From assembly GCA_021848825.1 (NCBI GenBank), contig JAJZTQ010000015.1, forward strand, positions 1-64,000: 64,000 nt of DNA, read 5' to 3'. The translations under genes were made by a program, and so were the position numbers. Of the stretch, positions 1-64,000 are shown in pieces; position 1 is the stretch's first letter; the number at the start of each line of letters is the position of its first letter. Source of the DNA: Pseudomonadota bacterium. Its GTDB lineage: Bacteria; Pseudomonadota; Gammaproteobacteria; Burkholderiales; JABEVD01. Under the pieces are notes generated by a model. The model had not been told where the DNA came from and made no database searches. It saw only the letters and a list, made by a program, of their open reading frames with translations.

Positions 1-193
1 GCGAAAAAAAATGCTTGGGCACGCATGCCCCGGGGGAGGTCTCGTTCATGAGGTTGCACAGGAAATTGTAGACGCTGACTCCCACTACCGATAACACGAT
101 CGTGATCAAGATAAACAATAGGATGACTCCCAGGAATTTCTTCACGACATGGCCCGCATCGCTGTCTTGGTCTGGATCGAGATTTGCAGACAT
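1..193 (-). CDS. Small single-pass membrane protein (C-terminus cut by window edge)
   Basis: Reading starts at the ATG at 193 and stays open for 64 codons to base 2, so the end of the gene lies outside the window. Residues 1-19 are acidic and then polar. Residues 20-46 are a strongly hydrophobic helix, and two cysteines lie at or beyond the membrane edge (residues 46 and 57). A stop codon lies two codons upstream of the ATG, so the start must be here or later. No good Shine-Dalgarno site is visible. The family is not recognised. It is on the same strand as another tiny membrane protein at 396..497. Confidence 0.5.
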   Translation of the reverse strand, partial: MSANLDPDQDSDAGHVVKKFLGVILLFILITIVLSVVGVSVYNFLCNLMNETSPGACVPKHFFS

Positions 194-395
194 CGACTAT
201 CGCGTTCGCTGATGCCGATGAACCGGATGCATCAAGCCGGCTCATGGTCAGCGTCACGACAGATTCGCTGCCTGCATATCCCCATGTTAGCCAAAAAATT
301 CAAATGCGAAATATGCAGAATGGCTTGCCAGGGGCTGTCTTCAGCAGGCAGCGAGTTGGTCGCCACGCATCACGAGCCTATGCCGCAAGAACAGC

Positions 396-497
396 TCATC
401 CGCTGACAAGTGCCAGGGCAAGAAAGAACAGCGCAGCGGATAGCATGGCAGACATGAAATCAATCACCCAGCGCCTTTTTCGGTCAGTTTCTTCCAT
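396..497 (-). CDS. 33-residue membrane microprotein
   Basis: A 33-codon reading frame is preceded by an AGGAGG site (503-508) five bases before the ATG, the best ribosome-binding site in this part of the window. The peptide begins MEETDRKRRW and is followed by a hydrophobic segment at about residues 16-31, giving a charged N-terminus and one transmembrane helix. No family is recognised. It is too short for usual gene finders; the strong ribosome-binding site and the clean charge/hydrophobic split are the evidence for it. Confidence 0.5.
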   Translation of the reverse strand: MEETDRKRRWVIDFMSAMLSAALFFLALALVSG

Positions 498-583
498 TGC
501 AGCCTCCTGAGCGTCTTTTGAGCAGCCAACGGTGCATTGGCCGGCCGGATTTTGTTTTTTTTAGACAATGGCTTAGCCCGTCT

Positions 584-1567
584 TCAGCGGTTGAGCGAAG
601 GGCAGCTGAATTCACTTTTCTGACTCAGATTGACAAGAATATCGATCAAATACTGGATGCTGGGGCCATGCAGTACCGATGGCGTCCTGATCAGATAAAA
701 GCACTCTATCTTGATATGACCCTCCCTGAATGGCAGCGCCAAAAGCTCCCCGCGGCCCAGCAACTCGGCAATTCTGTACCTCGGAAGCCAGGCGAAGCCG
801 ACCCCGTCCCGGACTGCTGCCAGCGCCGTATCCAGGCTGCTGACATGCCAATGGTGTCCTTTTGCCGTTCCATCATGCTCATCGGATTTTCCGATCATGA
901 TCTGTACCGTGTCCGCCAAATCCTGCACGGCAATTTCCCGTCCAATCTTGAACAGCGAATGAAGCGAGTTTGCGACGGCGACATATTCGATCTCCACCAG
1001 CGGAATGCCGATAAAACCAGCCGGAAGACCGCGACTGATGGCCAAATCGATGTCGCCCATATGCAATGGCTCCACAACTTCATCTTGACTTGTTTCATTG
1101 AGGAGAATTCTTGTGCATTTGGCTGCGGTATTGAATTCATTCAGCGACATCAGCAATAATTCCGTCGGGAAATCGGGATCACATCCCAAACGGATTTCGG
1201 AATCCCATCCACGCCCTAAAACTCGAGCCAATTCCTCGATATTGTTTGCCCTGCTGACCAGTTGCCTTGATTGCTCCAGAATCGCACTTCCAGCCTTGGT
1301 CAGCTTTGCCTTGCGGCCCTCTATTTTGAAGAGCGTCACCCCCAGTTGTTCCTCCATTTTCGAGATTGCACTGCTGATGGCAGATTGACTCAGATGCAGG
1401 GACGCCGATGCCTGTGAAAAACCGCCGCAATCCACCACTGCCTGCATGAAACGCCACTGCTTGAGGCTGACATGGGGATTCCTGGGCAAAGGATATTCAT
1501 CGAAGTTCCGCCCCGCATGGCTCCGGAAAGAATGGTTCGGCTGCGAGCCTTGTTCGTGATTGGTCAT
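584..1567 (-). CDS. LysR-family transcriptional regulator
   Basis: A 327-residue protein with the usual LysR plan. The winged helix-turn-helix is at about residues 32-92 (it contains FSQASASLHLSQSAISSAIS), and a periplasmic-binding-like effector domain covers about 115-310. The N-terminus has an unusual polar extension of about 30 residues before the HTH. Its start overlaps the stop of the PEP-CTERM gene upstream by four bases (ATGA), so it is translated as the last gene of the C39 peptidase/barrel/PEP-CTERM operon. LysR regulators usually control a divergent or adjacent gene. As the distal gene of this operon it may autoregulate it, but the effector cannot be predicted. Confidence 0.9.
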   Translation of the reverse strand: MTNHEQGSQPNHSFRSHAGRNFDEYPLPRNPHVSLKQWRFMQAVVDCGGFSQASASLHLSQSAISSAISKMEEQLGVTLFKIEGRKAKLTKAGSAILEQSRQLVSRANNIEELARVLGRGWDSEIRLGCDPDFPTELLLMSLNEFNTAAKCTRILLNETSQDEVVEPLHMGDIDLAISRGLPAGFIGIPLVEIEYVAVANSLHSLFKIGREIAVQDLADTVQIMIGKSDEHDGTAKGHHWHVSSLDTALAAVRDGVGFAWLPRYRIAELLGRGELLALPFREGHIKIECFYLIRTPSVLHGPSIQYLIDILVNLSQKSEFSCPSLNR

Positions 1568-3030
1568 TTCCGGCGCCCCCCTGGCTTGATTCCGGAAATT
1601 GCGGCAATCAGCGTCATGCCAACGGCGAACAAACCATATGTTGGCGGTTCCGGGACAGTCCCCGCAAATGAAAGGATGGCTGTAACAGGTTCATTGAATG
1701 GTCTAGCCCATATGTCTGAACCCGGGTCCGGTATTGAAAAACCGATGAAGAGTTCGGGCAACAGGGTGGAATCCGGAGTGAATCCATTGACATAATCCTT
1801 AAGCCAAGTGGACAAATCAGGCTGGACTGCACTGAAATCAAGAATCGGCGCGAACACATCAAATCCCTGCAAAGACATCAGTCTGTCCTCGAATACGAAA
1901 GCAGGAACTTGGGCAGTGAACAGGACTTCGCCTGCCTGAGACAAGAGACGAATCTCTCCGCCTGAAAAATAATCCAGTCCATTGATGCTATTCAAGAAAG
2001 TCAATGGATCGATTTCCAGGAACCCGTTGAACAAGGGGTCCCCCGCTCTTCCGCCCGAAAGGATGTCGAGCGGGAGTCTATCGAAAGTCAGCCGCCCGGC
2101 GCCGTTCCAGTGAATTTGATCCTGGCCGCCCGCAGCAGGCGGAATGTACCCTGTTTCCGGTCCATATCGGGTTGCCGCTCGCGGCGGCGCCTCATAAGAC
2201 ATGCCGATGCTTGTATTCCTGATTGAGATGGCATCCAGACCGGATATCAACGGGACCGACAATTGCAAAGTCTTCGGATGAGTACTCAGTGTCACCTGAT
2301 TTTCCTGCCACACTGTATTGCCGACAAGCCAGTTGCTGACTGAAGCATTTCCAGGCGGCTGGACGACCACGACGGATTGCCTGCCATCCATCGACAAGGC
2401 ATTGAAACCGAAAAGGCTCTGCGCTTTATCTTTCGTGGACTGCTGCAACACCTCGATCGAATTCGAAACGTAGGCGAGCGACGAGGATGGCAATGTCCCC
2501 CATCCAAGCCGACTGAAATTCACCGAAAGCACGATGCTCTGATTCGCCCCAGAATTTTCAAGCTGCACGCCCGAAATCTGCGCACTGCCGTAGGCTATGC
2601 CGCGAGAAAACAGGGGAATCTGGTTTTCCGCAGTTGCAATGGTCGCCTGGTCGACAGACAATGACGCGACAGGAACCGAAGCGTCGAATCCGCCCGTTCC
2701 GACATTCCGGGAGATGTCGGACGCAGCGGAACTTAGGGCAGAAGCGGATTGCCCGCCTTTCTGAGGGACTCCGCCATTGCCCGCATAACCGGCTGTTACT
2801 GCAACCGCATAGGCTGCCGTCGACGCACCCGAAAAGGCATTCTGGCTGGGCAGGAGCGTAATGCCCCCTACACCATTCAATGTCGCAAGCATGGTGAAAG
2901 CATTCATGGTCCAGGCCTCTTCTGACTGTATGGTTCCGGCCCAAGCGATGTTGTTGAAAATGAAACAGGCTCCAGGAACCAGTAGCCGTTTCACTGCCCA
3001 ATTCATCCTTCGATTGCAATTTGAACTCAT
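1564..3030 (-). CDS. PEP-CTERM secreted protein in the C39 peptidase operon
   Basis: About 488 residues. The chosen ATG has a GGGGG site 5-9 bases upstream; an ATG 15 bases further upstream (3045) lacks one. The N-terminus is a Sec signal peptide ending near NIAWAG. The body is rich in Gly, Ser, Ala and Val with no recognised domain. The last 28 residues form a PEP-CTERM sorting signal: VPEP, a hydrophobic stretch, then GRRK. Such proteins are processed by an exosortase and delivered to the cell surface or exopolysaccharide matrix. No exosortase gene is in the window. Placement after a C39 peptidase and an outer-membrane barrel suggests a surface component handled by the same operon. Confidence 0.8.
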   Translation of the reverse strand: MSSNCNRRMNWAVKRLLVPGACFIFNNIAWAGTIQSEEAWTMNAFTMLATLNGVGGITLLPSQNAFSGASTAAYAVAVTAGYAGNGGVPQKGGQSASALSSAASDISRNVGTGGFDASVPVASLSVDQATIATAENQIPLFSRGIAYGSAQISGVQLENSGANQSIVLSVNFSRLGWGTLPSSSLAYVSNSIEVLQQSTKDKAQSLFGFNALSMDGRQSVVVVQPPGNASVSNWLVGNTVWQENQVTLSTHPKTLQLSVPLISGLDAISIRNTSIGMSYEAPPRAATRYGPETGYIPPAAGGQDQIHWNGAGRLTFDRLPLDILSGGRAGDPLFNGFLEIDPLTFLNSINGLDYFSGGEIRLLSQAGEVLFTAQVPAFVFEDRLMSLQGFDVFAPILDFSAVQPDLSTWLKDYVNGFTPDSTLLPELFIGFSIPDPGSDIWARPFNEPVTAILSFAGTVPEPPTYGLFAVGMTLIAAISGIKPGGRRK

Positions 3031-3066
3031 GACGCCCCCTGTCATTGAAATCTGCCGCTTTTCCGC

Positions 3067-4233
3067 TCAATAGTTGAACAATATTGGAACGGTCACCCCG
3101 ATTTGATATTTAGGCGCATCGTTGCTCAGGCCTATACCCAGCACCACATTCATCATGACCTTCTTGCTGATGATCGAAGAGGCGCCGAGATTGAACATGC
3201 CGATGTTTTGCTCCGACCCCGGAATCTTTATTCCGTTTACCTGAATGGCTTGCGCAAATGTGTCGGAAAACGAAAACTGGAGGGACGTTTGCGGGCTGGA
3301 GGCGAGCATCGTTCCGATCGAGAAACCAGTCTGATTTCCCTGCATGATTTGATTTTTTTCAAAGGAATGCTGATAGCTGATGCTGCCGATAAACGCAAGC
3401 GGATCCTGGCGCTTCAGGGCGACAAACTGCACGTGGTAAGAGGGATTCCCGCCATAAAGCAATACACCGTTGTTTTGCTGAGCCCCTGTGCCCCATGTAT
3501 AGCCGATACGCCCGATGAGATCAGGCCGCCACCCCTGTTCATGAGAAAGTGTTTTCGCGATGCCCAGCGTGAGATCACCCAGCCCCTGTCCATGCATTGT
3601 GCTGACAAATCGACCGGATGCCCCCAGATCGGCAAGCTGTGTCTGGGATACGGAATAGTAGGGAAGCCCCAGCTCGAATTGTGATTCCCCTGGCAGACCG
3701 ACCTGCAGACCGAGGTTTCCTGCATATTCGTCCTGCTTTATCTGTTCATTGGCCAACACCAGATCGGAGGGCGATCCGGTGATCGTGTTTCTTACCGACA
3801 CGAATAGAGGCGAAGGCAATTCCCATCTTGTATAGCTGACACTGGGCAGCAAATCGAACTGACCGGCCGGCAAAAGAAGCGCGCCTGTCTGGGTCAAGGT
3901 TCTTTCCAGCGCTCTTTGTGCGGCTTCGACATCGACGGCAAAACTGCCCGGACCTTGATGGTTTGAATGGCTCCCGGCCGATCTCTGCCCCGTCGAGGGA
4001 GGGCTGTCGGGATGCGATGCCTTGCCATTTGACGGGTTCTGCATCGAATCCAGCCGCTGGGTCAATTCGTCCACCTGCCTCTGGAGTCTAGAAATGAGCG
4101 TGTACTGCTCGGTTATCAGACGCTTCAATGATTGCTCCGAATCATCCGTCCCCGACGCAGCGGATTGAACAGCCGCCATCGCAAGGTAAATACCGCAGGC
4201 TGCCGCAATTCCCCTGTTATTCTGAATAGCCAT
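3067..4233 (-). CDS. FapF-like outer-membrane beta-barrel with N-terminal coiled coil
   Basis: About 388 residues from the ATG at 4233, which follows an AAGGGGGAG site. A GTG at 4260 overlapping the upstream stop is the alternative start. After a signal peptide (to about residue 28) comes a predicted coiled coil at about 35-65 (leucine-spaced, Glu/Gln/Arg-rich), a Pro/Ser/Gly linker, and about 270 residues of alternating amphipathic strands ending in the aromatic terminus FNY, typical of outer-membrane barrels. In Pseudomonas, FapF is a trimeric barrel with an N-terminal coiled coil that exports amyloid subunits and is encoded with the C39 peptidase FapD. The matching order and architecture suggest the same role here; homology was not computed. 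Confidence 0.65.
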   Translation of the reverse strand: MAIQNNRGIAAACGIYLAMAAVQSAASGTDDSEQSLKRLITEQYTLISRLQRQVDELTQRLDSMQNPSNGKASHPDSPPSTGQRSAGSHSNHQGPGSFAVDVEAAQRALERTLTQTGALLLPAGQFDLLPSVSYTRWELPSPLFVSVRNTITGSPSDLVLANEQIKQDEYAGNLGLQVGLPGESQFELGLPYYSVSQTQLADLGASGRFVSTMHGQGLGDLTLGIAKTLSHEQGWRPDLIGRIGYTWGTGAQQNNGVLLYGGNPSYHVQFVALKRQDPLAFIGSISYQHSFEKNQIMQGNQTGFSIGTMLASSPQTSLQFSFSDTFAQAIQVNGIKIPGSEQNIGMFNLGASSIISKKVMMNVVLGIGLSNDAPKYQIGVTVPILFNY

Positions 4234-4256
4234 TGCTCCCCCTTTGAACGATTTAT

Positions 4257-4877
4257 TCACTTCAGCATGACGAAGTCCACATTGCGCATCGAAAGGCCAT
4301 TGGCGGGCATTTTGCTGCCGTCACGACGCTTGACGACAAAGCCCACCCGCCCGATTGCCGGAAAATCGATCCAACTCTCGATGAAATCGGTGACAAGCAT
4401 GGTGCGATTTCCCCAGGCTGGATCAGCCAGAAGCACCCGATTGGCCACAACCCCCCTGAAGACCACAAAATGGTTGTATCCCAGCACCTTCACCGGGACC
4501 ATCACCGGCGCCATGTCGATCAGATTTTTCAAATCCAGATTTCCATAGGCGACGCCCGAATGCCCGGTGAGATCGGTATACCGCTTCAAGTCGAGCAGGG
4601 AGAATCCCTGTCTTATCCGTATCAGTTCCGGATGCTGGACATAAACCTGTCTCTGCATCAGGGCGACGGCGATATCCTTCTCTGTGACAGGCTCGCGGTA
4701 TTGATAACGAAGAATGGTGGCAAGCGCGGCGGCTCCGCAGCTCAGGTCCCATTTTTGAATGACGACATTTTCATGCCGTATTTCCAGTAATGAAGTCACG
4801 ACAGCTTGACCTGCATGCGCGCCATTCGACGCAAAAATGAGCACCAGAGCCCAGAAGACATCAGACCACTTTTTCAT
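4257..4877 (-). CDS. Periplasmic C39-family cysteine peptidase (FapD-like)
   Basis: 206 residues with a Sec signal peptide ending near AHAG (residue 23). The C39 catalytic set is visible: Cys in DLSCGAAALATIL (about residue 47), His in YNHFVVF (about 136), and the Asp of LADPAWGN. C39 domains cut precursor peptides after double-glycine-type leaders (GG, GA, AG). Here the domain stands alone, without the ABC transporter found in bacteriocin exporters, as in FapD of the Fap amyloid system. It is the first gene of a four-gene operon, preceded by a G-rich ribosome-binding site and an AT-rich leader region. Possible substrates are the three TAG-motif proteins at 10.4-11.6 kb. Confidence 0.8.
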   Translation of the reverse strand: MKKWSDVFWALVLIFASNGAHAGQAVVTSLLEIRHENVVIQKWDLSCGAAALATILRYQYREPVTEKDIAVALMQRQVYVQHPELIRIRQGFSLLDLKRYTDLTGHSGVAYGNLDLKNLIDMAPVMVPVKVLGYNHFVVFRGVVANRVLLADPAWGNRTMLVTDFIESWIDFPAIGRVGFVVKRRDGSKMPANGLSMRNVDFVMLK

Positions 4878-5076
4878 AGCCCCCCCATGCGATTTATATT
4901 ACGGATCACTTTCTTTTTATATATAGATATTATTTATTCGAATAATTAATACATTTTATTTATCAATAATGACTTATTGATCGCTTATCCATCTTGTTTT
5001 TAGATAAATTCCAGGATCCCATTGATCTGATGAATAAAACTTCCGCTATCAGACATGAAATCCGATATCTGACAAA

Positions 5077-5256
5077 TCAAGGAATCTTGCAGAAGGATAG
5101 AATGACGATGAAAGACAGAATCACGCCGAGCAGGTCGAAAGCTGTTCGAAAAAAAGTCCAGTGCATAAACCCGATCAGGCAGACAGCTACCGAAACAATG
5201 CCTACAGAGGTCAGCGAAACAACCCACGGCCACACGGCCCATCCCCTCGATTCCAT
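5077..5256 (-). CDS. 59-residue two-helix membrane protein
   Basis: The ATG at 5256 has GGAAG seven bases upstream; an in-frame ATG at 5274 is the alternative start. The peptide begins MESRGWAVWPW and contains two hydrophobic segments, at about residues 8-30 and 36-55. That is consistent with a small integral membrane protein. No family is recognised. It lies alone, upstream of and on the same strand as the C39 peptidase operon, separated from it by about 200 AT-rich bases. Confidence 0.45.
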   Translation of the reverse strand: MESRGWAVWPWVVSLTSVGIVSVAVCLIGFMHWTFFRTAFDLLGVILSFIVILSFCKIP

Positions 5257-5574
5257 TTTGCTTCTTCCGCACATATTTTTAACCTACTAATTTTCCGCGT
5301 ATTTCATTCTAGTTATGCATTTACTGCGGATATGAATTGATTAAAAAAATGAATAACTTCCGAAATAATCTTCGACTTCCAGAAAATCAGCATGCGCCTT
5401 GAAGGCCGAAAAAGTATGCGATACCAGACAAGCGGAAATTTACAATCACTTGCAATGGAAAGACTTTGCTTATGAAAATTATTTAACTTATTATTTCTTG
5501 TAATATCCTAATTTTTCATCTATTTAAAAGGAGAAGTATTGAGCATACATTCGTCATAATGACTGGGAGCTTCC
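5257..5574. other. AT-rich intergenic region, no gene seen
   Basis: This 318-base stretch is far richer in A and T than the genes around it. It separates the divergently read 59-residue protein and the PAS-GGDEF-EAL gene, so it should hold both promoters. An AAGGAGAAG purine run at about 5528-5537 is followed only by a few codons. The ribosome-binding site used by the downstream gene is GGGAG, just before its ATG. No convincing sigma-70 hexamer pair was assigned. Confidence 0.4.
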
Positions 5575-7458
5575 ATGTTTAGACCGACCTATTCCGGATC
5601 GCCCCGGAGGACCGGGGAGACGCCCCGCCAGTCCATGCTCGACCTACTTGGTGCTCGGCAGCACATTGATACGGAAAGTCACCAGCTTCTCCTTGACGGC
5701 AAAATTGGCGGGGCCATCGGCGCGGGGAGGAACGTCACCTTCCCGATAGATACGACCGGGTCGGCTAAATTGATCGACGCGCTCTATGAAAACAGCGGCG
5801 AAGCCATCCTGATAACAGGCCCCGACAATTCAATCATTTCGGTCAATCCGCGATTCACGAAAATGACCGGCTACACCCTGGACGAAGTGGTCGGCAAAAC
5901 CCCCCACCTACTCAGCTCCGGTCTGCAGGACATCGCATTTTATGCAGAGATGTTCAGACAATTGCACGAAAAAGGCTCATGGCAAGGCAGGATCACCAAT
6001 CGAAAAAAGAATGGCGATCTTTACGTAGGCGATTTAACCATCAACCGCATCCTGAACGAGGATGGCTCCATATTCCGTCACATCGCTCAATACAGCGACG
6101 TTACCCCCAACTCCGAAGACCTGATATGGAAGGAAGCGAATTTCGACGCTTTGACGGGGTTACCCAACAGGCGCTTGTTTCATAACCGACTTGACCAGGA
6201 AATCAAGAAAATTTCACGCACTACTGGCAAAATATTCCTCACCTTCCTAGACCTGGACCATTTCAAAGAAGTCAATGACACGCTAGGCCATTTGAAAGGC
6301 GACATGCTCCTTGTCGACGCTTCCCGACGCATCAAGTCGTGCCTGCGTGAAGCCGACACAGTCGCCCGCATGGGCGGGGATGAGTTCATTATCATCCTGA
6401 CCGACGTCACCGGCACCGACGTCGAAAGAATATGCAATGACATCCTGGGAGTGCTCATCACGCCATTCAATTTGGGCAACGGCGATATTGTGCATATTTC
6501 CTGCAGTATCGGTATCGCAGTATTTCCGGATCATGCCGCCAAGGCAGACGAATTGATCAGATATGCCGATATGGCGATGTATGCCTCCAAATCAAGCGGG
6601 CGAAACCGCTTTGGCTTTTGCACCGACGCCATGACCGCAATGATCCGCGAGAAACAAAAGCTTGTGAACGCCCTGAAAAAAGCTGTCTGCACGAATGAAC
6701 TGAAAATTTACTGTCAGCCGATCGTTGACTTAAAAACCGGAATGACGGCGAAAATCGAAGTATTTCTGAGATGGCGGCATGGCAGATCCGGACTTGTTGA
6801 TCCGCCCACCTTCGTTCCCTTGGCAGAGGAAGCCGGACTCCTGACCGAGATCGCCAAATGGACACTTCAAGAAATAGTCTCATGTATCAAGCAATCCAAA
6901 GATGAAACTGGCAAGTGCATTCAGGCCTTCATACACACCAATTCCAAAATACAAATCGAGAATTTTCCCATGCAGCATCTGAAAGACTGCATCGAGGCTG
7001 CCGGCCTAAGCCCGGAATGCATCGTCATCAACATACCGGAGAGGCTGCTGCTAAAGGAATCAACAACAACCAAGACGCAGCTCAAGATTTTTCACGAAAG
7101 CGGCATCAGGGTTGCATATGATAATTTCGGGGTAGGGTTTTCCTCCCTTTCCCACCTCAAGGACTTTGACATCGACTATGTCGAGATAGACAAAAGCTTA
7201 ATCCATGCGATGACTGAAAGTGAACCAGACATGGCCATAGTTGAAACGATCATTCTGATCGCCAAGCGACTGGGGATAAAGACCATCGCCGAGGGGGTCG
7301 AGACGACGACCCAGCATGACATTCTGAGCGCTTTTGGCTGCGACTACGCGCAGGGATACCTGTATTCCCGCCCCCAGCCATTGAAAGAATTTGAAAAAAA
7401 ACTCAGCGCAGTTCCTGATCCTGTTGAACAGACCTGTTTTCGCGCAAGATCGTCGTAA
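5575..7458 (+). CDS. PAS-GGDEF-EAL c-di-GMP protein with altered EAL motifs
   Basis: 627 residues: a PAS domain at about 62-185 (sensor), GGDEF at about 190-350 and EAL at about 365-610. No membrane helix is seen, so it is probably cytoplasmic. The cyclase motif RMGGDEF (about residue 266) is intact and is preceded by an I-site RxxD (READ), so diguanylate cyclase activity with product inhibition is expected. The phosphodiesterase half is altered: ExLxR reads EVFLR and DDFG reads YDNFG, although EGVE is kept. It may bind rather than cut c-di-GMP. Its 3' end overlaps the convergent GGDEF-EAL gene by 56 bases. Confidence 0.92.
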   Translation: MFRPTYSGSPRRTGETPRQSMLDLLGARQHIDTESHQLLLDGKIGGAIGAGRNVTFPIDTTGSAKLIDALYENSGEAILITGPDNSIISVNPRFTKMTGYTLDEVVGKTPHLLSSGLQDIAFYAEMFRQLHEKGSWQGRITNRKKNGDLYVGDLTINRILNEDGSIFRHIAQYSDVTPNSEDLIWKEANFDALTGLPNRRLFHNRLDQEIKKISRTTGKIFLTFLDLDHFKEVNDTLGHLKGDMLLVDASRRIKSCLREADTVARMGGDEFIIILTDVTGTDVERICNDILGVLITPFNLGNGDIVHISCSIGIAVFPDHAAKADELIRYADMAMYASKSSGRNRFGFCTDAMTAMIREKQKLVNALKKAVCTNELKIYCQPIVDLKTGMTAKIEVFLRWRHGRSGLVDPPTFVPLAEEAGLLTEIAKWTLQEIVSCIKQSKDETGKCIQAFIHTNSKIQIENFPMQHLKDCIEAAGLSPECIVINIPERLLLKESTTTKTQLKIFHESGIRVAYDNFGVGFSSLSHLKDFDIDYVEIDKSLIHAMTESEPDMAIVETIILIAKRLGIKTIAEGVETTTQHDILSAFGCDYAQGYLYSRPQPLKEFEKKLSAVPDPVEQTCFRARSS

Positions 7459-9196
7459 TCCCGGCCGCATCAACGGCCGCGGAAAAAAATCTTCCCTGGA
7501 TGCCGTGGCATCCCCTGGACTTCAGGAATTCCCATTGATCCATTGATTCCACGCCTTCTGCAATGACGACGAGCCCCAGGCTCTTTGCCAGGCTTATTAT
7601 GGCATCTGCAATGGCTGCCGAGTCCGGATTTCCAGGCAAATCGGCCACGATAGACTTCCCGATTTTCAATTTGCTGACCGGAAAGGCTCTGAGACTGCTC
7701 AGCGAACAATAGCCGATGCCGAAATTGGCTACAGACAGCTTGACCTCCATCTTCCTGAGCTCGTTTGATATCGGAAGGGCGGCATCCGATTCATGCGCCA
7801 GATCCCGTTCAGTGATCTCGAATTCGAAGAGCCCGGGATCCATGCCCGCATTCCGCAGCAATTGTGAAACAGCGCCGATGAGTCCGTGCCGCCTGATTTG
7901 AGTGGCGGACATCCTTATCGCGACAGAGGCCGTGTAAAGTCCCGTTTTCCGCCATTCGTCGAGTTGATCGGCCGCCTTGTTCAACGTCAGACTCAAGATG
8001 TCGAGGATGAGGCCGCGATCCTCTGCAACCTGCATGAAAGCGTCGGGCTCGAGCAGGCCGAACTCAGGGTGATGCCAGTAAAGCATGCCTTCCAGGCCGA
8101 TGATTCTGCCGCTTCCCGCTTCGACCTGGGGCTGATAATACATCTCAAAGCCATTGGTGCCCAGCGCCTTCTTCAGGTTATTTTCAATGGCAAGTGATTC
8201 CAATACGCGAGCATTCATTTCATCCGTATAGAATTGAAAATTGCCTCTACCCAGTTTCTTTGCGTGATACATGGCTGAATCGGCATTCCTGAGCAGGGTC
8301 TGCATATCATCACCGTCGTTTGGGTAGACCGACGCGCCGATGCTGGCAGAAATTGAAAACACATGCCCTTCGATGTGAAAAGGCGCCTTGATCGACTCAA
8401 GAACGTTTTCGGCGACGATCGAAATAAAGTCAGAATTCGCGATGCTGCTCAATATGATGACGAATTCATCCCCGGAAAGCCTGGCTACCGTATCGAATTT
8501 TCTCGTACACCGGACCAGCCTTCTGGCGACGCTTTTCAGCAACTCGTCGCCCACAATGTGCCCCAGCGAATCGTTTATGCTTTTGAATCTGTCCAGATCG
8601 AGAAACAGGAGCGCCACCATATCTCCCTTGCGGTCGGCGGAAGCCAGCGCCTGGGCAAATCTGTCCTGAAAGAGCACGCGGTTGGGAAGCGCTGTCAGAA
8701 CATCGTAGTGCGCCAGATAATAGATGTGCTCCCGATAGGTATTGGTTGCCTCGAACAAGACAGACTTGCAAAGATCATGATCGAATTCGTCGATCGTACT
8801 TTCCAGGATTACATGACATTTATGGCCGTTCAGACATCTCATGTTCAATTCGACAGATGTCTTGCTGCCATTTTCAAAAACACGCCCAAGATGCGCAAGG
8901 AAGTCGTCGACATCCTCTTTCGCGACCCACCTTGAAAATTCTTCTCCGATAAGCTGCTCGCTCTGCATACCCAGCAACAATGCCCCCGAGGCGCTGACTT
9001 CATGAATGACGCCTTCCTTATTCAGAATGAAGTAACAAATCTGCGCATTTTCATAGATATCGGCGAAGCGTTCCTCCGACTCCTCGAGCCTGCGCTGTAT
9101 GGTTGAAATTTGCCTGTTTCGCTGTTCCATCTCCAGTCTCTGCAGATGCAGTTCATTCAACAACGATGCAATTGCCGGGTCTGCGGGATAACTCAT
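7403..9196 (-). CDS. PAS-GGDEF-EAL protein with degenerate EAL domain
   Basis: About 597 residues from the ATG at 9196, which has a GGGGGAA site; the frame is open further upstream without one. A coiled region and PAS domain occupy about 1-150, GGDEF about 155-315 and EAL about 330-580. The cyclase motif is SGDEF, a tolerated variant, with an RxxD I-site (RKFD). In the EAL domain ExLxR has become EGMLYW and DDFG has become ANFG, so metal-binding acids are missing and phosphodiesterase activity is unlikely. It faces a sister gene tail-to-tail, and rpoS lies upstream on the same strand. Confidence 0.92.
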   Translation of the reverse strand: MSYPADPAIASLLNELHLQRLEMEQRNRQISTIQRRLEESEERFADIYENAQICYFILNKEGVIHEVSASGALLLGMQSEQLIGEEFSRWVAKEDVDDFLAHLGRVFENGSKTSVELNMRCLNGHKCHVILESTIDEFDHDLCKSVLFEATNTYREHIYYLAHYDVLTALPNRVLFQDRFAQALASADRKGDMVALLFLDLDRFKSINDSLGHIVGDELLKSVARRLVRCTRKFDTVARLSGDEFVIILSSIANSDFISIVAENVLESIKAPFHIEGHVFSISASIGASVYPNDGDDMQTLLRNADSAMYHAKKLGRGNFQFYTDEMNARVLESLAIENNLKKALGTNGFEMYYQPQVEAGSGRIIGLEGMLYWHHPEFGLLEPDAFMQVAEDRGLILDILSLTLNKAADQLDEWRKTGLYTASVAIRMSATQIRRHGLIGAVSQLLRNAGMDPGLFEFEITERDLAHESDAALPISNELRKMEVKLSVANFGIGYCSLSSLRAFPVSKLKIGKSIVADLPGNPDSAAIADAIISLAKSLGLVVIAEGVESMDQWEFLKSRGCHGIQGRFFSAAVDAAGITTILRENRSVQQDQELR

Positions 9197-9456
9197 TTTT
9201 GTTCCCCCATTAATTCCTATCGATGCGCAATGAAATTTAGGCAGGTGAAGGTGAAGTTGTTGCACCCGAAAAGACGAGAAAGCCTATCGGCATCGTTTTC
9301 CCTTCACCAGAAAACACAATTCCCTACGCCTGCCTGGTCTGCAACCGGTCAATTTTTTGTTCTCCAAGCTTGCCGAAAGCTTCCTTGTCAATACAGAAGC
9401 AACGATGCCGCCCGAGCGAATCCATATCCAGACATTGCCCGACGTTCCCATTCGCG

Positions 9457-10389
9457 CTACCCGTCGCCTTGCAATTGCATTCTGAGATCATCGGAAATAC
9501 CCCTCGCTCCGAACGTATTCTTCAACCCCTTCAGGGTTTCGGTTTGGATCTGCCTGACCCTTTCTTTCGTGATCCCCATCTTTCTGGCGATCTGGTCAAG
9601 CGTCATGGGTTCGTCCCCATTGAAGCCATACCGGCTCTCGATGATGAATTTCTGCTTTTCATTCAGGGTATTGATCCATGCCGCGACAATCCGTTTCATC
9701 TCGTTGTCTGCCAGGGCCATTTCGGGCGACAATGATTGCTCGTCGGGGACTGACTCGGCTATCGTCAGCGTTTCGTCGATATCGAGGGGCGTATCCAGAG
9801 AGATGGTCCATTCGCTATGGCTCAGCATCTGCTGGACATGATCAATCGGCATACCCAATTTCTCTGCAGCATCGGCAACGGAGCTTTCCATGCTGCCGTG
9901 GGTTTCGAGCGCCCTGCGTATTGAATTGATCTGTTTTATGACATGCACGGGCAAGCGAATTGTTCTAGCCTGGTTCATGATTGCCCTTTCGATGCTCTGC
10001 CTTATCCACCAGGTGGCATAGGTCGAAAACCGATACCCCATATCCGGCACGAATTTTTCGATGGCATGAATCAGGCCCAGATTACCCTCCTCCACCAAAT
10101 CGAGGAAGTCGAGGCCGCGATCCTGATATCGTTTCGCGATGCTGACTACAAGCCGGAGGTTATGTTCTATCATGAGCTGCCTCGCTTCGAATTCCCCGGA
10201 CTTGGCAAGTTCCGCATAGTGCCTCTCCCGATCCGGAGTCAGCACTTCCCGCTTTCTCATGCTACGCAGATAAATCTGAGTCACATCGCTCACAACCTTC
10301 CCTTCCACGGGCATATCCTGATACGCGGAATGGTTTCCGCAATCGCATTCGCCACGGCATCTATCGTCGTCTTCCATGATCGGCAGCAT
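9457..10389 (-). CDS. rpoS: RNA polymerase sigma factor RpoS
   Basis: 310 residues with the sigma-70 family layout. Region 1.2 is near residues 33-65, followed by region 2 with [14 protein letters not shown] and [13 protein letters not shown]. Regions 3 and 4 follow, with a -35 recognition helix near [19 protein letters not shown]. The length, the short N-terminus without region 1.1 and these motifs match RpoS rather than RpoD. RpoS directs stationary-phase and general stress transcription. The start ATG has GAGGAG about nine bases upstream. Three small secreted-protein genes precede it on the same strand, the nearest 53 bases away, so read-through from them is possible. No nlpD gene is adjacent, unlike in enterics and pseudomonads. 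Confidence 0.93.
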
Positions 10390-10442
10390 GACACAATCTC
10401 CTCACAATCTCGTTGAATTTCAAAGCAAACCCTCGTTGCAGA

Positions 10443-10880
10443 CTACTGGATCATGATCGGAGTCTGGAAAGATCCGAACTGTACCGTGGTGCTGCCGCTG
10501 ACCGATGTTCCGTTGATATTCTGATTCACATTGATCGAGTAGGTGATGACGTTGAGGCCCGCAACGTTTGCGGTGGATACCGCTGCAGTATTGGCGGAGG
10601 CACCCTGCCCCAAAGCCGTCGCCGTCGCCACCCCGCCGGATCCGGCTGCATAGCCCGTCAATGCAGCCTGGCCGTTCATTGTCGACTGGGTTATCAGCGC
10701 ATTGGCAACTGTTTGAGTCACCGCAACCGGCCCCGTGGCAGTCGCCACTGTTGTCGCGCCGGCGCCACCCCCGGCAGTAATGGCATCCAGTTGAACCGCA
10801 TTCAACCTGACGGGATCGGCCATCACCGCGAAAGACAGGAAAGACAATACCATTCCGAATGGAAAGACATTCTTTTTCAT
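10443..10880 (-). CDS. Secreted Gly/Ala/Thr-rich protein with double-glycine-like leader (peptide C)
   Basis: About 145 residues from the ATG at 10880, chosen for spacing from a GAAGGGGG site; an ATG at 10886 is the alternative. A Sec signal ends near residue 21 (AVMA). It is followed by LNAVQLDAITAG at about 26-37, then a low-complexity remainder rich in Gly, Ala, Thr, Val, Asn and Gln (for example NVNQNINGTSVSG). The 12-residue motif is shared with the next two genes and fits the double-glycine leader pattern: L at -12, Q at -8, L/M at -7, I/V at -4, AG at -2/-1. It is possibly an amyloid-type or matrix protein; this is inference. Confidence 0.75.
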   Translation of the reverse strand: MKKNVFPFGMVLSFLSFAVMADPVRLNAVQLDAITAGGGAGATTVATATGPVAVTQTVANALITQSTMNGQAALTGYAAGSGGVATATALGQGASANTAAVSTANVAGLNVITYSINVNQNINGTSVSGSTTVQFGSFQTPIMIQ

Positions 10881-10967
10881 TTTCATACCCCCTTCGACTG
10901 AATTGAAAAGCCTGAAACGAGGACGGCCCGGACAACAGGCCGTCCCTCGATTGCCGCTATTTCGCGA

Positions 10968-11288
10968 TCAGGGCAAAGTAGCGGTTGCAGTTGCACCGCT
11001 CGATGCGACCGCCCCGAAGTAGACCGAATAGGCTATCGCACCGCTGAGTGCCGTAGCGCTGGCGCTTTGGGTGATCGCGTTGGCCAGCGTGCCGGTGACA
11101 GCGCTGGTGGCAGACATCACGTCGCCGAAGGCAAGGGCGCCCGATCCGGCAACAGCCGTCGCGCCAGCGGTGACGTTGTCCATTTGCGCGTTGCTCAGCA
11201 GCGTCGGATCAGCCGCGTTTGCCAGACCGAACCCGGCAAAGTACATCAGCCCTGCAGCCACAAGTGCGATATGTTTCGTGCTTTTCAT
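10968..11288 (-). CDS. Secreted Ala/Thr/Ser-rich protein with double-glycine-like leader (peptide B)
   Basis: 106 residues with AAGGAGA well placed before the ATG. The Sec signal ends near GLANA (residue 25). The motif LSNAQMDNVTAG is at about 31-42, followed by about 64 residues composed mostly of Ala, Ser, Thr, Gly and Val. It is a clear paralogue of peptides A and C by motif, signal and composition. The gene lies 47 bases after peptide A and 81 before peptide C on the same strand, so co-transcription is likely. No known family was recognised. Confidence 0.75.
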   Translation of the reverse strand: MKSTKHIALVAAGLMYFAGFGLANAADPTLLSNAQMDNVTAGATAVAGSGALAFGDVMSATSAVTGTLANAITQSASATALSGAIAYSVYFGAVASSGATATATLP

Positions 11289-11335
11289 TTTGATCTCCTT
11301 AAAATGGTTGATTCAGGATTGGCAGAAGCCCATCT

Positions 11336-11626
11336 TCACATAGCGGAAGAAGCGGAAGTAGAAATTGCAGCCGACCCTACTCCGGAAATCGTGGTCGTCT
11401 CGAAGGTCTGCGACACCACGACATTGGTCAGCGCGGAAGCAAAAGTCACAGTGGCCGCAAAGGAAGGACCAATTGCTCCTGCAAGCGCATTGGCATATGA
11501 AATGCCGCCTGCGGTGACATGATCCATTTGGGCTGCATTCAGCTGAACAGGCTCACCTGCAAACGCCATCGTAGACAGCGCAAGAAGAGGGGCTGCAATC
11601 ATCGTGCTTATCCATTTCGCTTTCAT
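11336..11626 (-). CDS. Secreted small protein with double-glycine-like leader (peptide A)
   Basis: 96 residues with a TAAGGAGA site before the ATG. The Sec signal ends at MAFAG (about residue 24). LNAAQMDHVTAG follows at about 29-40, leaving about 56 residues rich in Ala, Ser, Thr and Val if cut there. It is the first of three tandem paralogues that end just before rpoS. Having both a Sec signal and a double-glycine-like site suggests export to the periplasm and then trimming there. The periplasmic C39 peptidase encoded at 4257..4877 is the obvious candidate enzyme. Function is otherwise unknown. Confidence 0.75.
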   Translation of the reverse strand: MKAKWISTMIAAPLLALSTMAFAGEPVQLNAAQMDHVTAGGISYANALAGAIGPSFAATVTFASALTNVVVSQTFETTTISGVGSAAISTSASSAM

Positions 11627-11997
11627 TTGACATCTCCTTAGATTGATTAAGACGATTGGGAGCTGTATACCGTCATCGGTAGGTGCTCAATACCATCGTA
11701 GGGAGTGTTCAGGAAATAAATAAGTATGAAAAATTGATCAATGAAACGATACTTTTATTGAATCGATCTTATTTCTTTTATCAATTTTTCACAATTTTCA
11801 TGATTTATCATGTTTCTTGATCAGATTGTCTGTTTCGATCATTATCATCGACCCATGCAGCGAAACGGAAGTGATCGGACAACGACAAAAACGATGGGCC
11901 GTGCCTCGGAGGCATCAAATTTGGTATCATATGGATAGGGTTAGGCACCGAAGGTGCACATCCGATTTATCCATCAGATTAAGGGGAAAATTCAGGA
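11627..11997. other. AT-rich intergenic region upstream of the peptide cluster
   Basis: 371 bases between the peptide A start and tRNA-Ser, strongly A/T-rich from 11700 to 11850. No gene is supported. On the minus strand TTGAGC and TATACA, spaced 15 bases, lie about 45-75 bases upstream of peptide A. The spacing is short, so this is only a weak promoter candidate. The tRNA reads out into this region on the minus strand. Confidence 0.35.
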
Positions 11998-12087
11998 TGG
12001 CGGAGAGTGGGGGATTCGAACCCCCGAGAGACTTACGCCTCAACACGCTTTCCAGGCGTGCGCCTTAAACCGCTCGGCCAACTCTCC
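11998..12087 (-). tRNA. tRNA-Ser (anticodon GGA)
   Basis: The minus-strand sequence folds as a class II tRNA. The 7-bp acceptor stem is GGAGAGT/ACTCTCC, the D arm contains GCCGAGCGGTT, and the anticodon loop is CTGGAAA (anticodon GGA, reading UCC/UCU). A long variable arm is typical of Ser, and the T arm has GGTTCGAATCC. Discriminator G is followed by an encoded CCA (11998-12000). Confidence 0.96.
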
Positions 12088-12159
12088 GGAGAAGGTGCGA
12101 AGCATAAACCAGAAACGGGTTCGAAGGCAACCGACAGTGAATAAATACATGGGCAAACG

Positions 12160-13293
12160 GTGAACAAGACGACCATCTGCAGCGTGGTATTCCTCGACAT
12201 CGTGGAATATTCCAAGAAATCCGTTGCCGAACAGATCAGGCTGAAAAACAGGTTCAACGGTCTGATCGCCGAAGCGATCAAGGATGTGCCGATTGCCGAC
12301 AGAATCATCCTGGATACGGGAGACGGCGCAGCAATCAGCTTCCTGGGCGACCCTGAAGACGCGCTCTGGACAGCCATAAAAATCAGGAATGCCGTCATCG
12401 CGGAGCAGGATTCTCCCTATTTCCTGAGAATCGGCATCAATCTCGGCCCCGTCAGGCTCGTCGAGGACATCAACAAGCGGCCAAACATCATAGGCGACGG
12501 GATCAACGTCGCCCAGCGCATCATGAATTTCGCCCAGCCGAACCAGATCCTGGTTTCGCGCACTTTCTACGACGTCATATCCGGCGTCACTGCAGATTAT
12601 GCCAGGCTCTTCGAATATCAGGGGGCTCGAACCGACAAGCATGTGAGGGAACATGAAATCTATGCCGTCAAAAGCGATGTCGGCAAGGAAGACGCCTTCA
12701 GGGCAAAACCCGTCCAGACCGAAAAGACAGCGCCCTGGTGGCGGAACAGGCGTTTGCTGCTGAAGCAGATCTTTCCAGCCGCAGCGATCCTCCTGATTCT
12801 CCTTTCCTTCCTGATCAAGACTGCGACTGAGCGGAACAGCCCGGTTGCGCCCCCAACCCCGGGCCCAGCACCTGCAGCAAAACCGGCTGCCCTGCCCGCC
12901 TCGGCGCCGATACCCTTGCCGAAATCTGCAGCCACGCCGGTTTCAGCACCGGCAGCTTTGCCGAAACCGCCAGCACTGCCGAAGTCTGCGCCAGTCGTGC
13001 AGCATGAATCCGCCCGGCACAGGCATGTTCGCGAAAAACAGCCTCAGAAGCAGAATGCAGCGAAGGAAATCAAGGTCGCCCCCCCGGAAAGCGCTACCCT
13101 GCTATTCAGGATCATGCCGTGGGGGAATGTGTATGTAGACGGCAAGCCGCTGGGCGCAAGCCCGCCGCTCAAAACCGTCAAGATCTGGCCTGGGAAGCAT
13201 CAAATCGAGATCAGGAACTCGACCCTTCCGAGCTACACCAGATCCGTTGAACCGAAACCGGGCGAGCGCGTTATAATCGAGCATGAATTCTAG
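12160..13293 (+). CDS. Class III adenylate/guanylate cyclase with membrane anchor and PEGA-like tail
   Basis: 377 residues starting at a GTG; the ATG 11 bases upstream meets a stop at once. Residues 1-175 are a class III nucleotidyl cyclase domain. Metal-binding Asp residues are in VVFLDIVEYS and DTGDG, and the transition-state Asn and Arg are in GDGINVAQRI, so it looks active. A single helix is at about 203-222. An Ala/Pro repeat linker of about 80 residues follows, then a C-terminal PEGA-like beta domain (about 310-377). The domain order places the cyclase in the cytoplasm and the tail in the periplasm. It is encoded directly before a TssQ-like lipoprotein and a Ser/Thr kinase. Confidence 0.88.
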   Translation: MNKTTICSVVFLDIVEYSKKSVAEQIRLKNRFNGLIAEAIKDVPIADRIILDTGDGAAISFLGDPEDALWTAIKIRNAVIAEQDSPYFLRIGINLGPVRLVEDINKRPNIIGDGINVAQRIMNFAQPNQILVSRTFYDVISGVTADYARLFEYQGARTDKHVREHEIYAVKSDVGKEDAFRAKPVQTEKTAPWWRNRRLLLKQIFPAAAILLILLSFLIKTATERNSPVAPPTPGPAPAAKPAALPASAPIPLPKSAATPVSAPAALPKPPALPKSAPVVQHESARHRHVREKQPQKQNAAKEIKVAPPESATLLFRIMPWGNVYVDGKPLGASPPLKTVKIWPGKHQIEIRNSTLPSYTRSVEPKPGERVIIEHEF

Positions 13294-13305
13294 CCGGAGG
13301 CCCGA

Positions 13306-13665
13306 ATGAAACGATACGGATTGACGATCATCCTGACGGTTCTTGCAGGATGTGCCAGCGTCGCTCCGCATGCCGAATCGAAAGGAGCGAAAATGCTGAA
13401 CGAAGGCATCAAGAGCTTTGACGACGGCCGTTACAGCGACACGATTACCGAGCTTCAGGGCGCGCTCGACACCGATCTGACCGACCAGGAAAAGGCCAGC
13501 GCCCACAAGTTCCTCGCCTTCACCTATTGCATCTCCGATCGGGAAAAGCTTTGCCGCGAGGAATTCAGGAAGGCGCTCGCCGTCGACCCGGGATTCAAGC
13601 TCACTCCGGCCGAAGCCGGCCACCCGATTTGGGGAGCCGTTTTCGACAGCATCAAGAGGAACTAG
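13306..13665 (+). CDS. TssQ-like lipoprotein with TPR-type helices
   Basis: 119 residues with a lipobox (VLAGC, Cys at about 16), so a lipidated envelope protein. The mature part is helical with TPR-like repeats (DGRYSDTITELQGAL; KFLAFTYCISDREKLCREEF) and ends with AEAGHPIWGAVFDSIK. This resembles the TssQ family of lipoproteins associated with type VI secretion clusters, from memory of that family. No other T6SS gene is visible here. A GGAGG site precedes the ATG, and the stop overlaps the GTG start of the kinase by one base, so the two are translationally coupled. Confidence 0.75.
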   Translation: MKRYGLTIILTVLAGCASVAPHAESKGAKMLNEGIKSFDDGRYSDTITELQGALDTDLTDQEKASAHKFLAFTYCISDREKLCREEFRKALAVDPGFKLTPAEAGHPIWGAVFDSIKRN

Positions 13666-14714
13666 TGCTTCCGGAAAAAATAGGCCGATACGACATCCTG
13701 GCGGAACTCGGCCGGGGCGCAATGGGGGTGGTTTACAAGGCCTATGACGCCCTGCTCGACCGGACCGTGGCGATCAAAACCCTGAACCTTTCCCTTACAG
13801 GCGAAGAGCTCAAGGAATACGAAGCCCGTTTCTATCAGGAAGCGAAGGCGATGGGGAAAATCACTCACCCCAATATCATCAGCCTTTACGACGTCGGAAG
13901 AAGCGGAGACCATGCCTATATCACGATGGAATATCTGGAGGGACAGGAGCTGAGGAGAATCCTCGATTCCGGCAGCAGGCCAGGGATCGAGCGGATCATA
14001 GACGTCATCCGTCAGGTCGCGGAAGGTCTTTCCTTTGCGCACCAGCACCAGATCGTACACCGCGACATCAAGCCATCCAACATCATGATCCTGAAGAGCG
14101 GACTGGTGAAAATCACAGACTTCGGCATCGCGAGAATTCCGACTTCCGCCATCAAGACGCTGACAGGAATGGTCATGGGTTCCCCGCAATACATGTCTCC
14201 CGAACAGGTCACCGGAAAAGCCACCGATCACCGGACAGACATTTTCTCCCTTGGCACCGTGCTTTACGAAACGCTGGCCGGTTCCCCGCCTTTCGTCGGA
14301 GAGAACGTCCATGCGATCATGTTCCAGATCGTCAACCTCAATCCGCCGCCCCCGAGCACGCTGAATCCCGCTTCTCCCAAGATGCTCGATTACATCGTCG
14401 CAAAAATGCTCGCCAAGCGGGCCGAATCGAGATATCAGGATGCAGCGGAAATAGCGAAGGATCTGAAGGCTTGCGCAGACGGATTGGACAAAACGGAAAT
14501 GCCGCCCGTCCAGACCCATTTCGCACAGGAAGAGGATTCGGCGCCCGCCTATTCCGTCTCGGCGGACTTCGACTCCTTCGAGGCCACAAGGCAGCTCGCC
14601 ATCCTGACCGGTCTGGAAGGCGTTTCCGAAAACAGCGAATCGAGCGCTTTTATGCTCTGGGCCGGTTTCTTCCTCGTCATTTTTCTCGCAATGCTCGCCA
14701 TTTTCATGCTTTAG
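13665..14714 (+). CDS. PknB-type Ser/Thr protein kinase, C-terminally membrane-anchored
   Basis: 349 residues from a GTG that shares its first base with the stop of the preceding lipoprotein; AGAGGA lies upstream. All Hanks-kinase motifs are present: glycine loop GRGAMG, VAIK lysine, catalytic loop HRDIKPSN, DFGIAR and a SPQYMSPEQ activation/P+1 segment. A hydrophobic helix fills the last 20 residues, so the kinase domain faces the cytoplasm with a tail anchor. Cyclase, TssQ-like lipoprotein and kinase form one transcription unit. In T6SS clusters similar kinases control the apparatus post-translationally, but the target here is unknown. Confidence 0.92.
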   Translation: MLPEKIGRYDILAELGRGAMGVVYKAYDALLDRTVAIKTLNLSLTGEELKEYEARFYQEAKAMGKITHPNIISLYDVGRSGDHAYITMEYLEGQELRRILDSGSRPGIERIIDVIRQVAEGLSFAHQHQIVHRDIKPSNIMILKSGLVKITDFGIARIPTSAIKTLTGMVMGSPQYMSPEQVTGKATDHRTDIFSLGTVLYETLAGSPPFVGENVHAIMFQIVNLNPPPPSTLNPASPKMLDYIVAKMLAKRAESRYQDAAEIAKDLKACADGLDKTEMPPVQTHFAQEEDSAPAYSVSADFDSFEATRQLAILTGLEGVSENSESSAFMLWAGFFLVIFLAMLAIFML

Positions 14715-14722
14715 GAGCCGAA

Positions 14723-14920
14723 ATGCCTATCTACGATTATCGATGCCAGGACTGCAACAACACATTCGAAGCGCTCGTCAGGGGAAACCATGCCCCCTGC
14801 TGTCCCGAATGCGGTGGAAATCACCTGGAAAAGCTGCTTTCCGTGCCAGCGCCGCCCGTCACCCATTCGGAACCGCAGCCCTGTCAGCCCGGCGGTTGCG
14901 GCGCCTGCCGATTCAACTAA
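14723..14920 (+). CDS. FmdB-family zinc-ribbon protein
   Basis: 65 residues beginning MPIYDYRCQDC, with two CxxC-type pairs (CQDC and CPEC) forming one zinc ribbon, followed by a Pro/Gln/Cys-rich tail that ends CGACRFN. This is the FmdB/CxxC_CxxC_SSSS regulatory-protein family, whose members are small and of unclear function. An AGGAGCCGAA site precedes the ATG, eight bases after the kinase stop. The TAA stop lies inside the CTAA that abuts the MITE-like element, so the insertion sits exactly at the gene end without damaging it. Confidence 0.85.
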   Translation: MPIYDYRCQDCNNTFEALVRGNHAPCCPECGGNHLEKLLSVPAPPVTHSEPQPCQPGGCGACRFN

Positions 14921-15276
14921 GGAAGCACTGATTAATTCCTACGCGACTGCGTTTCTGGGAAAATCGAGATGATCGCACGAAGCGCGACGCAGGTCGTAGC
15001 TGCGTCTACGATGCCAAGGAGCGCGAAAACGAAGTTTCAGCGTAGGCTCACCTGCAAAGCAGGTTACGCCGGAACTACAAAGCGAGCGCTCGATTTTGCC
15101 GTACCTCGAAACTGCGCTTCGCTTCGTTTTCACGAAACCCTTTAGGGACGGGGCTAGGCGGGCGATCTTCATTGTCGCGCGGCTTGCGAATGGAACAACC
15201 ATTCGACTGCGCCACGCTTCGCGAATCTCGTCCGCCTAGCCCCGTCGCAGCCGTGCAGGAATTAATCAGTGCTTCC
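14921..15276. mobile_element. 356-bp MITE-like element, copy 1
   Basis: The ends are a 19-base perfect inverted repeat (GGAAGCACTGATTAATTCC and its complement), flanked on both sides by CTAA (14917-14920 and 15277-15280). A second copy of the same length is at 25131..25486, with a nearly identical central block. Internally, 15147..15161 and 15232..15246 form a 15-base perfect inverted repeat, and CGAATGG/CCATTCG forms a smaller hairpin. There is no coding sequence. A 4-bp CTAA duplication and GGAA-starting ends fit the YTAR target preference of IS5-family transposases, which suggests a non-autonomous derivative. Confidence 0.85.
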
Positions 15277-15284
15277 CTAACGCC

Positions 15285-16604
15285 CTAGGCGAGATCGTAG
15301 CGCTTCAGCTTGCGGTAGAGGGTGCGCTCGCTGATGCCGAGCGCATCGGCGGTCTTGCGCCTGTGCCCGTCATGTCTTGCCAGCAATTCAGCTATGTGTT
15401 CCGCCTCCACCCTGGCGATCGAGGTGTCCATACTCGGGCTCGATTCCGATACCCGCTCGACATGCTGTATGGGCTCGCCGTCGAGACGGACATGTTCGGC
15501 AAGAATGACGCCATTGCTGCAAAGCGCTGCAGCCTTGAGCAGTATGTTCCCGAGTTCGCGCACATTGCCCGGAAAGGAATGACCAAGAAGCTTCTCCATC
15601 GCCTCGGTTGTGATCCTGCAGGAAGGCAGGCCCAGCCTTGTCATGCGCAGAAGCAGCGCATCCGCGAGCGCCGGAATGTCGCTCCTTCTTTCCCTGAGAT
15701 TCGGCAGGCGAACATCGATGGCCGCGATCCGGTAATAGAGATCGAGCCTGAATTCGCCGCATTTCGCCATGCCGAGCAGATCGCGATTGGTGGCGAAAAC
15801 CAGCCGCACATCGGCGCGTAGCGTTTCCACCCCGCCCAGGCGTCTGAATTCCCCCGTCTCGAGCACCCTGAGAAGCTTCGCCTGCATCGCCAACGGCAAC
15901 TCCCCCACTTCGTCCAGGAAAAGCATGCCCCCGTCAGCCAGCTCGAAAAGCCCCGGCTTCCTGCCTATGCAGCCCGTGAAGGCCCCGCGCTCATGGCCGA
16001 AAAGCTCGTCCTCGAAGAGATTCTCGGGGATAGAAGCGCAGTTGAGGGCGAGAAAGCGATTTGCGCTTCTGGAAGAATGGCGGTGGATGTATTGCGCGGC
16101 GAGCTCCTTTCCTACCCCGCTTTCGCCGAGAAGAAGAACCGATGCCTCGCATTGCGCGGCCCTGCTCAAATGATCGAGGCAGGAAAGAAATGCCTGCGAT
16201 GAACCGACCATCTTCATGTCCCTGGAATCCGGCTCATCGGAGCCTGCAATCCGGAATATCGCTTCCCCGAGGTAGCGTTTCCCTCTCACTCCTTCGATCG
16301 GATGACCCTTGATGCGAACATATTCCCGCCCGTGATGGCGATCGAAATGCACATGCGTCACCTCATGCACCTTCCCGCTTTTGAACACTTCCTGATGCGG
16401 GCAGTCCTCGCCATTGAGGTGGCAGGGTACGTCGGAAAGATGGGATACCTGATGACAGCATTTTCCCACCACTTCCTCCCGCTTCAGCCCGTAATTGAGA
16501 CAATAGGCCAGATTGGCTGCAACGATACGATAATGCTCGTCGATCAATACGAAAGGGTTCTCCTGCGCATCGATCAGCGATTGAAGCTGGCTGATGTTTT
16601 CCAT
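15285..16604 (-). CDS. Sigma-54-dependent transcriptional activator with Cys-rich PAS domain
   Basis: 439 residues: PAS sensor (about 8-115), AAA+ domain (about 130-355) and Fis-type HTH (about 395-437). Walker A GESGVGKE and Walker B-type MLFLDEVGELP are intact. The sigma-54 contact loop reads GAFTGC instead of GAFTGA. The PAS region has a cysteine/histidine cluster (CCHQVSHLSDVPC...EDCPH), suggesting redox, metal or sulfur sensing. It is transcribed divergently from the DsrE-TusA-flavoprotein operon, which has a sigma-54 promoter and repeated palindromic half-sites between. It is therefore very probably the activator of that operon, and perhaps of itself. Confidence 0.93.
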   Translation of the reverse strand: MENISQLQSLIDAQENPFVLIDEHYRIVAANLAYCLNYGLKREEVVGKCCHQVSHLSDVPCHLNGEDCPHQEVFKSGKVHEVTHVHFDRHHGREYVRIKGHPIEGVRGKRYLGEAIFRIAGSDEPDSRDMKMVGSSQAFLSCLDHLSRAAQCEASVLLLGESGVGKELAAQYIHRHSSRSANRFLALNCASIPENLFEDELFGHERGAFTGCIGRKPGLFELADGGMLFLDEVGELPLAMQAKLLRVLETGEFRRLGGVETLRADVRLVFATNRDLLGMAKCGEFRLDLYYRIAAIDVRLPNLRERRSDIPALADALLLRMTRLGLPSCRITTEAMEKLLGHSFPGNVRELGNILLKAAALCSNGVILAEHVRLDGEPIQHVERVSESSPSMDTSIARVEAEHIAELLARHDGHRRKTADALGISERTLYRKLKRYDLA

Positions 16605-16614
16605 CGCGACATTC

Positions 16615-16667
16615 TGTCATGACAAGGCATTCGAATTCAACATGAAAGATGTCATTTTGACATGACA
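16615..16667 (+). promoter_or_regulatory. Candidate enhancer (UAS) for the sigma-54 activator
   Basis: Five TGTCA/TGACA half-sites fall in 53 bases. 16615-16624 is the palindrome TGTCATGACA. 16650-16662 is TGTCA-TTT-TGACA, and 16663-16667 is another TGACA. The cluster sits 50-100 bases upstream of the -24/-12 promoter and begins 11 bases before the activator's own start codon. That is the expected place for enhancer-binding sites and for autoregulation. Binding by this particular activator is inferred from position. Confidence 0.7.
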
Positions 16668-16716
16668 ATTTCCATTTCATCATCGCATGAGCCGGATAAT
16701 CAGCCTATTATTGAAT

Positions 16717-16732
16717 TGGCACGGTCATTGCA
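16717..16732 (+). promoter_or_regulatory. Sigma-54 (-24/-12) promoter of the sulfur operon
   Basis: TGGCACG-N4-TTGCA matches the sigma-54 consensus completely, with the -24 GG at 16718-16719 and the -12 GC at 16730-16731. Transcription should start near 16743, giving a leader of about 45 bases before the DsrE-family gene. A divergent sigma-54 activator gene lies upstream. Confidence 0.9.
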
Positions 16733-16787
16733 TGAAAGGCTGACCGGTCCTGAAAAAGCCGCGTCGTGAAATTTTCGGAGAATGCTG

Positions 16788-17174
16788 ATGAGCAAGACTT
16801 GCGTAGTGGTCGTATCTGGAAGTCTGGAGCGCCTTCAGATGGCTGCCATGGTGACTTCCGTCGCCGCGGTGAGCGGACATGAAACGCTCGTTTTCCTTTC
16901 GATGAACGCCCTGCCCTATTTCATCAAGGGAAGAAGCATCAAGGCGCCTGTCGAGGGAGAGATGGGAGAATTGATGAGAGAAAAGAAAGTGCCTGAATTC
17001 AAAACGCTTTTCGAACAGGCAGTTGAGCTCGGGGAAGCCCGGGTCTATCCTTGTTCCATGGCGATGGATGTGCTCGCCGTTGAAAAACAGGATCTTGAAT
17101 CCTATCTGGGCGAGCCGACCGGGCTGACGAAATTCCTGGATGACGCGAGCGGCAGCCAGGTCTGGACATTCTGA
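16788..17174 (+). CDS. DsrE-family sulfur-relay protein
   Basis: About 128 residues. The ATG at 16788 has GGAG seven bases upstream; an ATG at 16782 is the alternative. The fold is the DsrE/DsrF/PTP-like Rossmann type: an N-terminal beta strand VVVVSGS, then helices, then the conserved active-site Cys in YPCSMAM (about residue 88). DsrE proteins carry persulfide sulfur between TusA and other partners. It is the first gene of a sigma-54-driven operon with TusA, an SQR-like flavoprotein and DUF1641, pointing to sulfane-sulfur transfer to or from the flavoprotein. Confidence 0.88.
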   Translation: MSKTCVVVVSGSLERLQMAAMVTSVAAVSGHETLVFLSMNALPYFIKGRSIKAPVEGEMGELMREKKVPEFKTLFEQAVELGEARVYPCSMAMDVLAVEKQDLESYLGEPTGLTKFLDDASGSQVWTF

Positions 17175-17188
17175 AAGGGGAAAACAAA

Positions 17189-17419
17189 ATGGCTGAAAGA
17201 AAGACAATCGATGCGCGCGGAAGCTTCTGCCCCGGCCCCTTGATGGAACTCATCGCAGGGATGAAAATGGCGAATGTCGGGGACGAACTCGAAGTGCTTT
17301 CGAGCGACAAGGGTTCTGCGACGGATGTTCCCGAATGGATCAAAAAGGTCGGGCACGAGCTTCTCGAAACGAGAGAGGAAAACGGCGTCTGGCACATTAT
17401 CGTAAAAAAAGCTAAATAA
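17189..17419 (+). CDS. TusA-family sulfurtransferase
   Basis: 76 residues with the TusA signature: IDARGSFCPGPLMEL, where Cys-14 of the CPxP motif carries the persulfide, followed by a small alpha/beta fold. TusA proteins pass sulfur in thiolation or sulfur-oxidation relays. It sits 14 bases after the DsrE gene with a GAAAGGGG site, and upstream of the flavoprotein. The DsrE-TusA pairing and the flavoprotein neighbour favour a dissimilatory sulfur role over tRNA thiolation, but this is inference from context. Confidence 0.92.
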   Translation: MAERKTIDARGSFCPGPLMELIAGMKMANVGDELEVLSSDKGSATDVPEWIKKVGHELLETREENGVWHIIVKKAK

Positions 17420-17438
17420 TCGACAAGGAGGAGGGAAA

Positions 17439-18572
17439 ATGAGGATATTGATCATCGGCGGCGGAATGGGCGGTACGATCCTGGCCAACAATCTCGCGAG
17501 GAGGCTCACGAGCGAGCTGAAAAGCGGAAAGGCAAGGATCACCATGCTTTCCGCCTCGGACAGACACATGTACCAGCCCGGGCTGCTCTACCTGGCTGTG
17601 GGGCGCATCACCCCCGACGAGCTCTACCGTGACCAGGCCAGCCTTCTGGAGCCCGGCATAGAATTCCATGTCGACCCCGTCACCGAATTCCACCTCGACC
17701 AGAACGAGGTCCTGACCAAGAGCGGCAAAGCCCATTCCTACGACATCCTGGTGATCGCGACAGGCTCACGCATCGTTCCCGAAACCATACCCGGTCTTGC
17801 CGAGAACTGCGAAACCTTCTATACGGAAGACACCGCGCTCAAGATGTTCAAGCGTCTCCGTGAATTCGAGGGTGGACGCGTGGTGATCACGGTAGGCGTG
17901 CCGCACAAGTGCCCCATGGCCCCGCTCGAGATCACCTTCATGCTTCACGACTACTTCAAGGACCGCGGCATACTCGACAAGGTGAAGCTGCATTACACCT
18001 ATCCGATAGGCCGCATCCACAGCCTCGAGAACGTGGCCAAATGGGCCACCCCCGAGTTCGACAGGCTCGGCATCACCTACGAAACCCTTTTCAACATGAA
18101 GGAGGTCGACGGGGAGAAGAAAGTGTTGAGGAGCGAGGAAGGCTCCGAAACATCCTACGACCTTCTGATCGCGATTCCCGCTCACAGGGGAATGGAAGTC
18201 ATTGAAAAGAACGGTCTCGGCCAGAACGGCTGGATCCCGACAAACCGCCACCAGCTCAACATGGAAGGCCGAACCAACGTGTTCGTGCTGGGTGACACCA
18301 CCAATCTGCCCATCAGCAAGGCCGGCTCCACCGCCCACTTCGAGGCGGATACGCTGGGCGAGAATATCGCGGGTCTCGTCAAGATGGGCACGCCCGTCAA
18401 GGATTACGACGGCAAGGTGTTCTGCTTCATCGAAGCCGGAAAGGATCGCGCCACCTATGCGATGTTCAACTACCAGAATCCGCCCGACCCGAAGGCGCCG
18501 ACCAAGGCCGTTCACTGGTTCAAGATGGCTTACAACAAGCTCTACTGGGTTTCCGCTCGCGGACTGCTTTGA
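17439..18572 (+). CDS. SQR-like FAD-dependent oxidoreductase
   Basis: 377 residues. The N-terminal dinucleotide-binding motif is GGGMGGTILANNL, with a second FAD contact in VFVLGDTTNLP (about 280-295). Length and layout match sulfide:quinone oxidoreductase and related disulfide-reductase-fold flavoproteins. Candidate redox cysteines are in AENCETF (about 125) and PHKCPMAPLE (about 157), the latter matching the conserved SQR position. A third SQR cysteine is not obvious, so the substrate could be another sulfane. It is a peripheral membrane enzyme if it uses quinone. AAGGAGGAGGG precedes the ATG. It lies third in the sigma-54 sulfur operon. Confidence 0.88.
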   Translation: MRILIIGGGMGGTILANNLARRLTSELKSGKARITMLSASDRHMYQPGLLYLAVGRITPDELYRDQASLLEPGIEFHVDPVTEFHLDQNEVLTKSGKAHSYDILVIATGSRIVPETIPGLAENCETFYTEDTALKMFKRLREFEGGRVVITVGVPHKCPMAPLEITFMLHDYFKDRGILDKVKLHYTYPIGRIHSLENVAKWATPEFDRLGITYETLFNMKEVDGEKKVLRSEEGSETSYDLLIAIPAHRGMEVIEKNGLGQNGWIPTNRHQLNMEGRTNVFVLGDTTNLPISKAGSTAHFEADTLGENIAGLVKMGTPVKDYDGKVFCFIEAGKDRATYAMFNYQNPPDPKAPTKAVHWFKMAYNKLYWVSARGLL

Positions 18573-18581
18573 GGAGGGGCC

Positions 18582-19346
18582 ATGAGCGCACCTGACAGCA
18601 TGGAAATAGAAAGCGTGGTTGAAGCCGCCAGCGACGCCCTCACGGACGAGATGGTCGGAAGACTCATGGCTGCCGCGGGCGGCGGCCTCACCCTCATCGA
18701 CCAGATCGACCGCGCGGGACTGGCAAAAGCCATTCCCGCCATCGCGGAAATGGTGAACAATGGCGATCTCGAGCGCCTCGTCCATCTCGCAAGGGTATAC
18801 GGGTCGGCGCAGGACGCATTGACCGACGAGATGGTGGGCAGGCTCACCGAGGCGGTGGGCGGCGGGCTCACGCTGATCGACCAGGTCAATCGGGCCGGGC
18901 TCGAGAAAGCCATTCCCGCCATTGCGGAAATGGTCAACAACGGCGATCTCGAGCGCCTCGTCCATCTTGCAAGGGTATACGGCTCGGCGCAGGATGCGTT
19001 GACAGACGAGATGGTGGGGAGACTCGCCGAGACCGTCGGAGAGGGTCTTTCCCTTCTCGACCGCTTCAGCAGGGGCGGCGCATTGAGGCTCGTCGAAATG
19101 CTCGAGAGGCTCGAGGCGTCAGGCGCGCTGGAACGCACTGCGAAGGTGGTCCCCCTGCTCGTCGACAGGCTGGGCATGCTGGAAGACATGCTGCATTGCG
19201 TCGAGGAGGCGGCCAAGGAACCCGCTCCCCGCTCTCCGGGAGGCTTCGGCGGAATCTGGTCGCTGATGAAGGATCCGGACAACCAGGAAAGCCTGAGATT
19301 CCTGATTTCGCTTGGAAAGAAGCTGCGAACGAAATGCGGCTCATGA
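18582..19346 (+). CDS. DUF1641 protein with duplicated N-terminal repeat
   Basis: 254 residues. DUF1641 proteins are helical and usually encoded beside SQR-like or formate-dehydrogenase-type flavoenzymes, as here: a GAGGAGGGG site begins nine bases after the flavoprotein stop. The N-terminal half is made of two 60-residue repeats (residues 19-78 and 79-138) that begin ALTDEMVGRL and end ARVYGSAQD, plus the first 17 residues of a third. The rest (about 150-254) is the usual C-terminal part. It is the last gene of the operon; a strong terminator follows four bases after the stop. Confidence 0.85.
   Translation: MSAPDSMEIESVVEAASDALTDEMVGRLMAAAGGGLTLIDQIDRAGLAKAIPAIAEMVNNGDLERLVHLARVYGSAQDALTDEMVGRLTEAVGGGLTLIDQVNRAGLEKAIPAIAEMVNNGDLERLVHLARVYGSAQDALTDEMVGRLAETVGEGLSLLDRFSRGGALRLVEMLERLEASGALERTAKVVPLLVDRLGMLEDMLHCVEEAAKEPAPRSPGGFGGIWSLMKDPDNQESLRFLISLGKKLRTKCGS
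18636..18995 (+). repeat. Two 180-bp in-frame tandem repeats within the DUF1641 gene
   Basis: Unit 1 is 18636..18815 and unit 2 is 18816..18995. They are nearly identical at protein level, with mostly synonymous or conservative differences. A third partial unit of about 50 bases follows before the sequence diverges. This points to a tandem duplication that preserved the frame. Confidence 0.9.
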
Positions 19347-19349
19347 AGA

Positions 19350-19377
19350 AAGGCCCGCCATGCGGGCCTTTTGTTTT
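19350..19377 (+). terminator. Rho-independent terminator of the sulfur operon
   Basis: A nine-base perfect stem, AAGGCCCGC / GCGGGCCTT, with a three-base loop (CAT), is followed by TTGTTTT. It begins four bases after the DUF1641 stop codon. Confidence 0.93.
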
Positions 19378-19435
19378 GCGGAACATTTTCGGATAAAGTC
19401 TTGTCCCAGCCAAATTGCAAGCAAAGGACAATATC

Positions 19436-19792
19436 GTGAAACTCTTTCTTCCTGTTCCCCTCCAGTTCGCGGGACTTCTGGTCGTCTCCAACGTCTTCAT
19501 GACCTTTGCATGGTATGCCCATCTCAGGAATCTTGCCGAAAAACCGTGGTGGCTCGCCGCGCTTGCAAGCTGGGGCATCGCCCTGGCGGAATATCTTTTC
19601 CAGGTTCCGGCAAACAGGATAGGCTATACGCATTTCACGCTCGCCCAGCTGAAAATCACCCAGGAAGTGATCACCCTGTCGGTATTCCTGCCCTTCTCGA
19701 TGCTCTACATGGGGCAGCCGTTCAGGATGGATTACATCTGGGCCGGGCTCTGCCTGCTGGGCGCGGTTTTCTTCATGTTCAGAAGCGCATGA
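19436..19792 (+). CDS. DUF486 small multidrug-type membrane protein
   Basis: 118 residues from a GTG with AAAGGA upstream; a TTG at 19415 is a weaker alternative. Four hydrophobic segments (about 7-28, 42-60, 73-92 and 98-116) match the DUF486 family of the drug/metabolite transporter superfamily, which resembles SMR proteins in size and topology. The substrate is unknown. Its stop overlaps the arginase-family ATG by four bases (ATGA), so the two are translationally coupled. Confidence 0.85.
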   Translation: MKLFLPVPLQFAGLLVVSNVFMTFAWYAHLRNLAEKPWWLAALASWGIALAEYLFQVPANRIGYTHFTLAQLKITQEVITLSVFLPFSMLYMGQPFRMDYIWAGLCLLGAVFFMFRSA

Positions 19793-20652
19793 AAAGAATC
19801 GTGATCATCGGTGCGGCAGGCGGATATGGCGCGCAAAACCATTCCTGCCAGGACGCACCTGAGGTGATCCGCTCGTTCGATTTCCTGCAGCAGGTGGAAG
19901 AATCCGGCATCCCCCATCATTGGGACGGCATCGTCCATCTCCGGAAGAAGGATGCAGATGCCTTGTCGGCCGTCTACGAACTGTGCCTGCTGATCTCTGA
20001 AAAAACGGCAAATGCGCTGAAAAAAGGCGATTTCCCCATCGTCATCGGGGGAGATCATTCCTGTGCAATAGGCACCTGGTCTGGCGTGAAAAGCGCGATC
20101 GAAGGCAGGCTCGGACTGATCTGGATCGATGCGCACATGGACAGCAACACCTATGATACGAGCCCCTCTCTCGCCATACACGGCATGCCGCTCGCATGCC
20201 TGCTCGGATATGGAGAGGAAAAGCTCACCCATATTTCGGGCGCAGCACCCAAACTCCTTCCGGAAGATGTCTGCCTGATCGGGGTCAGGAGCTTCGAGGA
20301 AGGGGAAGCCAGATTGCTGAAGGAGCTGGGCGTGCGCATCTATTTCATGGAAGAAATCAGACAGCGAGGCGCGACGGAAGTGATGAAGGAGGCCGTGTCC
20401 GTCGTGAAGCGAAAAACGACGGGCTTCGGCATCAGCATCGATCTCGATGCGCTGGATCCGATGGAGGAGCCTGGCGTGGGGAGCCCCGTGCCGGGCGGCA
20501 TGCTGAAGGATGAGCTGTCCGAAGCGCTCACGCAATTGCGATCGGACCAAGAATTCCTGGCGCTGGAGATCGTCGAATACAACCCCTACCTGGACAGCAA
20601 ATTCGCCACGGCCCATGCCGTATCCGACCTCATCGCGGCCATTGCGCCCTGA
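19789..20652 (+). CDS. Arginase/agmatinase-family hydrolase (arginase-like)
   Basis: 287 residues. The binuclear manganese ligands of the ureohydrolase family are present: GGDHS (about residue 85), WIDAHMD (about 108) and SIDLDALDP (about 219). Length and motif spacing resemble arginase, which turns arginine into ornithine and urea. Agmatinase or formimidoylglutamase cannot be excluded from motifs alone. The true start is the ATG at 19789 overlapping the DUF486 stop; the frame is open upstream but is not used. A membrane exporter as operon partner might handle a substrate or product, which is speculative. Confidence 0.88.
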   Translation: MKRIVIIGAAGGYGAQNHSCQDAPEVIRSFDFLQQVEESGIPHHWDGIVHLRKKDADALSAVYELCLLISEKTANALKKGDFPIVIGGDHSCAIGTWSGVKSAIEGRLGLIWIDAHMDSNTYDTSPSLAIHGMPLACLLGYGEEKLTHISGAAPKLLPEDVCLIGVRSFEEGEARLLKELGVRIYFMEEIRQRGATEVMKEAVSVVKRKTTGFGISIDLDALDPMEEPGVGSPVPGGMLKDELSEALTQLRSDQEFLALEIVEYNPYLDSKFATAHAVSDLIAAIAP

Positions 20653-20767
20653 ATTGAAATTCCGCAAACACCATCTATAATCGTAGGACCGCATTCCAAA
20701 ACGCCTCTAACAATCCGCGGACAGGTTCTTTCAAAGTTCATGACACTTCAACTCGAAAGGATGAGCT

Positions 20768-20926
20768 ATGGGCCGGGTAATCGACGATCGGAGCAGCGAC
20801 TGGTACGAATTCGTGAAGCATGTGATGGAGAGCGAAATCCCGCTCGACAAACCGATCGACGAAGTGATTTTCGAGGCCTTGAGGGAAAAGACCGAGGAGC
20901 GAAGTAAGCCCGTCCAGCCTTCGTGA
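20768..20926 (+). CDS. 52-residue VIDDR-DW small protein (paralogue 1)
   Basis: A small acidic protein beginning MGRVIDDRSSDWYEFV, with an AAAGGATGAG purine stretch before the ATG. Its stop (20924-20926) overlaps the GTG of the APH/kinase fusion gene, so the two are translationally coupled. It aligns without gaps to the 57-residue protein at 45559..45732 (VIDDR..DW[YF], a central V and E, K, then EVI). That shows a real small family rather than a chance reading frame. The family is not recognised, and there is no signal or membrane segment. Confidence 0.7.
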   Translation: MGRVIDDRSSDWYEFVKHVMESEIPLDKPIDEVIFEALREKTEERSKPVQPS

Positions 20927-22404
20927 AGGAGGATCAGGAAAGGCTCGTCACTGCGCTTTCCGGAAGCCATCGCGCAAAGATCATCGAGACCCATATTTCC
21001 TGGGTCCTGCTTGCAGGGCGTCATGCCTACAAGATCAAGAAGGCGGTCCGCCTGGGCTTCCTGGATTTCAGCTCGCTGGCCTCCCGCCTGTTTTATTGCC
21101 GCGAGGAAATCAGGCTGAACAGGCGGCTGGCCAAATCGATCTATCTCGACGTCGTGCCGATAGGCGGAACGCCGGATGCCCCCGTGATCGGCTTCTACCC
21201 CGCAATCGAATATGCAGTCAGGATGAAGCGCTTCCCGATCGAATACACGCTCGATCGGCTCGTCAAAAAAGGCGGACTGCTGCCGCACCATCTCGATCTT
21301 CTCGCCGAAAGCATCGCTTCTTTCCATCAAGGCCTCCCCCCTGCGGATCCCGACTCGGGATACGGGAAAGACATCATCGGCCCGATAAAAAGGAGCCTCG
21401 ACGAGATCATGCGCTTCTCGGCGACGGATCTCTCGTCGATCCTGCAGGCAGTGTCGGCAAAGCACGCCGAGCTGGAAAATTTCTTTTCGGCAAGGCTGAA
21501 CGAAGGGCATGTCAGGGAATGCCACGGCGACCTTCATCTGGGCAATATCGTGCTCTGCAGAGGCCAGCCGATTCCTTTCGACTGCATAGAATTCGACCCG
21601 GCGCTGCGCTGGATAGACGTGATAAACGAAATCGCCTTCACTGTCATGGACCTGATCTACCACGAAAGGCGAGACCTGGCCTTCCGCTTCCTCAACGCCT
21701 ATCTCGAAAGGACGGGGGATTACCCGGGCCTGAAAGCGCTTCCCTTCTACATCGCTGCCCGCGCCATCGTCAGGGCCATGGTCGAGGCCATCAGGTCAGG
21801 CCGCACGCCTTCCTGCGAAAGCCATCTCGCACTTGCCTGGAAATGGCTGAATCCGGCCAGGCCATTCCTGATCATCACCCATGGCCTTCCAGGATCAGGA
21901 AAAACAACTTTCTCTCAGGCAGCACTCGAGAAATATGGCGCAATCCGCATCAGATCCGATGTCGAAAGAAAGCGCATGGCAGGGCTCTCCCCCCTCCAGG
22001 AAAGCGGCTCGGGAATCGATTCGGGCCTCTATGCGCCTGGAATCTCGAAAGCCGTCTATGCCCGCCTTCTTTTTCTCGCGCAAGCGCTTCTCGACGCGGG
22101 ATTTCCCGTCATCGTCGATGCCGCCTTCCTGGAAAAGGAAGCAAGAGATCCTTTCTGCGATCTGGCCAGGCAACTCGAAATCCCGTTTGCAGTCGCCTCG
22201 ATGCAGGCAGAAGAATCGGCGCTCGTCGAGCGCATACGGACCAGGCGTAGAGACGCGTCGGAGGCCGATCTCGCCGTGCTGAAAGCGAAGGAAGCGGCAT
22301 TCGAGCCGCTCCATGTTGACGAGCGGCTTCAGGCGGCTTTTTTTTCAGACCTGCGTGACCCGGAAGGATGGCGAACGCTCGAAAAATGCCTCGTCAGCGC
22401 CTGA
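20923..22404 (+). CDS. Aminoglycoside-phosphotransferase-like / P-loop kinase fusion
   Basis: 493 residues from a GTG that overlaps the preceding small gene. The N-terminal half (about 1-315) is a protein-kinase-like APH fold with a Brenner-type motif CHGDLHLGNI (about 203) and the metal Asp region IEFDPALRW. The C-terminal part (about 322-490) is a P-loop phosphotransferase with Walker A GLPGSGKTTF. Bifunctional proteins of this layout are widespread and poorly characterised. The small-molecule substrate is unknown, and resistance to aminoglycosides should not be assumed. It ends four bases before the convergent mltB stop. Confidence 0.85.
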   Translation: MKEDQERLVTALSGSHRAKIIETHISWVLLAGRHAYKIKKAVRLGFLDFSSLASRLFYCREEIRLNRRLAKSIYLDVVPIGGTPDAPVIGFYPAIEYAVRMKRFPIEYTLDRLVKKGGLLPHHLDLLAESIASFHQGLPPADPDSGYGKDIIGPIKRSLDEIMRFSATDLSSILQAVSAKHAELENFFSARLNEGHVRECHGDLHLGNIVLCRGQPIPFDCIEFDPALRWIDVINEIAFTVMDLIYHERRDLAFRFLNAYLERTGDYPGLKALPFYIAARAIVRAMVEAIRSGRTPSCESHLALAWKWLNPARPFLIITHGLPGSGKTTFSQAALEKYGAIRIRSDVERKRMAGLSPLQESGSGIDSGLYAPGISKAVYARLLFLAQALLDAGFPVIVDAAFLEKEARDPFCDLARQLEIPFAVASMQAEESALVERIRTRRRDASEADLAVLKAKEAAFEPLHVDERLQAAFFSDLRDPEGWRTLEKCLVSA

Positions 22405-22408
22405 AAAA

Positions 22409-23416
22409 TCAGTGTTTCTTCTCCACGAAGGCACGCTTCACCGCACGGCTCAAGTCGACAACGCTCATCGCATAGTAATAACTTCTGTTGTATTGCGTGA
22501 TGGCGAAGAAATTGTCGGTACCGAGCCAGTATTCCTCGGGGCTTTCTCCGTTCCTGAGATCGATCAGGCCGAAGCTCAATCCTGGCGTCCTGACCTTGGG
22601 AAAAATGCCTGCTTCTTCCAGCCTTTTCAGGCTGTATTTGGCCGAAAGGCCGCCCGACAAGCTTTGCCATTTGTCTGATTTGACGGAAGCCGGAAAGACG
22701 ATGGCCTCCCCTTTCTTCCAGCCATGGCTGTATAGAAAATTGGCGACGCTGGCTATCGCGTCCGGCGCTGAATGCATCAGGTCGACCTTGCCGTCTCCAT
22801 CGAAATCCACGCCGTACTTCATGATGCTGCCCGGCATGAATTGCGGCATGCCGATTGCACCGGCATAGGAGCCATGGAGGGAAAGGGGATCGATGCCCGA
22901 GCGCCTGGAAAAAATCAGCGCATTTTCCAATTCCCCGCGGAAGAAATCCATCCTTTCCTTCCTGTTTGGCGCATCAGGATAATCGAATGCCAGCGTGGCA
23001 AGCGCATCGAGTACCCTGTATCCTCCGGTATGCCTGCCATAGCCCGTTTCCACGCCGATGATGGCGACGATGATTTCGGGCGGCACGAAAAATCGTCTGG
23101 ACGCCCTGGCCAAGGCGCGCCTGTGCGTTTTCCAGTAATCGACACCGCCTGCTATCCTGATTGGATTGACGAAGCGCGACCGGTAGCTTCGCCAATCCAT
23201 GGGTCTGGAAGAAGGAAGGGGGGAAACGAGGCGAATGGCCGTATCGCAGCGCTGAATCTGGTCGAAAATCGCCTTCAATTCGCTCCTGTCGAATCCATCC
23301 TCGCTGACCATGTGTTCGATGAATGAATCGATTTGCCGTTCGTGCCCGATATCCCGGGCCTGGAGCATGACAGGAGGAAACAGCAGAAGAAACATCAAAA
23401 ACGATCTGAATCGCAT
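22409..23416 (-). CDS. mltB: Lytic murein transglycosylase B
   Basis: About 335 residues from the ATG at 23416, which begins a clear signal peptide (MRFRSFLMFLLLFPPVM). The frame is open to 23452 without better support. There is no lipobox, so it is a periplasmic MltB/Slt35-type enzyme. The catalytic Glu lies in IIGVETGYGRHTGGYRVLDAL, with the family's GAIGMPQFMP and Asp-rich EF-hand-like DFDGDGKVDL segments. It cleaves peptidoglycan glycan strands with 1,6-anhydro-muramic acid formation. It is transcribed away from the HisKA_2 sensor kinase. Confidence 0.93.
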   Translation of the reverse strand: MRFRSFLMFLLLFPPVMLQARDIGHERQIDSFIEHMVSEDGFDRSELKAIFDQIQRCDTAIRLVSPLPSSRPMDWRSYRSRFVNPIRIAGGVDYWKTHRRALARASRRFFVPPEIIVAIIGVETGYGRHTGGYRVLDALATLAFDYPDAPNRKERMDFFRGELENALIFSRRSGIDPLSLHGSYAGAIGMPQFMPGSIMKYGVDFDGDGKVDLMHSAPDAIASVANFLYSHGWKKGEAIVFPASVKSDKWQSLSGGLSAKYSLKRLEEAGIFPKVRTPGLSFGLIDLRNGESPEEYWLGTDNFFAITQYNRSYYYAMSVVDLSRAVKRAFVEKKH

Positions 23417-23493
23417 CAGCGTATTGTAATCCCGAATTGCTTCACCCAACAAATGCTCACGCTCGCACCCATCCTGATGATAATATAAAGACC

Positions 23494-24531
23494 ATGTCTA
23501 CCTCATTGGTATATCGCAAAAGCTTCGATTCGATCGAAAAAGAGCCCTGGCGCGTTTTTTTCGAACAAAGCCCTGTCGGGTTCGGCATCATCGATCCCGA
23601 CTTCCTCTTCCTCAAGGCGAATCCTGCCTTTTGCAGAATGCTGGGCTACGACCCGGAGGAAATGACCGGACTCCCCTTGCAGCAACTGCTCCAGCCTCGC
23701 GAACTGGAAAATGAAATGCATCTGTTCTGCCAGCTTCTCAGGGGGGAACTCGACGACTTCGAAATCGAAAAGCGCTGCATCAGGAGAGACGGGATCAACA
23801 TCTGGCTCGGGCTCACCTTTTCCCTGATGCAGGCAGACCATTCCGATCCGACATGCTATATCGTCATCGGCAGGGACATCGCCGCGGAGAAGATAGCGGA
23901 AGAGCAGCGCAGGGCGCAAGCCAGGATACAGCGCAATACCTTGATAAGGGAAGTCAATCACCGCATCAAGAACAACATCCAGGGCGTGATCGGCCTGCTT
24001 CGATACCAGAGCAGGCAGAATCCGGAGCTGGGCAGGCAGATGCAGCAGGCGATAGAGAGGCTGCAGGCCGTCGCCATCGTGCATGGCACCCAGGGCATCT
24101 CCAGGCTGGGCAATTGCTCGCTGGTCAGAATGGTTTCCCAGATATGCGACTCCGCGCAGCTTTCTGCCAACGGAAGGCAGAACGTCAAGCTTCAGATCCT
24201 GGCGCCGAACGACGTGATCGTCGTGGAAGGGGAAAGCGTGCCCACCGCGCTCATCGTCAACGAACTCGTCGCCAATGCCATGAAGCATGGCAACATCAGG
24301 AAGTCGCCTGTCAGAGTGACCCTGAACGGCGACAAAAGCAGGGTTTTCATCAGGATAGAAAACGCCGCATCCGGGAGGGACATCTTCAGAATGGAAAGCG
24401 GCAACGGGCTGGGCGCCGGACTCGGCCTGGTCCGCTCCCTCCTTCCCCCTTGCGGCGCATCCCTTTCCTTCAAGCCGGGAGACGGCGAAGTACTGGCCGA
24501 ACTCCTCCTCACGCCGCCGGTCATAGGTTGA
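23494..24531 (+). CDS. PAS-containing HisKA_2 sensor histidine kinase
   Basis: About 345 residues from the ATG at 23494; no strong ribosome-binding site. The PAS domain is at about 18-140, followed by a HisKA_2-type phosphoacceptor region with EVNHRIKNNIQ (His at about 156) and a HATPase_c domain (NELVANAMKHG, GNGLGAGLGL). There are no membrane helices, so it is a soluble sensor. HisKA_2 kinases typically pair with ANTAR response regulators, and such a regulator starts three bases after this stop. The pair probably forms one two-component system; the PAS ligand is unknown. Confidence 0.92.
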   Translation: MSTSLVYRKSFDSIEKEPWRVFFEQSPVGFGIIDPDFLFLKANPAFCRMLGYDPEEMTGLPLQQLLQPRELENEMHLFCQLLRGELDDFEIEKRCIRRDGINIWLGLTFSLMQADHSDPTCYIVIGRDIAAEKIAEEQRRAQARIQRNTLIREVNHRIKNNIQGVIGLLRYQSRQNPELGRQMQQAIERLQAVAIVHGTQGISRLGNCSLVRMVSQICDSAQLSANGRQNVKLQILAPNDVIVVEGESVPTALIVNELVANAMKHGNIRKSPVRVTLNGDKSRVFIRIENAASGRDIFRMESGNGLGAGLGLVRSLLPPCGASLSFKPGDGEVLAELLLTPPVIG

Positions 24532-24534
24532 GCC

Positions 24535-25125
24535 ATGGCGCATCGCCCCCACATCCTCGTGGCGGAAGACGACCGCATCATTCTCTTCACCCTGTCGGAT
24601 GGCCTGTCCAGGGCCGGCTACCGCGTCACCACGGCTGCCGACGGCGAAATGGCCTGGCAGCGCTTCAGTTCGGATCTGCCTGACCTGATCCTGATGGACA
24701 TGCTGATGCCCGTCATGGACGGCCTCGCGCTTGCGAAAAGAATAAGGGATGTGTCGGACATCCCCATCGTCTTCCTGACCGCCTACGCCGATGAAGCGCA
24801 TGTTGCGCAGTCCGCCGCAATCGGCGGCTACGGCTATCTCGTGAAGCCGCTTGAAGTCAATCAGATCCTTCCTTCCCTCGAACTCGCGCTGGCCCGATAC
24901 CATGAAATGAGGGCGCTGAGAAGAAGCGAGGCTCATCTCCAGACAGCCGTGCAGGGTTCGCGCAATATCAGCGTGGCGATAGGCATGCTGAAGGAGCGTC
25001 ATGGATTGAGCGAGCAGGAAGCCTTTCATGCCATCAGGTCCCATTCCAGGGACAACAGAAAAAAAATGGACGATATCGCAGCCATGATCGTCAGCGGCAG
25101 ATTGAATCTCCCCCTTTCTTCGTGA
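24535..25125 (+). CDS. ANTAR response regulator (transcription antitermination type)
   Basis: 196 residues. A receiver domain (about 5-122) has acidic-pocket residues in VAEDDR, phosphoacceptor Asp in DLILMDMLMP (about 55) and Lys in YLVKPLE. An ANTAR RNA-binding domain follows (about 135-190), ending MDDIAAMIVSG. Such regulators (AmiR/NasT type) act by binding paired hairpins in nascent RNA to prevent termination. The signal comes from the adjacent HisKA_2 kinase. No convincing ANTAR target hairpin pair was identified in the window. A MITE-like element begins six bases after the stop. Confidence 0.92.
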   Translation: MAHRPHILVAEDDRIILFTLSDGLSRAGYRVTTAADGEMAWQRFSSDLPDLILMDMLMPVMDGLALAKRIRDVSDIPIVFLTAYADEAHVAQSAAIGGYGYLVKPLEVNQILPSLELALARYHEMRALRRSEAHLQTAVQGSRNISVAIGMLKERHGLSEQEAFHAIRSHSRDNRKKMDDIAAMIVSGRLNLPLSS

Positions 25126-25130
25126 TCTAA

Positions 25131-25486
25131 GGAACCACTGATTTATTCCCGCGCAGATCGCGTTGTTGGGAAAATCGAGATGATCGCCGGACGCGCGACG
25201 CAGATCGTAGCCGAGCCTACGACACTGGCGCGCGAAAACGAAGTTTCAGCGTAGGCTCACCTGCAAAGCAGGTTACGCCGGAACTACAAAGCGAGCGCTC
25301 GATTTGGCCGTATCTCGAAACTGCGCTACGCTTCGTTTTCACACAACCCTATTGGGACGGGGCTTTGCGGGCGATATTCATTGTTGCATGGCTCGCGAAT
25401 GGAATGACCATTCGACTTCGCCGTGCGCCTCGAATCTCATTCCGCAAAGTCACGTCGCGACCGTGTGGGAATAAATCAGTGGTTCC
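25131..25486. mobile_element. 356-bp MITE-like element, copy 2
   Basis: Same length as copy 1 and flanked by CTAA on both sides (25127-25130, 25487-25490). The 20-base ends (GGAACCACTGATTTATTCCC and complement) differ from copy 1 at two positions, but both ends changed together, so pairing is kept. The inner arms 25356..25370 and 25442..25456 also changed together relative to copy 1 (CTAGGCGG/CCGCCTAG versus CTTTGCGG/CCGCAAAG). The central block at about 25220-25305 is almost identical to copy 1. No coding potential is seen. Confidence 0.85.
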
Positions 25487-25495
25487 CTAAGCAGT

Positions 25496-25525
25496 TTGAC
25501 ATTTCAAAAACCCTGTTGTTAAAAT
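25496..25525 (+). promoter_or_regulatory. Sigma-70-type promoter of the MBL/GGDEF-EAL operon
   Basis: TTGACA (25496-25501), an 18-base spacer and TAAAAT (25520-25525, five of six matches). It begins ten bases after the end of MITE copy 2 and would give a leader of about 88 bases before the first gene. Confidence 0.6.
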
Positions 25526-25532
25526 CGTTTTA

Positions 25533-25608
25533 TCCAACCAAGCCCCCGTTGGAATTTCAATAAACGAGCCGAGGATGCCGTTCTTGAAGGCTTCCCGGAC
25601 TCAGAACG
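25533..25608 (+). promoter_or_regulatory. Structured 5' leader with two hairpins
   Basis: Two inverted repeats lie between the promoter and the ribosome-binding site: TCCAAC(25533-25538)/GTTGGA(25548-25553), and CGTTCT(25579-25584)/AGAACG(25603-25608) with an inner GAAGG/CTTCC pairing. The second ends just before the GGGGAG site. It matches no riboswitch consensus I know; c-di-GMP-I core sequences are absent. Confidence 0.35.
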
Positions 25609-25620
25609 ACGGGGAGTGTC

Positions 25621-26397
25621 ATGCGCAACATCATCTTGTTCGAAGGGAACAGGCACAAATACGTGCTGCTCAACGAGAGCGAACCCGGTGAAGAGGACGG
25701 TATTCGTTCAAATCAGTATCTGATCGCGCACGAAGAGGCAGGCGTGCTGCTCGATCCCGGCGGATTCGGCGTGATGCCGAGAGTGCTCGCTGAAATGCTG
25801 CGCTATCTCGGCCCCGCAGAACTGAAGACCATCATCCTTTCGCATCAGGATCCGGACATCGTCGGCGGCATCTCGACCTGGCTCGAGCTGACAAATGCCG
25901 ACGTCTATGTTTCGAGGATCTGGATGAGATTCCTCCCCCATTACGGCATCAAGCGGATGAATCGCTTCATCGGCGTGCCGGACATCGGGATGCGCTGCCA
26001 TATCGATGACGGTTTCGACCTGGAACTCGTGCCGGCGCATTTCCTTCATTCCGAAGGACAGATCAATGTCTATGATCCGATATCGAAAATCCTCTTCACG
26101 GGAGACATCGGCGCCTCGATGCTTCCTGAGGAAATGGACTACGTATTCGTCGACGATTTCGATGCCCATCTTCCCTATATCGAATCCTTCCACAGGCGCT
26201 ACATGTGCTCCAACAAGGCGGCCAGGATATGGGTCGATGCCGTCTCGAAACTCGAAATAGACATGATCGCTCCCCAGCATGGGGCAATCTATCGCGGAAA
26301 ATCGGCAAGAGATTTCCTGGAATGGTTCGGGGGACTGCGATGTGGGGTCGATCTGATGAAGGGAAGCGGCATTTTCGAACAGAAGGACGATCGATGA
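25621..26397 (+). CDS. Diiron-type metallo-beta-lactamase-fold protein (ODP-like)
   Basis: 258 residues with an MBL fold resembling the diiron domain of flavodiiron proteins and the ODP oxygen-sensing family. The first metal motif is SHQDPDIVGG, followed by a His in PAHFLHSEG, an Asp in LFTGDIGASM and a late His in APQHGAIYRG. There is no flavodoxin domain. ODP-type proteins bind or reduce oxygen and often pair with signalling domains. Here the stop overlaps the start of a GGDEF-EAL protein (ATGA), which suggests an oxygen or NO input to c-di-GMP turnover. GGGGAG lies four bases before the ATG. Confidence 0.85.
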   Translation: MRNIILFEGNRHKYVLLNESEPGEEDGIRSNQYLIAHEEAGVLLDPGGFGVMPRVLAEMLRYLGPAELKTIILSHQDPDIVGGISTWLELTNADVYVSRIWMRFLPHYGIKRMNRFIGVPDIGMRCHIDDGFDLELVPAHFLHSEGQINVYDPISKILFTGDIGASMLPEEMDYVFVDDFDAHLPYIESFHRRYMCSNKAARIWVDAVSKLEIDMIAPQHGAIYRGKSARDFLEWFGGLRCGVDLMKGSGIFEQKDDR

Positions 26398-28577
26398 ATC
26401 TCTCGCTCACGCCTCGAAATATCGAGGAGATGCGGCAGCTCGTCGTCGAAAGATTCGCCTCCCTTTTCGAAAATCAGACGAGAACCAATCTCTTCGCAGA
26501 CAACATCGGCGAACTCGTCCACAACATCAATGCCGAGATCGAATCCGATCTCCAGCAAAGCATCCATAGAGTAAGGCAAAGCGAGCTTTCCGAAGTCGAG
26601 CGGGAAGCCGTCATCCACTGTCTTCAAAGCGCGTCCCACCGATGCGCAAGGCTCGATGCGACGCTCGCCCTTCTCCTCAACGAACGGGAAAGGCAATGGC
26701 GTCTGAGCGGCGAGCATTTGAGACAGATCATGCAGGAATTCAACCTGACGACAGAAAAGCTTGTCGGAACCCTGATCGAAAAGGACCTTTTCGAGCGGCA
26801 GAGCCAGGTTCTTGAGAGCATCATTCTCTCGCACGAAAAAGTCTCGCAATGGAAAGCCTTCGTCCAGGAAATCCTGACCGGATTCCGCTCGATTTTCCCC
26901 TTCAATTTCTTCTTCATCGCCTTTTCCGAAGAACACGGTCTTTCGCTCTTCATCTATTACCTTGGGGATTATGCCGAGGACATCAAGATCTCGGTCAGGA
27001 AAAAACTCGCAAAGGAACTGATGGAACAGCTCGAACTTCCGGTCGATGCCGCTCTCGACATAGAGGAATTCCACATTCCCATCCCTGAGCATTACGATGC
27101 CATAGAGGAAATCGAGATGATCACCGTTTCGGTTTCCATCCCTGAACTCGAGAACTTCAATCTGGCAGGCCTCCTCGGCGTGGCCTACGGATCCGTGCAG
27201 AAGCTGAGCCCGCAGGAAGCGAGCGTGATCCGTTCCATCCTGGCAGTGATGGTGATGGTGGTGGGTTCCAGCAAGGTATTGAGCAGAACGCTCGCTGAAC
27301 TCGAATACTATTCCACCCATGATCCGCTTACCGGCCTCCACAACAGAAGATATTTCAATGAAATGCTCGAATACGAGATAGGCAGATCGGAGCGCCACCA
27401 TCACGAATTTTCCATACTGATGCTCGATCTCGACGATTTCAAGGACGTCAACGATGCCTACGGTCATCCCTGCGGAGACAGGGTGCTGAAGCAGGTTGCG
27501 GAGGCGATGAATGCATTCATCAGAAAAGGGGATCTCGTGACCAGGATAGGGGGAGACGAATTCGCCATCATCCTGACCGAGACCAACAAGGCGAACGCCT
27601 TCCTCGTCGCAGAGAAGCTCAGGATGAACCTGCGCGGCATGGCCTTCGAATGCGCCCAGGACAAGCCCTTCCATGTCACCACATCGATCGGCGTAGTGAC
27701 CTATCCGAACGATGCGAAGACTATGTCGGACCTGATGACGGGTGTGGATCTCGGCCTCTACCGCGCCAAGGAAATGGGAAAGGATGGGGTCTGCATGCTC
27801 GATGCGATTGACGACCATATCCAGGCGAACAGAGGCACGCGCAATTTCGTCGAAACGCTCAGGAATGCGCTGAAGGAAGACAGGGTCCTGCCCTACTACC
27901 AGCCCATCATCGACTGCAAGACAGGTCAGGTCTTCGCCCACGAAACACTGGCAAGGCTCGTTGAGGAAGGCGGCAAAACGCTTTCAGCGGCCTCCTTCAT
28001 CGAAACCATAGAGCGCTATGGTCTGGGCAGGGAAGTCGACCGCTGCATCATCGACAAGGCCCTTTCAAAGCTCAAATCGAAGATCTCGGAAGGCGAAGAA
28101 TCCCGCCTTTTCATCAATCTTTCCGCACAGGAAATACAGGGAAGAGGCGTGCTGGGCTTCGCCGAGCAGCTCTGCGGAGAATATGGCATCCCGCCCCATC
28201 TCGTCGTATTCGAGATCCTGGAGCGCGACGCCATCGGCGACATGACCCACATGCGCAAGTTCCTTTCCGACCTGAGGAAGAAGGGCTTCTCTTTCGCCCT
28301 CGACGATTTCGGCAGCGGCTACAACTCCTTCCATTACCTGAGAGAGCTGCACTTCGACTTCGTCAAGCTCGACGGCGCCTTCGTGCGCAACATCCTCAAT
28401 TCGGGGGTCGATCATACCCTTGTGCACAACCTGATCAGGCTTTGCCAGGGACTGGATATCCTGACCGTGGCGGAATTCGTCGAATCCGAGGAAATCCTCG
28501 TCGAGCTCAAGAAAATGGGGGTGGATTACGCCCAGGGCTATCATCTCGGCATGCCGCTTCCCGAAATGAGGACATGA
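26394..28577 (+). CDS. GGDEF-EAL bifunctional c-di-GMP enzyme coupled to the MBL protein
   Basis: 727 residues from the ATG overlapping the MBL stop. The N-terminal 300 residues are a helical region (coiled coil about 1-150, then a globin- or GAF-like segment) with no recognised motif. GGDEF is at about 310-465 with IGGDEF and an RxxD I-site (RKGD). EAL follows at about 480-725: HETLAR, ALDDFGSGYNSF and VKLDG are all present, and EGVE reads EFVE. Both halves look catalytically complete. With the diiron MBL protein translated just before it, the pair is a likely sensor-output module. Confidence 0.92.
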   Translation: MNLSLTPRNIEEMRQLVVERFASLFENQTRTNLFADNIGELVHNINAEIESDLQQSIHRVRQSELSEVEREAVIHCLQSASHRCARLDATLALLLNERERQWRLSGEHLRQIMQEFNLTTEKLVGTLIEKDLFERQSQVLESIILSHEKVSQWKAFVQEILTGFRSIFPFNFFFIAFSEEHGLSLFIYYLGDYAEDIKISVRKKLAKELMEQLELPVDAALDIEEFHIPIPEHYDAIEEIEMITVSVSIPELENFNLAGLLGVAYGSVQKLSPQEASVIRSILAVMVMVVGSSKVLSRTLAELEYYSTHDPLTGLHNRRYFNEMLEYEIGRSERHHHEFSILMLDLDDFKDVNDAYGHPCGDRVLKQVAEAMNAFIRKGDLVTRIGGDEFAIILTETNKANAFLVAEKLRMNLRGMAFECAQDKPFHVTTSIGVVTYPNDAKTMSDLMTGVDLGLYRAKEMGKDGVCMLDAIDDHIQANRGTRNFVETLRNALKEDRVLPYYQPIIDCKTGQVFAHETLARLVEEGGKTLSAASFIETIERYGLGREVDRCIIDKALSKLKSKISEGEESRLFINLSAQEIQGRGVLGFAEQLCGEYGIPPHLVVFEILERDAIGDMTHMRKFLSDLRKKGFSFALDDFGSGYNSFHYLRELHFDFVKLDGAFVRNILNSGVDHTLVHNLIRLCQGLDILTVAEFVESEEILVELKKMGVDYAQGYHLGMPLPEMRT

Positions 28578-28581
28578 GCCC

Positions 28582-28686
28582 TCATCCGAGCGTTCTGATG
28601 ACCTTGACTATTTCGAATGCGACCATCGCAAGACTCGCAATCGCCACGGCGACGACGAGATAGACGGATCTTTTCTTTTTGTCCAT
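28582..28686 (-). CDS. 34-residue membrane microprotein
   Basis: A reading frame beginning MDKKKRSVYLVVAVAIASL and ending KVIRTLG. The N-terminus is basic and a single hydrophobic helix covers about residues 8-25. It lies in the convergent gap after the GGDEF-EAL gene and directly downstream of another tiny membrane protein on the same strand. No family is recognised. No strong ribosome-binding site is visible, so support rests on length, charge layout and position. Confidence 0.4.
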   Translation of the reverse strand: MDKKKRSVYLVVAVAIASLAMVAFEIVKVIRTLG

Positions 28687-28694
28687 TCAACGCC

Positions 28695-28883
28695 CTAGAA
28701 CACCATCAGGGCGATTATCCCGACCAGAAGGACGATTCCCGCTGCGAGCACGAGCAGGTTCCCTGTGAGCAGCTTGGGCAGAAAAGCCACTGCCAGGACC
28801 GCCACTGCAATTCCGATGATCATTTGCCTGATCATTTCCCCTCCTTCTTCGATAGACTGATACTCTGCAAACAAGTTCCGCAT
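28695..28883 (-). CDS. Small two-helix membrane protein (46-62 residues)
   Basis: Two starts in the same frame have good ribosome-binding sites. ATG 28883 follows AGGGAGGGG (62 residues), and ATG 28835 follows AAGGAGGGG (46 residues). The shared part is two hydrophobic helices (MIIGIAVAVLAVAFLP and LLVLAAGIVLLVGIIALMV). It is divergent from pncA. No family is recognised. The double initiation region is unusual and might give a long and a short form. Confidence 0.5.
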   Translation of the reverse strand: MRNLFAEYQSIEEGGEMIRQMIIGIAVAVLAVAFLPKLLTGNLLVLAAGIVLLVGIIALMVF

Positions 28884-28962
28884 TTTCCCCTCCCTGATGT
28901 CCGTTGTGCAATAGCCCCTCGCTTGTTCTATTCTTTCTCCATGGGCTGAAAAAGGAGGAAGG

Positions 28963-29538
28963 ATGAAAGTCGGAAAAGGCGATGCGCTCCTGGTCGTCGA
29001 CATCCAGTACGATTTCCTGCCGGGAGGAAGCCTGGCCGTGCAAGACGCGGATCAGGTCATACCCTTGCTGAACGACTACATCTCCTTTTTCAGGAACAGG
29101 CATCTCCCGGTATTGGCCTGCAGGGACTGGCATCCCCACGACCACTCCTCTTTCGCGGAAAACGGCGGGCCATGGCCTCCCCATTGCATAGCAGGAACGC
29201 ATGGCGCACAATTCTCGGACCAGCTGGCATTGCCTCCCGACGCGCCCGTGTTCTCGAAGGGAACGGTCAGGGAAAAGGAAGCCTATTCGGCGTTCGACGG
29301 CACCGAACTCGACGAAAAACTCAGGGAAGAGGCAATAAACAGGATTTTCATAGGCGGACTGACGACCGACTACTGCGTGCTCAACAGCGTTCTGGATGCG
29401 TCGCGCCTGGGCTATGACTCGGTCGTGCTGCTCGATGCGACGAAGGCCGTGAACCTGAATCCCGGGGACGGCAAGGCGGCGATCGAAAGAATGAAGGCTT
29501 GCGGCGCATCGCTGATAAAAAGAGAAGAAATCTCATGA
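28963..29538 (+). CDS. pncA: Nicotinamidase
   Basis: 191 residues of the isochorismatase-like fold. The catalytic triad is visible: Asp in VVDIQYDF (about residue 13), Lys in FSKGT (about 104) and Cys in TTDYCVLNS (about 147). The metal-binding residues are in CRDWHPHDHSSF. It converts nicotinamide to nicotinate for NAD salvage. AAAGGAGGAAGG precedes the ATG. Its stop overlaps the ATG of pncB by four bases, so the two consecutive salvage steps are translated together. Confidence 0.95.
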   Translation: MKVGKGDALLVVDIQYDFLPGGSLAVQDADQVIPLLNDYISFFRNRHLPVLACRDWHPHDHSSFAENGGPWPPHCIAGTHGAQFSDQLALPPDAPVFSKGTVREKEAYSAFDGTELDEKLREEAINRIFIGGLTTDYCVLNSVLDASRLGYDSVVLLDATKAVNLNPGDGKAAIERMKACGASLIKREEIS

Positions 29539-30848
29539 TCGATCCCTTGTCGAGCCCGCTTCTCACCGACCTTTACGAATACACCATGCTCCAGAGCTAT
29601 CTCGAGCTCGGCATGGAAGGGACTGCGGCATTCGAATTCTTCGTCAGAAAACTCCCTGAAAACAGGAACTTTCTGGTATCTGCAGGTCTTGAGGAGGTGC
29701 TCGTTTTCCTCGAGAACATGAGATTTTCCGAAGAAGAGCTAGCCTGGCTCCGGACGCGCTTCCCATCGCGACTGATCGACTATCTTTCGAATTTCAGGTT
29801 CGAGGGGGACGTGGATGCCATGCCTGAAGGGACGCTCTTCTTCAGGAACGAACCGATCCTGAGGGTGACTGCACCCTTGCCCCAGGCCCAGCTCGTCGAA
29901 TCCCGCCTCATGAACCTGCTCAATTTCGAAACGCTGATCGCCTCCAAGGCGTCACGATCGGTCCTCATCGCGCCGGACAAGCTGCTCGTCGACTTCGGAT
30001 TGCGCCGCGCCCACGGCGCCGAAGCAGGACTGCTTGCGGCCAGGGCCAGCTATCTCGCCGGATTCTCGGGCACGGCCACGGTTCTTGCAGGAATGAAATA
30101 CGACATCCCGGTCTTTGGGACCATGGCGCATTCCTTCGTCCAGGCCCACGCAAACGAGCTGCTCGCTTTCGAGCATTTCGCCTCCTCCCATCCGGGGTCG
30201 ACTCTGCTGATCGACACCTACGATGTCGAGGAAGCGGCCAGGAAAGTGGTTTGCCTGTGCAAGAAGGGATTTTCCATCCGATCCGTGAGAATAGACAGCG
30301 GAGATCTCGCAAAACACGCATCGAACGTCAGGAAGATCCTGGATGAAGCCGGGCTGGACGGAATCACCATCTTCGCCAGCGGCAATCTGGACGAAACGAG
30401 GCTCGAGGATCTCGTCGATGCCCCCATAGACGGATTCGGCATCGGCACGGCGCTCGTCACATCCGGCGACTATCCCATGCTCGACTGCGCCTACAAGCTG
30501 CAGGAATATGACGGCAGAGCATGCCGAAAGCGCTCCGAAGGAAAGGCAACCTGGCCCGGCAGGAAGCAGGTTTTCAGGCAATTCGATGCGAATGGGGAGA
30601 TGCATGGCGATGTCCTGACCCTCGAAGAAGACAGGCTTGAAGGAGAGGCGCTCATCCATCCCGTGATGAGGCAGGGAAAAAGGATCTTCGAAAGAAGGAC
30701 ATTGCATGAAATCAGGCAGAAGACGATCGAAAATTACCAGCGTCTCCCCGAACCGCTGAGGCGGCTCGAGCCCGCTCCCTATCCGGTCGAAATATCCCTG
30801 AAGCTCGCGGAACTCGCTGAAAGGACGGGAGAAATCAAGAGCGCCTGA
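29535..30848 (+). CDS. pncB: Nicotinate phosphoribosyltransferase
   Basis: 437 residues from the ATG overlapping the pncA stop. The N-terminus LLTDLYEYTMLQSY and the motifs FGLRRAHG, GTMAHSFVQA (phosphorylatable His region) and SVRIDSGDLA are diagnostic of the family. It makes nicotinate mononucleotide from nicotinate and PRPP with ATP. The last 14 bases overlap the convergent GNAT-fold gene. Confidence 0.95.
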   Translation: MIDPLSSPLLTDLYEYTMLQSYLELGMEGTAAFEFFVRKLPENRNFLVSAGLEEVLVFLENMRFSEEELAWLRTRFPSRLIDYLSNFRFEGDVDAMPEGTLFFRNEPILRVTAPLPQAQLVESRLMNLLNFETLIASKASRSVLIAPDKLLVDFGLRRAHGAEAGLLAARASYLAGFSGTATVLAGMKYDIPVFGTMAHSFVQAHANELLAFEHFASSHPGSTLLIDTYDVEEAARKVVCLCKKGFSIRSVRIDSGDLAKHASNVRKILDEAGLDGITIFASGNLDETRLEDLVDAPIDGFGIGTALVTSGDYPMLDCAYKLQEYDGRACRKRSEGKATWPGRKQVFRQFDANGEMHGDVLTLEEDRLEGEALIHPVMRQGKRIFERRTLHEIRQKTIENYQRLPEPLRRLEPAPYPVEISLKLAELAERTGEIKSA

Positions 30849-31950
30849 AAGGCGCGCTTTCCTCGAGCTCTGCCATATGCATGGCCATTCCCTTCGCTTC
30901 CTCTCCGAGGAACTCGTCCACCGCCCTCGAAAAAGCGGGATGGGCCAGCCAATGGGCGGACCATGTCCTGACCGGCATGAAGCCCCTGGCGAGCTTGTGG
31001 GCACCCTGCGCACCGCCTTCGAAAACATGGATTTTCCGCTCGATGCAGAATTCCAGCCCCTGGTAATAGCAGGTCTCGAAATGCAGCCCGGAATGCGGCT
31101 CCATCGCACCCCAGTAGCGGCCGTACAGCCTGTTCTCGTCGAAAAGATCGAGCGCCGATGCAATCGGTTTCCCCGCCCGATAGGCGATCACGAGAAGCAG
31201 GTTTTCAGGCATCGCTTCGCCCATTTTCAGGAAGAACTCGAGATTGAGGTAAGGCGAGGAATGATGTTCCCTGTACGTGTTCCGGTAGCAGGATTCGAAA
31301 AAATGCCAGTCTTCCTCAGTGATGGCTTCTCCGGTTTTCCTCGCGAAGCTTATTCCTGCATCGAAGACCTTCCTCCGTTCCTGCCTGACCTTCTTGCGCT
31401 TTTCGTGATTCATGGCGGCAAGATAGTCCTCGAAATCGGCATAGCCTTCGTTTCGCCAGTGGAACTGGATGCCGCTTCTCAGCGTCATGCCGTACGATGA
31501 AATTTCCTCGGCCTGGCTGTCATCCGGGAAAAGGCAGTGCAGTCCCGATGCCCCCATTTCTTCTGCCAGGGAAAATGCAGCTGAAAGAAGCTTCGCCCTG
31601 TCGTCAGGTTTCCCGGCGAGAAGGCGAAGACCGGGAACAGGCGTGAATGGAATTGCCGAAACGAGCTTGGGATAATATTCGAATCCATGCCTGCGATAGG
31701 CATCCGCCCATGCCCAATCGAACACATACTCTCCCCAGGAATGCCTTTTCAGGTAGAGCGGCATTGCTCCGACGAGTTCATCTTCCTCCCACAGGGTCGG
31801 AAAGCAGGTTATCCAGCCGGTCTCTTCCGAAACGCAGCCTGCGGCCTCCAGCGAAGATAGAAAGGCGTGGCGCAAGAAAGGCTGGTTGCCGGACAAGGCA
31901 TCCCATTTTGCGGCATCAATTGCTGAAATGTTGTCGAGAATGCGAAGCAT
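30835..31950 (-). CDS. GNAT-fold protein of the DUF482 / peptidoglycan-recognition-like family
   Basis: 371 residues. Conserved segments such as QPFLRHAFLSSLEAAGC, PLYLKRHSWGEYVFDWAWADAY and YLNLEFFLKMGEAMPENLL match the COG3146/DUF482 acyltransferase family, which has a FemX/GNAT-like double fold. The substrate is unknown; annotation as peptidoglycan-related is by family name only. There is no signal or membrane segment. It is monocistronic, and its 3' end overlaps pncB tail-to-tail by 14 bases. Confidence 0.82.
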   Translation of the reverse strand: MLRILDNISAIDAAKWDALSGNQPFLRHAFLSSLEAAGCVSEETGWITCFPTLWEEDELVGAMPLYLKRHSWGEYVFDWAWADAYRRHGFEYYPKLVSAIPFTPVPGLRLLAGKPDDRAKLLSAAFSLAEEMGASGLHCLFPDDSQAEEISSYGMTLRSGIQFHWRNEGYADFEDYLAAMNHEKRKKVRQERRKVFDAGISFARKTGEAITEEDWHFFESCYRNTYREHHSSPYLNLEFFLKMGEAMPENLLLVIAYRAGKPIASALDLFDENRLYGRYWGAMEPHSGLHFETCYYQGLEFCIERKIHVFEGGAQGAHKLARGFMPVRTWSAHWLAHPAFSRAVDEFLGEEAKGMAMHMAELEESAPFRRS

Positions 31951-31984
31951 GAGAGAACGGATTTTTCATGCATTCGACTATACC

Positions 31985-32407
31985 TCAGCGATCGCTTCCG
32001 GGTCCATAGCCGTTGTAATAGGTCACCGGACCGTAGGTGATCGTTCCGGGAGAATAGCTGGCTGAAGGCGGGACAGTCGGGGCAACGTAGACACGCGGCG
32101 CCGCATAGGCAGGCGGCGCCACATAGACAGGCGGCGCCACATAAACCGGAGGCGCAGTATAGACAGGAGGGGCGAGCAGCATGCCGCCGATCAGCCCCGT
32201 TCCGAACCACCAGGCATCGTCGTCCCATCCTCCCCATCCTCCCCATCCGCCTCGCCAGCCATCACCCCCTCGCCAGCCGCCATGCCATCCTTCACCGCGC
32301 CAGCCGCCTCCATGCCACCCTCCCCCATGCCAGCCGCCGCCGAATCGCCCGTCCGCATGGGCTGCGACAGCAAAGGAAAGCAGCAGAACAGCAATCAGTT
32401 TTTTCAT
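31985..32407 (-). CDS. Secreted Gly/Trp/His-rich low-complexity protein
   Basis: 140 residues from the ATG at 32407, which has GGAG seven bases upstream. A signal peptide ends near VAAHA (about 18). Next comes a block of GGGWHGGGW-type repeats (about 22-63), a hydrophobic segment (WWFGTGLIGGMLL), and PPVYVAP-type repeats (about 80-110). Such Gly/Trp/His then Pro/Val/Tyr layouts occur in small envelope proteins of unknown role in many proteobacteria. The His/Trp density could bind metals, but this is conjecture. Confidence 0.7.
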   Translation of the reverse strand: MKKLIAVLLLSFAVAAHADGRFGGGWHGGGWHGGGWRGEGWHGGWRGGDGWRGGWGGWGGWDDDAWWFGTGLIGGMLLAPPVYTAPPVYVAPPVYVAPPAYAAPRVYVAPTVPPSASYSPGTITYGPVTYYNGYGPGSDR

Positions 32408-32477
32408 CGTTTTCTCCAAGCAGGCTTATAATGCTTGGATTCTCTGCTTTCCCGAAAGTTCTGTCCAGGCGATTCCT

Positions 32478-34526
32478 TCACACCAGGCAGAATCCGCAGC
32501 TTGTGCTGCTCCAGTGTCCGAGAGACTGGCTGTCGACGATCGTCCTGTCGATTGCGACGAGGCTCAGGACATAGCCGCAGGGTTTCATGTCTTTCGTATC
32601 CAGGCTCCAAGTCGAACCGGAAAGGCCTGTTTCCACCAGCCCCGAAGCAGGAACAGGCACGCCGATGCCGCCTGAGTTCACGCCCGGCTCCACCGTGATG
32701 GTGTATCTGGAAAAATTGGCATCCTGCGCGATGAAAGTCCCTTCGAGCTTCGTGCCGATCTGGAATTTCCCGCAGTCACCGGTGCCAGTGGTGATGGAAA
32801 TGGACGCACTGGGCCAGGTATTGTCGAGCTGAATGAAATGGGCGTCCGTCCCGAGCAGGTTGCCGCCAGAATCATAGGCAGTCAGCCTGACCACCCATTT
32901 CTCGTCCCCTGCCGTGTCCCATTGCGCGATGAGCGAATTCACGTTCTGCGGGAAATCGACATACCCGAACCGGCCCGAGACAGGATCTGCCTTGTGCAGA
33001 TAAGTCGTGCCGTCCCATCTCGTCAGCAGCAGATCCGCCACGACAGGCACCGGCGTGCCGCCACCTGAAGGGAAGACTTCGACCTTGTAGCTGCCGCCGG
33101 GAACGGGCGCACCCTGGACGCTGACTCTTCCTCCGAATGGACAGGGACGTCCAAGGGAATCGGGCGGCAGATTGTTCGTGGCGAACACCGCGGTAGGCGT
33201 GGTGAAGCCGGACGCGCTGTCGATCATCGAAACCGGGATGCCGCCGAGAATCGAGATCATTCCCCCCTCGACAAGAGAGCCGGGCGCGATGTTGATCAGC
33301 GTTTCCAGACGGTTTCCCCAGGTTGGAACCCCATCCGGATTCAAAATGGCAATCTGCCAGGAAAGGATGGCTCGTATGCGCACCACCCTGGCGCCTTTCC
33401 TGCAATCCTGGCGGTATTCGTCGAGATCTACAGGCAGCCTGACAGCGTAATAAACCCCTTCCCCTGGAATATTCGCAAGGTCGTAGACGCCGACATCGGC
33501 CGTGCCAAGACAGGTCTCGAAACTGCCGTTGCCGTCGAAGTCGCCCCAGAAGGTCACATATTCTCGGCTGCCGCTGGTGCACGGGCCGCCGGAATAGCCT
33601 GAAGATTTCTTCACCTGAAGTACGCCTATCAGCGTATCCGGCAGATTGGGATCGAGCCCGATGCACCTCAGCTCCTCGTAGCTCGTGTCGCCATTCGTCT
33701 TGGGGAAGAGGTTCTCGATCACTTTCAAATCGACATGAATCCCCGGAAAAAGCGAAAGGAAAACCTCAGCAGGGGTTTTCTTGTTGCCCGCAGCAAAGGA
33801 CGCGATTTCCTTGAAGGCATAGCGATGCACCGGAATATCCTTGCCCTTGTAAAGCGCCGCGAGCGCTTCCACGCCCAAGGTTTTCTGCCTGGACGTTACC
33901 GGTGAATCGAAATCCAGAACCTCCTTGACGTCCTTCGGCAATTCGACCTTGGCGGCAGCGATCACCTGCAGAGGAAAGTAAATGCGCAATGGCTCGACCT
34001 GGATTGCGGCTTCCCGCACGTTTCCCCATATCGGGGTCCAGTCAGGCTGATTCGGCGGCGGCGGATTGTTCCAGGAAAGTATCGCTCTCGCCCTGACGAT
34101 GATATCGCCGAAGCAGAAATGACGCTGCGGATCGACTCCAAGCGAAACGGCGAATTCGAGTCTTTCCTTTCCTTGCGGTATATTGTGGGCCTGGAAGCTC
34201 GACATTCCCTGATCTTCCCAGGTCGCGCCATGATCGTAGGAAAGGTAGAACCTGACATATTCCGGCGTCCCCACGCCGCAAATATCGGTACCGTAACCGA
34301 CCGACTGGTGGAGATAAACCACGGCCTCCAGCTTCTGCTGTTGGGGATGATAGCCCAGGCAGGCGAGTTCCTCGTAACCGGTATTGCCGACGATCGTCAA
34401 AACCGCCTTCTGCTTGCTTTCGACGAGATTGCCGAAATAATTCGGATTGATGAGAAGCAGGGCGTGAAAGGATGCACGCTCCTTCTGGTTCACTGCAGTC
34501 CTGGATGCTTTCGAACTATCTTCCAT
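32478..34526 (-). CDS. Internally duplicated 682-residue protein of unknown function
   Basis: No recognised family. Two related modules of about 130 residues occur at about 48-180 and 278-410. Each opens with GYEEL or SYEEL then C-x-G, has a central SxGY segment before a conserved Cys, contains (E)YV(R/T)F, and closes with RARAILSW or RIRAILSW and PxWGN. The C-terminal half (about 450-682) is beta-rich with Ig-like features and several Cys. No signal peptide is seen, so localisation is unclear. It lies 72 bases downstream of a PEP-CTERM protein on the same strand. The low-complexity gene at 31985..32407 follows. Confidence 0.7.
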   Translation of the reverse strand: MEDSSKASRTAVNQKERASFHALLLINPNYFGNLVESKQKAVLTIVGNTGYEELACLGYHPQQQKLEAVVYLHQSVGYGTDICGVGTPEYVRFYLSYDHGATWEDQGMSSFQAHNIPQGKERLEFAVSLGVDPQRHFCFGDIIVRARAILSWNNPPPPNQPDWTPIWGNVREAAIQVEPLRIYFPLQVIAAAKVELPKDVKEVLDFDSPVTSRQKTLGVEALAALYKGKDIPVHRYAFKEIASFAAGNKKTPAEVFLSLFPGIHVDLKVIENLFPKTNGDTSYEELRCIGLDPNLPDTLIGVLQVKKSSGYSGGPCTSGSREYVTFWGDFDGNGSFETCLGTADVGVYDLANIPGEGVYYAVRLPVDLDEYRQDCRKGARVVRIRAILSWQIAILNPDGVPTWGNRLETLINIAPGSLVEGGMISILGGIPVSMIDSASGFTTPTAVFATNNLPPDSLGRPCPFGGRVSVQGAPVPGGSYKVEVFPSGGGTPVPVVADLLLTRWDGTTYLHKADPVSGRFGYVDFPQNVNSLIAQWDTAGDEKWVVRLTAYDSGGNLLGTDAHFIQLDNTWPSASISITTGTGDCGKFQIGTKLEGTFIAQDANFSRYTITVEPGVNSGGIGVPVPASGLVETGLSGSTWSLDTKDMKPCGYVLSLVAIDRTIVDSQSLGHWSSTSCGFCLV

Positions 34527-34598
34527 CGCTATTGCCCTCCGAAAGTTGATCAGCTTTCAGCTTAGACGACAGATGGAAAATTGCTCACTTTTGTCATT

Positions 34599-35474
34599 TC
34601 AATGAAAGGCGTTCGCGAGATTCGCTTTTCTTGCCCGCTTCGCCAGGAAGACGACGAGCCCGAAGCCTGAAAGCATCAGTCCGTATTGATCGGGCTCAGG
34701 CGCACCCGGGACAAAGGAAAGATCGCCGTTCTGCGCGAGTGTCCAGTTCGCGCCGTTGAATGCATAAAACCAGGGTCCATAGCTGACCTTGGTCGTGCTG
34801 TCCGTGACGGGGGGGATCCCTGATGGAATGGTAAACTTCGTGACGGTGGTCGACCAGCTCGAAGGGAGATAGAGGCTGACCGCCTGCGCCGTGCCGATGG
34901 CGGCCGCAATATTCGAGACCCCGAGTCCCCCCGGACTGTTGGCTGAAATGACATTGCCTATGTAGGCCGATCCGTTCACGGCAGCCGATGCGATGATGGA
35001 AGAGGCGGATCCAGCAAGCGAAGCGACTACCGTCTGGTATGCCTCGATGGCAGCCGCAGAGGCTCCGGGATAGGAAGCAACGGCGAAATTGCTGCCAGTG
35101 GTCAGCGCATAAGCCCCTCCATATGGCAAGCCCGTGATGGTCCAGAGCAGGTTCGCCGGATTGGTCTCATTGTAGAAGGAAACCCAGTTCGGGTCGCTTG
35201 CAAGCGAAAGACTGATGGCTTTCTGACCGTTGCCGGGTCCGGAGTTGAATGCCGTCGTTTCCGTCGTCCCGGATGACGTCGTGACCTGGCTGGTCTGGTA
35301 CCCTGAACCGTTTTCGAAACTCGAGGTCGAAATGCCGAGGTCGCGGGTATAGGAAATCTTCAATACCGGATCCCATACGGATATCGTCAAGTCCGCCGGA
35401 TTGATTGCCGCATCGGCCTTTTCAATGCCTAAGACAGAGAAAACAGCCAGGAAGATTTTCATGGCAATACGCAT
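34599..35474 (-). CDS. PEP-CTERM secreted protein
   Basis: 291 residues. A signal peptide ends near KADA (about residue 22). The middle is Ser/Thr/Ala/Gly-rich, and the C-terminus carries a PEP-CTERM signal: APEPDQYG, a hydrophobic helix, then KRARK. It should be sorted by an exosortase not encoded here. An ATG four codons downstream is an alternative start. It is probably a surface or biofilm-matrix protein; the ligand is unknown. Confidence 0.82.
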   Translation of the reverse strand: MRIAMKIFLAVFSVLGIEKADAAINPADLTISVWDPVLKISYTRDLGISTSSFENGSGYQTSQVTTSSGTTETTAFNSGPGNGQKAISLSLASDPNWVSFYNETNPANLLWTITGLPYGGAYALTTGSNFAVASYPGASAAAIEAYQTVVASLAGSASSIIASAAVNGSAYIGNVISANSPGGLGVSNIAAAIGTAQAVSLYLPSSWSTTVTKFTIPSGIPPVTDSTTKVSYGPWFYAFNGANWTLAQNGDLSFVPGAPEPDQYGLMLSGFGLVVFLAKRARKANLANAFH

Positions 35475-35721
35475 GGCCTTATCCTTGAAGCATATGACGC
35501 CCCAATCATAGTCCCTGACACAGCCCTTATAAATAGGCCGTTCGGACCATTTTCAGCGATGTTTCGTTAAGTTTTTGTGACAGCCATCGAAGACCTTCAC
35601 CCGCTTTTGAACAGACTTTCACGGGCGTGAAGGATCTCGGCTATACTTTCATGAAAGAACTGTTTTGATTCCGGTTCTTCAGGGAGTAGAATTTTCCATA
35701 TCATAAGATGCAGGGCAAAAG

Positions 35722-36558
35722 ATGGAAGACTTGCGGAAGAAAGCAACAGAAACAGGGGCGCTCCCCCCCATTTCCAAAGCAGCCAGCCGCCTTCTTGTGC
35801 TTCCGCTCGAGAACGACAAGGGCGAAGCGGAACTCCTCAGGATGATCGAGTCCGATCCCTTCATCACGGCGAGAATGATAGGCATGGCGAACTCCCCCTA
35901 CTTCACGACGGGCAGGACAATCCATACCCTGGACGAGGCAGCGATGGTGCTGGGCTTGTCTCTGGTCAAATCGGTCGCCCTGGCGATTGCCCTGCTGGGT
36001 TCCGTCAAAGTCAGGGAAAGCCGGATCTTCAGCCTCAAGGATCTCTGGACTCACAGCTTCGCCATGGCAATCGGCATGCGCACCCTCGCGTCGATGCTCC
36101 CTCCTCAAAGAAGGCCTCCAGACGACCTGCTTTTCCTCTCCGGCCTTCTGCATGACATGGGCTATCTTGCGCTGGCCTATCTTTCACCCGAGCGATTCGA
36201 CGCCTTCCTGAGCCAGGTCGAATCCCATCCCGAAATCCCGGCGACCGAAATAGAGCAGGCCGAACTCGGCGTCGGCCATGCCGAAATCGGCGCCATCATG
36301 GCCAGATCCTGGAGTCTGCCGGAAGACGTTGTAAGCGTGATCGAAAGCCATCACGACGAAAAGCCCGACATGAAAAACATTCCCCTTGTCCTGTCCAGGC
36401 TGGTCGAATCGATCACCGGCGAAGGCGCCATCCACAGGCCCCCTTCCATGATGACCAGATCCCCGGAAGAACTCGAAGCGGTCGGGCTCAGCTTGGGAAA
36501 TCTCGACGAAACGCGGGAAATACTCGAGATGCAATGGGCGCTGAGCTTCACTGCCTAA
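35722..36558 (+). CDS. HDOD-domain signalling protein
   Basis: 278 residues dominated by an HDOD domain (about 12-215), a degenerate HD-phosphohydrolase relative. It is recognised by PPISKAASRLLVL, DPFITARMIGMANS and FLSGLLHDMGYLALAY, where one HD pair persists. HDOD proteins are non-catalytic or weak regulators tied to stress, motility or c-di-GMP responses. AGGGC lies six bases before the ATG. It meets a convergent HDOD-GGDEF gene two bases after its stop, so two related regulators are placed tail-to-tail. Confidence 0.88.
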   Translation: MEDLRKKATETGALPPISKAASRLLVLPLENDKGEAELLRMIESDPFITARMIGMANSPYFTTGRTIHTLDEAAMVLGLSLVKSVALAIALLGSVKVRESRIFSLKDLWTHSFAMAIGMRTLASMLPPQRRPPDDLLFLSGLLHDMGYLALAYLSPERFDAFLSQVESHPEIPATEIEQAELGVGHAEIGAIMARSWSLPEDVVSVIESHHDEKPDMKNIPLVLSRLVESITGEGAIHRPPSMMTRSPEELEAVGLSLGNLDETREILEMQWALSFTA

Positions 36559-36560
36559 CC

Positions 36561-38420
36561 CTACGCCTCCACTCGGTTCCTGCCATTCTGCTTCGCGCGA
36601 TAGAGCGCCTCGTCGGCGTCGCGGAGCAGATCCCTGTAGTCATGATGGCTAGGCCGTGCGCAAGCCACGCCTGCACTCAGCGTGACGTCGGACTCCAGTC
36701 CGGGGAATGAAGCATTCTGAACGGCCTGCCTGATTCGCTCGCCGACATGCTGGGCAGTTTGAAGATTCGCGCCAGGACAAATAATCACGAATTCCTCGCC
36801 GCCGTAGCGGAATGCGAGATCTTCGCTCCTCAGCGAACCGAGGATGATGCTGACGACCTGGCAAAGCACAGCGTCGCCCATGGCGTGTCCATAACGATCG
36901 TTGATCCGCTTGAAGTGATCGATGTCCAGCATCAGGCAGGCCAGCGGCCGGCAGGAATGGCGCGCCGAAGTCCATTCGAGGGACAGAAAATCCTCGCCGT
37001 GTAAACGATTCGGGATCTGCGTCAACGGATCGGTCGTTGCGGTCCTGAGCAGCGTCCTTCTTCCCCTTGCCCAGCTGTCTGAAGAATTCATGAATCCTAT
37101 CCGCTCTCTCCTGATCTCATCCTTAAGGATGAGCATGCGGCTAGCATTTCTAAGGTGCATCTGGAACGTATTGGCATCCACCGGCTTGGTCAGAAAATCA
37201 TCGATGCTGGAAGCCGCGGCACGGCTCAGTTCCGTCACTGCGTCGGCCTTTGCCATTACGATAAAATAGCATTCTGGTACCCTGGCCCTGACCTGGCGGC
37301 AGAATGAGACGATTTCCTGTTTTGGCAGGTCGAGATCGGCAACCACAATCTGCGGATCCTCCCCCTGATAAGCCAATTCATATCCTGACGTCATGACATC
37401 CCAGCCTGTGCCGTCTAGAAGACGCTTCAAACCGTTTTCATCATAGCCCCCGATCAAAAGTATCCTATGCAACGGCAAGATGCGTACTGCTCCCGTTGCA
37501 CTCGCCGACTCGTCATGAAAAACCGGTGAAGCCAGCATTTCAGAAAATGGAGGGAGAATACTCGTCTGTATCTTCAGCATTTCCCCCCATTCCCGCCATT
37601 GCGTGACAACGCGGTCCGCAAGCCGGGCCAATTCTTCCGACCCAATGCCTAGCCTCGCTCCGACCGTCATGAGCCTTGACAGCATCTCCCAGCGCTGCTG
37701 TTCCCTTGCCAGACAAAGATCTGCGAGTTTTCTTGCGAAATGCAGCGAAAGCGTCAGGGTTTGCAATCTCGATCCTTCCTTGAACTCCACCATTTCAGGC
37801 TGCTCGTGGAAATAAACCACGCGGATGAGCGCCTCGGGAATCCCCCATTCGCTCAGGAAGGCGGAACATAATTCCCTGTGATCGATATCGAAATGCTTCC
37901 TTTCCAGCGACAGGAGCTCGCCGGCGTTGGAAGCCTGTGCCGCCAATCCGGCATAGTCGTCCGGAAAAAGCGTCGCCATCGATAGCTCGCCGATTCCTGA
38001 CAAAAGGCCAAGGGTAAAATTCTCTTCCGCCGCAATCCGCACATAGGCTGCAAGCTCCTGATTGGCGATAGCGGCCGCAAGGGAACGGGACCAGAATTTT
38101 TCCAGGTCGAAATCACCGCAGGACACCTTGTTTCTCGACTGAAGGAGCGAAAACCCCAGAACGAGATCCCGCACTCTGAATGCCCCGAGTGCGAAAATGG
38201 CCTTTGAAAGAGAAACGAATGGACGCCCTTGATGATAGGCTGCCTTGTTCGAAAACTTCAGGATATAGCCGGCAATGACCGGATCGGATTGCACCAGATG
38301 GGAAACATCCTCAACCAGGTAATCGTCACGCCGCAAGAGATCGGAGATGGCCACAGCGAGCCCGCTCGGGGAAGGTAGCCTTCCAGATGCCTTCAATGCC
38401 TCGAAACGCCTCGGATCCAT
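36561..38420 (-). CDS. HDOD - receiver-like - GGDEF diguanylate cyclase
   Basis: About 619 residues from the ATG at 38420; a TTG at 38435 is possible. HDOD domain is at about 10-210. A receiver-like domain (about 320-440) keeps ADLDLP and TKP motifs. A GGDEF domain is at about 460-618 with RYGGEEF and an RxxD I-site (RSED). GGEEF is an active form, so diguanylate cyclase activity is expected. There are no membrane helices. HDOD-REC-GGDEF proteins probably link stress or phosphorylation input to c-di-GMP. Confidence 0.9.
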   Translation of the reverse strand: MDPRRFEALKASGRLPSPSGLAVAISDLLRRDDYLVEDVSHLVQSDPVIAGYILKFSNKAAYHQGRPFVSLSKAIFALGAFRVRDLVLGFSLLQSRNKVSCGDFDLEKFWSRSLAAAIANQELAAYVRIAAEENFTLGLLSGIGELSMATLFPDDYAGLAAQASNAGELLSLERKHFDIDHRELCSAFLSEWGIPEALIRVVYFHEQPEMVEFKEGSRLQTLTLSLHFARKLADLCLAREQQRWEMLSRLMTVGARLGIGSEELARLADRVVTQWREWGEMLKIQTSILPPFSEMLASPVFHDESASATGAVRILPLHRILLIGGYDENGLKRLLDGTGWDVMTSGYELAYQGEDPQIVVADLDLPKQEIVSFCRQVRARVPECYFIVMAKADAVTELSRAAASSIDDFLTKPVDANTFQMHLRNASRMLILKDEIRRERIGFMNSSDSWARGRRTLLRTATTDPLTQIPNRLHGEDFLSLEWTSARHSCRPLACLMLDIDHFKRINDRYGHAMGDAVLCQVVSIILGSLRSEDLAFRYGGEEFVIICPGANLQTAQHVGERIRQAVQNASFPGLESDVTLSAGVACARPSHHDYRDLLRDADEALYRAKQNGRNRVEA

Positions 38421-38630
38421 GAATTCAAGCCTCAAGCCTGAGGAATTTCGATAAGGAGGGGGTGAGCACTGAGATGATGCCTTTATCTTAAGAATTACTG
38501 ATCCAAATTAGATACCCGACCATGAAGAGTCAAGATCGGACCGACGAGCTGCAGGATATAGCCGACGAACGGCCAATTCCCATCGTCTTTCGTAACAAAT
38601 TGTTCATAAAAGAAAATGGCAAAGGAGAAA

Positions 38631-39002
38631 TCAGCTTCGACTCTTCACTCTCCTTTTCCTCAGCTTGAAAGGAAAAAGATTGAAGGTCCTCGCTTCGATA
38701 GGTGCTTTTCCAGGCTCCATGGGAAATTCGGGCATCCCTTCAGGAAAGGGATCTTTTATCAATCTCCTCGGGATCCTGTGATGAGCTTCACTGCGAATCT
38801 GATGAGGCGTTTGCCTGGGCAGGGCGTTTCTCTGCCCGGCAATTCGCAGGGCTCCGAGCAAAGGCGATCTTGCCGCCGATTGGGAACGACCTATTCGCGC
38901 GGCAGCCGCCGCAGACTTCGACACGTTATCAGGGCCGACGTGGAGAGTTTTGACGCTGGCGCATCCTGCCAGGAGACAGGACAGGATCAGGGTCTTCATC
39001 AT
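38631..39002 (-). CDS. Small basic lipoprotein, family unknown
   Basis: About 123 residues from the ATG at 39002, with GGAG seven bases upstream; a second ATG follows immediately. The N-terminus is a compact lipoprotein signal (MMKTLILSCLLAGC), and the mature protein is strongly basic, ending KLRKRRVKSRS. The frame is open to 39224, but the upstream part lacks protein-like character. No homologous family is recognised, and the basic, low-order C-terminus makes the 3' part less certain. Confidence 0.45.
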   Translation of the reverse strand: MMKTLILSCLLAGCASVKTLHVGPDNVSKSAAAAARIGRSQSAARSPLLGALRIAGQRNALPRQTPHQIRSEAHHRIPRRLIKDPFPEGMPEFPMEPGKAPIEARTFNLFPFKLRKRRVKSRS

Positions 39003-39097
39003 CAGACAACTCCAGTATTCGGGTTCAAGGAAATTCGAACTGGATCGACCGTCATAATTTAGCTCAATTCGACTTCCTCGACAACCCGACGGCATCG

Positions 39098-39514
39098 TTA
39101 TTCTCCCTGAATGGTCACAAAAATAGCGCGGCTTCCCGCATTGTCCCTGTGCTCGCAGAGATAGATTCCCTGCCAAATCCCGAGCTTCGGTCTGCCCTTC
39201 GCCACCGGGATGCTCAGGCTGCATCCCAGGATGCTCGATTTCAGATGTGCAGGCAGATCGTCCGGACCCTCATCTTCATGCAGATAGCTGTCCCCTTGGG
39301 GAACGATGCGGCTGAAATAATCCTCGAAGTCCTTTCGAACTGTCGGGTCGGCATTCTCGTTGATGGTGAGGGAAGCGGAAGTGTGCAGGATGAAGAGATT
39401 CATCACCCCTACCCTGAAATCGGCGATTTCAGGAAGCTCCCTCAAGAGCTCTTCCGTGACCAGATGAAATCCCCTGACCTTCGGCTTCAGCCTGACTTCC
39501 TTCTGCATCCACAT
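39098..39514 (-). CDS. YjbQ-family (UPF0047) protein
   Basis: 138 residues with the YjbQ signature: MNLFILHTSASLTINENADPTVRKD, and near the C-terminus GIWQGIYLCEHRD. The family forms trimers with a metal site, and some members show weak thiamine-phosphate synthase activity. The physiological role is unresolved. The ATG two codons downstream is an alternative start. It lies between two lipoprotein genes on the same strand. Confidence 0.92.
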   Translation of the reverse strand: MWMQKEVRLKPKVRGFHLVTEELLRELPEIADFRVGVMNLFILHTSASLTINENADPTVRKDFEDYFSRIVPQGDSYLHEDEGPDDLPAHLKSSILGCSLSIPVAKGRPKLGIWQGIYLCEHRDNAGSRAIFVTIQGE

Positions 39515-39565
39515 GATCTACCCCCTTTCCGGCCAATTATCGGAGATATGGATGCCGAAGGCCAC

Positions 39566-42022
39566 TCATCGCGCGATATCGGACTGGATCAGGTAGATCT
39601 TGTCATAATGATCCCCGGGGTAAAGAGCATAAGAGGTGGTTCCGGCGACTGCAAAGCCTGTTGTTCCGAACCGAACCATCGCTCCGATTGCACCGACCTG
39701 AATTTTGGTATCCACAGTCGAAAGCAAGCTGAAACTCGTCTCATCAAAGGCCTCCAGCAATAGCGTCCCCCCGGGCGGACTAGGGGCCCCAAGACAGTAG
39801 GTCCTCGGCTGGGTCGAATCCGGGACACAATCTGTCTCGGTCGATAGTCCCCCGAATTGATAAGTCCCAAGCCTGATCTTTTTGACTGGATCGATGACGA
39901 CACCATCTGTCAGGTAAAGCAGTCCGTTATGATACTGCATTCTGGCGGGAAGATAGGTAGTCACGAGATTCATCGTCTGGTCGATGAAAGAAATCCCCGG
40001 CGGAGAAACAGAGAATCTGCTCAGCTCGAAGCTAGATGAGTCATAATCTATTCCGTAAACCATGCTGCCATCGTCGGACACAGCGACAGAATCGGGAATA
40101 ATGGCATAACCCCCTCCTCCCCATCCCGGAATGTCATTCGGACGCTTGACATTGTTGTCATAAACCGATACCCCGGAAAACGAAGGACTCCAGTTTTTGA
40201 CCATTTTGGAAATCACGATTGATTGCGGGTTGTTGGGAAGGACAGCCATGTCTTTGACATACTGTTGATCTCCCGTAAACGCTGGAGTCGTAGCATTACC
40301 CAAGGGAAATTTAAGATCCTGGGTCATGGTCGAAAGATCTATTCTGGCGACTTCCCCAGTCCCATCGAGACCCACGTAGAGGTATTCATCCCCCTTCGAA
40401 ATCGCGAGCCTGTTCGGTTCGGACCCGATCGGAATGCTCGTGGTGATCTTGCCGGCATCGGGATCGATCACGGCGATGCTGTTGGGATAATTTGGATCCG
40501 TGCTGGGAACAGAGGCATAAAGAAGATTCCGCTTGGCATCGTAGGCGAGATCATTGTCAAGAAGCGAGACTGTTGTGACTTCAGTACCTGATACGGGATT
40601 TTGCAGAGTGACACCTCCTAGGGTGTAAGCGACGAGATCGAGCTCTTTCGTGCTCGTCGACAGGACATTGCCGTTGCCGTCCGCTTCCTGGATCGACTCG
40701 GTGGTTTTGACCGGGCCTACATTCGGCGCAAGATAATCGGTCGCAACATCAGTCACGGTAACGCTCATCTTGCTTTTCGAAAGGAGAACCGTCATCAAGG
40801 CATGGTACTCCACCGCCATGCAGTTGTAGGTGCCCGAAGGCACCGTGACGCTCTGGAAGCCTTTCACCACATTGGTTATCTTGAATGCGGTGACGGTCTC
40901 GTTGACCCCGTCGCCATCCAGATCCTGGCCGTAATCGTAGCGTCCAGCAAGATTCAGCAGGATTTCCGAATCACCCGTTTCGGCAGGAAGCCTGATCCAT
41001 GGAAAGGATGGGACCGCAGCGCTGATGGAAGCCGGAGCGCTGGTATTGCCGTAACTAACCACCCCGGTGTCGTTCTTCAGATAGTAATCCGTGTTCATCA
41101 GGGTGAGCGTGGGTGAGCCGCTCGACGGCAGCGGATAGGAAGTCGTGCTGATGCTGACAGGCATGACTGTGGCGCCGAATCGCGTCGTTGCAGCTCCTAC
41201 CGTATCCACTTCAGCCGAACTCGGCGCTGCGCCGTTTTTGCTCACCGAATAGGTCCAGGAATCCCCCGTGTCCAGGGGATAATAATTGGCGATGTCGCCG
41301 GGCCCGGCGTCACTGTGCCCGGCGGTGAGCTTGGTATTGAGAAGAGAGGTGAGTTCCGACCTCGCTTCGAGCAGCGATTTGATCGACGTCACCGTCGCGT
41401 CGACGCTCGCGCCTGCAGACAAGCCTGCTGCGGAAGTGAGCATGTCCGCTGTCGAAACCACTTCATCGAGATCCGCTGCCGTCATGGTGGCGAGCGAACT
41501 TCCGGGTTTGGCTGCGATCGCGGCAAGCACCACTTCGAAGCCCGCTTCCGAATTCGTGTCGATGTTGACGTTGGGGCCGGTAACGAAAGCGCGCATCTGG
41601 ATGCCGGTCGTGCTGCCGATCCTGGCTTCCAGCGTGGTCGAATAGTCTAGTCCGAGGGAAGTCAGATTGAAGCTGTACTTGCCGCCTGAAACGCTCGTCG
41701 TTGCAAGGGGCGTGCTGGGCACCCCCGTCACGGGATCGATCCTGACCAGTTCGACAGGCGTGCCGTCCGGGACGCTTGCCTCCCCTGTCACGTCGGCAAG
41801 GCTGCTCGGAATGAAAAAGGATGCGAGCCGGTTGATCCAGCGTCCCTGTTCCATCATGGCGACCTTGCCGGCAGGCGCGAGGACAGTGCCGGAAACCGTC
41901 AAGGCCGAAGGCGCAGCGGCTGCCGGCGCCGAACCCCCTCCGCCTCCGCCGCCCCCTCCTCCGCAACCAGCCAGGATCAATGCAGCAACAGCCAGAAGGC
42001 CAATCCGATAGACGCGCACCAT
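39566..42022 (-). CDS. Large lipoprotein with C-terminal beta-propeller (YncE-like)
   Basis: 818 residues. A lipobox (LILAGC) is followed by ten glycines and an Ala/Pro-rich spacer. An N-terminal beta-rich region follows (about 40-230, carboxypeptidase-regulatory-like), then a segment with DSWTYSV (about 255) and a YncE/40-residue-repeat type propeller at about 480-760 (ASVPSTDPNYPNSIAVIDPD, YLYVGLDGTGEVARID). It is an outer-membrane or surface lipoprotein, possibly binding or scaffolding. No catalytic motif is seen. Its promoter lies in the 216-base gap shared with the divergent H+-ATPase. Confidence 0.75.
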   Translation of the reverse strand: MVRVYRIGLLAVAALILAGCGGGGGGGGGGSAPAAAAPSALTVSGTVLAPAGKVAMMEQGRWINRLASFFIPSSLADVTGEASVPDGTPVELVRIDPVTGVPSTPLATTSVSGGKYSFNLTSLGLDYSTTLEARIGSTTGIQMRAFVTGPNVNIDTNSEAGFEVVLAAIAAKPGSSLATMTAADLDEVVSTADMLTSAAGLSAGASVDATVTSIKSLLEARSELTSLLNTKLTAGHSDAGPGDIANYYPLDTGDSWTYSVSKNGAAPSSAEVDTVGAATTRFGATVMPVSISTTSYPLPSSGSPTLTLMNTDYYLKNDTGVVSYGNTSAPASISAAVPSFPWIRLPAETGDSEILLNLAGRYDYGQDLDGDGVNETVTAFKITNVVKGFQSVTVPSGTYNCMAVEYHALMTVLLSKSKMSVTVTDVATDYLAPNVGPVKTTESIQEADGNGNVLSTSTKELDLVAYTLGGVTLQNPVSGTEVTTVSLLDNDLAYDAKRNLLYASVPSTDPNYPNSIAVIDPDAGKITTSIPIGSEPNRLAISKGDEYLYVGLDGTGEVARIDLSTMTQDLKFPLGNATTPAFTGDQQYVKDMAVLPNNPQSIVISKMVKNWSPSFSGVSVYDNNVKRPNDIPGWGGGGYAIIPDSVAVSDDGSMVYGIDYDSSSFELSRFSVSPPGISFIDQTMNLVTTYLPARMQYHNGLLYLTDGVVIDPVKKIRLGTYQFGGLSTETDCVPDSTQPRTYCLGAPSPPGGTLLLEAFDETSFSLLSTVDTKIQVGAIGAMVRFGTTGFAVAGTTSYALYPGDHYDKIYLIQSDIAR

Positions 42023-42238
42023 ATTTTCCCCTTTATCGATATCTTATTTTTTACAGATTCTAACCTCCATGGAACCCGTCTTCCACTGTCGACTCTATCA
42101 GGTGGATGCAGAAAAACCGCTTTGCCGCATCAGTAGACGAGGCGGTAAGCGCTCTGTTGTCGTATGTGCAAGCTCAATGAACCTTTGTTAATGAAATGCC
42201 ATGATCGTGTTGGATATAATCGAATTGTATGGTCATCG

Positions 42239-44608
42239 ATGGGGATTCCAACACGAATGCCAGCCGCCTTGCAGGGTTTATCAAGCGCCGAAGCCGAAAG
42301 CCGGCTCAAGAAATACGGATCCAATGCGATCCCTGAAGATCGCCCCAACCCCTGGCTTTCGTTCCTCGGGAAATTCTGGGCGCCGGTCCCGTGGATGCTC
42401 GAGGTCACCATTCTGCTGCAGCTTTTTCTCGGGAAAAGGGACGAGGCTTTCGTCATCTTCGCCCTGCTCGTTTTCAATGCCATTCTGAGCTTCGTTCAGG
42501 AAAGCCGAGCAAACAATGCGCTGTCATTGCTGAAGAGCCGTCTCGAAATCAAAGTCAGGGTCTTGAGGGATGGCACATGGCGCCAGGTCCTGGCCGAGTT
42601 TCTCGTTCCCGGGGATATCGTCTACCTCAGGATGGGAGATTTCGTTCCTGCGGACATGAACATCCATGAAGGTCATGTCCTTCTCGACCAGTCTTCCCTG
42701 ACGGGAGAAGCACTGCCTGTGGAAGCGAAGCCTGGCAACACCGCGTACGCCGGCGTGATCGTGAAGCGGGGTGAGGCAACGGGGGAAGTGAGCGCCACAG
42801 GCACCGGAACCTATTTCGGGAAAACCGCAGAACTCGTCAGGCACGCGCACTCGGCCAGCCATCTCGAAGCGCTCATCTTCAGGATCGTCCGATATCTCGT
42901 CGCAATGGATGCGGTTCTGGTCGCGGCCCTCTTCGCATATACCCTTCTATACGGCATACCGATGATGGAGGTCGTGCCATTCGCGCTCATCCTGCTCGTC
43001 GCTTCAGTCCCCATTGCGCTTCCTGCAACCTATACCCTCGCCACTGCCCTGGGCGCAGTCGAGCTGGCAAGAAAAGGCGTGCTTGTCACCCGCCTTTCCG
43101 CAATCGAGGATGCCGCATCGATGGAAGTCCTGGCGACCGACAAGACCGGAACCATCACGCAGAACAGACTCGCCCTTTCAGCCCTGAAGCCATTCGGCTC
43201 GTTCGGCGAAGATGCGCTGCTGCGGCTCGCCGCGGCTGCCTGCGACGATGCGACGCAGGATCCGATCGATCTTGCCATCCTGAACGCGGCAAGATCGAGA
43301 GGGGTGCTGGAAACCCTGCCCGTCCGTACAAGATTCGTTCCTTTCGATCCTGAGACGAAGCGCTCCGAGGCATTTTACGAAAAGGAAGGCAAGGCACTGC
43401 ACGTTCTGAAAGGCGCCCCCGGGGTGATCGCCGCATTGACAGGGGAAGGAACGCCTCAAGACGTCGAGCGACTGGGCTCGGACGGATCCAGGATACTCGC
43501 TGTCGCGGTCGACGAAGGAGAAGGCATCCGTCTGGCCGGTCTCGTGGGGCTGCAGGATCCGCCCAGGGAGGATTCCGAGCAGCTGATCAGCGAGCTTCAC
43601 GAACTCGGCCTGCGCGTTCTGATGGTATCGGGAGACGGGCCCGCCACGGCGCGCGCGATAGCAAGCCGCGTCGGGATCGGCGAGCGCGTATGCCCGCCTG
43701 AGCATCAGGTCGATGAAATGAAGCATCATGCCCTAGATTACGACGTTTATGCCCGGGTTCTTCCTGAAGACAAGTACAATCTCGTGCTCGATGTGCAAGG
43801 CGCAGGGCATGTGGTCGGGATGAGCGGGGACGGCGTGAACGACGCGCCCGCGTTGAAGCAGGCGGAAGTCGGGATCGCTGTTGCGAATGCGACCGATGTC
43901 GCCAAGGCTGCCGCCAGCCTCGTCCTCACCAATCCAGGCCTAGTCGACATTGCGGAAGCCGTCAGGACAAGCAGGCGCATATACCAGCGCATGCTGACCT
44001 ATACCCTCAACAAGATCATCAAAACCATGGAGATCGCGATCTTCATGAGCGTAGGGGTGATGCTGACCGGCACTTTCGTCATCACGCCGATGCTGATCGT
44101 TCTGCTTCTCTTCACGAACGACTTCGTGACCATGTCGATCGCGACGGACAATGCCTCCTATTCCCACGAGCCGGAGCGCTGGAATGTGCCCCAGCTGATG
44201 GTGACGGCAGGAACCCTTGCCATGTTCGTCCTGGTCCTTTCCTTCTCCGTTTTCTTCGTCGGCCGTGACTGGCTCCATCTTCCGTTGAAGGAGCTTCAGA
44301 CTCTGGTTTTCGTGATGCTTGTCCTGACGGGACAGGGAAACGTCTATCTCGTCAGGGAAAGAAGGCATTTCTGGAACTCCATGCCGGGCAGATGGCTTGT
44401 GACAGCGAGCCTCGTGGACATCCTGGCGGTAGGAATGCTCTCGACCAAGGGAATACTGATGGCGCCCATACCCGCCGGAATGGTCGCAGGGCTGACAGCC
44501 GTCGTGATCGCCTATCTCCTTGTCGTCGATCTGGCCAAGATCAGGATCTTCAGGCTTGTCGGCCTTTCGGCTAAAGAAGCCTCTCGACAAGCATCCTCTC
44601 GAGCCTGA
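42239..44608 (+). CDS. Plasma-membrane-type H+-exporting P-type ATPase
   Basis: About 790 residues. The start is uncertain: ATGs at 42239 and 42257 are plausible, and the frame opens at 42164. Typical P3A organisation: the N-terminal segment [16 protein letters not shown]-domain [12 protein letters not shown], the phosphorylation motif DKTGTITQN, the nucleotide-binding KGAPG, and the hinge [13 protein letters not shown], with about ten membrane helices. It matches the fungal/plant/archaeal proton pump family in length, and PxxP in helix 4 reads PIALP. Proton extrusion helps cytoplasmic pH in acid. Its 3' end overlaps the convergent transaldolase gene by 38 bases. Confidence 0.9.
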
Positions 44609-45569
44609 CCTGATCTTGAGTGAAGCTCCTTATGCCTTCCGCCAGCTTTTCGGTCGCCATGGCATCCTCGTTCATTTCCCAGCGGAACTCGGCTTCGGTC
44701 ATCGATGCAGGTTTCTGCAGAATCTCGCCCTGATAATCCAGCGCCCTGGGGAGTTTGCCTTTCCTGCCCTGCAATTCCGCCAGAAAATCGGGACTTATCG
44801 TCAGCCTGTCGCATCCGGCCAAGGCCAGAATCTCGCCGCTGTTTCTGAATGACGCCCCCATCACGATGGTCGGATAGCCGTGTGCCTTGTAATACTGGTA
44901 GATCTTCCTGACGGAGAGCACGCCCGGATCCTCCTCGGGAGAAAAGATCGCCCCCTTCGCCTTGTGCCAGTCCATGATTCTGCCCACGAATGGAGAAATC
45001 AGCGTGACCCCTGCTTCGGCGGCGGCCCTCGCCTGTGCGAAGCCGAACATCAGGGTGAGATTGCAATGAATTCCCTCGTGCTCGAGTATTTCTGCTGCCC
45101 TGATTCCTTCCCATGTCGAGGCGATCTTGATCAATACGCGGCTGTTTTCGATGCCGGCCTCGTTGTAGAGGCGGATCAGCTTCCTGGCTCTGGAAAGCGT
45201 AGCGCGGGTATCGAAAGAAAGCCGGGCATCGACTTCCGTCGAGATCCTTCCCGGAACGATCTTCAATACCTCCAATCCGACATCGACTGCAAGCCTGTCG
45301 CAGGCATTGCCGATGCGCTCATCGAGACTGCCGCCCTGACCTATCGCCCAGCTTATCGATTCGTCTATCAGGGGAACATATTCGGGCAGGGACACGGCCT
45401 TGAGCAGAAGGGAAGGATTGGTCGTCGCATCTTCCGGCCTGTGCCTCCTGATCGCTTCTATGTCGCCCGTATCCGCAACGATGGAAGTCATGGACTTCAG
45501 CTGATCGAGAAGCGCGCATTCTTCCAGAGAAGAAGAACCGGTCAAGGCAGGTTCATTTTCAATGCGCAT
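44571..45569 (-). CDS. tal: Transaldolase
   Basis: 332 residues, TalB type. [16 protein letters not shown], the Schiff-base Lys in [11 protein letters not shown] (about 147) and [10 protein letters not shown] are all present. It transfers dihydroxyacetone units between sedoheptulose-7-P and glyceraldehyde-3-P. The ATG at 45569 has GGGGAGG five bases upstream, which lies inside the small gene preceding it; the two overlap by 11 bases and are translationally coupled. Transketolase is encoded separately at 55.4-57.4 kb, completing the non-oxidative pentose-phosphate pair. Confidence 0.95.
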
Positions 45570-45732
45570 CGATGCCTCCCCGGTGGCGATTCGAATCGGA
45601 AGCGCCTTCGCCGAGGATTTCCGAAGAAATCACCTCCGAAACCGCCTTCCTGTCGCCTCTCGCATGCTCTATCGCATCCATCACATGCCTGAACCAATCC
45701 TCGTCCCTGTCGTCTATGACCTGTTTCACCAT
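45559..45732 (-). CDS. 57-residue VIDDR-DW small protein (paralogue 2)
   Basis: Begins [25 protein letters not shown] site lies about seven bases before the ATG. It aligns gap-free with the 52-residue protein at 20768..20926 across about 36 residues (VIDDR, DW[YF], V, E, K, EVI). It overlaps tal by 11 bases, and the tal ribosome-binding site is inside its 3' end. No known domain, signal or membrane segment is seen. Both paralogues sit immediately 5' of an enzyme gene with overlapping frames, which suggests a role in expression or assembly of the downstream product. Confidence 0.72.
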
Positions 45733-45870
45733 TTTCGTACCCTCCCTGGTTGAGGCCGGTCTGTAAACCGGTTCTTGATATTCGGTCCTGGAAGAAAAAC
45801 AGCACTGTCGAAAATTAGGACTGGGGGAACCCTTTGTTTGTTCCGTGAATTTTTGTTTAGCTTGAGCTGC

Positions 45871-46176
45871 TCATTGCGCCGCAGGCTTGAGGATCGCCTG
45901 AACGGCTGCTGCAAGGCGTGGACCCGCCTTGCCATGAGTCTGAAAGATGAAGGGAAGCCTGCTCTGATCCTTGAAATGGATGGTCACGTTGTCTGCGCCG
46001 AAGCGGCTCAGCTGAACTTCGATCCCTGCCATTTCCTCATAGGCAAAGCTTTTCGAAACCTCTGCAGGGCTGAAGAAGCCCTTGGGACCATAGAAATTGA
46101 GTCCCGTTGGCCTGACTTCGACCGCTGAAAAACCGATGAATTCTCCCTTGATGATGAACGGGATGCTATCGGCCAT
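45871..46176 (-). CDS. Hypothetical 101-residue protein
   Basis: Starts at the ATG at 46176; a TTG four codons upstream is the alternative. No signal peptide is seen. The sequence mixes beta-strand-like segments (PFIIKGEFIGFSAVEV, GIEVQLSRFGADNVTIHF) with a C-terminal helix, like a small PH- or PilZ-like domain, but no motif permits assignment. It is divergent from the C_GCAxxG_C_C gene. Composition and start context support a real gene; function is unknown. Confidence 0.6.
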   Translation of the reverse strand: MADSIPFIIKGEFIGFSAVEVRPTGLNFYGPKGFFSPAEVSKSFAYEEMAGIEVQLSRFGADNVTIHFKDQSRLPFIFQTHGKAGPRLAAAVQAILKPAAQ

Positions 46177-46315
46177 TTCGATATCCAAAAAATTCTATTG
46201 TACCCCGCCTCCCGAAAAGATGCATGAGCGCGTTTTTGCGATCGATCCCCCAATGCTGGAATATCGCTTTCCAGCAGTCTATTATTTGATCAGGATATGC
46301 TTATTTTTATCCTCA

Positions 46316-46825
46316 ATGAAAATCGAAAACAGGTTCGCAATGCAGGCCTATGAAAAGGCCGCTCAATATGAATTGGCTTACGGCTGCTGTCCGCAATGCG
46401 TGCTTGCAGCCATCCAGGAGACAGTGGGCATCGTGGATGACGCGACGATAAAGGCAAGCCACGGCCTGTCGGGAGGAGGCGGATTGAGCGCAAACGGCTT
46501 GTGCGGCGCCCTTGCAGGCGGGCTGATCGGTCTTGGCGCTAGATTCGGGCGAGACCGGAGCAAGTTCGAAAAAGGCCGCTTCATCAGCAACTTCAAGAAG
46601 AACAAGGCGCTGATAGAGCGATTCGAGGAGAAATTCGGCGGGGTCACGTGCGACGCGCTCCAGAAAGCCTTCACCGGCCGCACCTACAACATGTGGGATG
46701 CAGAAGAATACAAGGCATTTACCGAAGCGCGGGGAAAAAAATGCGCAGAGGCAGCGGGGACAGTCGCAAGATGGACTGTCGAAATGCTGACGCAAACCAG
46801 CCAGGAGTTTCCCGGAAAAGCCTGA
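46316..46825 (+). CDS. C_GCAxxG_C_C-family putative redox protein
   Basis: About 169 residues; an ATG eight codons downstream is also possible. Conserved cysteines follow the family layout: CCPQCVLAAIQ near the N-terminus, then LCGALAGG (variant of CGCAxxG), TCDAL and KKCAEAAG. These proteins are predicted redox or metal-binding proteins, often near sulfur or metal metabolism genes. There is no signal peptide or membrane helix. It is convergent with the Rrf2 regulator, 19 bases apart. Confidence 0.82.
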   Translation: MKIENRFAMQAYEKAAQYELAYGCCPQCVLAAIQETVGIVDDATIKASHGLSGGGGLSANGLCGALAGGLIGLGARFGRDRSKFEKGRFISNFKKNKALIERFEEKFGGVTCDALQKAFTGRTYNMWDAEEYKAFTEARGKKCAEAAGTVARWTVEMLTQTSQEFPGKA

Positions 46826-46844
46826 TCCCTTTCCCTCGCGGCTA

Positions 46845-47276
46845 TTACAAGGGTGATGTCCGCCTCCCGACCCGAATCCTCCGGCCGGACGCAATGTCGC
46901 CGAGGGTACGGTCATCCAGCACCTTGATGAAAGCCGCGCTCGCCTCGGACAGCACGGCATCCAGGTGACAGGCACCACCGACTCGCCCCCTTTGCACGGT
47001 CGAGCATGCCGAAGCATCGAAATCCCGCTGCGCATGACGCATGACTTCCCCTATCTTGATCTCATCTGCAGGCCGCGCCAACCATATGCCGCCGCCCCTG
47101 CCCTTTTCCGTGATGACAAATCCTTTCAGGCGCAAATTCCTGACCACCTTCATCAGGTGATTCCTTGAAATCCCGTAAAAATCGGCGAGCTCGGTCAGGG
47201 AAGCGGATTTTCCGTGCTTTCCTTTGAGGTAAAGCAGAACCCTCACCGAATAATCGGAATAAAGCGTGATTCTCAT
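46845..47276 (-). CDS. Rrf2-family transcriptional regulator
   Basis: 143 residues with the Rrf2 winged helix: MRITLYSDYSVRVLLYL at the start, then ISRNHLMKVVRNL and EKGRGGGIWLARP. It most resembles NsrR-type members, but the usual three-cysteine Fe-S set appears as only two (DASACSTVQ and GGACHLDAV). Cluster binding is therefore possible but altered. It is divergent from clcA-like and efflux genes, with two identical-architecture palindromes in the shared gap, one 37 bases from its own start, implying autoregulation. Confidence 0.9.
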   Translation of the reverse strand: MRITLYSDYSVRVLLYLKGKHGKSASLTELADFYGISRNHLMKVVRNLRLKGFVITEKGRGGGIWLARPADEIKIGEVMRHAQRDFDASACSTVQRGRVGGACHLDAVLSEASAAFIKVLDDRTLGDIASGRRIRVGRRTSPL

Positions 47277-47312
47277 GGTACCCCTCGGACGTCTGATGAC
47301 ATCGAGGAATCA

Positions 47313-47327
47313 TATCATTCTGTGATA
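47313..47327. promoter_or_regulatory. Candidate Rrf2 operator, site 1
   Basis: TATCA-TTCTG-TGATA, a perfect palindrome extended by A and T on the outside, 37 bases upstream of the Rrf2-family start codon. It matches the second palindrome at 47449..47463 in half-site and spacer length. Confidence 0.6.
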
Positions 47328-47448
47328 TAGTTCGACCAGTCAGGCTCCGCTGCGACGGCCATGAAAAAGGTAAAGACATGAAGATGCTTTCCGGATGTAT
47401 CTTCTATTGACAGCTCGCCGAGCATTGGCGTATCATCATTTCATTATA

Positions 47449-47463
47449 TATCACATGTTGATA
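47449..47463. promoter_or_regulatory. Candidate Rrf2 operator, site 2
   Basis: TATCA-CATGT-TGATA, the same half-sites and 5-base spacer as site 1, 57 bases upstream of the ClC gene start. The position fits control of the ClC/efflux transcription unit by the divergent Rrf2 regulator. Confidence 0.6.
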
Positions 47464-47519
47464 CATGAGGCCGGAAACGAGCCAAATCCTAACCATAACT
47501 GATCGAACGGCTGACTGGA

Positions 47520-49319
47520 ATGCATCAGAAACATCGCAACTCGATTCCTCTCCATGAGGGCTTCAGATTATTCTTTATTTCCCTCCTTTCCGTCCCCGTC
47601 GGCCTTCTCGGAGGAGTTGCAGCCTGGCTGCTGTTCAAGCTGATCGGCCTGTTCAGCAACCTGGTCTTCTACCAGAAATGGTCTTTCTCCCTGCCCATGG
47701 ATTTGTCCGATCAGAAGCTCGGGTTCTGGCTGCTCTTGATCCCTGCGGCAGGAGGGCTGATCGTGGGCCTGATGAGCAAATACGGCACCCCCAAGATTCG
47801 CGGGCATGGCATCCCCGAAGCGATGGAGGCGGTTCTGATCAACAAGAGCAGAATCCAGCCAAGAGTCGCCCTGCTCAAACCCCTGAGCGTTGCCGTGTCC
47901 ATCGGCACGGGCGGCCCTTTCGGCGCTGAAGGGCCCATCATCCAGACGGGCGGCGCGCTTGGATCGCTGTTCGGGCAATTGATAGCTGTTTCCGCTGCCG
48001 AAAGAAAGGTGCTGCTGGCTTCCGGCGCGGCAGCGGGCATGGCGGCCACTTTTTCGACGCCCATCTCCGCGGTCATTTTCGCAATCGAGCTGCTTCTTTT
48101 CGAATTCAGCCCCCGCTCATTCATTCCCCTCGCGATATCGAGCACGCTCGCCATGACGGTGCACGATTCCCTCGTCGGGAACGGCCCCCTTTTCCATGTC
48201 TCGCCGACGGATTTCGGCCTTCCCCACGCGCTGCCGTTTTTCGCCCTGCTGGGGCTATTGTGCGGACTGGCTGCATCGGGATTTTCCCGTCTCTTCTACT
48301 GGGTGGAAGAACAATTCGAAAGGCTGCCTCTCGATCCGCTATGGTGGCCTGCGATCGGCGGCCTGGGTCTCGGCATCATCGGGCTGGTCGACCCTCGCGT
48401 GCTGGGGGTGGGCTACCAGACCATCACATCGATCCTGAACGGCCAGGTGCTTCCGCTCTCCCTCCTTTCCATACTGGCATGGAAGTCGCTTGCGCTCCTG
48501 GTATCGCTTGGCTCCGGCACATCGGGCGGCCTGCTCGCCCCGATGTTCACCATGGGTGCGGCGCTTGGCGGGCTCTTCGCCATCTTGCTGAATCTCGCGT
48601 TCCCCGGCCTCGATCTTTCTCCCGCGGCCTTTGCGATGATAGGGATGGCTGCGCTTTTTGCTGCAGCCTCCCGTGCCACTTTCGCCTTCATCATCTTCGC
48701 GTTCGAACTGACCAGAAACTACGATTCCATCCTTCCCCTGATGCTTGCATGCGTGCTCGCAACAGCGGTCTCCATCCGCATTTCCCGTCACTCCATCATG
48801 ACGGAAAGGCTTGCCAGAAGAGGGCTCAAGATCGACCAGAACTACGAAGTCGACCCTTTCAGGCAGATCAAGGTCAGGGATGTCATGGTGTGCTCCCCCC
48901 GTTCCCTGAAAGAGGATGCGACTGTCGGAGAAATTGCCTCCCGCATCGCCGACCATGACCCGGCTCTTTCCCTGCAGCAGAGCTTCCCCTTGCTGGATTC
49001 CGATGGAAAGCTTTCAGGCATGCTTTCGAAAGCAGACCTATTGCGCGCCCTGGATGAAGGGGAGGCTGAAAAGAGCGTGATAGAAGCAGGAAGCCGCCAT
49101 CCTGTCGTGGCCCATGAGGACGAGTCGTTGCACGATGCCCTGGCGAGGATGCTCTCCCATGATGTCGCAAGCCTTCCCGTTGTCGAGAAAGACGATAGCA
49201 GAAGCATGCTGGGATTGCTCACGCGCGCTTCGATGCTCGAAGCGAGATTGGGCCGCCTTCACGAAGAACATGTAAGAGAAAAGAGCCTGCTCGGAAAACT
49301 CCTCGGCAGGACCACATAA
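47520..49319 (+). CDS. ClC-family chloride transporter with CBS domains
   Basis: 599 residues. The ClC membrane core (about 15-440) has RGHGIPEAMEAV, the gating-Glu motif GGPFGAEGPI and GSGTSGGLLAPMF. Keeping the gating Glu points to a proton-coupled exchanger or gated channel. Two CBS domains occupy about 450-580 and may sense adenosine nucleotides. Its product could set chloride/proton balance, in keeping with a proton-pumping ATPase nearby. Only 18 bases separate it from the MFS gene, so it probably heads the efflux operon. Confidence 0.93.
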   Translation: MHQKHRNSIPLHEGFRLFFISLLSVPVGLLGGVAAWLLFKLIGLFSNLVFYQKWSFSLPMDLSDQKLGFWLLLIPAAGGLIVGLMSKYGTPKIRGHGIPEAMEAVLINKSRIQPRVALLKPLSVAVSIGTGGPFGAEGPIIQTGGALGSLFGQLIAVSAAERKVLLASGAAAGMAATFSTPISAVIFAIELLLFEFSPRSFIPLAISSTLAMTVHDSLVGNGPLFHVSPTDFGLPHALPFFALLGLLCGLAASGFSRLFYWVEEQFERLPLDPLWWPAIGGLGLGIIGLVDPRVLGVGYQTITSILNGQVLPLSLLSILAWKSLALLVSLGSGTSGGLLAPMFTMGAALGGLFAILLNLAFPGLDLSPAAFAMIGMAALFAAASRATFAFIIFAFELTRNYDSILPLMLACVLATAVSIRISRHSIMTERLARRGLKIDQNYEVDPFRQIKVRDVMVCSPRSLKEDATVGEIASRIADHDPALSLQQSFPLLDSDGKLSGMLSKADLLRALDEGEAEKSVIEAGSRHPVVAHEDESLHDALARMLSHDVASLPVVEKDDSRSMLGLLTRASMLEARLGRLHEEHVREKSLLGKLLGRTT

Positions 49320-49337
49320 ACCCCTGAAAAAAAGCCT

Positions 49338-50900
49338 ATGATCGATTTGGCAAGGTATTCGCGCATCCTGCCGCCCTCGCAGTTCATTCTCCTCAATTTC
49401 ACCCTGGGGCTTGGACATTTCATCGTGCTTCTGAATGCAGGCGCATATCTTCCCATGCTTCCCTACATCTCGGGAAGTGCGGGAGAAGCCATAGGCTACG
49501 TCGAATGGGGGCAGATAGATTATTTCACTGCGATGGGCGCAGCCATGCTGATCGCGCGCCCCATGATGCAGCGTTTCGGCCCCAAGAACACCTCCATTTT
49601 CGCCTACCTGCTTTTTGCCGCATCGAGTTTCGCGGCCATCCTGACCATTCCCTTCTTTGCCGTCTATACGTCGATAAGGGTCATGCAGGGGTTCGCGGCG
49701 GGAATCAGCATCATCCCATCCTTTTTCCTTCTCCTCGAATACTACAGGGAAGATCGGCAGAAAATGGCCATTTCCTTGTGGAGCCTCGCGCTCTTCGTGC
49801 CCTACACCATAGGGCCCGCCCTGGGAGGCTGGTTCGCCTATGTCTTGGGAGACTGGCGCCTTCTTTTCGGGTCTTCCTCCATTCTTTCCCTGGCCATTGC
49901 CGCTGTCATCTGGGCGCTTCTGGCCGACTGGGAAGACAAGCCCGAAAGGAGCCCGCGCCCTTTCAATTCGTCCCTTTTTCTTTTCCTTCTTTTCTTTTCC
50001 TCGGCGATCGCGCTTCTGGGATTTTTCGATGTCGGCATCCTGACTGACATCACCAGCAACGAGTTCACGCTATGGCAGATCTTCATGGCTTTCATCTTCT
50101 GTTCCTGGCTGTTCTGGCTCAAGAACGGCGAATCTAAGAATCCCCTGATCAGTTTTTCCCTGTTCAAGCACCCCAATTACGGATTCAGCATGCTGCTCCT
50201 CTGCCTCTCCTTCCTGGGCTTCCAGGGATCGATCGTGCAATACCTGCTTCGCATCCAGCTCATAGAAGGCTATACCGCCTGGCACGCAGGCCTGATATTC
50301 CTTCCCCTTTTCGTTTTCTCGAAACCCCTCAACATGCTCGCGCAGAAACTGATACACGGCGGGCTCGATCCCCGCATTCCTGCAAGCCTCGCGCTGACGT
50401 GTTTTTCAGCGAGCTACTGGTGGATTTCGAGTTACATCCGCCCCGCCACATGGGAAACCCTGCTATGGCCCCAGTTGCTGATGGGAGCCGCAATGGGCCT
50501 TTTCTTCGTTTCGATGACGGCGCTCGCCCTCAGTCATGTTCCCAAGCGGGAACAGGTCCATGCAGTGGATGTGCTCAACGCTTTCCGAACCCTTTCTGCC
50601 GCGCTCGGCATCACGATTTCGGACATTGCCTGGGACCGCATCAATGCTCACGAATTGGACCGCCTTTCCTCGCCGGATGCGACGAATTCCCTGAGATACG
50701 CTTCCTCGTTCGACCATGAGGCCTTTCATCTGGCCCATGAAAAATTCGTTCAGGCGGCCTCTTTTCTGACGCTCAACGATTTCTTCTATCTGCTATCCCT
50801 GATCTTCATCGCGTTGGCCGCCATGGTATGGCTGCTGAGGCCGGACGCAAGAAAGGATCCGGACATGATCATTATGGAAAATCTGGGAGAAGAACCTTGA
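49338..50900 (+). CDS. MFS efflux transporter (EmrB/DHA2-like)
   Basis: 520 residues with about 14 hydrophobic segments, the length and topology of DHA2-type drug:proton antiporters. The central motif (LVPYTIGPALGGWFAY type, here LFVPYTIGPALGGWF) resembles motif C of drug exporters. It is the inner-membrane pump of a tripartite system: the next two genes encode an outer-membrane channel and an HlyD-type adaptor with overlapping starts. The substrate is unknown. Confidence 0.9.
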   Translation: MIDLARYSRILPPSQFILLNFTLGLGHFIVLLNAGAYLPMLPYISGSAGEAIGYVEWGQIDYFTAMGAAMLIARPMMQRFGPKNTSIFAYLLFAASSFAAILTIPFFAVYTSIRVMQGFAAGISIIPSFFLLLEYYREDRQKMAISLWSLALFVPYTIGPALGGWFAYVLGDWRLLFGSSSILSLAIAAVIWALLADWEDKPERSPRPFNSSLFLFLLFFSSAIALLGFFDVGILTDITSNEFTLWQIFMAFIFCSWLFWLKNGESKNPLISFSLFKHPNYGFSMLLLCLSFLGFQGSIVQYLLRIQLIEGYTAWHAGLIFLPLFVFSKPLNMLAQKLIHGGLDPRIPASLALTCFSASYWWISSYIRPATWETLLWPQLLMGAAMGLFFVSMTALALSHVPKREQVHAVDVLNAFRTLSAALGITISDIAWDRINAHELDRLSSPDATNSLRYASSFDHEAFHLAHEKFVQAASFLTLNDFFYLLSLIFIALAAMVWLLRPDARKDPDMIIMENLGEEP

Positions 50901-52294
50901 AATACGCGATTTTCCTCATCGGCTTGCTTCTTTCGGGATGCGCGCCATCCATCCGCCAGGGCGCCCGGACGCTGAACGATGTTCCCGCTATCGGGACAAG
51001 TTCCAACCCCGCCACGAAGCCGGCTGCAGGAATACCTGAAATGTGGTGGAAGGAATTCAATGATGCCGGTCTCGACAGGCTTGTCGAATCCGCTTTGAGC
51101 AACAATCCAGGGCTGGAAGAAGCGAAGGATCGCCTCGAAGCAGCCCAGGCGGCAGTCGACGAGACAGGGGGAAGCCTTTATCCCCATGTAGACAGCGTGG
51201 GGAGCTTCAGAAGGCAGAGGCTGTCCCGAAACGGCAACAACACGATCTACAATGGCAAGACGGCCACCATCGCCAATGTCTTCCCACTTTTCGTCAATTA
51301 CGATCTCGACCTCTGGAACAGGAACGGAGAGATCGTTTCCGCGGCCTTTGCATCGGAAAAGGCGAGCGAGGCGGGATACAGGCAGAGCGCGCTGATGCTG
51401 AGCTCTTCTGTCATCAAGACCTATTTCGCGCTGAATACGGCGAGAAATCTTGCCGAAATTCAGGCGGACATCGTCAGGCTGACTGATGAAAAGAATGCGC
51501 TTCTGAATGCGGCATACCAGTCCGGGATCAAACCGCGCGGCTTTTCCGTTGCCAGCCGGGCGGATCTTTTCGCCTCGAAGGCAGCCCTTGCAACCCTCCA
51601 TCAGCGGCAGGAAACGCTCGACTTCGCCCTGCTCGAACTCGTCGGCAGGACGCCGGAAAAAGAGATACAGACCGCTTCGGCAAGCATTCCCGAGCGATTC
51701 GGCATCCCCGAGCGAATCGATCTCGATCTCGTATCGAAAAGACCGGATATCCAGGCGGCCATCTGGAATGTGAGAAAGGCGTCCCACCTCGAGAAAGCGG
51801 CGAAGGACTCGTTCTATCCCAACATCAATCTGTTCGCCCTGGCGGGATTCAACAGCATCGGCATTTCCGATCTGCTGGGCCCTGGCGGCGCGACCTATGC
51901 CTACGGTCCGGCCATCGATCTCCCCATTTTCGAAGGCGGTGCGCTGGAGGGCAGGCTGCATGAGAAGGAGGCGTCATACGACCAGGCAGTGCATGCCTAC
52001 AACAGGATTCTGCTCGCTGCCGTCCGCCAGATTGCCGATGCGCTCTCGGCGATGCGGTACTCGAGGGAAAAGCTCGAAGAGCGGAGCGCTTCCCTTGAAT
52101 CCAGACGGACTGCTGCGGAAATTGCGGAATCCGGCTTCAGATCAGGCATTTCCGGCAGGCTTCCCAGCCTCGAAGCCGAGATCAGCCTGGATCGGGAAAA
52201 AATGAAAAAAATGGAGGAAAACTTGAACTGGATTTACAGCATTACCGATGCCGCGACGGCGCTGGGCGGCGGATTCGGGAGGTGGCCGTCATGA
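50897..52294 (+). CDS. Outer-membrane efflux lipoprotein (NodT/OprM-like)
   Basis: 465 residues from a TTG that overlaps the MFS stop (TTGA), preceded by GGGAGAAG. The lipobox is LLLSGC (Cys at about 15). Two outer-membrane-efflux-protein repeats follow (MWWKEFNDAGLDRLVESALSNN and the KRPDIQAAIWNVRKA-type repeat start), typical of the TolC/NodT family that trimerises into a channel. It is the exit duct of the MFS/HlyD system. The coupled order MFS, OMF, adaptor is less common than adaptor first. Confidence 0.92.
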   Translation: MKYAIFLIGLLLSGCAPSIRQGARTLNDVPAIGTSSNPATKPAAGIPEMWWKEFNDAGLDRLVESALSNNPGLEEAKDRLEAAQAAVDETGGSLYPHVDSVGSFRRQRLSRNGNNTIYNGKTATIANVFPLFVNYDLDLWNRNGEIVSAAFASEKASEAGYRQSALMLSSSVIKTYFALNTARNLAEIQADIVRLTDEKNALLNAAYQSGIKPRGFSVASRADLFASKAALATLHQRQETLDFALLELVGRTPEKEIQTASASIPERFGIPERIDLDLVSKRPDIQAAIWNVRKASHLEKAAKDSFYPNINLFALAGFNSIGISDLLGPGGATYAYGPAIDLPIFEGGALEGRLHEKEASYDQAVHAYNRILLAAVRQIADALSAMRYSREKLEERSASLESRRTAAEIAESGFRSGISGRLPSLEAEISLDREKMKKMEENLNWIYSITDAATALGGGFGRWPS

Positions 52295-53436
52295 AATCGA
52301 ATCCTATCGTCCGCTCGAAAATCAGGCATCACAGATTGAGAGGCGTGTTCATCCTGGCCATCCTCATCCTTGCTGGATTGTCTTCCTACTGGTATCTGTT
52401 CTCCAGACAGGTGGTGGAAAGCGACGATGCCTATGTATCTGGAAACGTCATCCCGATACAGGCGCTCGTTCCCGGGATCGTCTCGAGCGTGAATGTGGAC
52501 GACAGCATGCAGGTCGGCAAAGGGCAGCTGCTTGTCAGCGAGGAAAACAACCTGACCTGCATGAAAATGAAAAGAGAGGCAGCCAGCCTTGCCGAGGCCG
52601 TGCGCAACACGAAGAGCCTTTTCGCCGAAACCGAAAGCGAAGCGGCCGAAGTGTCATCCCTGAAAGCGCAGAAAGCGAAGCTCCAGGAAGATCTTTCTAG
52701 GTACAAGGCGGCGGAACCGAGCGGAGCGGTCTCTTCCCAGCAGGTTTCCGATGCGAAGCAGGATCTCCTGATCCTCGAGCAGAAAATAGGGAAGGCACAG
52801 GCGCTGCTTAGAAAGGCGGGTGCGCTCGTCTCGAGAACGACTGTTTCCGACAACCCCCGCGTACTGGAGGCGCGCGCCGAATATATCGAAGCCTATATCG
52901 ATTGCCACAGATCCAGTCTCCATTCTCCGGTGGACGGCTATGTCGCCGACAGACAGGTTCAGACAGGAGAAACCGTGAAGAGAGGGCAGAGGCTGCTTGC
53001 CGTCGTGCCGCTCGACGATTTGTGGATCACGGCCAACCTGAAGGAAACGAGACTGTCCAGGGTCAGGACCGGCGAAACGGTCAGAATCGTTGCCCAAGCC
53101 TACGACGATTTCGCCTTCCATGGAAAGGTCATCAGCGTCGACCCATCAGGAGGCAGCACCTTCAGCCTTTTTCCGCCGAACAATGCGACCGGCAACTATA
53201 TCCATATCGTCGAGCGCGTCCCGGTCAGAATCAGTCTTTCTAAATCCGAACTGGCCAGCCATCCGCTGAGACCCGGCATGTCGGTCAGGGTAAGCATAGA
53301 AACTGGCAACTACAGGTCGCTCAATGTCCTTGGCTCCGAGGTCGACGTGAAGGGAAAGAGCTACTCGACCGACATTTATGCAGAGGAAGTCAAAAAAGCG
53401 CAGGATGAAGCCAGGCAGATCATCGCGAGAAACTGA
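52291..53436 (+). CDS. HlyD/EmrA-family membrane-fusion protein
   Basis: 381 residues from the ATG at 52291 overlapping the OMF stop (ATGA), with GGGAGG upstream. One N-terminal helix (about 14-34) anchors it. VVESDDAYVSGNVIPIQALVPG is the EmrA-type start of the lipoyl half-domain, followed by a coiled-coil hairpin (about 85-190) and a beta-barrel region (DDLWITANLKETRLSRVRTGE). It links the MFS pump to the outer-membrane channel. Confidence 0.93.
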   Translation: MKSNPIVRSKIRHHRLRGVFILAILILAGLSSYWYLFSRQVVESDDAYVSGNVIPIQALVPGIVSSVNVDDSMQVGKGQLLVSEENNLTCMKMKREAASLAEAVRNTKSLFAETESEAAEVSSLKAQKAKLQEDLSRYKAAEPSGAVSSQQVSDAKQDLLILEQKIGKAQALLRKAGALVSRTTVSDNPRVLEARAEYIEAYIDCHRSSLHSPVDGYVADRQVQTGETVKRGQRLLAVVPLDDLWITANLKETRLSRVRTGETVRIVAQAYDDFAFHGKVISVDPSGGSTFSLFPPNNATGNYIHIVERVPVRISLSKSELASHPLRPGMSVRVSIETGNYRSLNVLGSEVDVKGKSYSTDIYAEEVKKAQDEARQIIARN

Positions 53437-53491
53437 ATGAAAGGCTTTTTTCCGGCAGGCAGGACAGCGTCAGACCGGGAACGAAGACCGA

Positions 53492-54478
53492 TCAGGCCAT
53501 GGACAGAACGGCGGCCCCTCTTATTCTGCCTTCCCTGAGCCGCTTCAGGGCCGAGTTTGCTTCCTCGAGGGGAAAAACCTCGACCTCGGTCCTTACGCCC
53601 GAGAGACGCGCGATCTCGAAGAATCCCTCCCCGTCCTTACGGGTCAGATTCGCGATCGAACCTATTTTCCTCTCCCCCCACAGGATGGAATAGGGGAAGG
53701 AAGGGATGTCGCTCATGTGGATCCCGGCGCAGACAACCGTGCCGCCCTTCACGGTTCTTTTCAGCGCTTCCGGAACCAGGTCGCCGACAGGAGCGAAGAT
53801 GATCGCGCAATCCAGCCTCTGCGGCGGCGCATCCCCAGAATTTCCGGCCCAGTCGGCGCCGAGCTCCAGAGCGAAACGCTGGGCATCGGTGTCCCCGGTT
53901 CTCGTAAAGGCATAGACCTTCCTTTTCTGCCATTTGGCGATCTGGGCCACGATATGGGCTGCAGCGCCGAATCCGTAAAGCCCTATCCTTTCGGCTTCTC
54001 CGGCCGAGACGAGCGCTCGATACCCTATGAGTCCTGCGCAAAGAAGCGGCGCCGCCTCGAAATCTCCATAGCCATCCGGTATCGGAAAGCAGTATCTCTC
54101 GTCCGCAACGGCATATTCGGCATACCCCCCGTTCAGCGTATAACCCGTGAAGAGCGCTTCATCGCAGAGGTTTTCCCTTCCGGACAGGCAGTACCTGCAA
54201 TGGCCGCAGGTTTTTCCGAGCCACGGCACCCCTACTCTCTGCCCGATCGAAAAACACCCGGCATCCGTCCCCATTGCTTCGACGACGCCGACTATCTCGT
54301 GTCCGGGAATGAGGGGGAGGAGAGGATTTTCAAGTTCACCATCGATGACGTGAAGATCCGTCCTGCAGACGCCGCAGGCATGCACCTTCAGCAGTATTTC
54401 ACCCGCTTTCGGCACAGGAATGGGCATTTCTTCAAGCCTCAGGGGCGAACCCGGCGACGCCAGCAGCATGGCTTTCAT
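53492..54478 (-). CDS. Zinc-dependent alcohol dehydrogenase
   Basis: 328 residues from the ATG at 54478 with GAAGGACGAAG upstream. Catalytic zinc ligands are in CGVCRTDLH and PGHEIVG, structural zinc ligands in CGHCRYCLSGRENLC, and the NAD(P) fold motif is GLYGFGAAAH (an altered GxGxxG). The sequence resembles the AdhA/AdhP-like medium-chain family active on alcohols and aldehydes. It is a single gene, convergent with the efflux operon. Confidence 0.93.
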   Translation of the reverse strand: MKAMLLASPGSPLRLEEMPIPVPKAGEILLKVHACGVCRTDLHVIDGELENPLLPLIPGHEIVGVVEAMGTDAGCFSIGQRVGVPWLGKTCGHCRYCLSGRENLCDEALFTGYTLNGGYAEYAVADERYCFPIPDGYGDFEAAPLLCAGLIGYRALVSAGEAERIGLYGFGAAAHIVAQIAKWQKRKVYAFTRTGDTDAQRFALELGADWAGNSGDAPPQRLDCAIIFAPVGDLVPEALKRTVKGGTVVCAGIHMSDIPSFPYSILWGERKIGSIANLTRKDGEGFFEIARLSGVRTEVEVFPLEEANSALKRLREGRIRGAAVLSMA

Positions 54479-54541
54479 CTTCGTCCTTCGATGTATGCCA
54501 TCCCATTCTAGACCGGATTGGCGCAACGGGCCTCGAGGCAA

Positions 54542-55045
54542 TCAGGCAATCGCCCGATCGATGATTGCATCCGCTTCATCCGGCGCATCCTGGATCTCCG
54601 CGTGCTTCACCCAGGCATTCCCGCTTTTCACTTCGAAGATCACATGCCTGTGCCCGGTCCCGCCAAGATATTCCGAAACGCAGTTGAAACCGTGCAGCGA
54701 CACGAGCTTTCGCGCCATTCTGATGTTGCTCAGCCCGACCTGGTGCTCTCCGGAGCATTGCCTCGGGAACATGTTCCCCCCGCCGAACAGCTTGACCTGG
54801 AATTCCCTGTGGGAAACGCCGGCATCCCTGATCTAGTTCATCAGCATGGCGATTGCCTCGTCTCCATAGCGGCCGTCCAGTTTCCTGGACTCCCCCGATC
54901 GGTTCGGCAGCATGTAATGGCACATCCCGCCCAGAAGCGGGCGGGGATGCCAGAAAGTCAGGGAAACGCAGGATCAGAGCACGGTCCTGATGCAGGTTTT
55001 CCTGTCGCCGAAATAGAGTTCGCCCGGCTGAAGAAAGATGTCCAT
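54542..55045 (-). pseudogene. cheD: cheD pseudogene (two in-frame stop codons)
   Basis: A full CheD-like sequence can be read from the ATG at 55045 to the stop at 54542 without frameshift, but TGA interrupts it at 54974-54976 (codon 24) and TAG at 54833-54835 (codon 71). Recognisable parts are LQPGELYFGDRKTCIRTVL-stop-SCV (the stop replaces the Gly of the LGSC active site), GGMCHYMLP, LDGRYGDEAIAML, FGGGNMF and GLSNIRMARKLVSLHGF. CheD deamidates chemoreceptor glutamines. No other chemotaxis gene is nearby, which fits loss of a decayed or orphan copy. Confidence 0.85.
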
Positions 55046-55240
55046 AGCAAATACTCGCCATAAGCGTGTGAGAAGAAAGCACCGATAGCATAGATCCGTC
55101 CACTCGACGGGAACATCGGCGATCCCTTATTGTTTTGTGGGGATGCGCTCAACGGGATAGGAATTTTCCTATGCCGTCTTTGCCAGATGCAATCGATCGA
55201 TCTGCTGAATTCCAAGCATAATGCGCATAAAGGACAAGAC

Positions 55241-55432
55241 ATGAAATTCAAGAACGGATTCGAGGTCTTGATGGGCACAGGACATCCTGTGAAGCTGGCC
55301 GATTGGGCCCGGGATTACCCCGGTGTCCGCATAGGGAGCTTCGCAGATGCGGCCAAATTCGGTGAACTGGCTGTGCTCTCGGTGAAAGGTGCTGCCGCTT
55401 CCGAGGTGCTCGAACTTGCAGGCCCGAAATCT
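55241..55432 (+). pseudogene. Remnant of an F420/NADPH-type dehydrogenase
   Basis: About 64 codons after an AAAGGA site match the middle of the NADPH-dependent F420 reductase-like family: GFEVLMGTGHPVKLADW, then VRIGSFADAAKFGELAVLSVKGAA. The N-terminal Rossmann glycine motif is missing, and the similarity stops where the transketolase 3' end begins, so both ends are gone. The open frame continues past 55432 only through sequence antisense to transketolase. Neighbouring cheD is also broken, so 54.5-55.4 kb is a decay zone. Confidence 0.65.
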
Positions 55433-55445
55433 TCCTGCTCGATAC

Positions 55446-57434
55446 TCAGCGCATTTTCTTCGCCCTCTCTACGATATGCGAGACGGAAAAGCCGAAGTTT
55501 TGAAAATTGTCTCCGCCCTTGGCGGATGCGCCGAATCTCGACAGGCCTATTGACTCCGTCGCCCACTCGCACCAGCCGAAAGTCGATCCGGCCTCGACCG
55601 AAAGCTTTTTGGCCCCTCGAGGCAGGATTTCCTCCCTGTATCGCGGATCCTGCTGGCGAAACAGCTCCCAGCTCGGCATGCTCACGACCCTCGAATCTAG
55701 CCCTTCTTTCTCCAATTCATCCTTCGCAGCGAGTAGAAGATGAACTTCCGATCCGCTTCCCACCAAAATGATTTGAGGATGATTCTTTTCCTTCGAAAGC
55801 ACATAGGCCCCGCGCAGGAGGCCTTCCGCTCCAGCATATTTTTCCCTGTCCAGGATCGGCAGAGACTGGCGGCTCAAGACGAGCATGGTCGGTCCATCCC
55901 TTCTTTCCATTGCCGCGCGCCAGGCATAGGCAGTCTCGTTCGCATCCGCCGGCCTGATGATGCAGATATCGGGCATCGCGCGGAACGATGCGAGATGCTC
56001 GACCGGCTGATGGGTCGGCCCGTCCTCCCCGAGCCCTATCGAATCATGTGTCATCACGTAAATTACCGGAAGCCGCATCATCGCCGCCAGCCGTATTGCA
56101 GGCCTTGCATAATCCGTGAATATGAAAAAGCTTGACGCATAGGGCCTCAGCCCGCCGTGCAGCGCAATCCCCGAGGAAGCCGCGCACATGACATGCTCCC
56201 TTATTCCCCAGTGGATGTTCCTGTTCTGGTATTGGCCTTTCCCGAAATCCCCCGAATCTTTGATGACGGCAAGCGTGGAGGGAGCGAGATCGCCGCTGCC
56301 GCCGATGAGCCATGGAATCTTCGAAGAAAATCCGTCCAGCACGCGCTTCGATGCAGCTCTCGTCGCAATGCTTCCCTCGTCTGCAGAAAAACGGGGCATG
56401 GCGCAATCCCAGTCATCCGGGAGATCGCCTTTGAGGGCATCTTCGAATTCGCGCGCGAGATCCGGATGGGCCTTCCCAAAGGCCGAGCGCTTCTCCTGCC
56501 ACCGCTTCTCCAAATCTTCCCCCGTTTCAACCGCTTCCCTCATGTGATCCAGCACATCCTGGGGAACAAGAAACTTCGGATCTTGCGGCCAGCCGAAGAA
56601 TGACTTCGCCGCCGCCACTTCGCTTTCTCCCAGTGGGGAACCGTGCGCCTCTTTCGTGTCATGAGCATGGGGCGCCCCATAGGCGATATGGGAGCGGACG
56701 ATGATGAGGGTAGGCCTTTCCTTTTCTTCTTTTGCAGACGCCAGCGCGGCGCTCAATTTCTCTATGTCGTTTGCGGAATCTCCCAAATTCCGGACATGCC
56801 AGCCGTAAGCCTCGAAACGCTTGCTCACATCGTCCGATGTCGCAAGGCTGGTGTTCCCTTCTATCGTGATCCTGTTGTCGTCGTAGATCGCCGTGAGCTT
56901 CGACAGGCCCAAATGTCCGGCAAGCGATGCGCCCTCGTGGGATGCGCCTTCCATCAGATCCCCGTCGCTGCAGACGACATAGGTTCTGTGGTTCACGATA
57001 TCGAATCCTTCTCTATTGAAGCGCGCTGCAAGATGAGCTTCAGCGAGCGCCATCCCCACCGCATTCATGAATCCCTGGCCAAGCGGCCCGGTCGTGGTCT
57101 CTATTCCTGGCGCCTTTTCGGGGTGCCCCGGCGCTTTGCTCCCCCATTGCCTGAAATTCTTTATGTCTTCCAGGGAAAGGTCATAGCCTGTCAGGAAAAG
57201 GAGGGAATAGAGAAGCATGGAGGCATGCCCTGCAGAAAGAACGAATCTGTCGCGATCGAACCATTCCGGGTTTTTCGGATTGTGGCGAAGATGCCTCATC
57301 CAGAGCACGTAACCCATCGGCGCCAACGCCATCGGGGTTCCCGGATGGCCGGATTTTGCTTTTTCCACCGCATCCATGGAAAGCGCCCTGATTGCATTGA
57401 TCGAATGCCCGGCCTTGTCCACCAGAATGTCCAT
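55446..57434 (-). CDS. tkt: Transketolase
   Basis: 662 residues, full length. The thiamine diphosphate motif [18 protein letters not shown] (about 156-173) and the transketolase signatures [12 protein letters not shown] and [17 protein letters not shown] are present. It moves two-carbon units in the non-oxidative pentose-phosphate pathway or Calvin cycle. It starts at the ATG at 57434 with GGAGGAAG upstream. No Calvin-cycle or phosphoketolase genes are adjacent; transaldolase is 10 kb away. Confidence 0.97.
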
Positions 57435-57552
57435 GAGCTTCCTCCTGCAAATGCTTCATTCTAGTATGCCCTGAGCGACCCGGATCAAGCCGGGAATCCG
57501 GCGCGACGGAGTTTGTCCGCATCCGAATCATCTCAACGACTGCCCGATCCCG

Positions 57553-58587
57553 TCAGGCGGCATCGCCTGTCCAGTTCCGCGCCAGGTCGAACCCCACTGC
57601 GAGCAAAGTCGGCCCCAGGAAGACGCCGACGAATCCGAACGCAGCCAGACCGCCCAGCACGCCGAACAGAACCAGGATGAAAGGCAGATTGCTGCCCCGG
57701 CTGATCAGCATAGGCTTCACCACATTGTCCACGCCGCTTATCAGCATCCCCCACAGCAGCATGAATATTCCCCATCCATCGCTGCCCTGATAGAACAGCC
57801 AGATGGCCACGCCCCCCCATATCAGTGGCGGCCCGACGGGGAGCAGTGAAAGGATCGCCGTCGCGACACCGAGCAGCAGCGCCGCCGGCACGCCCGCGAT
57901 GAGAAATCCGACCGCGGCGACGGAACCCTGGGCCAGCGCGGTCCCCAACAGGCCGTACATGACGCCGCGTATCGTGTTGTCGACGGTATCCAGGATCTTT
58001 GGAGCCTGTTCACCGCCCATGCGGATCACCGCCCTGTCGAGAAAGCGCATCAGGGCTTCGCCGTCCCGATAGATGAAGAAGCTGATGAATGCGGCCAGGC
58101 TCATTTCCAGCACCCCACGCCCGAGCATGATTCCTCCCGCAAGCAGGAAACGCCTGGCTGGCTCCAGCAGGCGCTTCACCAGTGCATCCATTTCCTCGCG
58201 GCTGGAGGCGACTCTCGCCCAATACTCGGCGAGAGACTGACCGAATATCGGCAATTCCTTCAGCCAGTGCGGAGGAGCAGGCGGGCCTGCTTCAACGGCC
58301 CATTTGATCTCGTTGTAGAAAGCGGTGATGTTGTCGCTGAGGTTGTAAACCGAGATCGCCAGGGGCAAAATCAGCACCAGCACCAGTGACAGCGTCATGG
58401 TGAGCGCGGCAGCATTTTGTCTTCCCTTCATGCTGCGAAGCAGCCGGACATAGAGCGGCCATGTCGAGATGCACACCACGGCGGCGAGCATCGCCGCGGC
58501 CAGAAAGGGCCTCAGCACCAGAAAACATCCGGCCACCAGAATGAAAACTACCGCAAGCCGGGTCGCCTGTTCGAACCGTTTTTCCAA
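57553..58587 (-). CDS. AI-2E-family (PerM/YdiK-like) membrane protein
   Basis: 344 residues with about eight hydrophobic segments, including RLAVVFILVAGCFLVLRPFL near the N-terminus and a C-terminal GVLGGLAAFGFVGVFLGPTLLAV block, typical of the AI-2E transporter family. Members export autoinducer-2 or act as Na+/H+ antiporters; neither can be chosen here. It is followed on the same strand by transketolase 118 bases away. Confidence 0.92.
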   Translation of the reverse strand: MEKRFEQATRLAVVFILVAGCFLVLRPFLAAAMLAAVVCISTWPLYVRLLRSMKGRQNAAALTMTLSLVLVLILPLAISVYNLSDNITAFYNEIKWAVEAGPPAPPHWLKELPIFGQSLAEYWARVASSREEMDALVKRLLEPARRFLLAGGIMLGRGVLEMSLAAFISFFIYRDGEALMRFLDRAVIRMGGEQAPKILDTVDNTIRGVMYGLLGTALAQGSVAAVGFLIAGVPAALLLGVATAILSLLPVGPPLIWGGVAIWLFYQGSDGWGIFMLLWGMLISGVDNVVKPMLISRGSNLPFILVLFGVLGGLAAFGFVGVFLGPTLLAVGFDLARNWTGDAA

Positions 58588-58668
58588 GTGATTGCGCCTT
58601 TTTCAGACTGCCGCTTCCTTTCAGGTCACGGCACATGCAACATCATAGCACCCCTGCCCCGGTGCCCG

Positions 58669-59166
58669 TCACTTGATGCAACCGGATGCCCCGTGCCGGA
58701 AGATGTCGAACCCCTCGGCCTCCACTGGCGGCACGAAATGGCGCGTGATTTCTTCATACTCGGCTTCGCTAGGCGCAAAGGGATGCATGCCTTCGGCATT
58801 TCTTGCGCGCAGCCGCGCCCTGCAGATCTCGTCCGGCACATCCAGAAAATGCAGTTCGTGGGCGGCGCCTGCTTCCTCGAAGAGACTTCTTGCCCATTTC
58901 CGGCTGTTCAGGGTATTAGCCGGAAAGTCGAGGACGACTGATACGCCTGAAAGAAGCAACGCGCAGATGTGAGGAGTCAGCGCATTCCGGAGCCGCGCGG
59001 TGTATCGCGCGTAGTCTTCTATCGAGCTTATTTCTCCAGGGTAAAGGCGGGAAAGCCAGTCGTCCTCGTTGAAAAGGACCGCATTCCGGCCAGCGGCAAG
59101 GCTGCCGGCCAGCGTCGATTTTCCGGAAGCGATTTTTCCGCAAACGAGAAAGAGCACGGCCGGCAT
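58669..59166 (-). CDS. Small P-loop kinase (zeta-toxin/AAA-like)
   Basis: 165 residues from the ATG at 59166, which places the P-loop near the N-terminus as in homologues; an upstream ATG at 59217 gives 182 residues. Walker A is CGKIASGKSTLAGS, followed by NEDDWLSRLYPGE and a lid region DEICRARLRARNAEG. The fold is that of small-molecule or polynucleotide kinases used in repair and toxin systems. No antitoxin-like partner is adjacent, so a housekeeping phosphotransferase is more likely. The substrate is unknown. Confidence 0.8.
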   Translation of the reverse strand: MPAVLFLVCGKIASGKSTLAGSLAAGRNAVLFNEDDWLSRLYPGEISSIEDYARYTARLRNALTPHICALLLSGVSVVLDFPANTLNSRKWARSLFEEAGAAHELHFLDVPDEICRARLRARNAEGMHPFAPSEAEYEEITRHFVPPVEAEGFDIFRHGASGCIK

Positions 59167-59318
59167 TTTCCCCGATTCGATGCAGGAACTGTCGACAAAT
59201 TTTACACAACGACTCATTCGCTTTCATGGAGCTCACCGAGCAAACTGTTTTATTTGGAATAATTCCAGTTGGTTCGAATTTTGCTTGGCTTTTGCAGTTT
59301 GGAATACTTCTAGGGGAA

Positions 59319-59939
59319 ATGTCAGTGAAAGACCGCATGATCAAGAATAAAATGCTTTGGACCCTCCTGCTCGCAGGGTGCTTGAGCGCCGCCTCGCAAG
59401 CTCAGGCCGGCGTCTGCAACTACGACTACACCGTGAACATCGGTATCGATAGCAGCGCTTCTCTCCATGGCAACATTTGCACTACTACCCTCGGAACAGG
59501 TATCGCCGCTGCCGACATCGCTTCATGGAGCCTTTACCTCGTCGGCGGCCAGTATGGCAGCAGCACCTTCAATCCGACATGGAGCTCGGCGCAGGCCAAC
59601 AACAAGGTGACGCTGACGCTGAATCCGACCACCTACAGTCCGCTCAACGCAACATCGACTGGCCTGACCTGGAATTTTGCCGACCCCGGTTCGGGCAACT
59701 ACCAGTTCCTGACCTTCGAAAACACGAGCACCCTGGATTTCGTCTCCTTCAACAATTTCTATACTAGCGCTCCCATCACGGAAATGTCCTACGGGAACAC
59801 CAGCCTTTTCGCCACCTACGGAACAACGCAATCGGGAATCGTGACGGCAGGGCTCCCGCCCAGCATCGTGCCCGAACCGGGCACCCTGAGCCTTCTGGCC
59901 CTGCCGCTCGTCGCATTGATGAGAAGAAAGACTGTCTGA
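59319..59939 (+). CDS. PEP-CTERM secreted protein
   Basis: About 206 residues from the ATG at 59319, which has AGGGGAA just upstream; the ATG at 59337 is nearly as good. A signal peptide ends near ASQAQAG. The body is rich in Asn, Ser, Thr and Tyr with beta-strand-like alternation. The C-terminus is a compact PEP-CTERM signal: VPEPGTLSLL, hydrophobic residues, then MRRKTV. It is the third such protein in the window. Sorting depends on an exosortase outside it. Confidence 0.85.
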   Translation: MSVKDRMIKNKMLWTLLLAGCLSAASQAQAGVCNYDYTVNIGIDSSASLHGNICTTTLGTGIAAADIASWSLYLVGGQYGSSTFNPTWSSAQANNKVTLTLNPTTYSPLNATSTGLTWNFADPGSGNYQFLTFENTSTLDFVSFNNFYTSAPITEMSYGNTSLFATYGTTQSGIVTAGLPPSIVPEPGTLSLLALPLVALMRRKTV

Positions 59940-60136
59940 AGCGGCTTGCAGCAGAGAGGCGCGGCTTCCCGCGCTTCTTCATACTGGGCGCGGATGATCG
60001 CGCCGTCGACTGCCGATCAGGACCTCCCTGCGGCATCTGGTTGCCTCAAGGATGCGCCTCTGTTTTCCATATGACAATTGCGGGCCGATCTGTCTACAAT
60101 CGCTGAATCGGACAGTGTTTTTCAATGGAGACGAGC

Positions 60137-60604
60137 ATGGATGCAAGACCCCCGATTCCCCCCTTCACGGAAGAGACAGCGATCAGAAAGATCAGGCTTG
60201 CCGAAGACGCCTGGAACACAAGGGATCCGGACCGGGTCGCTTCGGTCTACACCGAAGACACAAGATGGCGCAATCGCGCCGAATTTCCGGAAGGGCGTGA
60301 GCAAGTGCGGGCATTCCTGAAGCGGAAATGGGCGAAAGAGCTCGACTACAGGCTGATCAAGGAACTGTGGGCATACACCGGAAACAGGATCGCCGTTCGC
60401 TTCGCCTACGAATGGCACGACGACTCCGGTCAATGGTTCCGCTCCTACGGGAACGAGAACTGGGAGTTCGATCAGAATGGGCTGATGATGCGCCGCTTCG
60501 CCAGCATCAACGACCTGCCGATCAAAGAATCGGAACGCAAGTTCTTCTGGGCCTTGGGACCCCGTCCGGCTGACCATCCCGGACTTGGCGAACTGGGTCT
60601 TTAG
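60137..60604 (+). CDS. DUF1348 (SnoaL/NTF2-fold) protein
   Basis: 155 residues from the ATG at 60137, with GGAG six bases upstream; an ATG at 60125 lies before that site. The sequence is a typical DUF1348 protein: [27 protein letters not shown] at the start and [22 protein letters not shown] in the middle. The NTF2-like cone fold can hold small ligands; no function is known. It is monocistronic. Confidence 0.92.
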
Positions 60605-60715
60605 GCGAAAGGAGTTCCTCGCGGCAGATTGTGTATTAAGTCCCCGAAATTCCCGGTCAAGGTACCACATTCGAAAATAATGGATCCGACCGCTGCAAAA
60701 AGGCGGCCTGAACGT

Positions 60716-61267
60716 TCAGAAAGGATTCCAGGTTTTTTTCCTCGTGTAGTGCATATAACCTACGCTTGCCCCCGCCCTGAGACCCACCCCCAGCCTGATC
60801 GGTGCCAGGATGATATCTCCGCTTTGCTGGTAGTTGATGCCGGCTCCGGCGACGTAATAGAGGCTCCCATCCACGCCCGGGAAACGCTGGAAAATCGCGT
60901 CCTTCGATGGAAGGTGGTAGACCAGGATGAAGACCTTGGAGGCATTTGCCCCGATATCGAACCCGATCGACGGGCCGGTCCAATTGACATGCTCGCTTCC
61001 TCCCTGCTTCATTACGAGCTCACCATCCCCATAGCGGAGCCCGATTCCTAAAGCGCCGCTCGCTTCCTCTCCCTTGATGTAGGCATTGGGCCTGCCCTTT
61101 TCCCTGAATGCTTTCTCGACGACTTTTGCGAGTCCTTCGGTGCTCTTTCCGAAAAAGTGGGTTGCCTCCGACAGGATGGTATTCTGGTCGTATGTGTCCT
61201 TGTCTGCTGCACGGGCAGGCAAAGAAAGAACGAAGAGCATAAAGACCATGCTTTTCAGGATCTGCAT
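60716..61267 (-). CDS. DUF1134 (EipA-like) exported protein
   Basis: 183 residues from the ATG at 61267 with GGAGGAAATC upstream. A signal peptide ends near ARAAD. The mature domain (FFGKSTEGLAKVVEKAFREKGRPNAYI, GEEASGALGIGLRYGDGEL, GFDIGANASKVFILVYHL) matches DUF1134. Family members such as EipA of Brucella act in the periplasm in envelope integrity. It is downstream of murI on the same strand by about 200 bases; the direct link is unproven. Confidence 0.88.
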   Translation of the reverse strand: MQILKSMVFMLFVLSLPARAADKDTYDQNTILSEATHFFGKSTEGLAKVVEKAFREKGRPNAYIKGEEASGALGIGLRYGDGELVMKQGGSEHVNWTGPSIGFDIGANASKVFILVYHLPSKDAIFQRFPGVDGSLYYVAGAGINYQQSGDIILAPIRLGVGLRAGASVGYMHYTRKKTWNPF

Positions 61268-61465
61268 GATTTCCTCCCATGAGTTCAAAATTCATGATAG
61301 CACCATCGTGGTTCAGGATGGGATCGCCACCCTGAACCGCGGATTTTGCATGGTGCGCCGGGAATTCGGCAATCCGCCGCGACCTTGAATGCGTGAGGCA
61401 AGAGCAGACCCATGAACCCGGATGCATCACTTCCGGGCCCGCACCTCAAAGCATCGCGCAGGGAA

Positions 61466-62266
61466 TCAGCGCAGCATGCCTATTTCGATGTCGCTCACGC
61501 CCCAGAGACGGGAAATGATGGGGGCCCCTTCATCCAGCGAACCGCTCACGCAAAAGCGCTCTGTGCCGATGCCGGACGCGGCCGAGAGCATCCCCTCCTT
61601 TTCGAGACGGCGCCGAACTTCGCGGGCCACCGCCGCGCTCGGATCGATGAGCGAAATGGCCGGGCCCGCAATTTCGCGGATCAGGGGTGCGAGAAAGGGA
61701 TAGTGGGTACAGCCGAGGACGATTACATCGGCGCCTCGGTCTAGCAGGCTGACCAGGTATTTTTCGAGCAGCCCCCTCGTCGCATCGCTTGAAAGTTCAG
61801 CCCTTTCGACCTGCTCGACGAGCCCGGTGCACGGCTGCACGAGGACTTCGACTTCCGAATCGAATCGCGAACGGAGGGTGGAGAACCGGTCGCTTGCGAG
61901 CGTCCCGCTCGTCGCGAGTATGCCGACGACCCCGGACCGGGTCATCTCGGCAGCAGGCTTCACTGCGGGCTCGATCCCGACGATGGGAACGGGAAAGCGG
62001 CTGCGCAGCGAGTGGATTGCCGCCGCAGTGGCCGTATTACACGCGACGACCACGGCCTTTGCGCCGTTGTCGAGGAGGAATTCGGTGATGGCGGTCGAGC
62101 GCCGCTCGATATATTCGACCGATTTCTCGCCATAAGGGACATGCGCCGAGTCCGCAACATAGAGCAGGTCTTCGCTTGGAAGCTCGCGGCGAATTTCCTT
62201 CAGGATCGAGAGGCCGCCCACCCCGGAATCGAAAACGCCTATCGGCCCGCCCGTTTTGTCCATCAT
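61466..62266 (-). CDS. murI: Glutamate racemase
   Basis: 266 residues. Family motifs: IGVFDSGVGGLSIL at the N-terminus, the two catalytic cysteines in VVACNTATAAAI (about 75) and VLGCTHYPFL (about 186), and the PYGEKS substrate segment. It makes D-glutamate for peptidoglycan. Two adjacent ATGs compete for the start. It belongs with the cell-wall enzymes of this window but not in one operon with mltB. Confidence 0.96.
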   Translation of the reverse strand: MMDKTGGPIGVFDSGVGGLSILKEIRRELPSEDLLYVADSAHVPYGEKSVEYIERRSTAITEFLLDNGAKAVVVACNTATAAAIHSLRSRFPVPIVGIEPAVKPAAEMTRSGVVGILATSGTLASDRFSTLRSRFDSEVEVLVQPCTGLVEQVERAELSSDATRGLLEKYLVSLLDRGADVIVLGCTHYPFLAPLIREIAGPAISLIDPSAAVAREVRRRLEKEGMLSAASGIGTERFCVSGSLDEGAPIISRLWGVSDIEIGMLR

Positions 62267-62505
62267 GTCTCAGGCCCGATCATTGCAGCGCCCTGGTTTC
62301 ATCCTTCAAAACGCGATAATAGCACCGAAGTCCTTCGGGATGGAGAGCAGAAAATCCTGACGGCGGACTTTGTATTGCGTTTCCCTTGAAAGGGGCCGCT
62401 ACCCTTTATTTGGAGAAGATCTTGGCGGGAAGCTCGGGGCGGATTTCTCTCAGCCACCCCGTTCCGGATGCATCGTTTCAAGACACGTCCCTCACCCTCT
62501 TTTCG

Positions 62506-62733
62506 TCATGACTTCCTTCGTTTTTCTCGCTCTTCCAAAAGTCGCGGCATGACTTCCTCAAAATACGCTTTCGCGTGCCCTTTATTTCTGATTTGCTCGA
62601 ATCTGGCCCGCACGGCGTCATGACCGTCCAATTCGATATGCGCTTTTCGCACCGTATAAAGAAACGCCTGGAGATTGCTGCCCTCGCGAATAGGCTCTTC
62701 ATCTCGCAAGCCTTTCGATATTTCGTCACTCAT
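62506..62733 (-). CDS. Hypothetical 75-residue helical protein
   Basis: Begins MSDEISKGLRDEEPI and ends with a charged helix. The ATG at 62733 overlaps the stop of the phosphoesterase gene (ATGA), so it is probably translated by coupling. It is rich in Glu, Lys and Arg, with no signal or membrane segment. No family is recognised. An upstream in-frame start exists at 62754, inside the phosphoesterase gene. A different frame over the same bases (ending 62478) looks less protein-like. Confidence 0.6.
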   Translation of the reverse strand: MSDEISKGLRDEEPIREGSNLQAFLYTVRKAHIELDGHDAVRARFEQIRNKGHAKAYFEEVMPRLLEEREKRRKS

Positions 62734-63992
62734 CCCGGAATCCTTTCCATGCAATCTTCCCTGCGTTCAGAAGTAATCAGGGAAAGTACATCGTTTGCGT
62801 TCTTGTCCCGATCGGTCAGCGGGGAAATGTCGAACAATCTCTCGATAGTAGCCAGAACGGAACTATGGTCATAACGGGTATGGTCCACTCCCTTCACGAC
62901 CCAGGGAGAAACGATGATTGCCGGAACCCTGACACCGTATACCGAAAAATCGAATCCGTGGGCATTCAAGGACGCGCCCGCCCCGTCATTTGGCGGTGGC
63001 GCCGCCTCGGGGCTGACTGAATCATAGAATCCGCCATGCTCGTCATAAGTAATGATCAACAGGCTCTTTTCCCACAGCGGCGAATTGCGCAGAGCGTTAT
63101 AGACCTTTGCCGCAAGCTGATCACCTCCATCGAAGCCATCCATTGGATGCTGTGAAGACCCATTCTCATACGTATCATTGATAATATCTCCATATGTCGG
63201 CTCAATGAACGTATACCGATAGGGGTATTCACCTTTCAAGTCGCCCTCAAGCTCCGAAAGATTGCGAATCTCGAAGAAGCTGATTCCTTTTAGCGAAGAT
63301 ACTTGAGGCACACGACCCGGGACGGGGCCCGTTTCATCGTGGTAAAGCCGATACTTGCCGCTTCCCAGCGCATCAAAAATTGATCCTTTGGGGTAAGTGA
63401 ATCCGCTGACCGATTCCCACTCCAAGAGATCTGCTTCGCTTGGGGAGTGATCAAGACCTGCTGAGGAAGCCCCGTGAATGAAATACCGGTTTGGCCATGT
63501 CGGCCCGGGCAAGGAGGAATGCCATGCGTCACACAACACAAACTCTGTTGCAAGCTGATACAGGGCGGGTGTCTGGTTCTTTGTATCGATGCCCCGCATA
63601 ATCAAATCGATTTCTTGCGAAGTCGGCAATCCAGTGTTTTCTGTTGTACTCGTTGCGTAATTCGCCGCGAAACCCGAATTATTGATCGGCGGGTACGGCT
63701 CCCCACGCTGGTAGGTCACGCCTTGACCGCAAAGCTGCTCTACCACGTCCTCAAATTCATGCCCCGGGTCGGTAGGCATTTGGCCAGGGGCATTGCCTTG
63801 AAAAGGATAGTCCGCGCCATTATAGGAGTTTACGTTTGACGGTGTCGCAGCTCGAATTCCAGGAATGCCCGATCGGGCAAACATGTGATCAAATGATCGA
63901 TTCTCCAGCATGAGGACAAACACGTGCTGAATTCTTGCACGAATAGCCGCCAGTGCTTGAGGACCCAGGGTTTTCTGTTCATTGTCAGCCAC
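62730..63992 (-). CDS. Phosphoesterase-family protein (phospholipase C / acid phosphatase type)
   Basis: 420 residues, apparently complete, starting from a GTG with GAGGTA at the window edge. Family PF04185 motifs: VLMLENRSFDHM near the start (about 30-41), LPGPTWPNRYFIHG (about 163-176), TYDEHGGFYD (about 316-325) and TRYDHSSVLATIERLF. Such enzymes hydrolyse phosphomonoesters or phospholipid headgroups and are often exported. No N-terminal signal is seen in the translated start, so export or the true start is uncertain. It is coupled to a 75-residue downstream gene. Confidence 0.9.
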   Translation of the reverse strand: MADNEQKTLGPQALAAIRARIQHVFVLMLENRSFDHMFARSGIPGIRAATPSNVNSYNGADYPFQGNAPGQMPTDPGHEFEDVVEQLCGQGVTYQRGEPYPPINNSGFAANYATSTTENTGLPTSQEIDLIMRGIDTKNQTPALYQLATEFVLCDAWHSSLPGPTWPNRYFIHGASSAGLDHSPSEADLLEWESVSGFTYPKGSIFDALGSGKYRLYHDETGPVPGRVPQVSSLKGISFFEIRNLSELEGDLKGEYPYRYTFIEPTYGDIINDTYENGSSQHPMDGFDGGDQLAAKVYNALRNSPLWEKSLLIITYDEHGGFYDSVSPEAAPPPNDGAGASLNAHGFDFSVYGVRVPAIIVSPWVVKGVDHTRYDHSSVLATIERLFDISPLTDRDKNANDVLSLITSERREDCMERIPG

Positions 63993-64000
63993 TCTACCTC

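Follow-up and report, generated by a model that had tools for sequence, protein, structure and literature searches.

The stretch of DNA analysed here, referred to as the window, comprises positions 1 to 64,000 of contig JAJZTQ010000015.1 from a Pseudomonadota bacterium of the order Burkholderiales (assembly GCA_021848825.1). Three small genes lie in tandem on its minus strand in the order C, B, A, separated by gaps of 47 and 81 bp, and each is preceded by a purine-rich, Shine-Dalgarno-like stretch (Table 1). A sigma-70 family factor, which is a possible regulator, is encoded 53 bp after peptide A. A separate group of genes on the same strand, 5.6-6.8 kb from the peptides, contains the gene for a C39 peptidase and, overlapping it by 4 bp, the gene for a FapF-like protein. 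The two groups are separated by two genes (5575-7458 and 7403-9265), which are on opposite strands and have overlapping 3′ ends. Both read as GGDEF/EAL proteins, an identity taken from the sequence without a domain search, and a link to cyclic-di-GMP through these neighbours is possible.

Table 1. Features of the window considered in this analysis, with positions counted from its first nucleotide.
Feature	Coordinates	Strand	Description
LysR-type regulator	584..1567	(-)	Assigned by sequence; overlaps the gene for the 493-aa protein by 4 bp
493-aa exported protein	1564..3045	(-)	Weak PEP-CTERM-like end (E 0.016, below cut-off); no AG leader
FapF-like protein	3067..4260	(-)	397 aa, with a signal followed by a predicted long helix and a beta-barrel; match to NCBIfam FapF below cut-off (1.3e-14)
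C39 peptidase	4257..4877	(-)	206 aa, Sec-type signal; PF03412 2.5e-11; proposed to act on A, B and C as a second signal peptidase
Sigma-70 family factor	9457..10389	(-)	Regions 1.2, 2, 3 and 4
Peptide A precursor	10443..10886	(-)	147 aa: Sec-type signal, leader LNAVQLDAITAG (10770-10805), 108-aa remainder
Peptide B precursor	10968..11288	(-)	106 aa: Sec-type signal, leader LSNAQMDNVTAG (11163-11198), 64-aa remainder
Peptide C precursor	11336..11626	(-)	96 aa: Sec-type signal, leader LNAAQMDHVTAG (11507-11542), 56-aa remainder

The Sec-type signals of A, B, C and the C39 peptidase were assigned by eye from the sequence, without a signal-peptide program. As the C39 protein carries such a signal, it is probably periplasmic. 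With a C39 domain, the catalytic residues, a Sec-type signal and no ABC domains, it meets the criteria for a free-standing periplasmic C39 peptidase. Gln41, which we take to be the oxyanion residue, Cys47, His136 and Asp152 are invariant in five aligned C39 proteins of the clade described below (the AG clade). Among NCBIfam models, FapD (1.9e-26) and FilB (2.3e-22) match the protein, both below cut-off, and there is one weak match in the PDB (6mpz, E 7.5e-6). An AlphaFold2 model built from five sequences (mean pLDDT 42.7, pTM 0.38) is too poor for viewing a leader groove. The 397-aa FapF-like protein is proposed to be an outer-membrane channel. Its model has a mean pLDDT of 54.7, the first 18 Foldseek matches to it are all FapF chains from crystal structures, and phmmer matches the protein to FapF 5o65 at 4.6e-7. 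The protein was thus accepted as a FapF-type outer-membrane barrel, though it scores 53.9 bits against an NCBIfam FapF cut-off of 700.

A first-pass annotation of the window had described the peptides, beyond a shared motif ending in TAG, as rich in alanine, glycine, serine, threonine and asparagine. This is borne out by computation, as A/G/S/T/N/Q make up 68-73% of the residues after TAG in A, B and C, and the remainders are nearly charge-free, with no Lys or Arg and two Asp or Glu among 228 residues. Such a composition is compatible with a functional amyloid; cross-beta fibre formation is inferred here, with no structure or assay behind it. The lack of Lys and Arg also means that standard tryptic proteomics would miss the mature peptides. 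Searches of A-C with Pfam, NCBIfam and PHROGs gave only sub-threshold matches that were taken as chance, a tblastn search of peptide C against plasmids gave no match, and a scan for sigma-70 promoters found none (mean of 2.2 in shuffles). Orthologues of all three peptides are present in two related loci, L071 and L072. Peptide C is 62-64% identical to its orthologues over 85 residues and peptide A 49-51%, while peptide B is 60% identical over 43 residues to its orthologue in L072, the one in L071 being assigned by position and by likeness to the L072 protein. Since dN/dS between the L071 and L072 orthologues (two genomes of one genus) is low, at 0.014/0.391 for C, 0.023/0.300 for B and 0.029/0.419 for A, the three genes are under strong purifying selection in this pair.

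A putative second leader behind the Sec signal

Directly after the Sec-type signal, A, B and C share the 12-residue motif L[NS]xxQ[LM]Dx[IV]TAG. The first-pass annotation had noted such a pattern in three tandem peptides, and the open reading frames, an alignment and a genome-wide DNA pattern all confirm it. The columns common to the aligned precursors include M1, L28, Q32, D34, T37, A38 and G39. The DNA pattern, which represents the second half of the motif and covers CTG and TTG leucine codons only, has three matches in the 2.74 Mb genome, all at A-C; the backward pattern has none, and the forward pattern has none in the genomes of eight congeners. Counted back from the predicted cut, the motif places hydrophobic residues at -12, -7 and -4 and AG at -2/-1. 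The annotation's further claim, that this reproduces the spacing of double-glycine leaders, also stands, with the motif in register with the C39 recognition sequence of L-12, E-8, L-7, V-4 and GG as given in PMC6363468.

A leader defined by hydrophobic residues at -12, -7 and -4, an acid or amide at -8 and small residues at -2/-1 is carried by A, B, C and 31 further precursors. These 34 precursors come from 11 loci, the window and 10 others, which we call AG loci; 32 of the leaders end in AG and two in AA. At the C39-recognition positions they have L or M, mostly Q or E, M or L, and V or I, with Asp at -6. The pattern used to find them included positions -12, -8, -7, -6, -4, -2 and -1. Positions outside it also agree, with S, N or T at -11 in 29/34 and T or S at -3 in 31/34. 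At least three leader proteins are present in 8 of the 11 AG loci, and the net charge after the leader is 0 or negative in 32 of the 34 precursors. The remainders differ strongly between AG loci and are without any repeat known from amyloids.

The proteins that carry the leader also vary in size. A 268-aa Sec protein in L071 and L072 has the leader LMPGQMDRVTAA, one of those ending in AA. Nor is the leader restricted to small peptides, since a 601-aa Sec protein in L152 (1274-3079) has one of the AG type, LSDNQLDQMTAG. In the Herbaspirillum locus L008 (10764-13157), the remainders of four of the five peptides look curlin-like, with ASPV or ISPV, GGGN or GNNN, and SGN...Q. Two of these four were scanned for the Pfam curlin repeat, which was sub-threshold in one (E 0.65) and absent in the other.

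Leaders and C39 peptidases across genomes

A C39 scan of one genome per species (84,980 species), which reaches close relatives only, gave three loci, from Herbaspirillum (L008), an Acetobacteraceae MAG (L009) and a Methylococcaceae MAG (L010). Five, four and three Sec-plus-TAG/SAG peptides, respectively, lie beside their C39 genes. L009 holds two tandem C39 genes and is a contig of only 5.1 kb, which makes its taxonomic placement uncertain. All 31 precursors in the 10 other AG loci are encoded at most 2.3 kb from a C39 gene and on its strand, and a FapF-like gene is present in 11/11 AG loci. In L072 and L071 (genomes G041 and G085), the orthologues keep the order C, B, A and immediately precede the C39 gene, which is followed by the FapF-like gene, the gene for the 268-aa Sec protein and a sigma factor related to that of the window. 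Because the orthologues adjoin the C39 gene there, the gap between peptides and C39 in the window looks like a later separation, although this is an inference. The sigma factor homologues near these two cassettes are 44-48% identical to the window protein, and none was found in the other eight AG loci fetched. LysR homologues lie beside the L008 and L072 cassettes (41% and 42% identical across some 290 residues), and a homologue of the 493-aa protein (33% identity) lies beside the cassette in L010 only among the 10 other AG loci.

The first-pass annotation had also suggested that the peptides may be clients of the periplasmic C39 peptidase, a suggestion that would have been refuted had the motif occurred mostly in genomes without such an enzyme. 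We ran a leader profile (15 leaders, three from the window and 12 from L008-L010) and a C39 profile (five C39 proteins) on the same samples of 300 genomes of the order and 321 of the class, which share three genomes and total 618. Leader matches were counted at E ≤ 1e-4, as at E ≤ 0.05 the profile matches 146/300 order genomes; the line of 200 bits for a close C39 was set after seeing a gap in the scores. In the order sample, C39 was found in 42 genomes at E ≤ 1e-10 and reached at least 200 bits in four, G000 (369), G085 (317), G041 (308) and G146 (200), and the leader matched in G000, G041, G085 and G131. In the class sample, C39 was found in 40 genomes, with at least 200 bits in G000, G434, G544 and G470, and exactly these four had leader matches. 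Combined, the leader profile matches seven of the 618 genomes, and six of these also belong to the seven genomes that have a close C39 (Fisher p 6e-13, uncorrected for kinship and for the post hoc line). Motif and peptidase thus occur together, the opposite of what would have counted against the suggestion. The six genomes span five families (f1, f34, f77, f184 and f186), and at E < 1e-6 there are five leader genomes, all with a close C39 (p 3e-11).

The two exceptions were inspected individually. The leader match in G131 (9.4e-5, profile positions 4-35) proved false, as the Sec protein concerned contains LAPDQMD but lacks TAG. In G146 (locus L073), the seventh genome with a close C39, a Sec peptide adjoining the C39 gene carries a variant leader, MSDAQMDRVAAG, that the profile missed. 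The next C39 below the line, in G452 at 133 bits, has AG-leader neighbours too. In 214 genomes of the phylum, which partly repeat the other samples, a close C39 or leader was found only in the window's own genome, and tblastn of the window C39 gave distant relatives only, in 74 plasmid records (best 42% identity) and two phage records.

The relatedness of the peptidases was examined in a tree of 66 C39 rows from 64 loci (40 order regions, 20 class regions, L008-L010 and the window). FapF-like proteins were found by profile in 34/40, 20/20 and 3/3 of the fetched loci, some of them weak (from 18.5 bits). The regions fetched cover 41/51 order and 20/52 class C39 matches; apart from the window's own, the rest all score <115 bits, and their neighbours are not covered. 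A row was labelled AG if an AG-leader neighbour lay within 2.6 kb, except that the window, where the peptides are farther off, was labelled by hand. The first regular expressions left 35/66 rows without a client, owing to long signals and odd start codons, and many of these were resolved later. All 12 C39 rows with AG-leader neighbours form one clade (support 99/91), with one change compared to 11.2 in shuffles; the branch of the L152 C39 is very long, and its place in the clade is therefore unsure. Pairing of AG leaders with a periplasmic C39 is thus strongly supported by co-occurrence, adjacency and a single clade, as the first-pass annotation had supposed for the window, while the cut itself has not been shown.

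Two clades among the other 54 rows have a Sec protein encoded directly after C39, at the position of FapE. In a 16-row clade, the motif of this protein ends in [RT]G[KR] in 15 rows and likewise, by eye, in the sixteenth; in a 26-row clade it ends in RGG in 20. A K or R ending is therefore found in 15/15 downstream proteins of the first clade versus 0/20 of the second (p 3e-10), but only a small number of evolutionary events underlies this value. Upstream of C39, the small proteins of the 26-row clade have varied endings (GG, GR, GK or GQ), which argues against a strict rule linking the last residues to the C39 clade. In a six-row clade, three rows have Sec neighbours ending in GQ. No client was found in the other three of these six rows or in any of the six rows outside the named clades. 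The NCBIfam FapE model matches three proteins of the 16-row clade below cut-off (1e-22 to 1e-34) and none of the three scanned from the 26-row clade (L091, L102 and L105), and the FilA model matches the two scanned neighbours of the GQ clade at 4.6e-14 and 0.0018.

Individual loci add further observations. FilA-like Sec proteins whose motif keeps this register and has TGQ or SGQ at its end lie beside C39 genes in L076 (7049-7654), L081 (5129-5848), L158 (284-1762) and L168 (4697-5566). The Sec proteins at the FapE position in Fap-like loci have a leader-like motif that ends in RG[GKR] and usually has F or Y as the next residue (L075, L077, L084, L091, L094, L095, L097, L098, L101, L102, L104, L105, L106, L155, L156, L164, L166 and others), and this motif is a candidate for the target of FapD. 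In G002, a genome of the window's genus, the gene for a C39 from a different clade shares 4 bp with the end of an 826-aa gene of haemagglutinin-like appearance (L087, 6699-9179); a barrel-like gene follows the C39 gene, and no AG leader was found at this locus.

Proposed two-step export and alternative readings

The adjacency of leader and protease suggests a two-step export of fibre subunits, and we consider the following route likely. A, B and C would be precursors with two successive N-terminal addresses. The Sec pathway would export them to the periplasm, where signal peptidase I would take off the first address and leave a short leader holding the C39 recognition sequence. The C39 peptidase is then predicted to bind this leader and cut after Ala-Gly, and the nearly charge-free, Ala/Gly/Ser/Thr-rich remainder would cross the outer membrane via the FapF-like barrel and assemble outside the cell as a fibre or matrix. 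The probable role of the second leader is to block early assembly and route the subunits to the channel. This route builds on observed genes, the leader register, the pairing with one C39 clade and the FapF-like fold, from which the cutting, the passage, the assembly and the role of the leader are only inferred; the fibre role in particular rests on composition and on analogy with FapF and FilA. Some findings speak against it, as the peptides and the C39 of the window are in separate groups, 5.6 kb apart with two genes between, the remainders are so varied and lack known amyloid repeats, and some AG-leader proteins are large (268 aa in L071/L072 and 601 aa in L152).

It is conceivable, if improbable, that the C39-cut peptides are not fibre subunits but minor secreted factors akin to FapE, which prime or anchor other export. 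The protein at the FapE position in Fap-like loci does carry a leader-like motif, and a review states that FapD is believed to process FapE (PMC12822426). However, 0/11 AG loci have a FapC-like repeat protein as the main subunit, most contain at least three leader proteins, and FilA, a pilus subunit, itself carries such a motif. The genes of A-C are small, in tandem and equipped with a double-glycine-like leader, a type of leader typical of bacteriocins, and A-C could in principle be microcin-like toxins or signals that are exported by Sec and matured by the periplasmic C39. We find this very doubtful, since the peptides are not cationic (no Lys or Arg in mature A-C, and a net charge of 0 or below in nearly all AG precursors), the leader is also found on the 268- and 601-aa proteins, and no Pfam or NCBIfam bacteriocin model matches A-C; nor was an immunity gene noticed, though without a dedicated search.

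Two further readings dispense with the cut after Ala-Gly. The motif might be a docking signal that C39 binds as a chaperone, without cutting, as some C39-like domains are described as inactive and as only handling the substrate (PMC5557850; PMC5135000). There is little to recommend this for the AG clade, where the four residues named above are invariant in the five aligned proteins, and in the Fap system FapC is no longer secreted when FapD carries the C38A exchange. Alternatively, the motif may merely be a conserved start of the mature protein, with C39 cutting another target, for instance the 493-aa protein or the linker within the FapF-like protein. FapF itself has been proposed as a target of FapD, but this reading would leave unexplained why the motif tracks C39 relatedness, why it has C39 spacing and why the last residues differ between C39 clades at the FapE position, and it seems to us barely tenable.

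Two-step export of A, B and C may also be one instance of something more general. We are evenly divided on whether Gram-negative bacteria have a general two-address route, in which a Sec signal is followed by a C39 leader and free-standing periplasmic C39 peptidases are paired with FapF-type channels. Its branches would be AG, RGG, RG[KR] (FapD/FapE) and GQ (FilB/FilA); the target of FapD would be the RG[GKR] leader of FapE, and the AG branch would be a fibre system of its own, made of several charge-free peptides. A 2017 paper called the target of FapD unclear (PMC5557850), and one of 2018, which noted fapD-fapF pairs in five further phyla, described the substrate as yet to be determined (PMC6173800); a 2025 review goes no further than to say that FapE and FapF are believed to be processed by FapD (PMC12822426). 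A literature search, based on partial texts and with most subscription journals outside it, recognised no description of a Sec-plus-C39 double leader. The AG branch provides candidate C39 clients with an exact predicted cut site, as well as a shared register for the other branches, and the A-C system makes the unknown target of FapD testable. If the second leader is indeed removed only in the periplasm, it would give fibre subunits a clean safety catch, one that is useful for engineered secretion as well.

Comparison with known systems

Peptides exported by C39 ABC exporters (AMS/PCAT, class II bacteriocins) share with the AG precursors the register L-12, [EQ]-8, [LM]-7, [VI]-4 and two small residues. 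Unlike these, the window system has a Sec-type signal, a free-standing peptidase with its own signal and AG in place of GG. No C39 ABC exporter was found in the window's genome, where PF03412 matches twice at E ≤ 0.001, once in an open frame of 213 aa and once in one of 350 aa; the only match other than the window C39 is a 304-aa lipoprotein-like protein. As neither is an ABC transporter, a bacteriocin exporter was rejected. Curli also combines small Sec-exported subunits with a dedicated outer-membrane pore, but it is not known to have a C39 peptidase and its pore is of a different kind.

The Fil system of Acinetobacter (FilA-FilB-FilC) is closer. Its filA gene sits just upstream of a C39 gene and encodes a Sec-exported protein whose signal is followed by MDDAALSAATGQ, a motif that lines up with the AG leaders; FilA is called the Fil pilus subunit in PMC11784438. 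In contrast to the AG leaders, that of FilA ends in GQ, the locus seen has one 289-aa subunit, and the C39 peptidases beside FilA-like genes fall in another clade (3/6 rows with a GQ neighbour). The FilB model gives the window C39 79.7 bits versus a cut-off of 475, and the FilA model does not match A, B or C.

In Fap of Pseudomonas (FapD-FapE-FapF), as in the window, the gene for a C39 with a Sec signal adjoins that for a FapF-type barrel, and the clients are exported by Sec. The FapD model gives the window C39 92.8 bits versus a cut-off of 330, which 0/303 class genomes reached either. The FapE model has no match in the window's genome or in control genomes, and below-cut-off matches to 3/6 FapE-position proteins elsewhere. 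The AG loci differ from Fap in carrying AG-leader proteins without a FapC-type repeat. The FapB/FapC repeat (N..AG..NQQ.N) has no match in the window or the 10 other AG loci and 3-5 matches per locus in five Fap-like loci, which were chosen as positive controls for the repeats seen there. Since the repeat is absent from 11/11 AG loci, these are not Fap, and A-C, the C39 peptidase and the FapF-like protein probably form a new system of the Fap/Fil kind that is distinct from both Fap and Fil.
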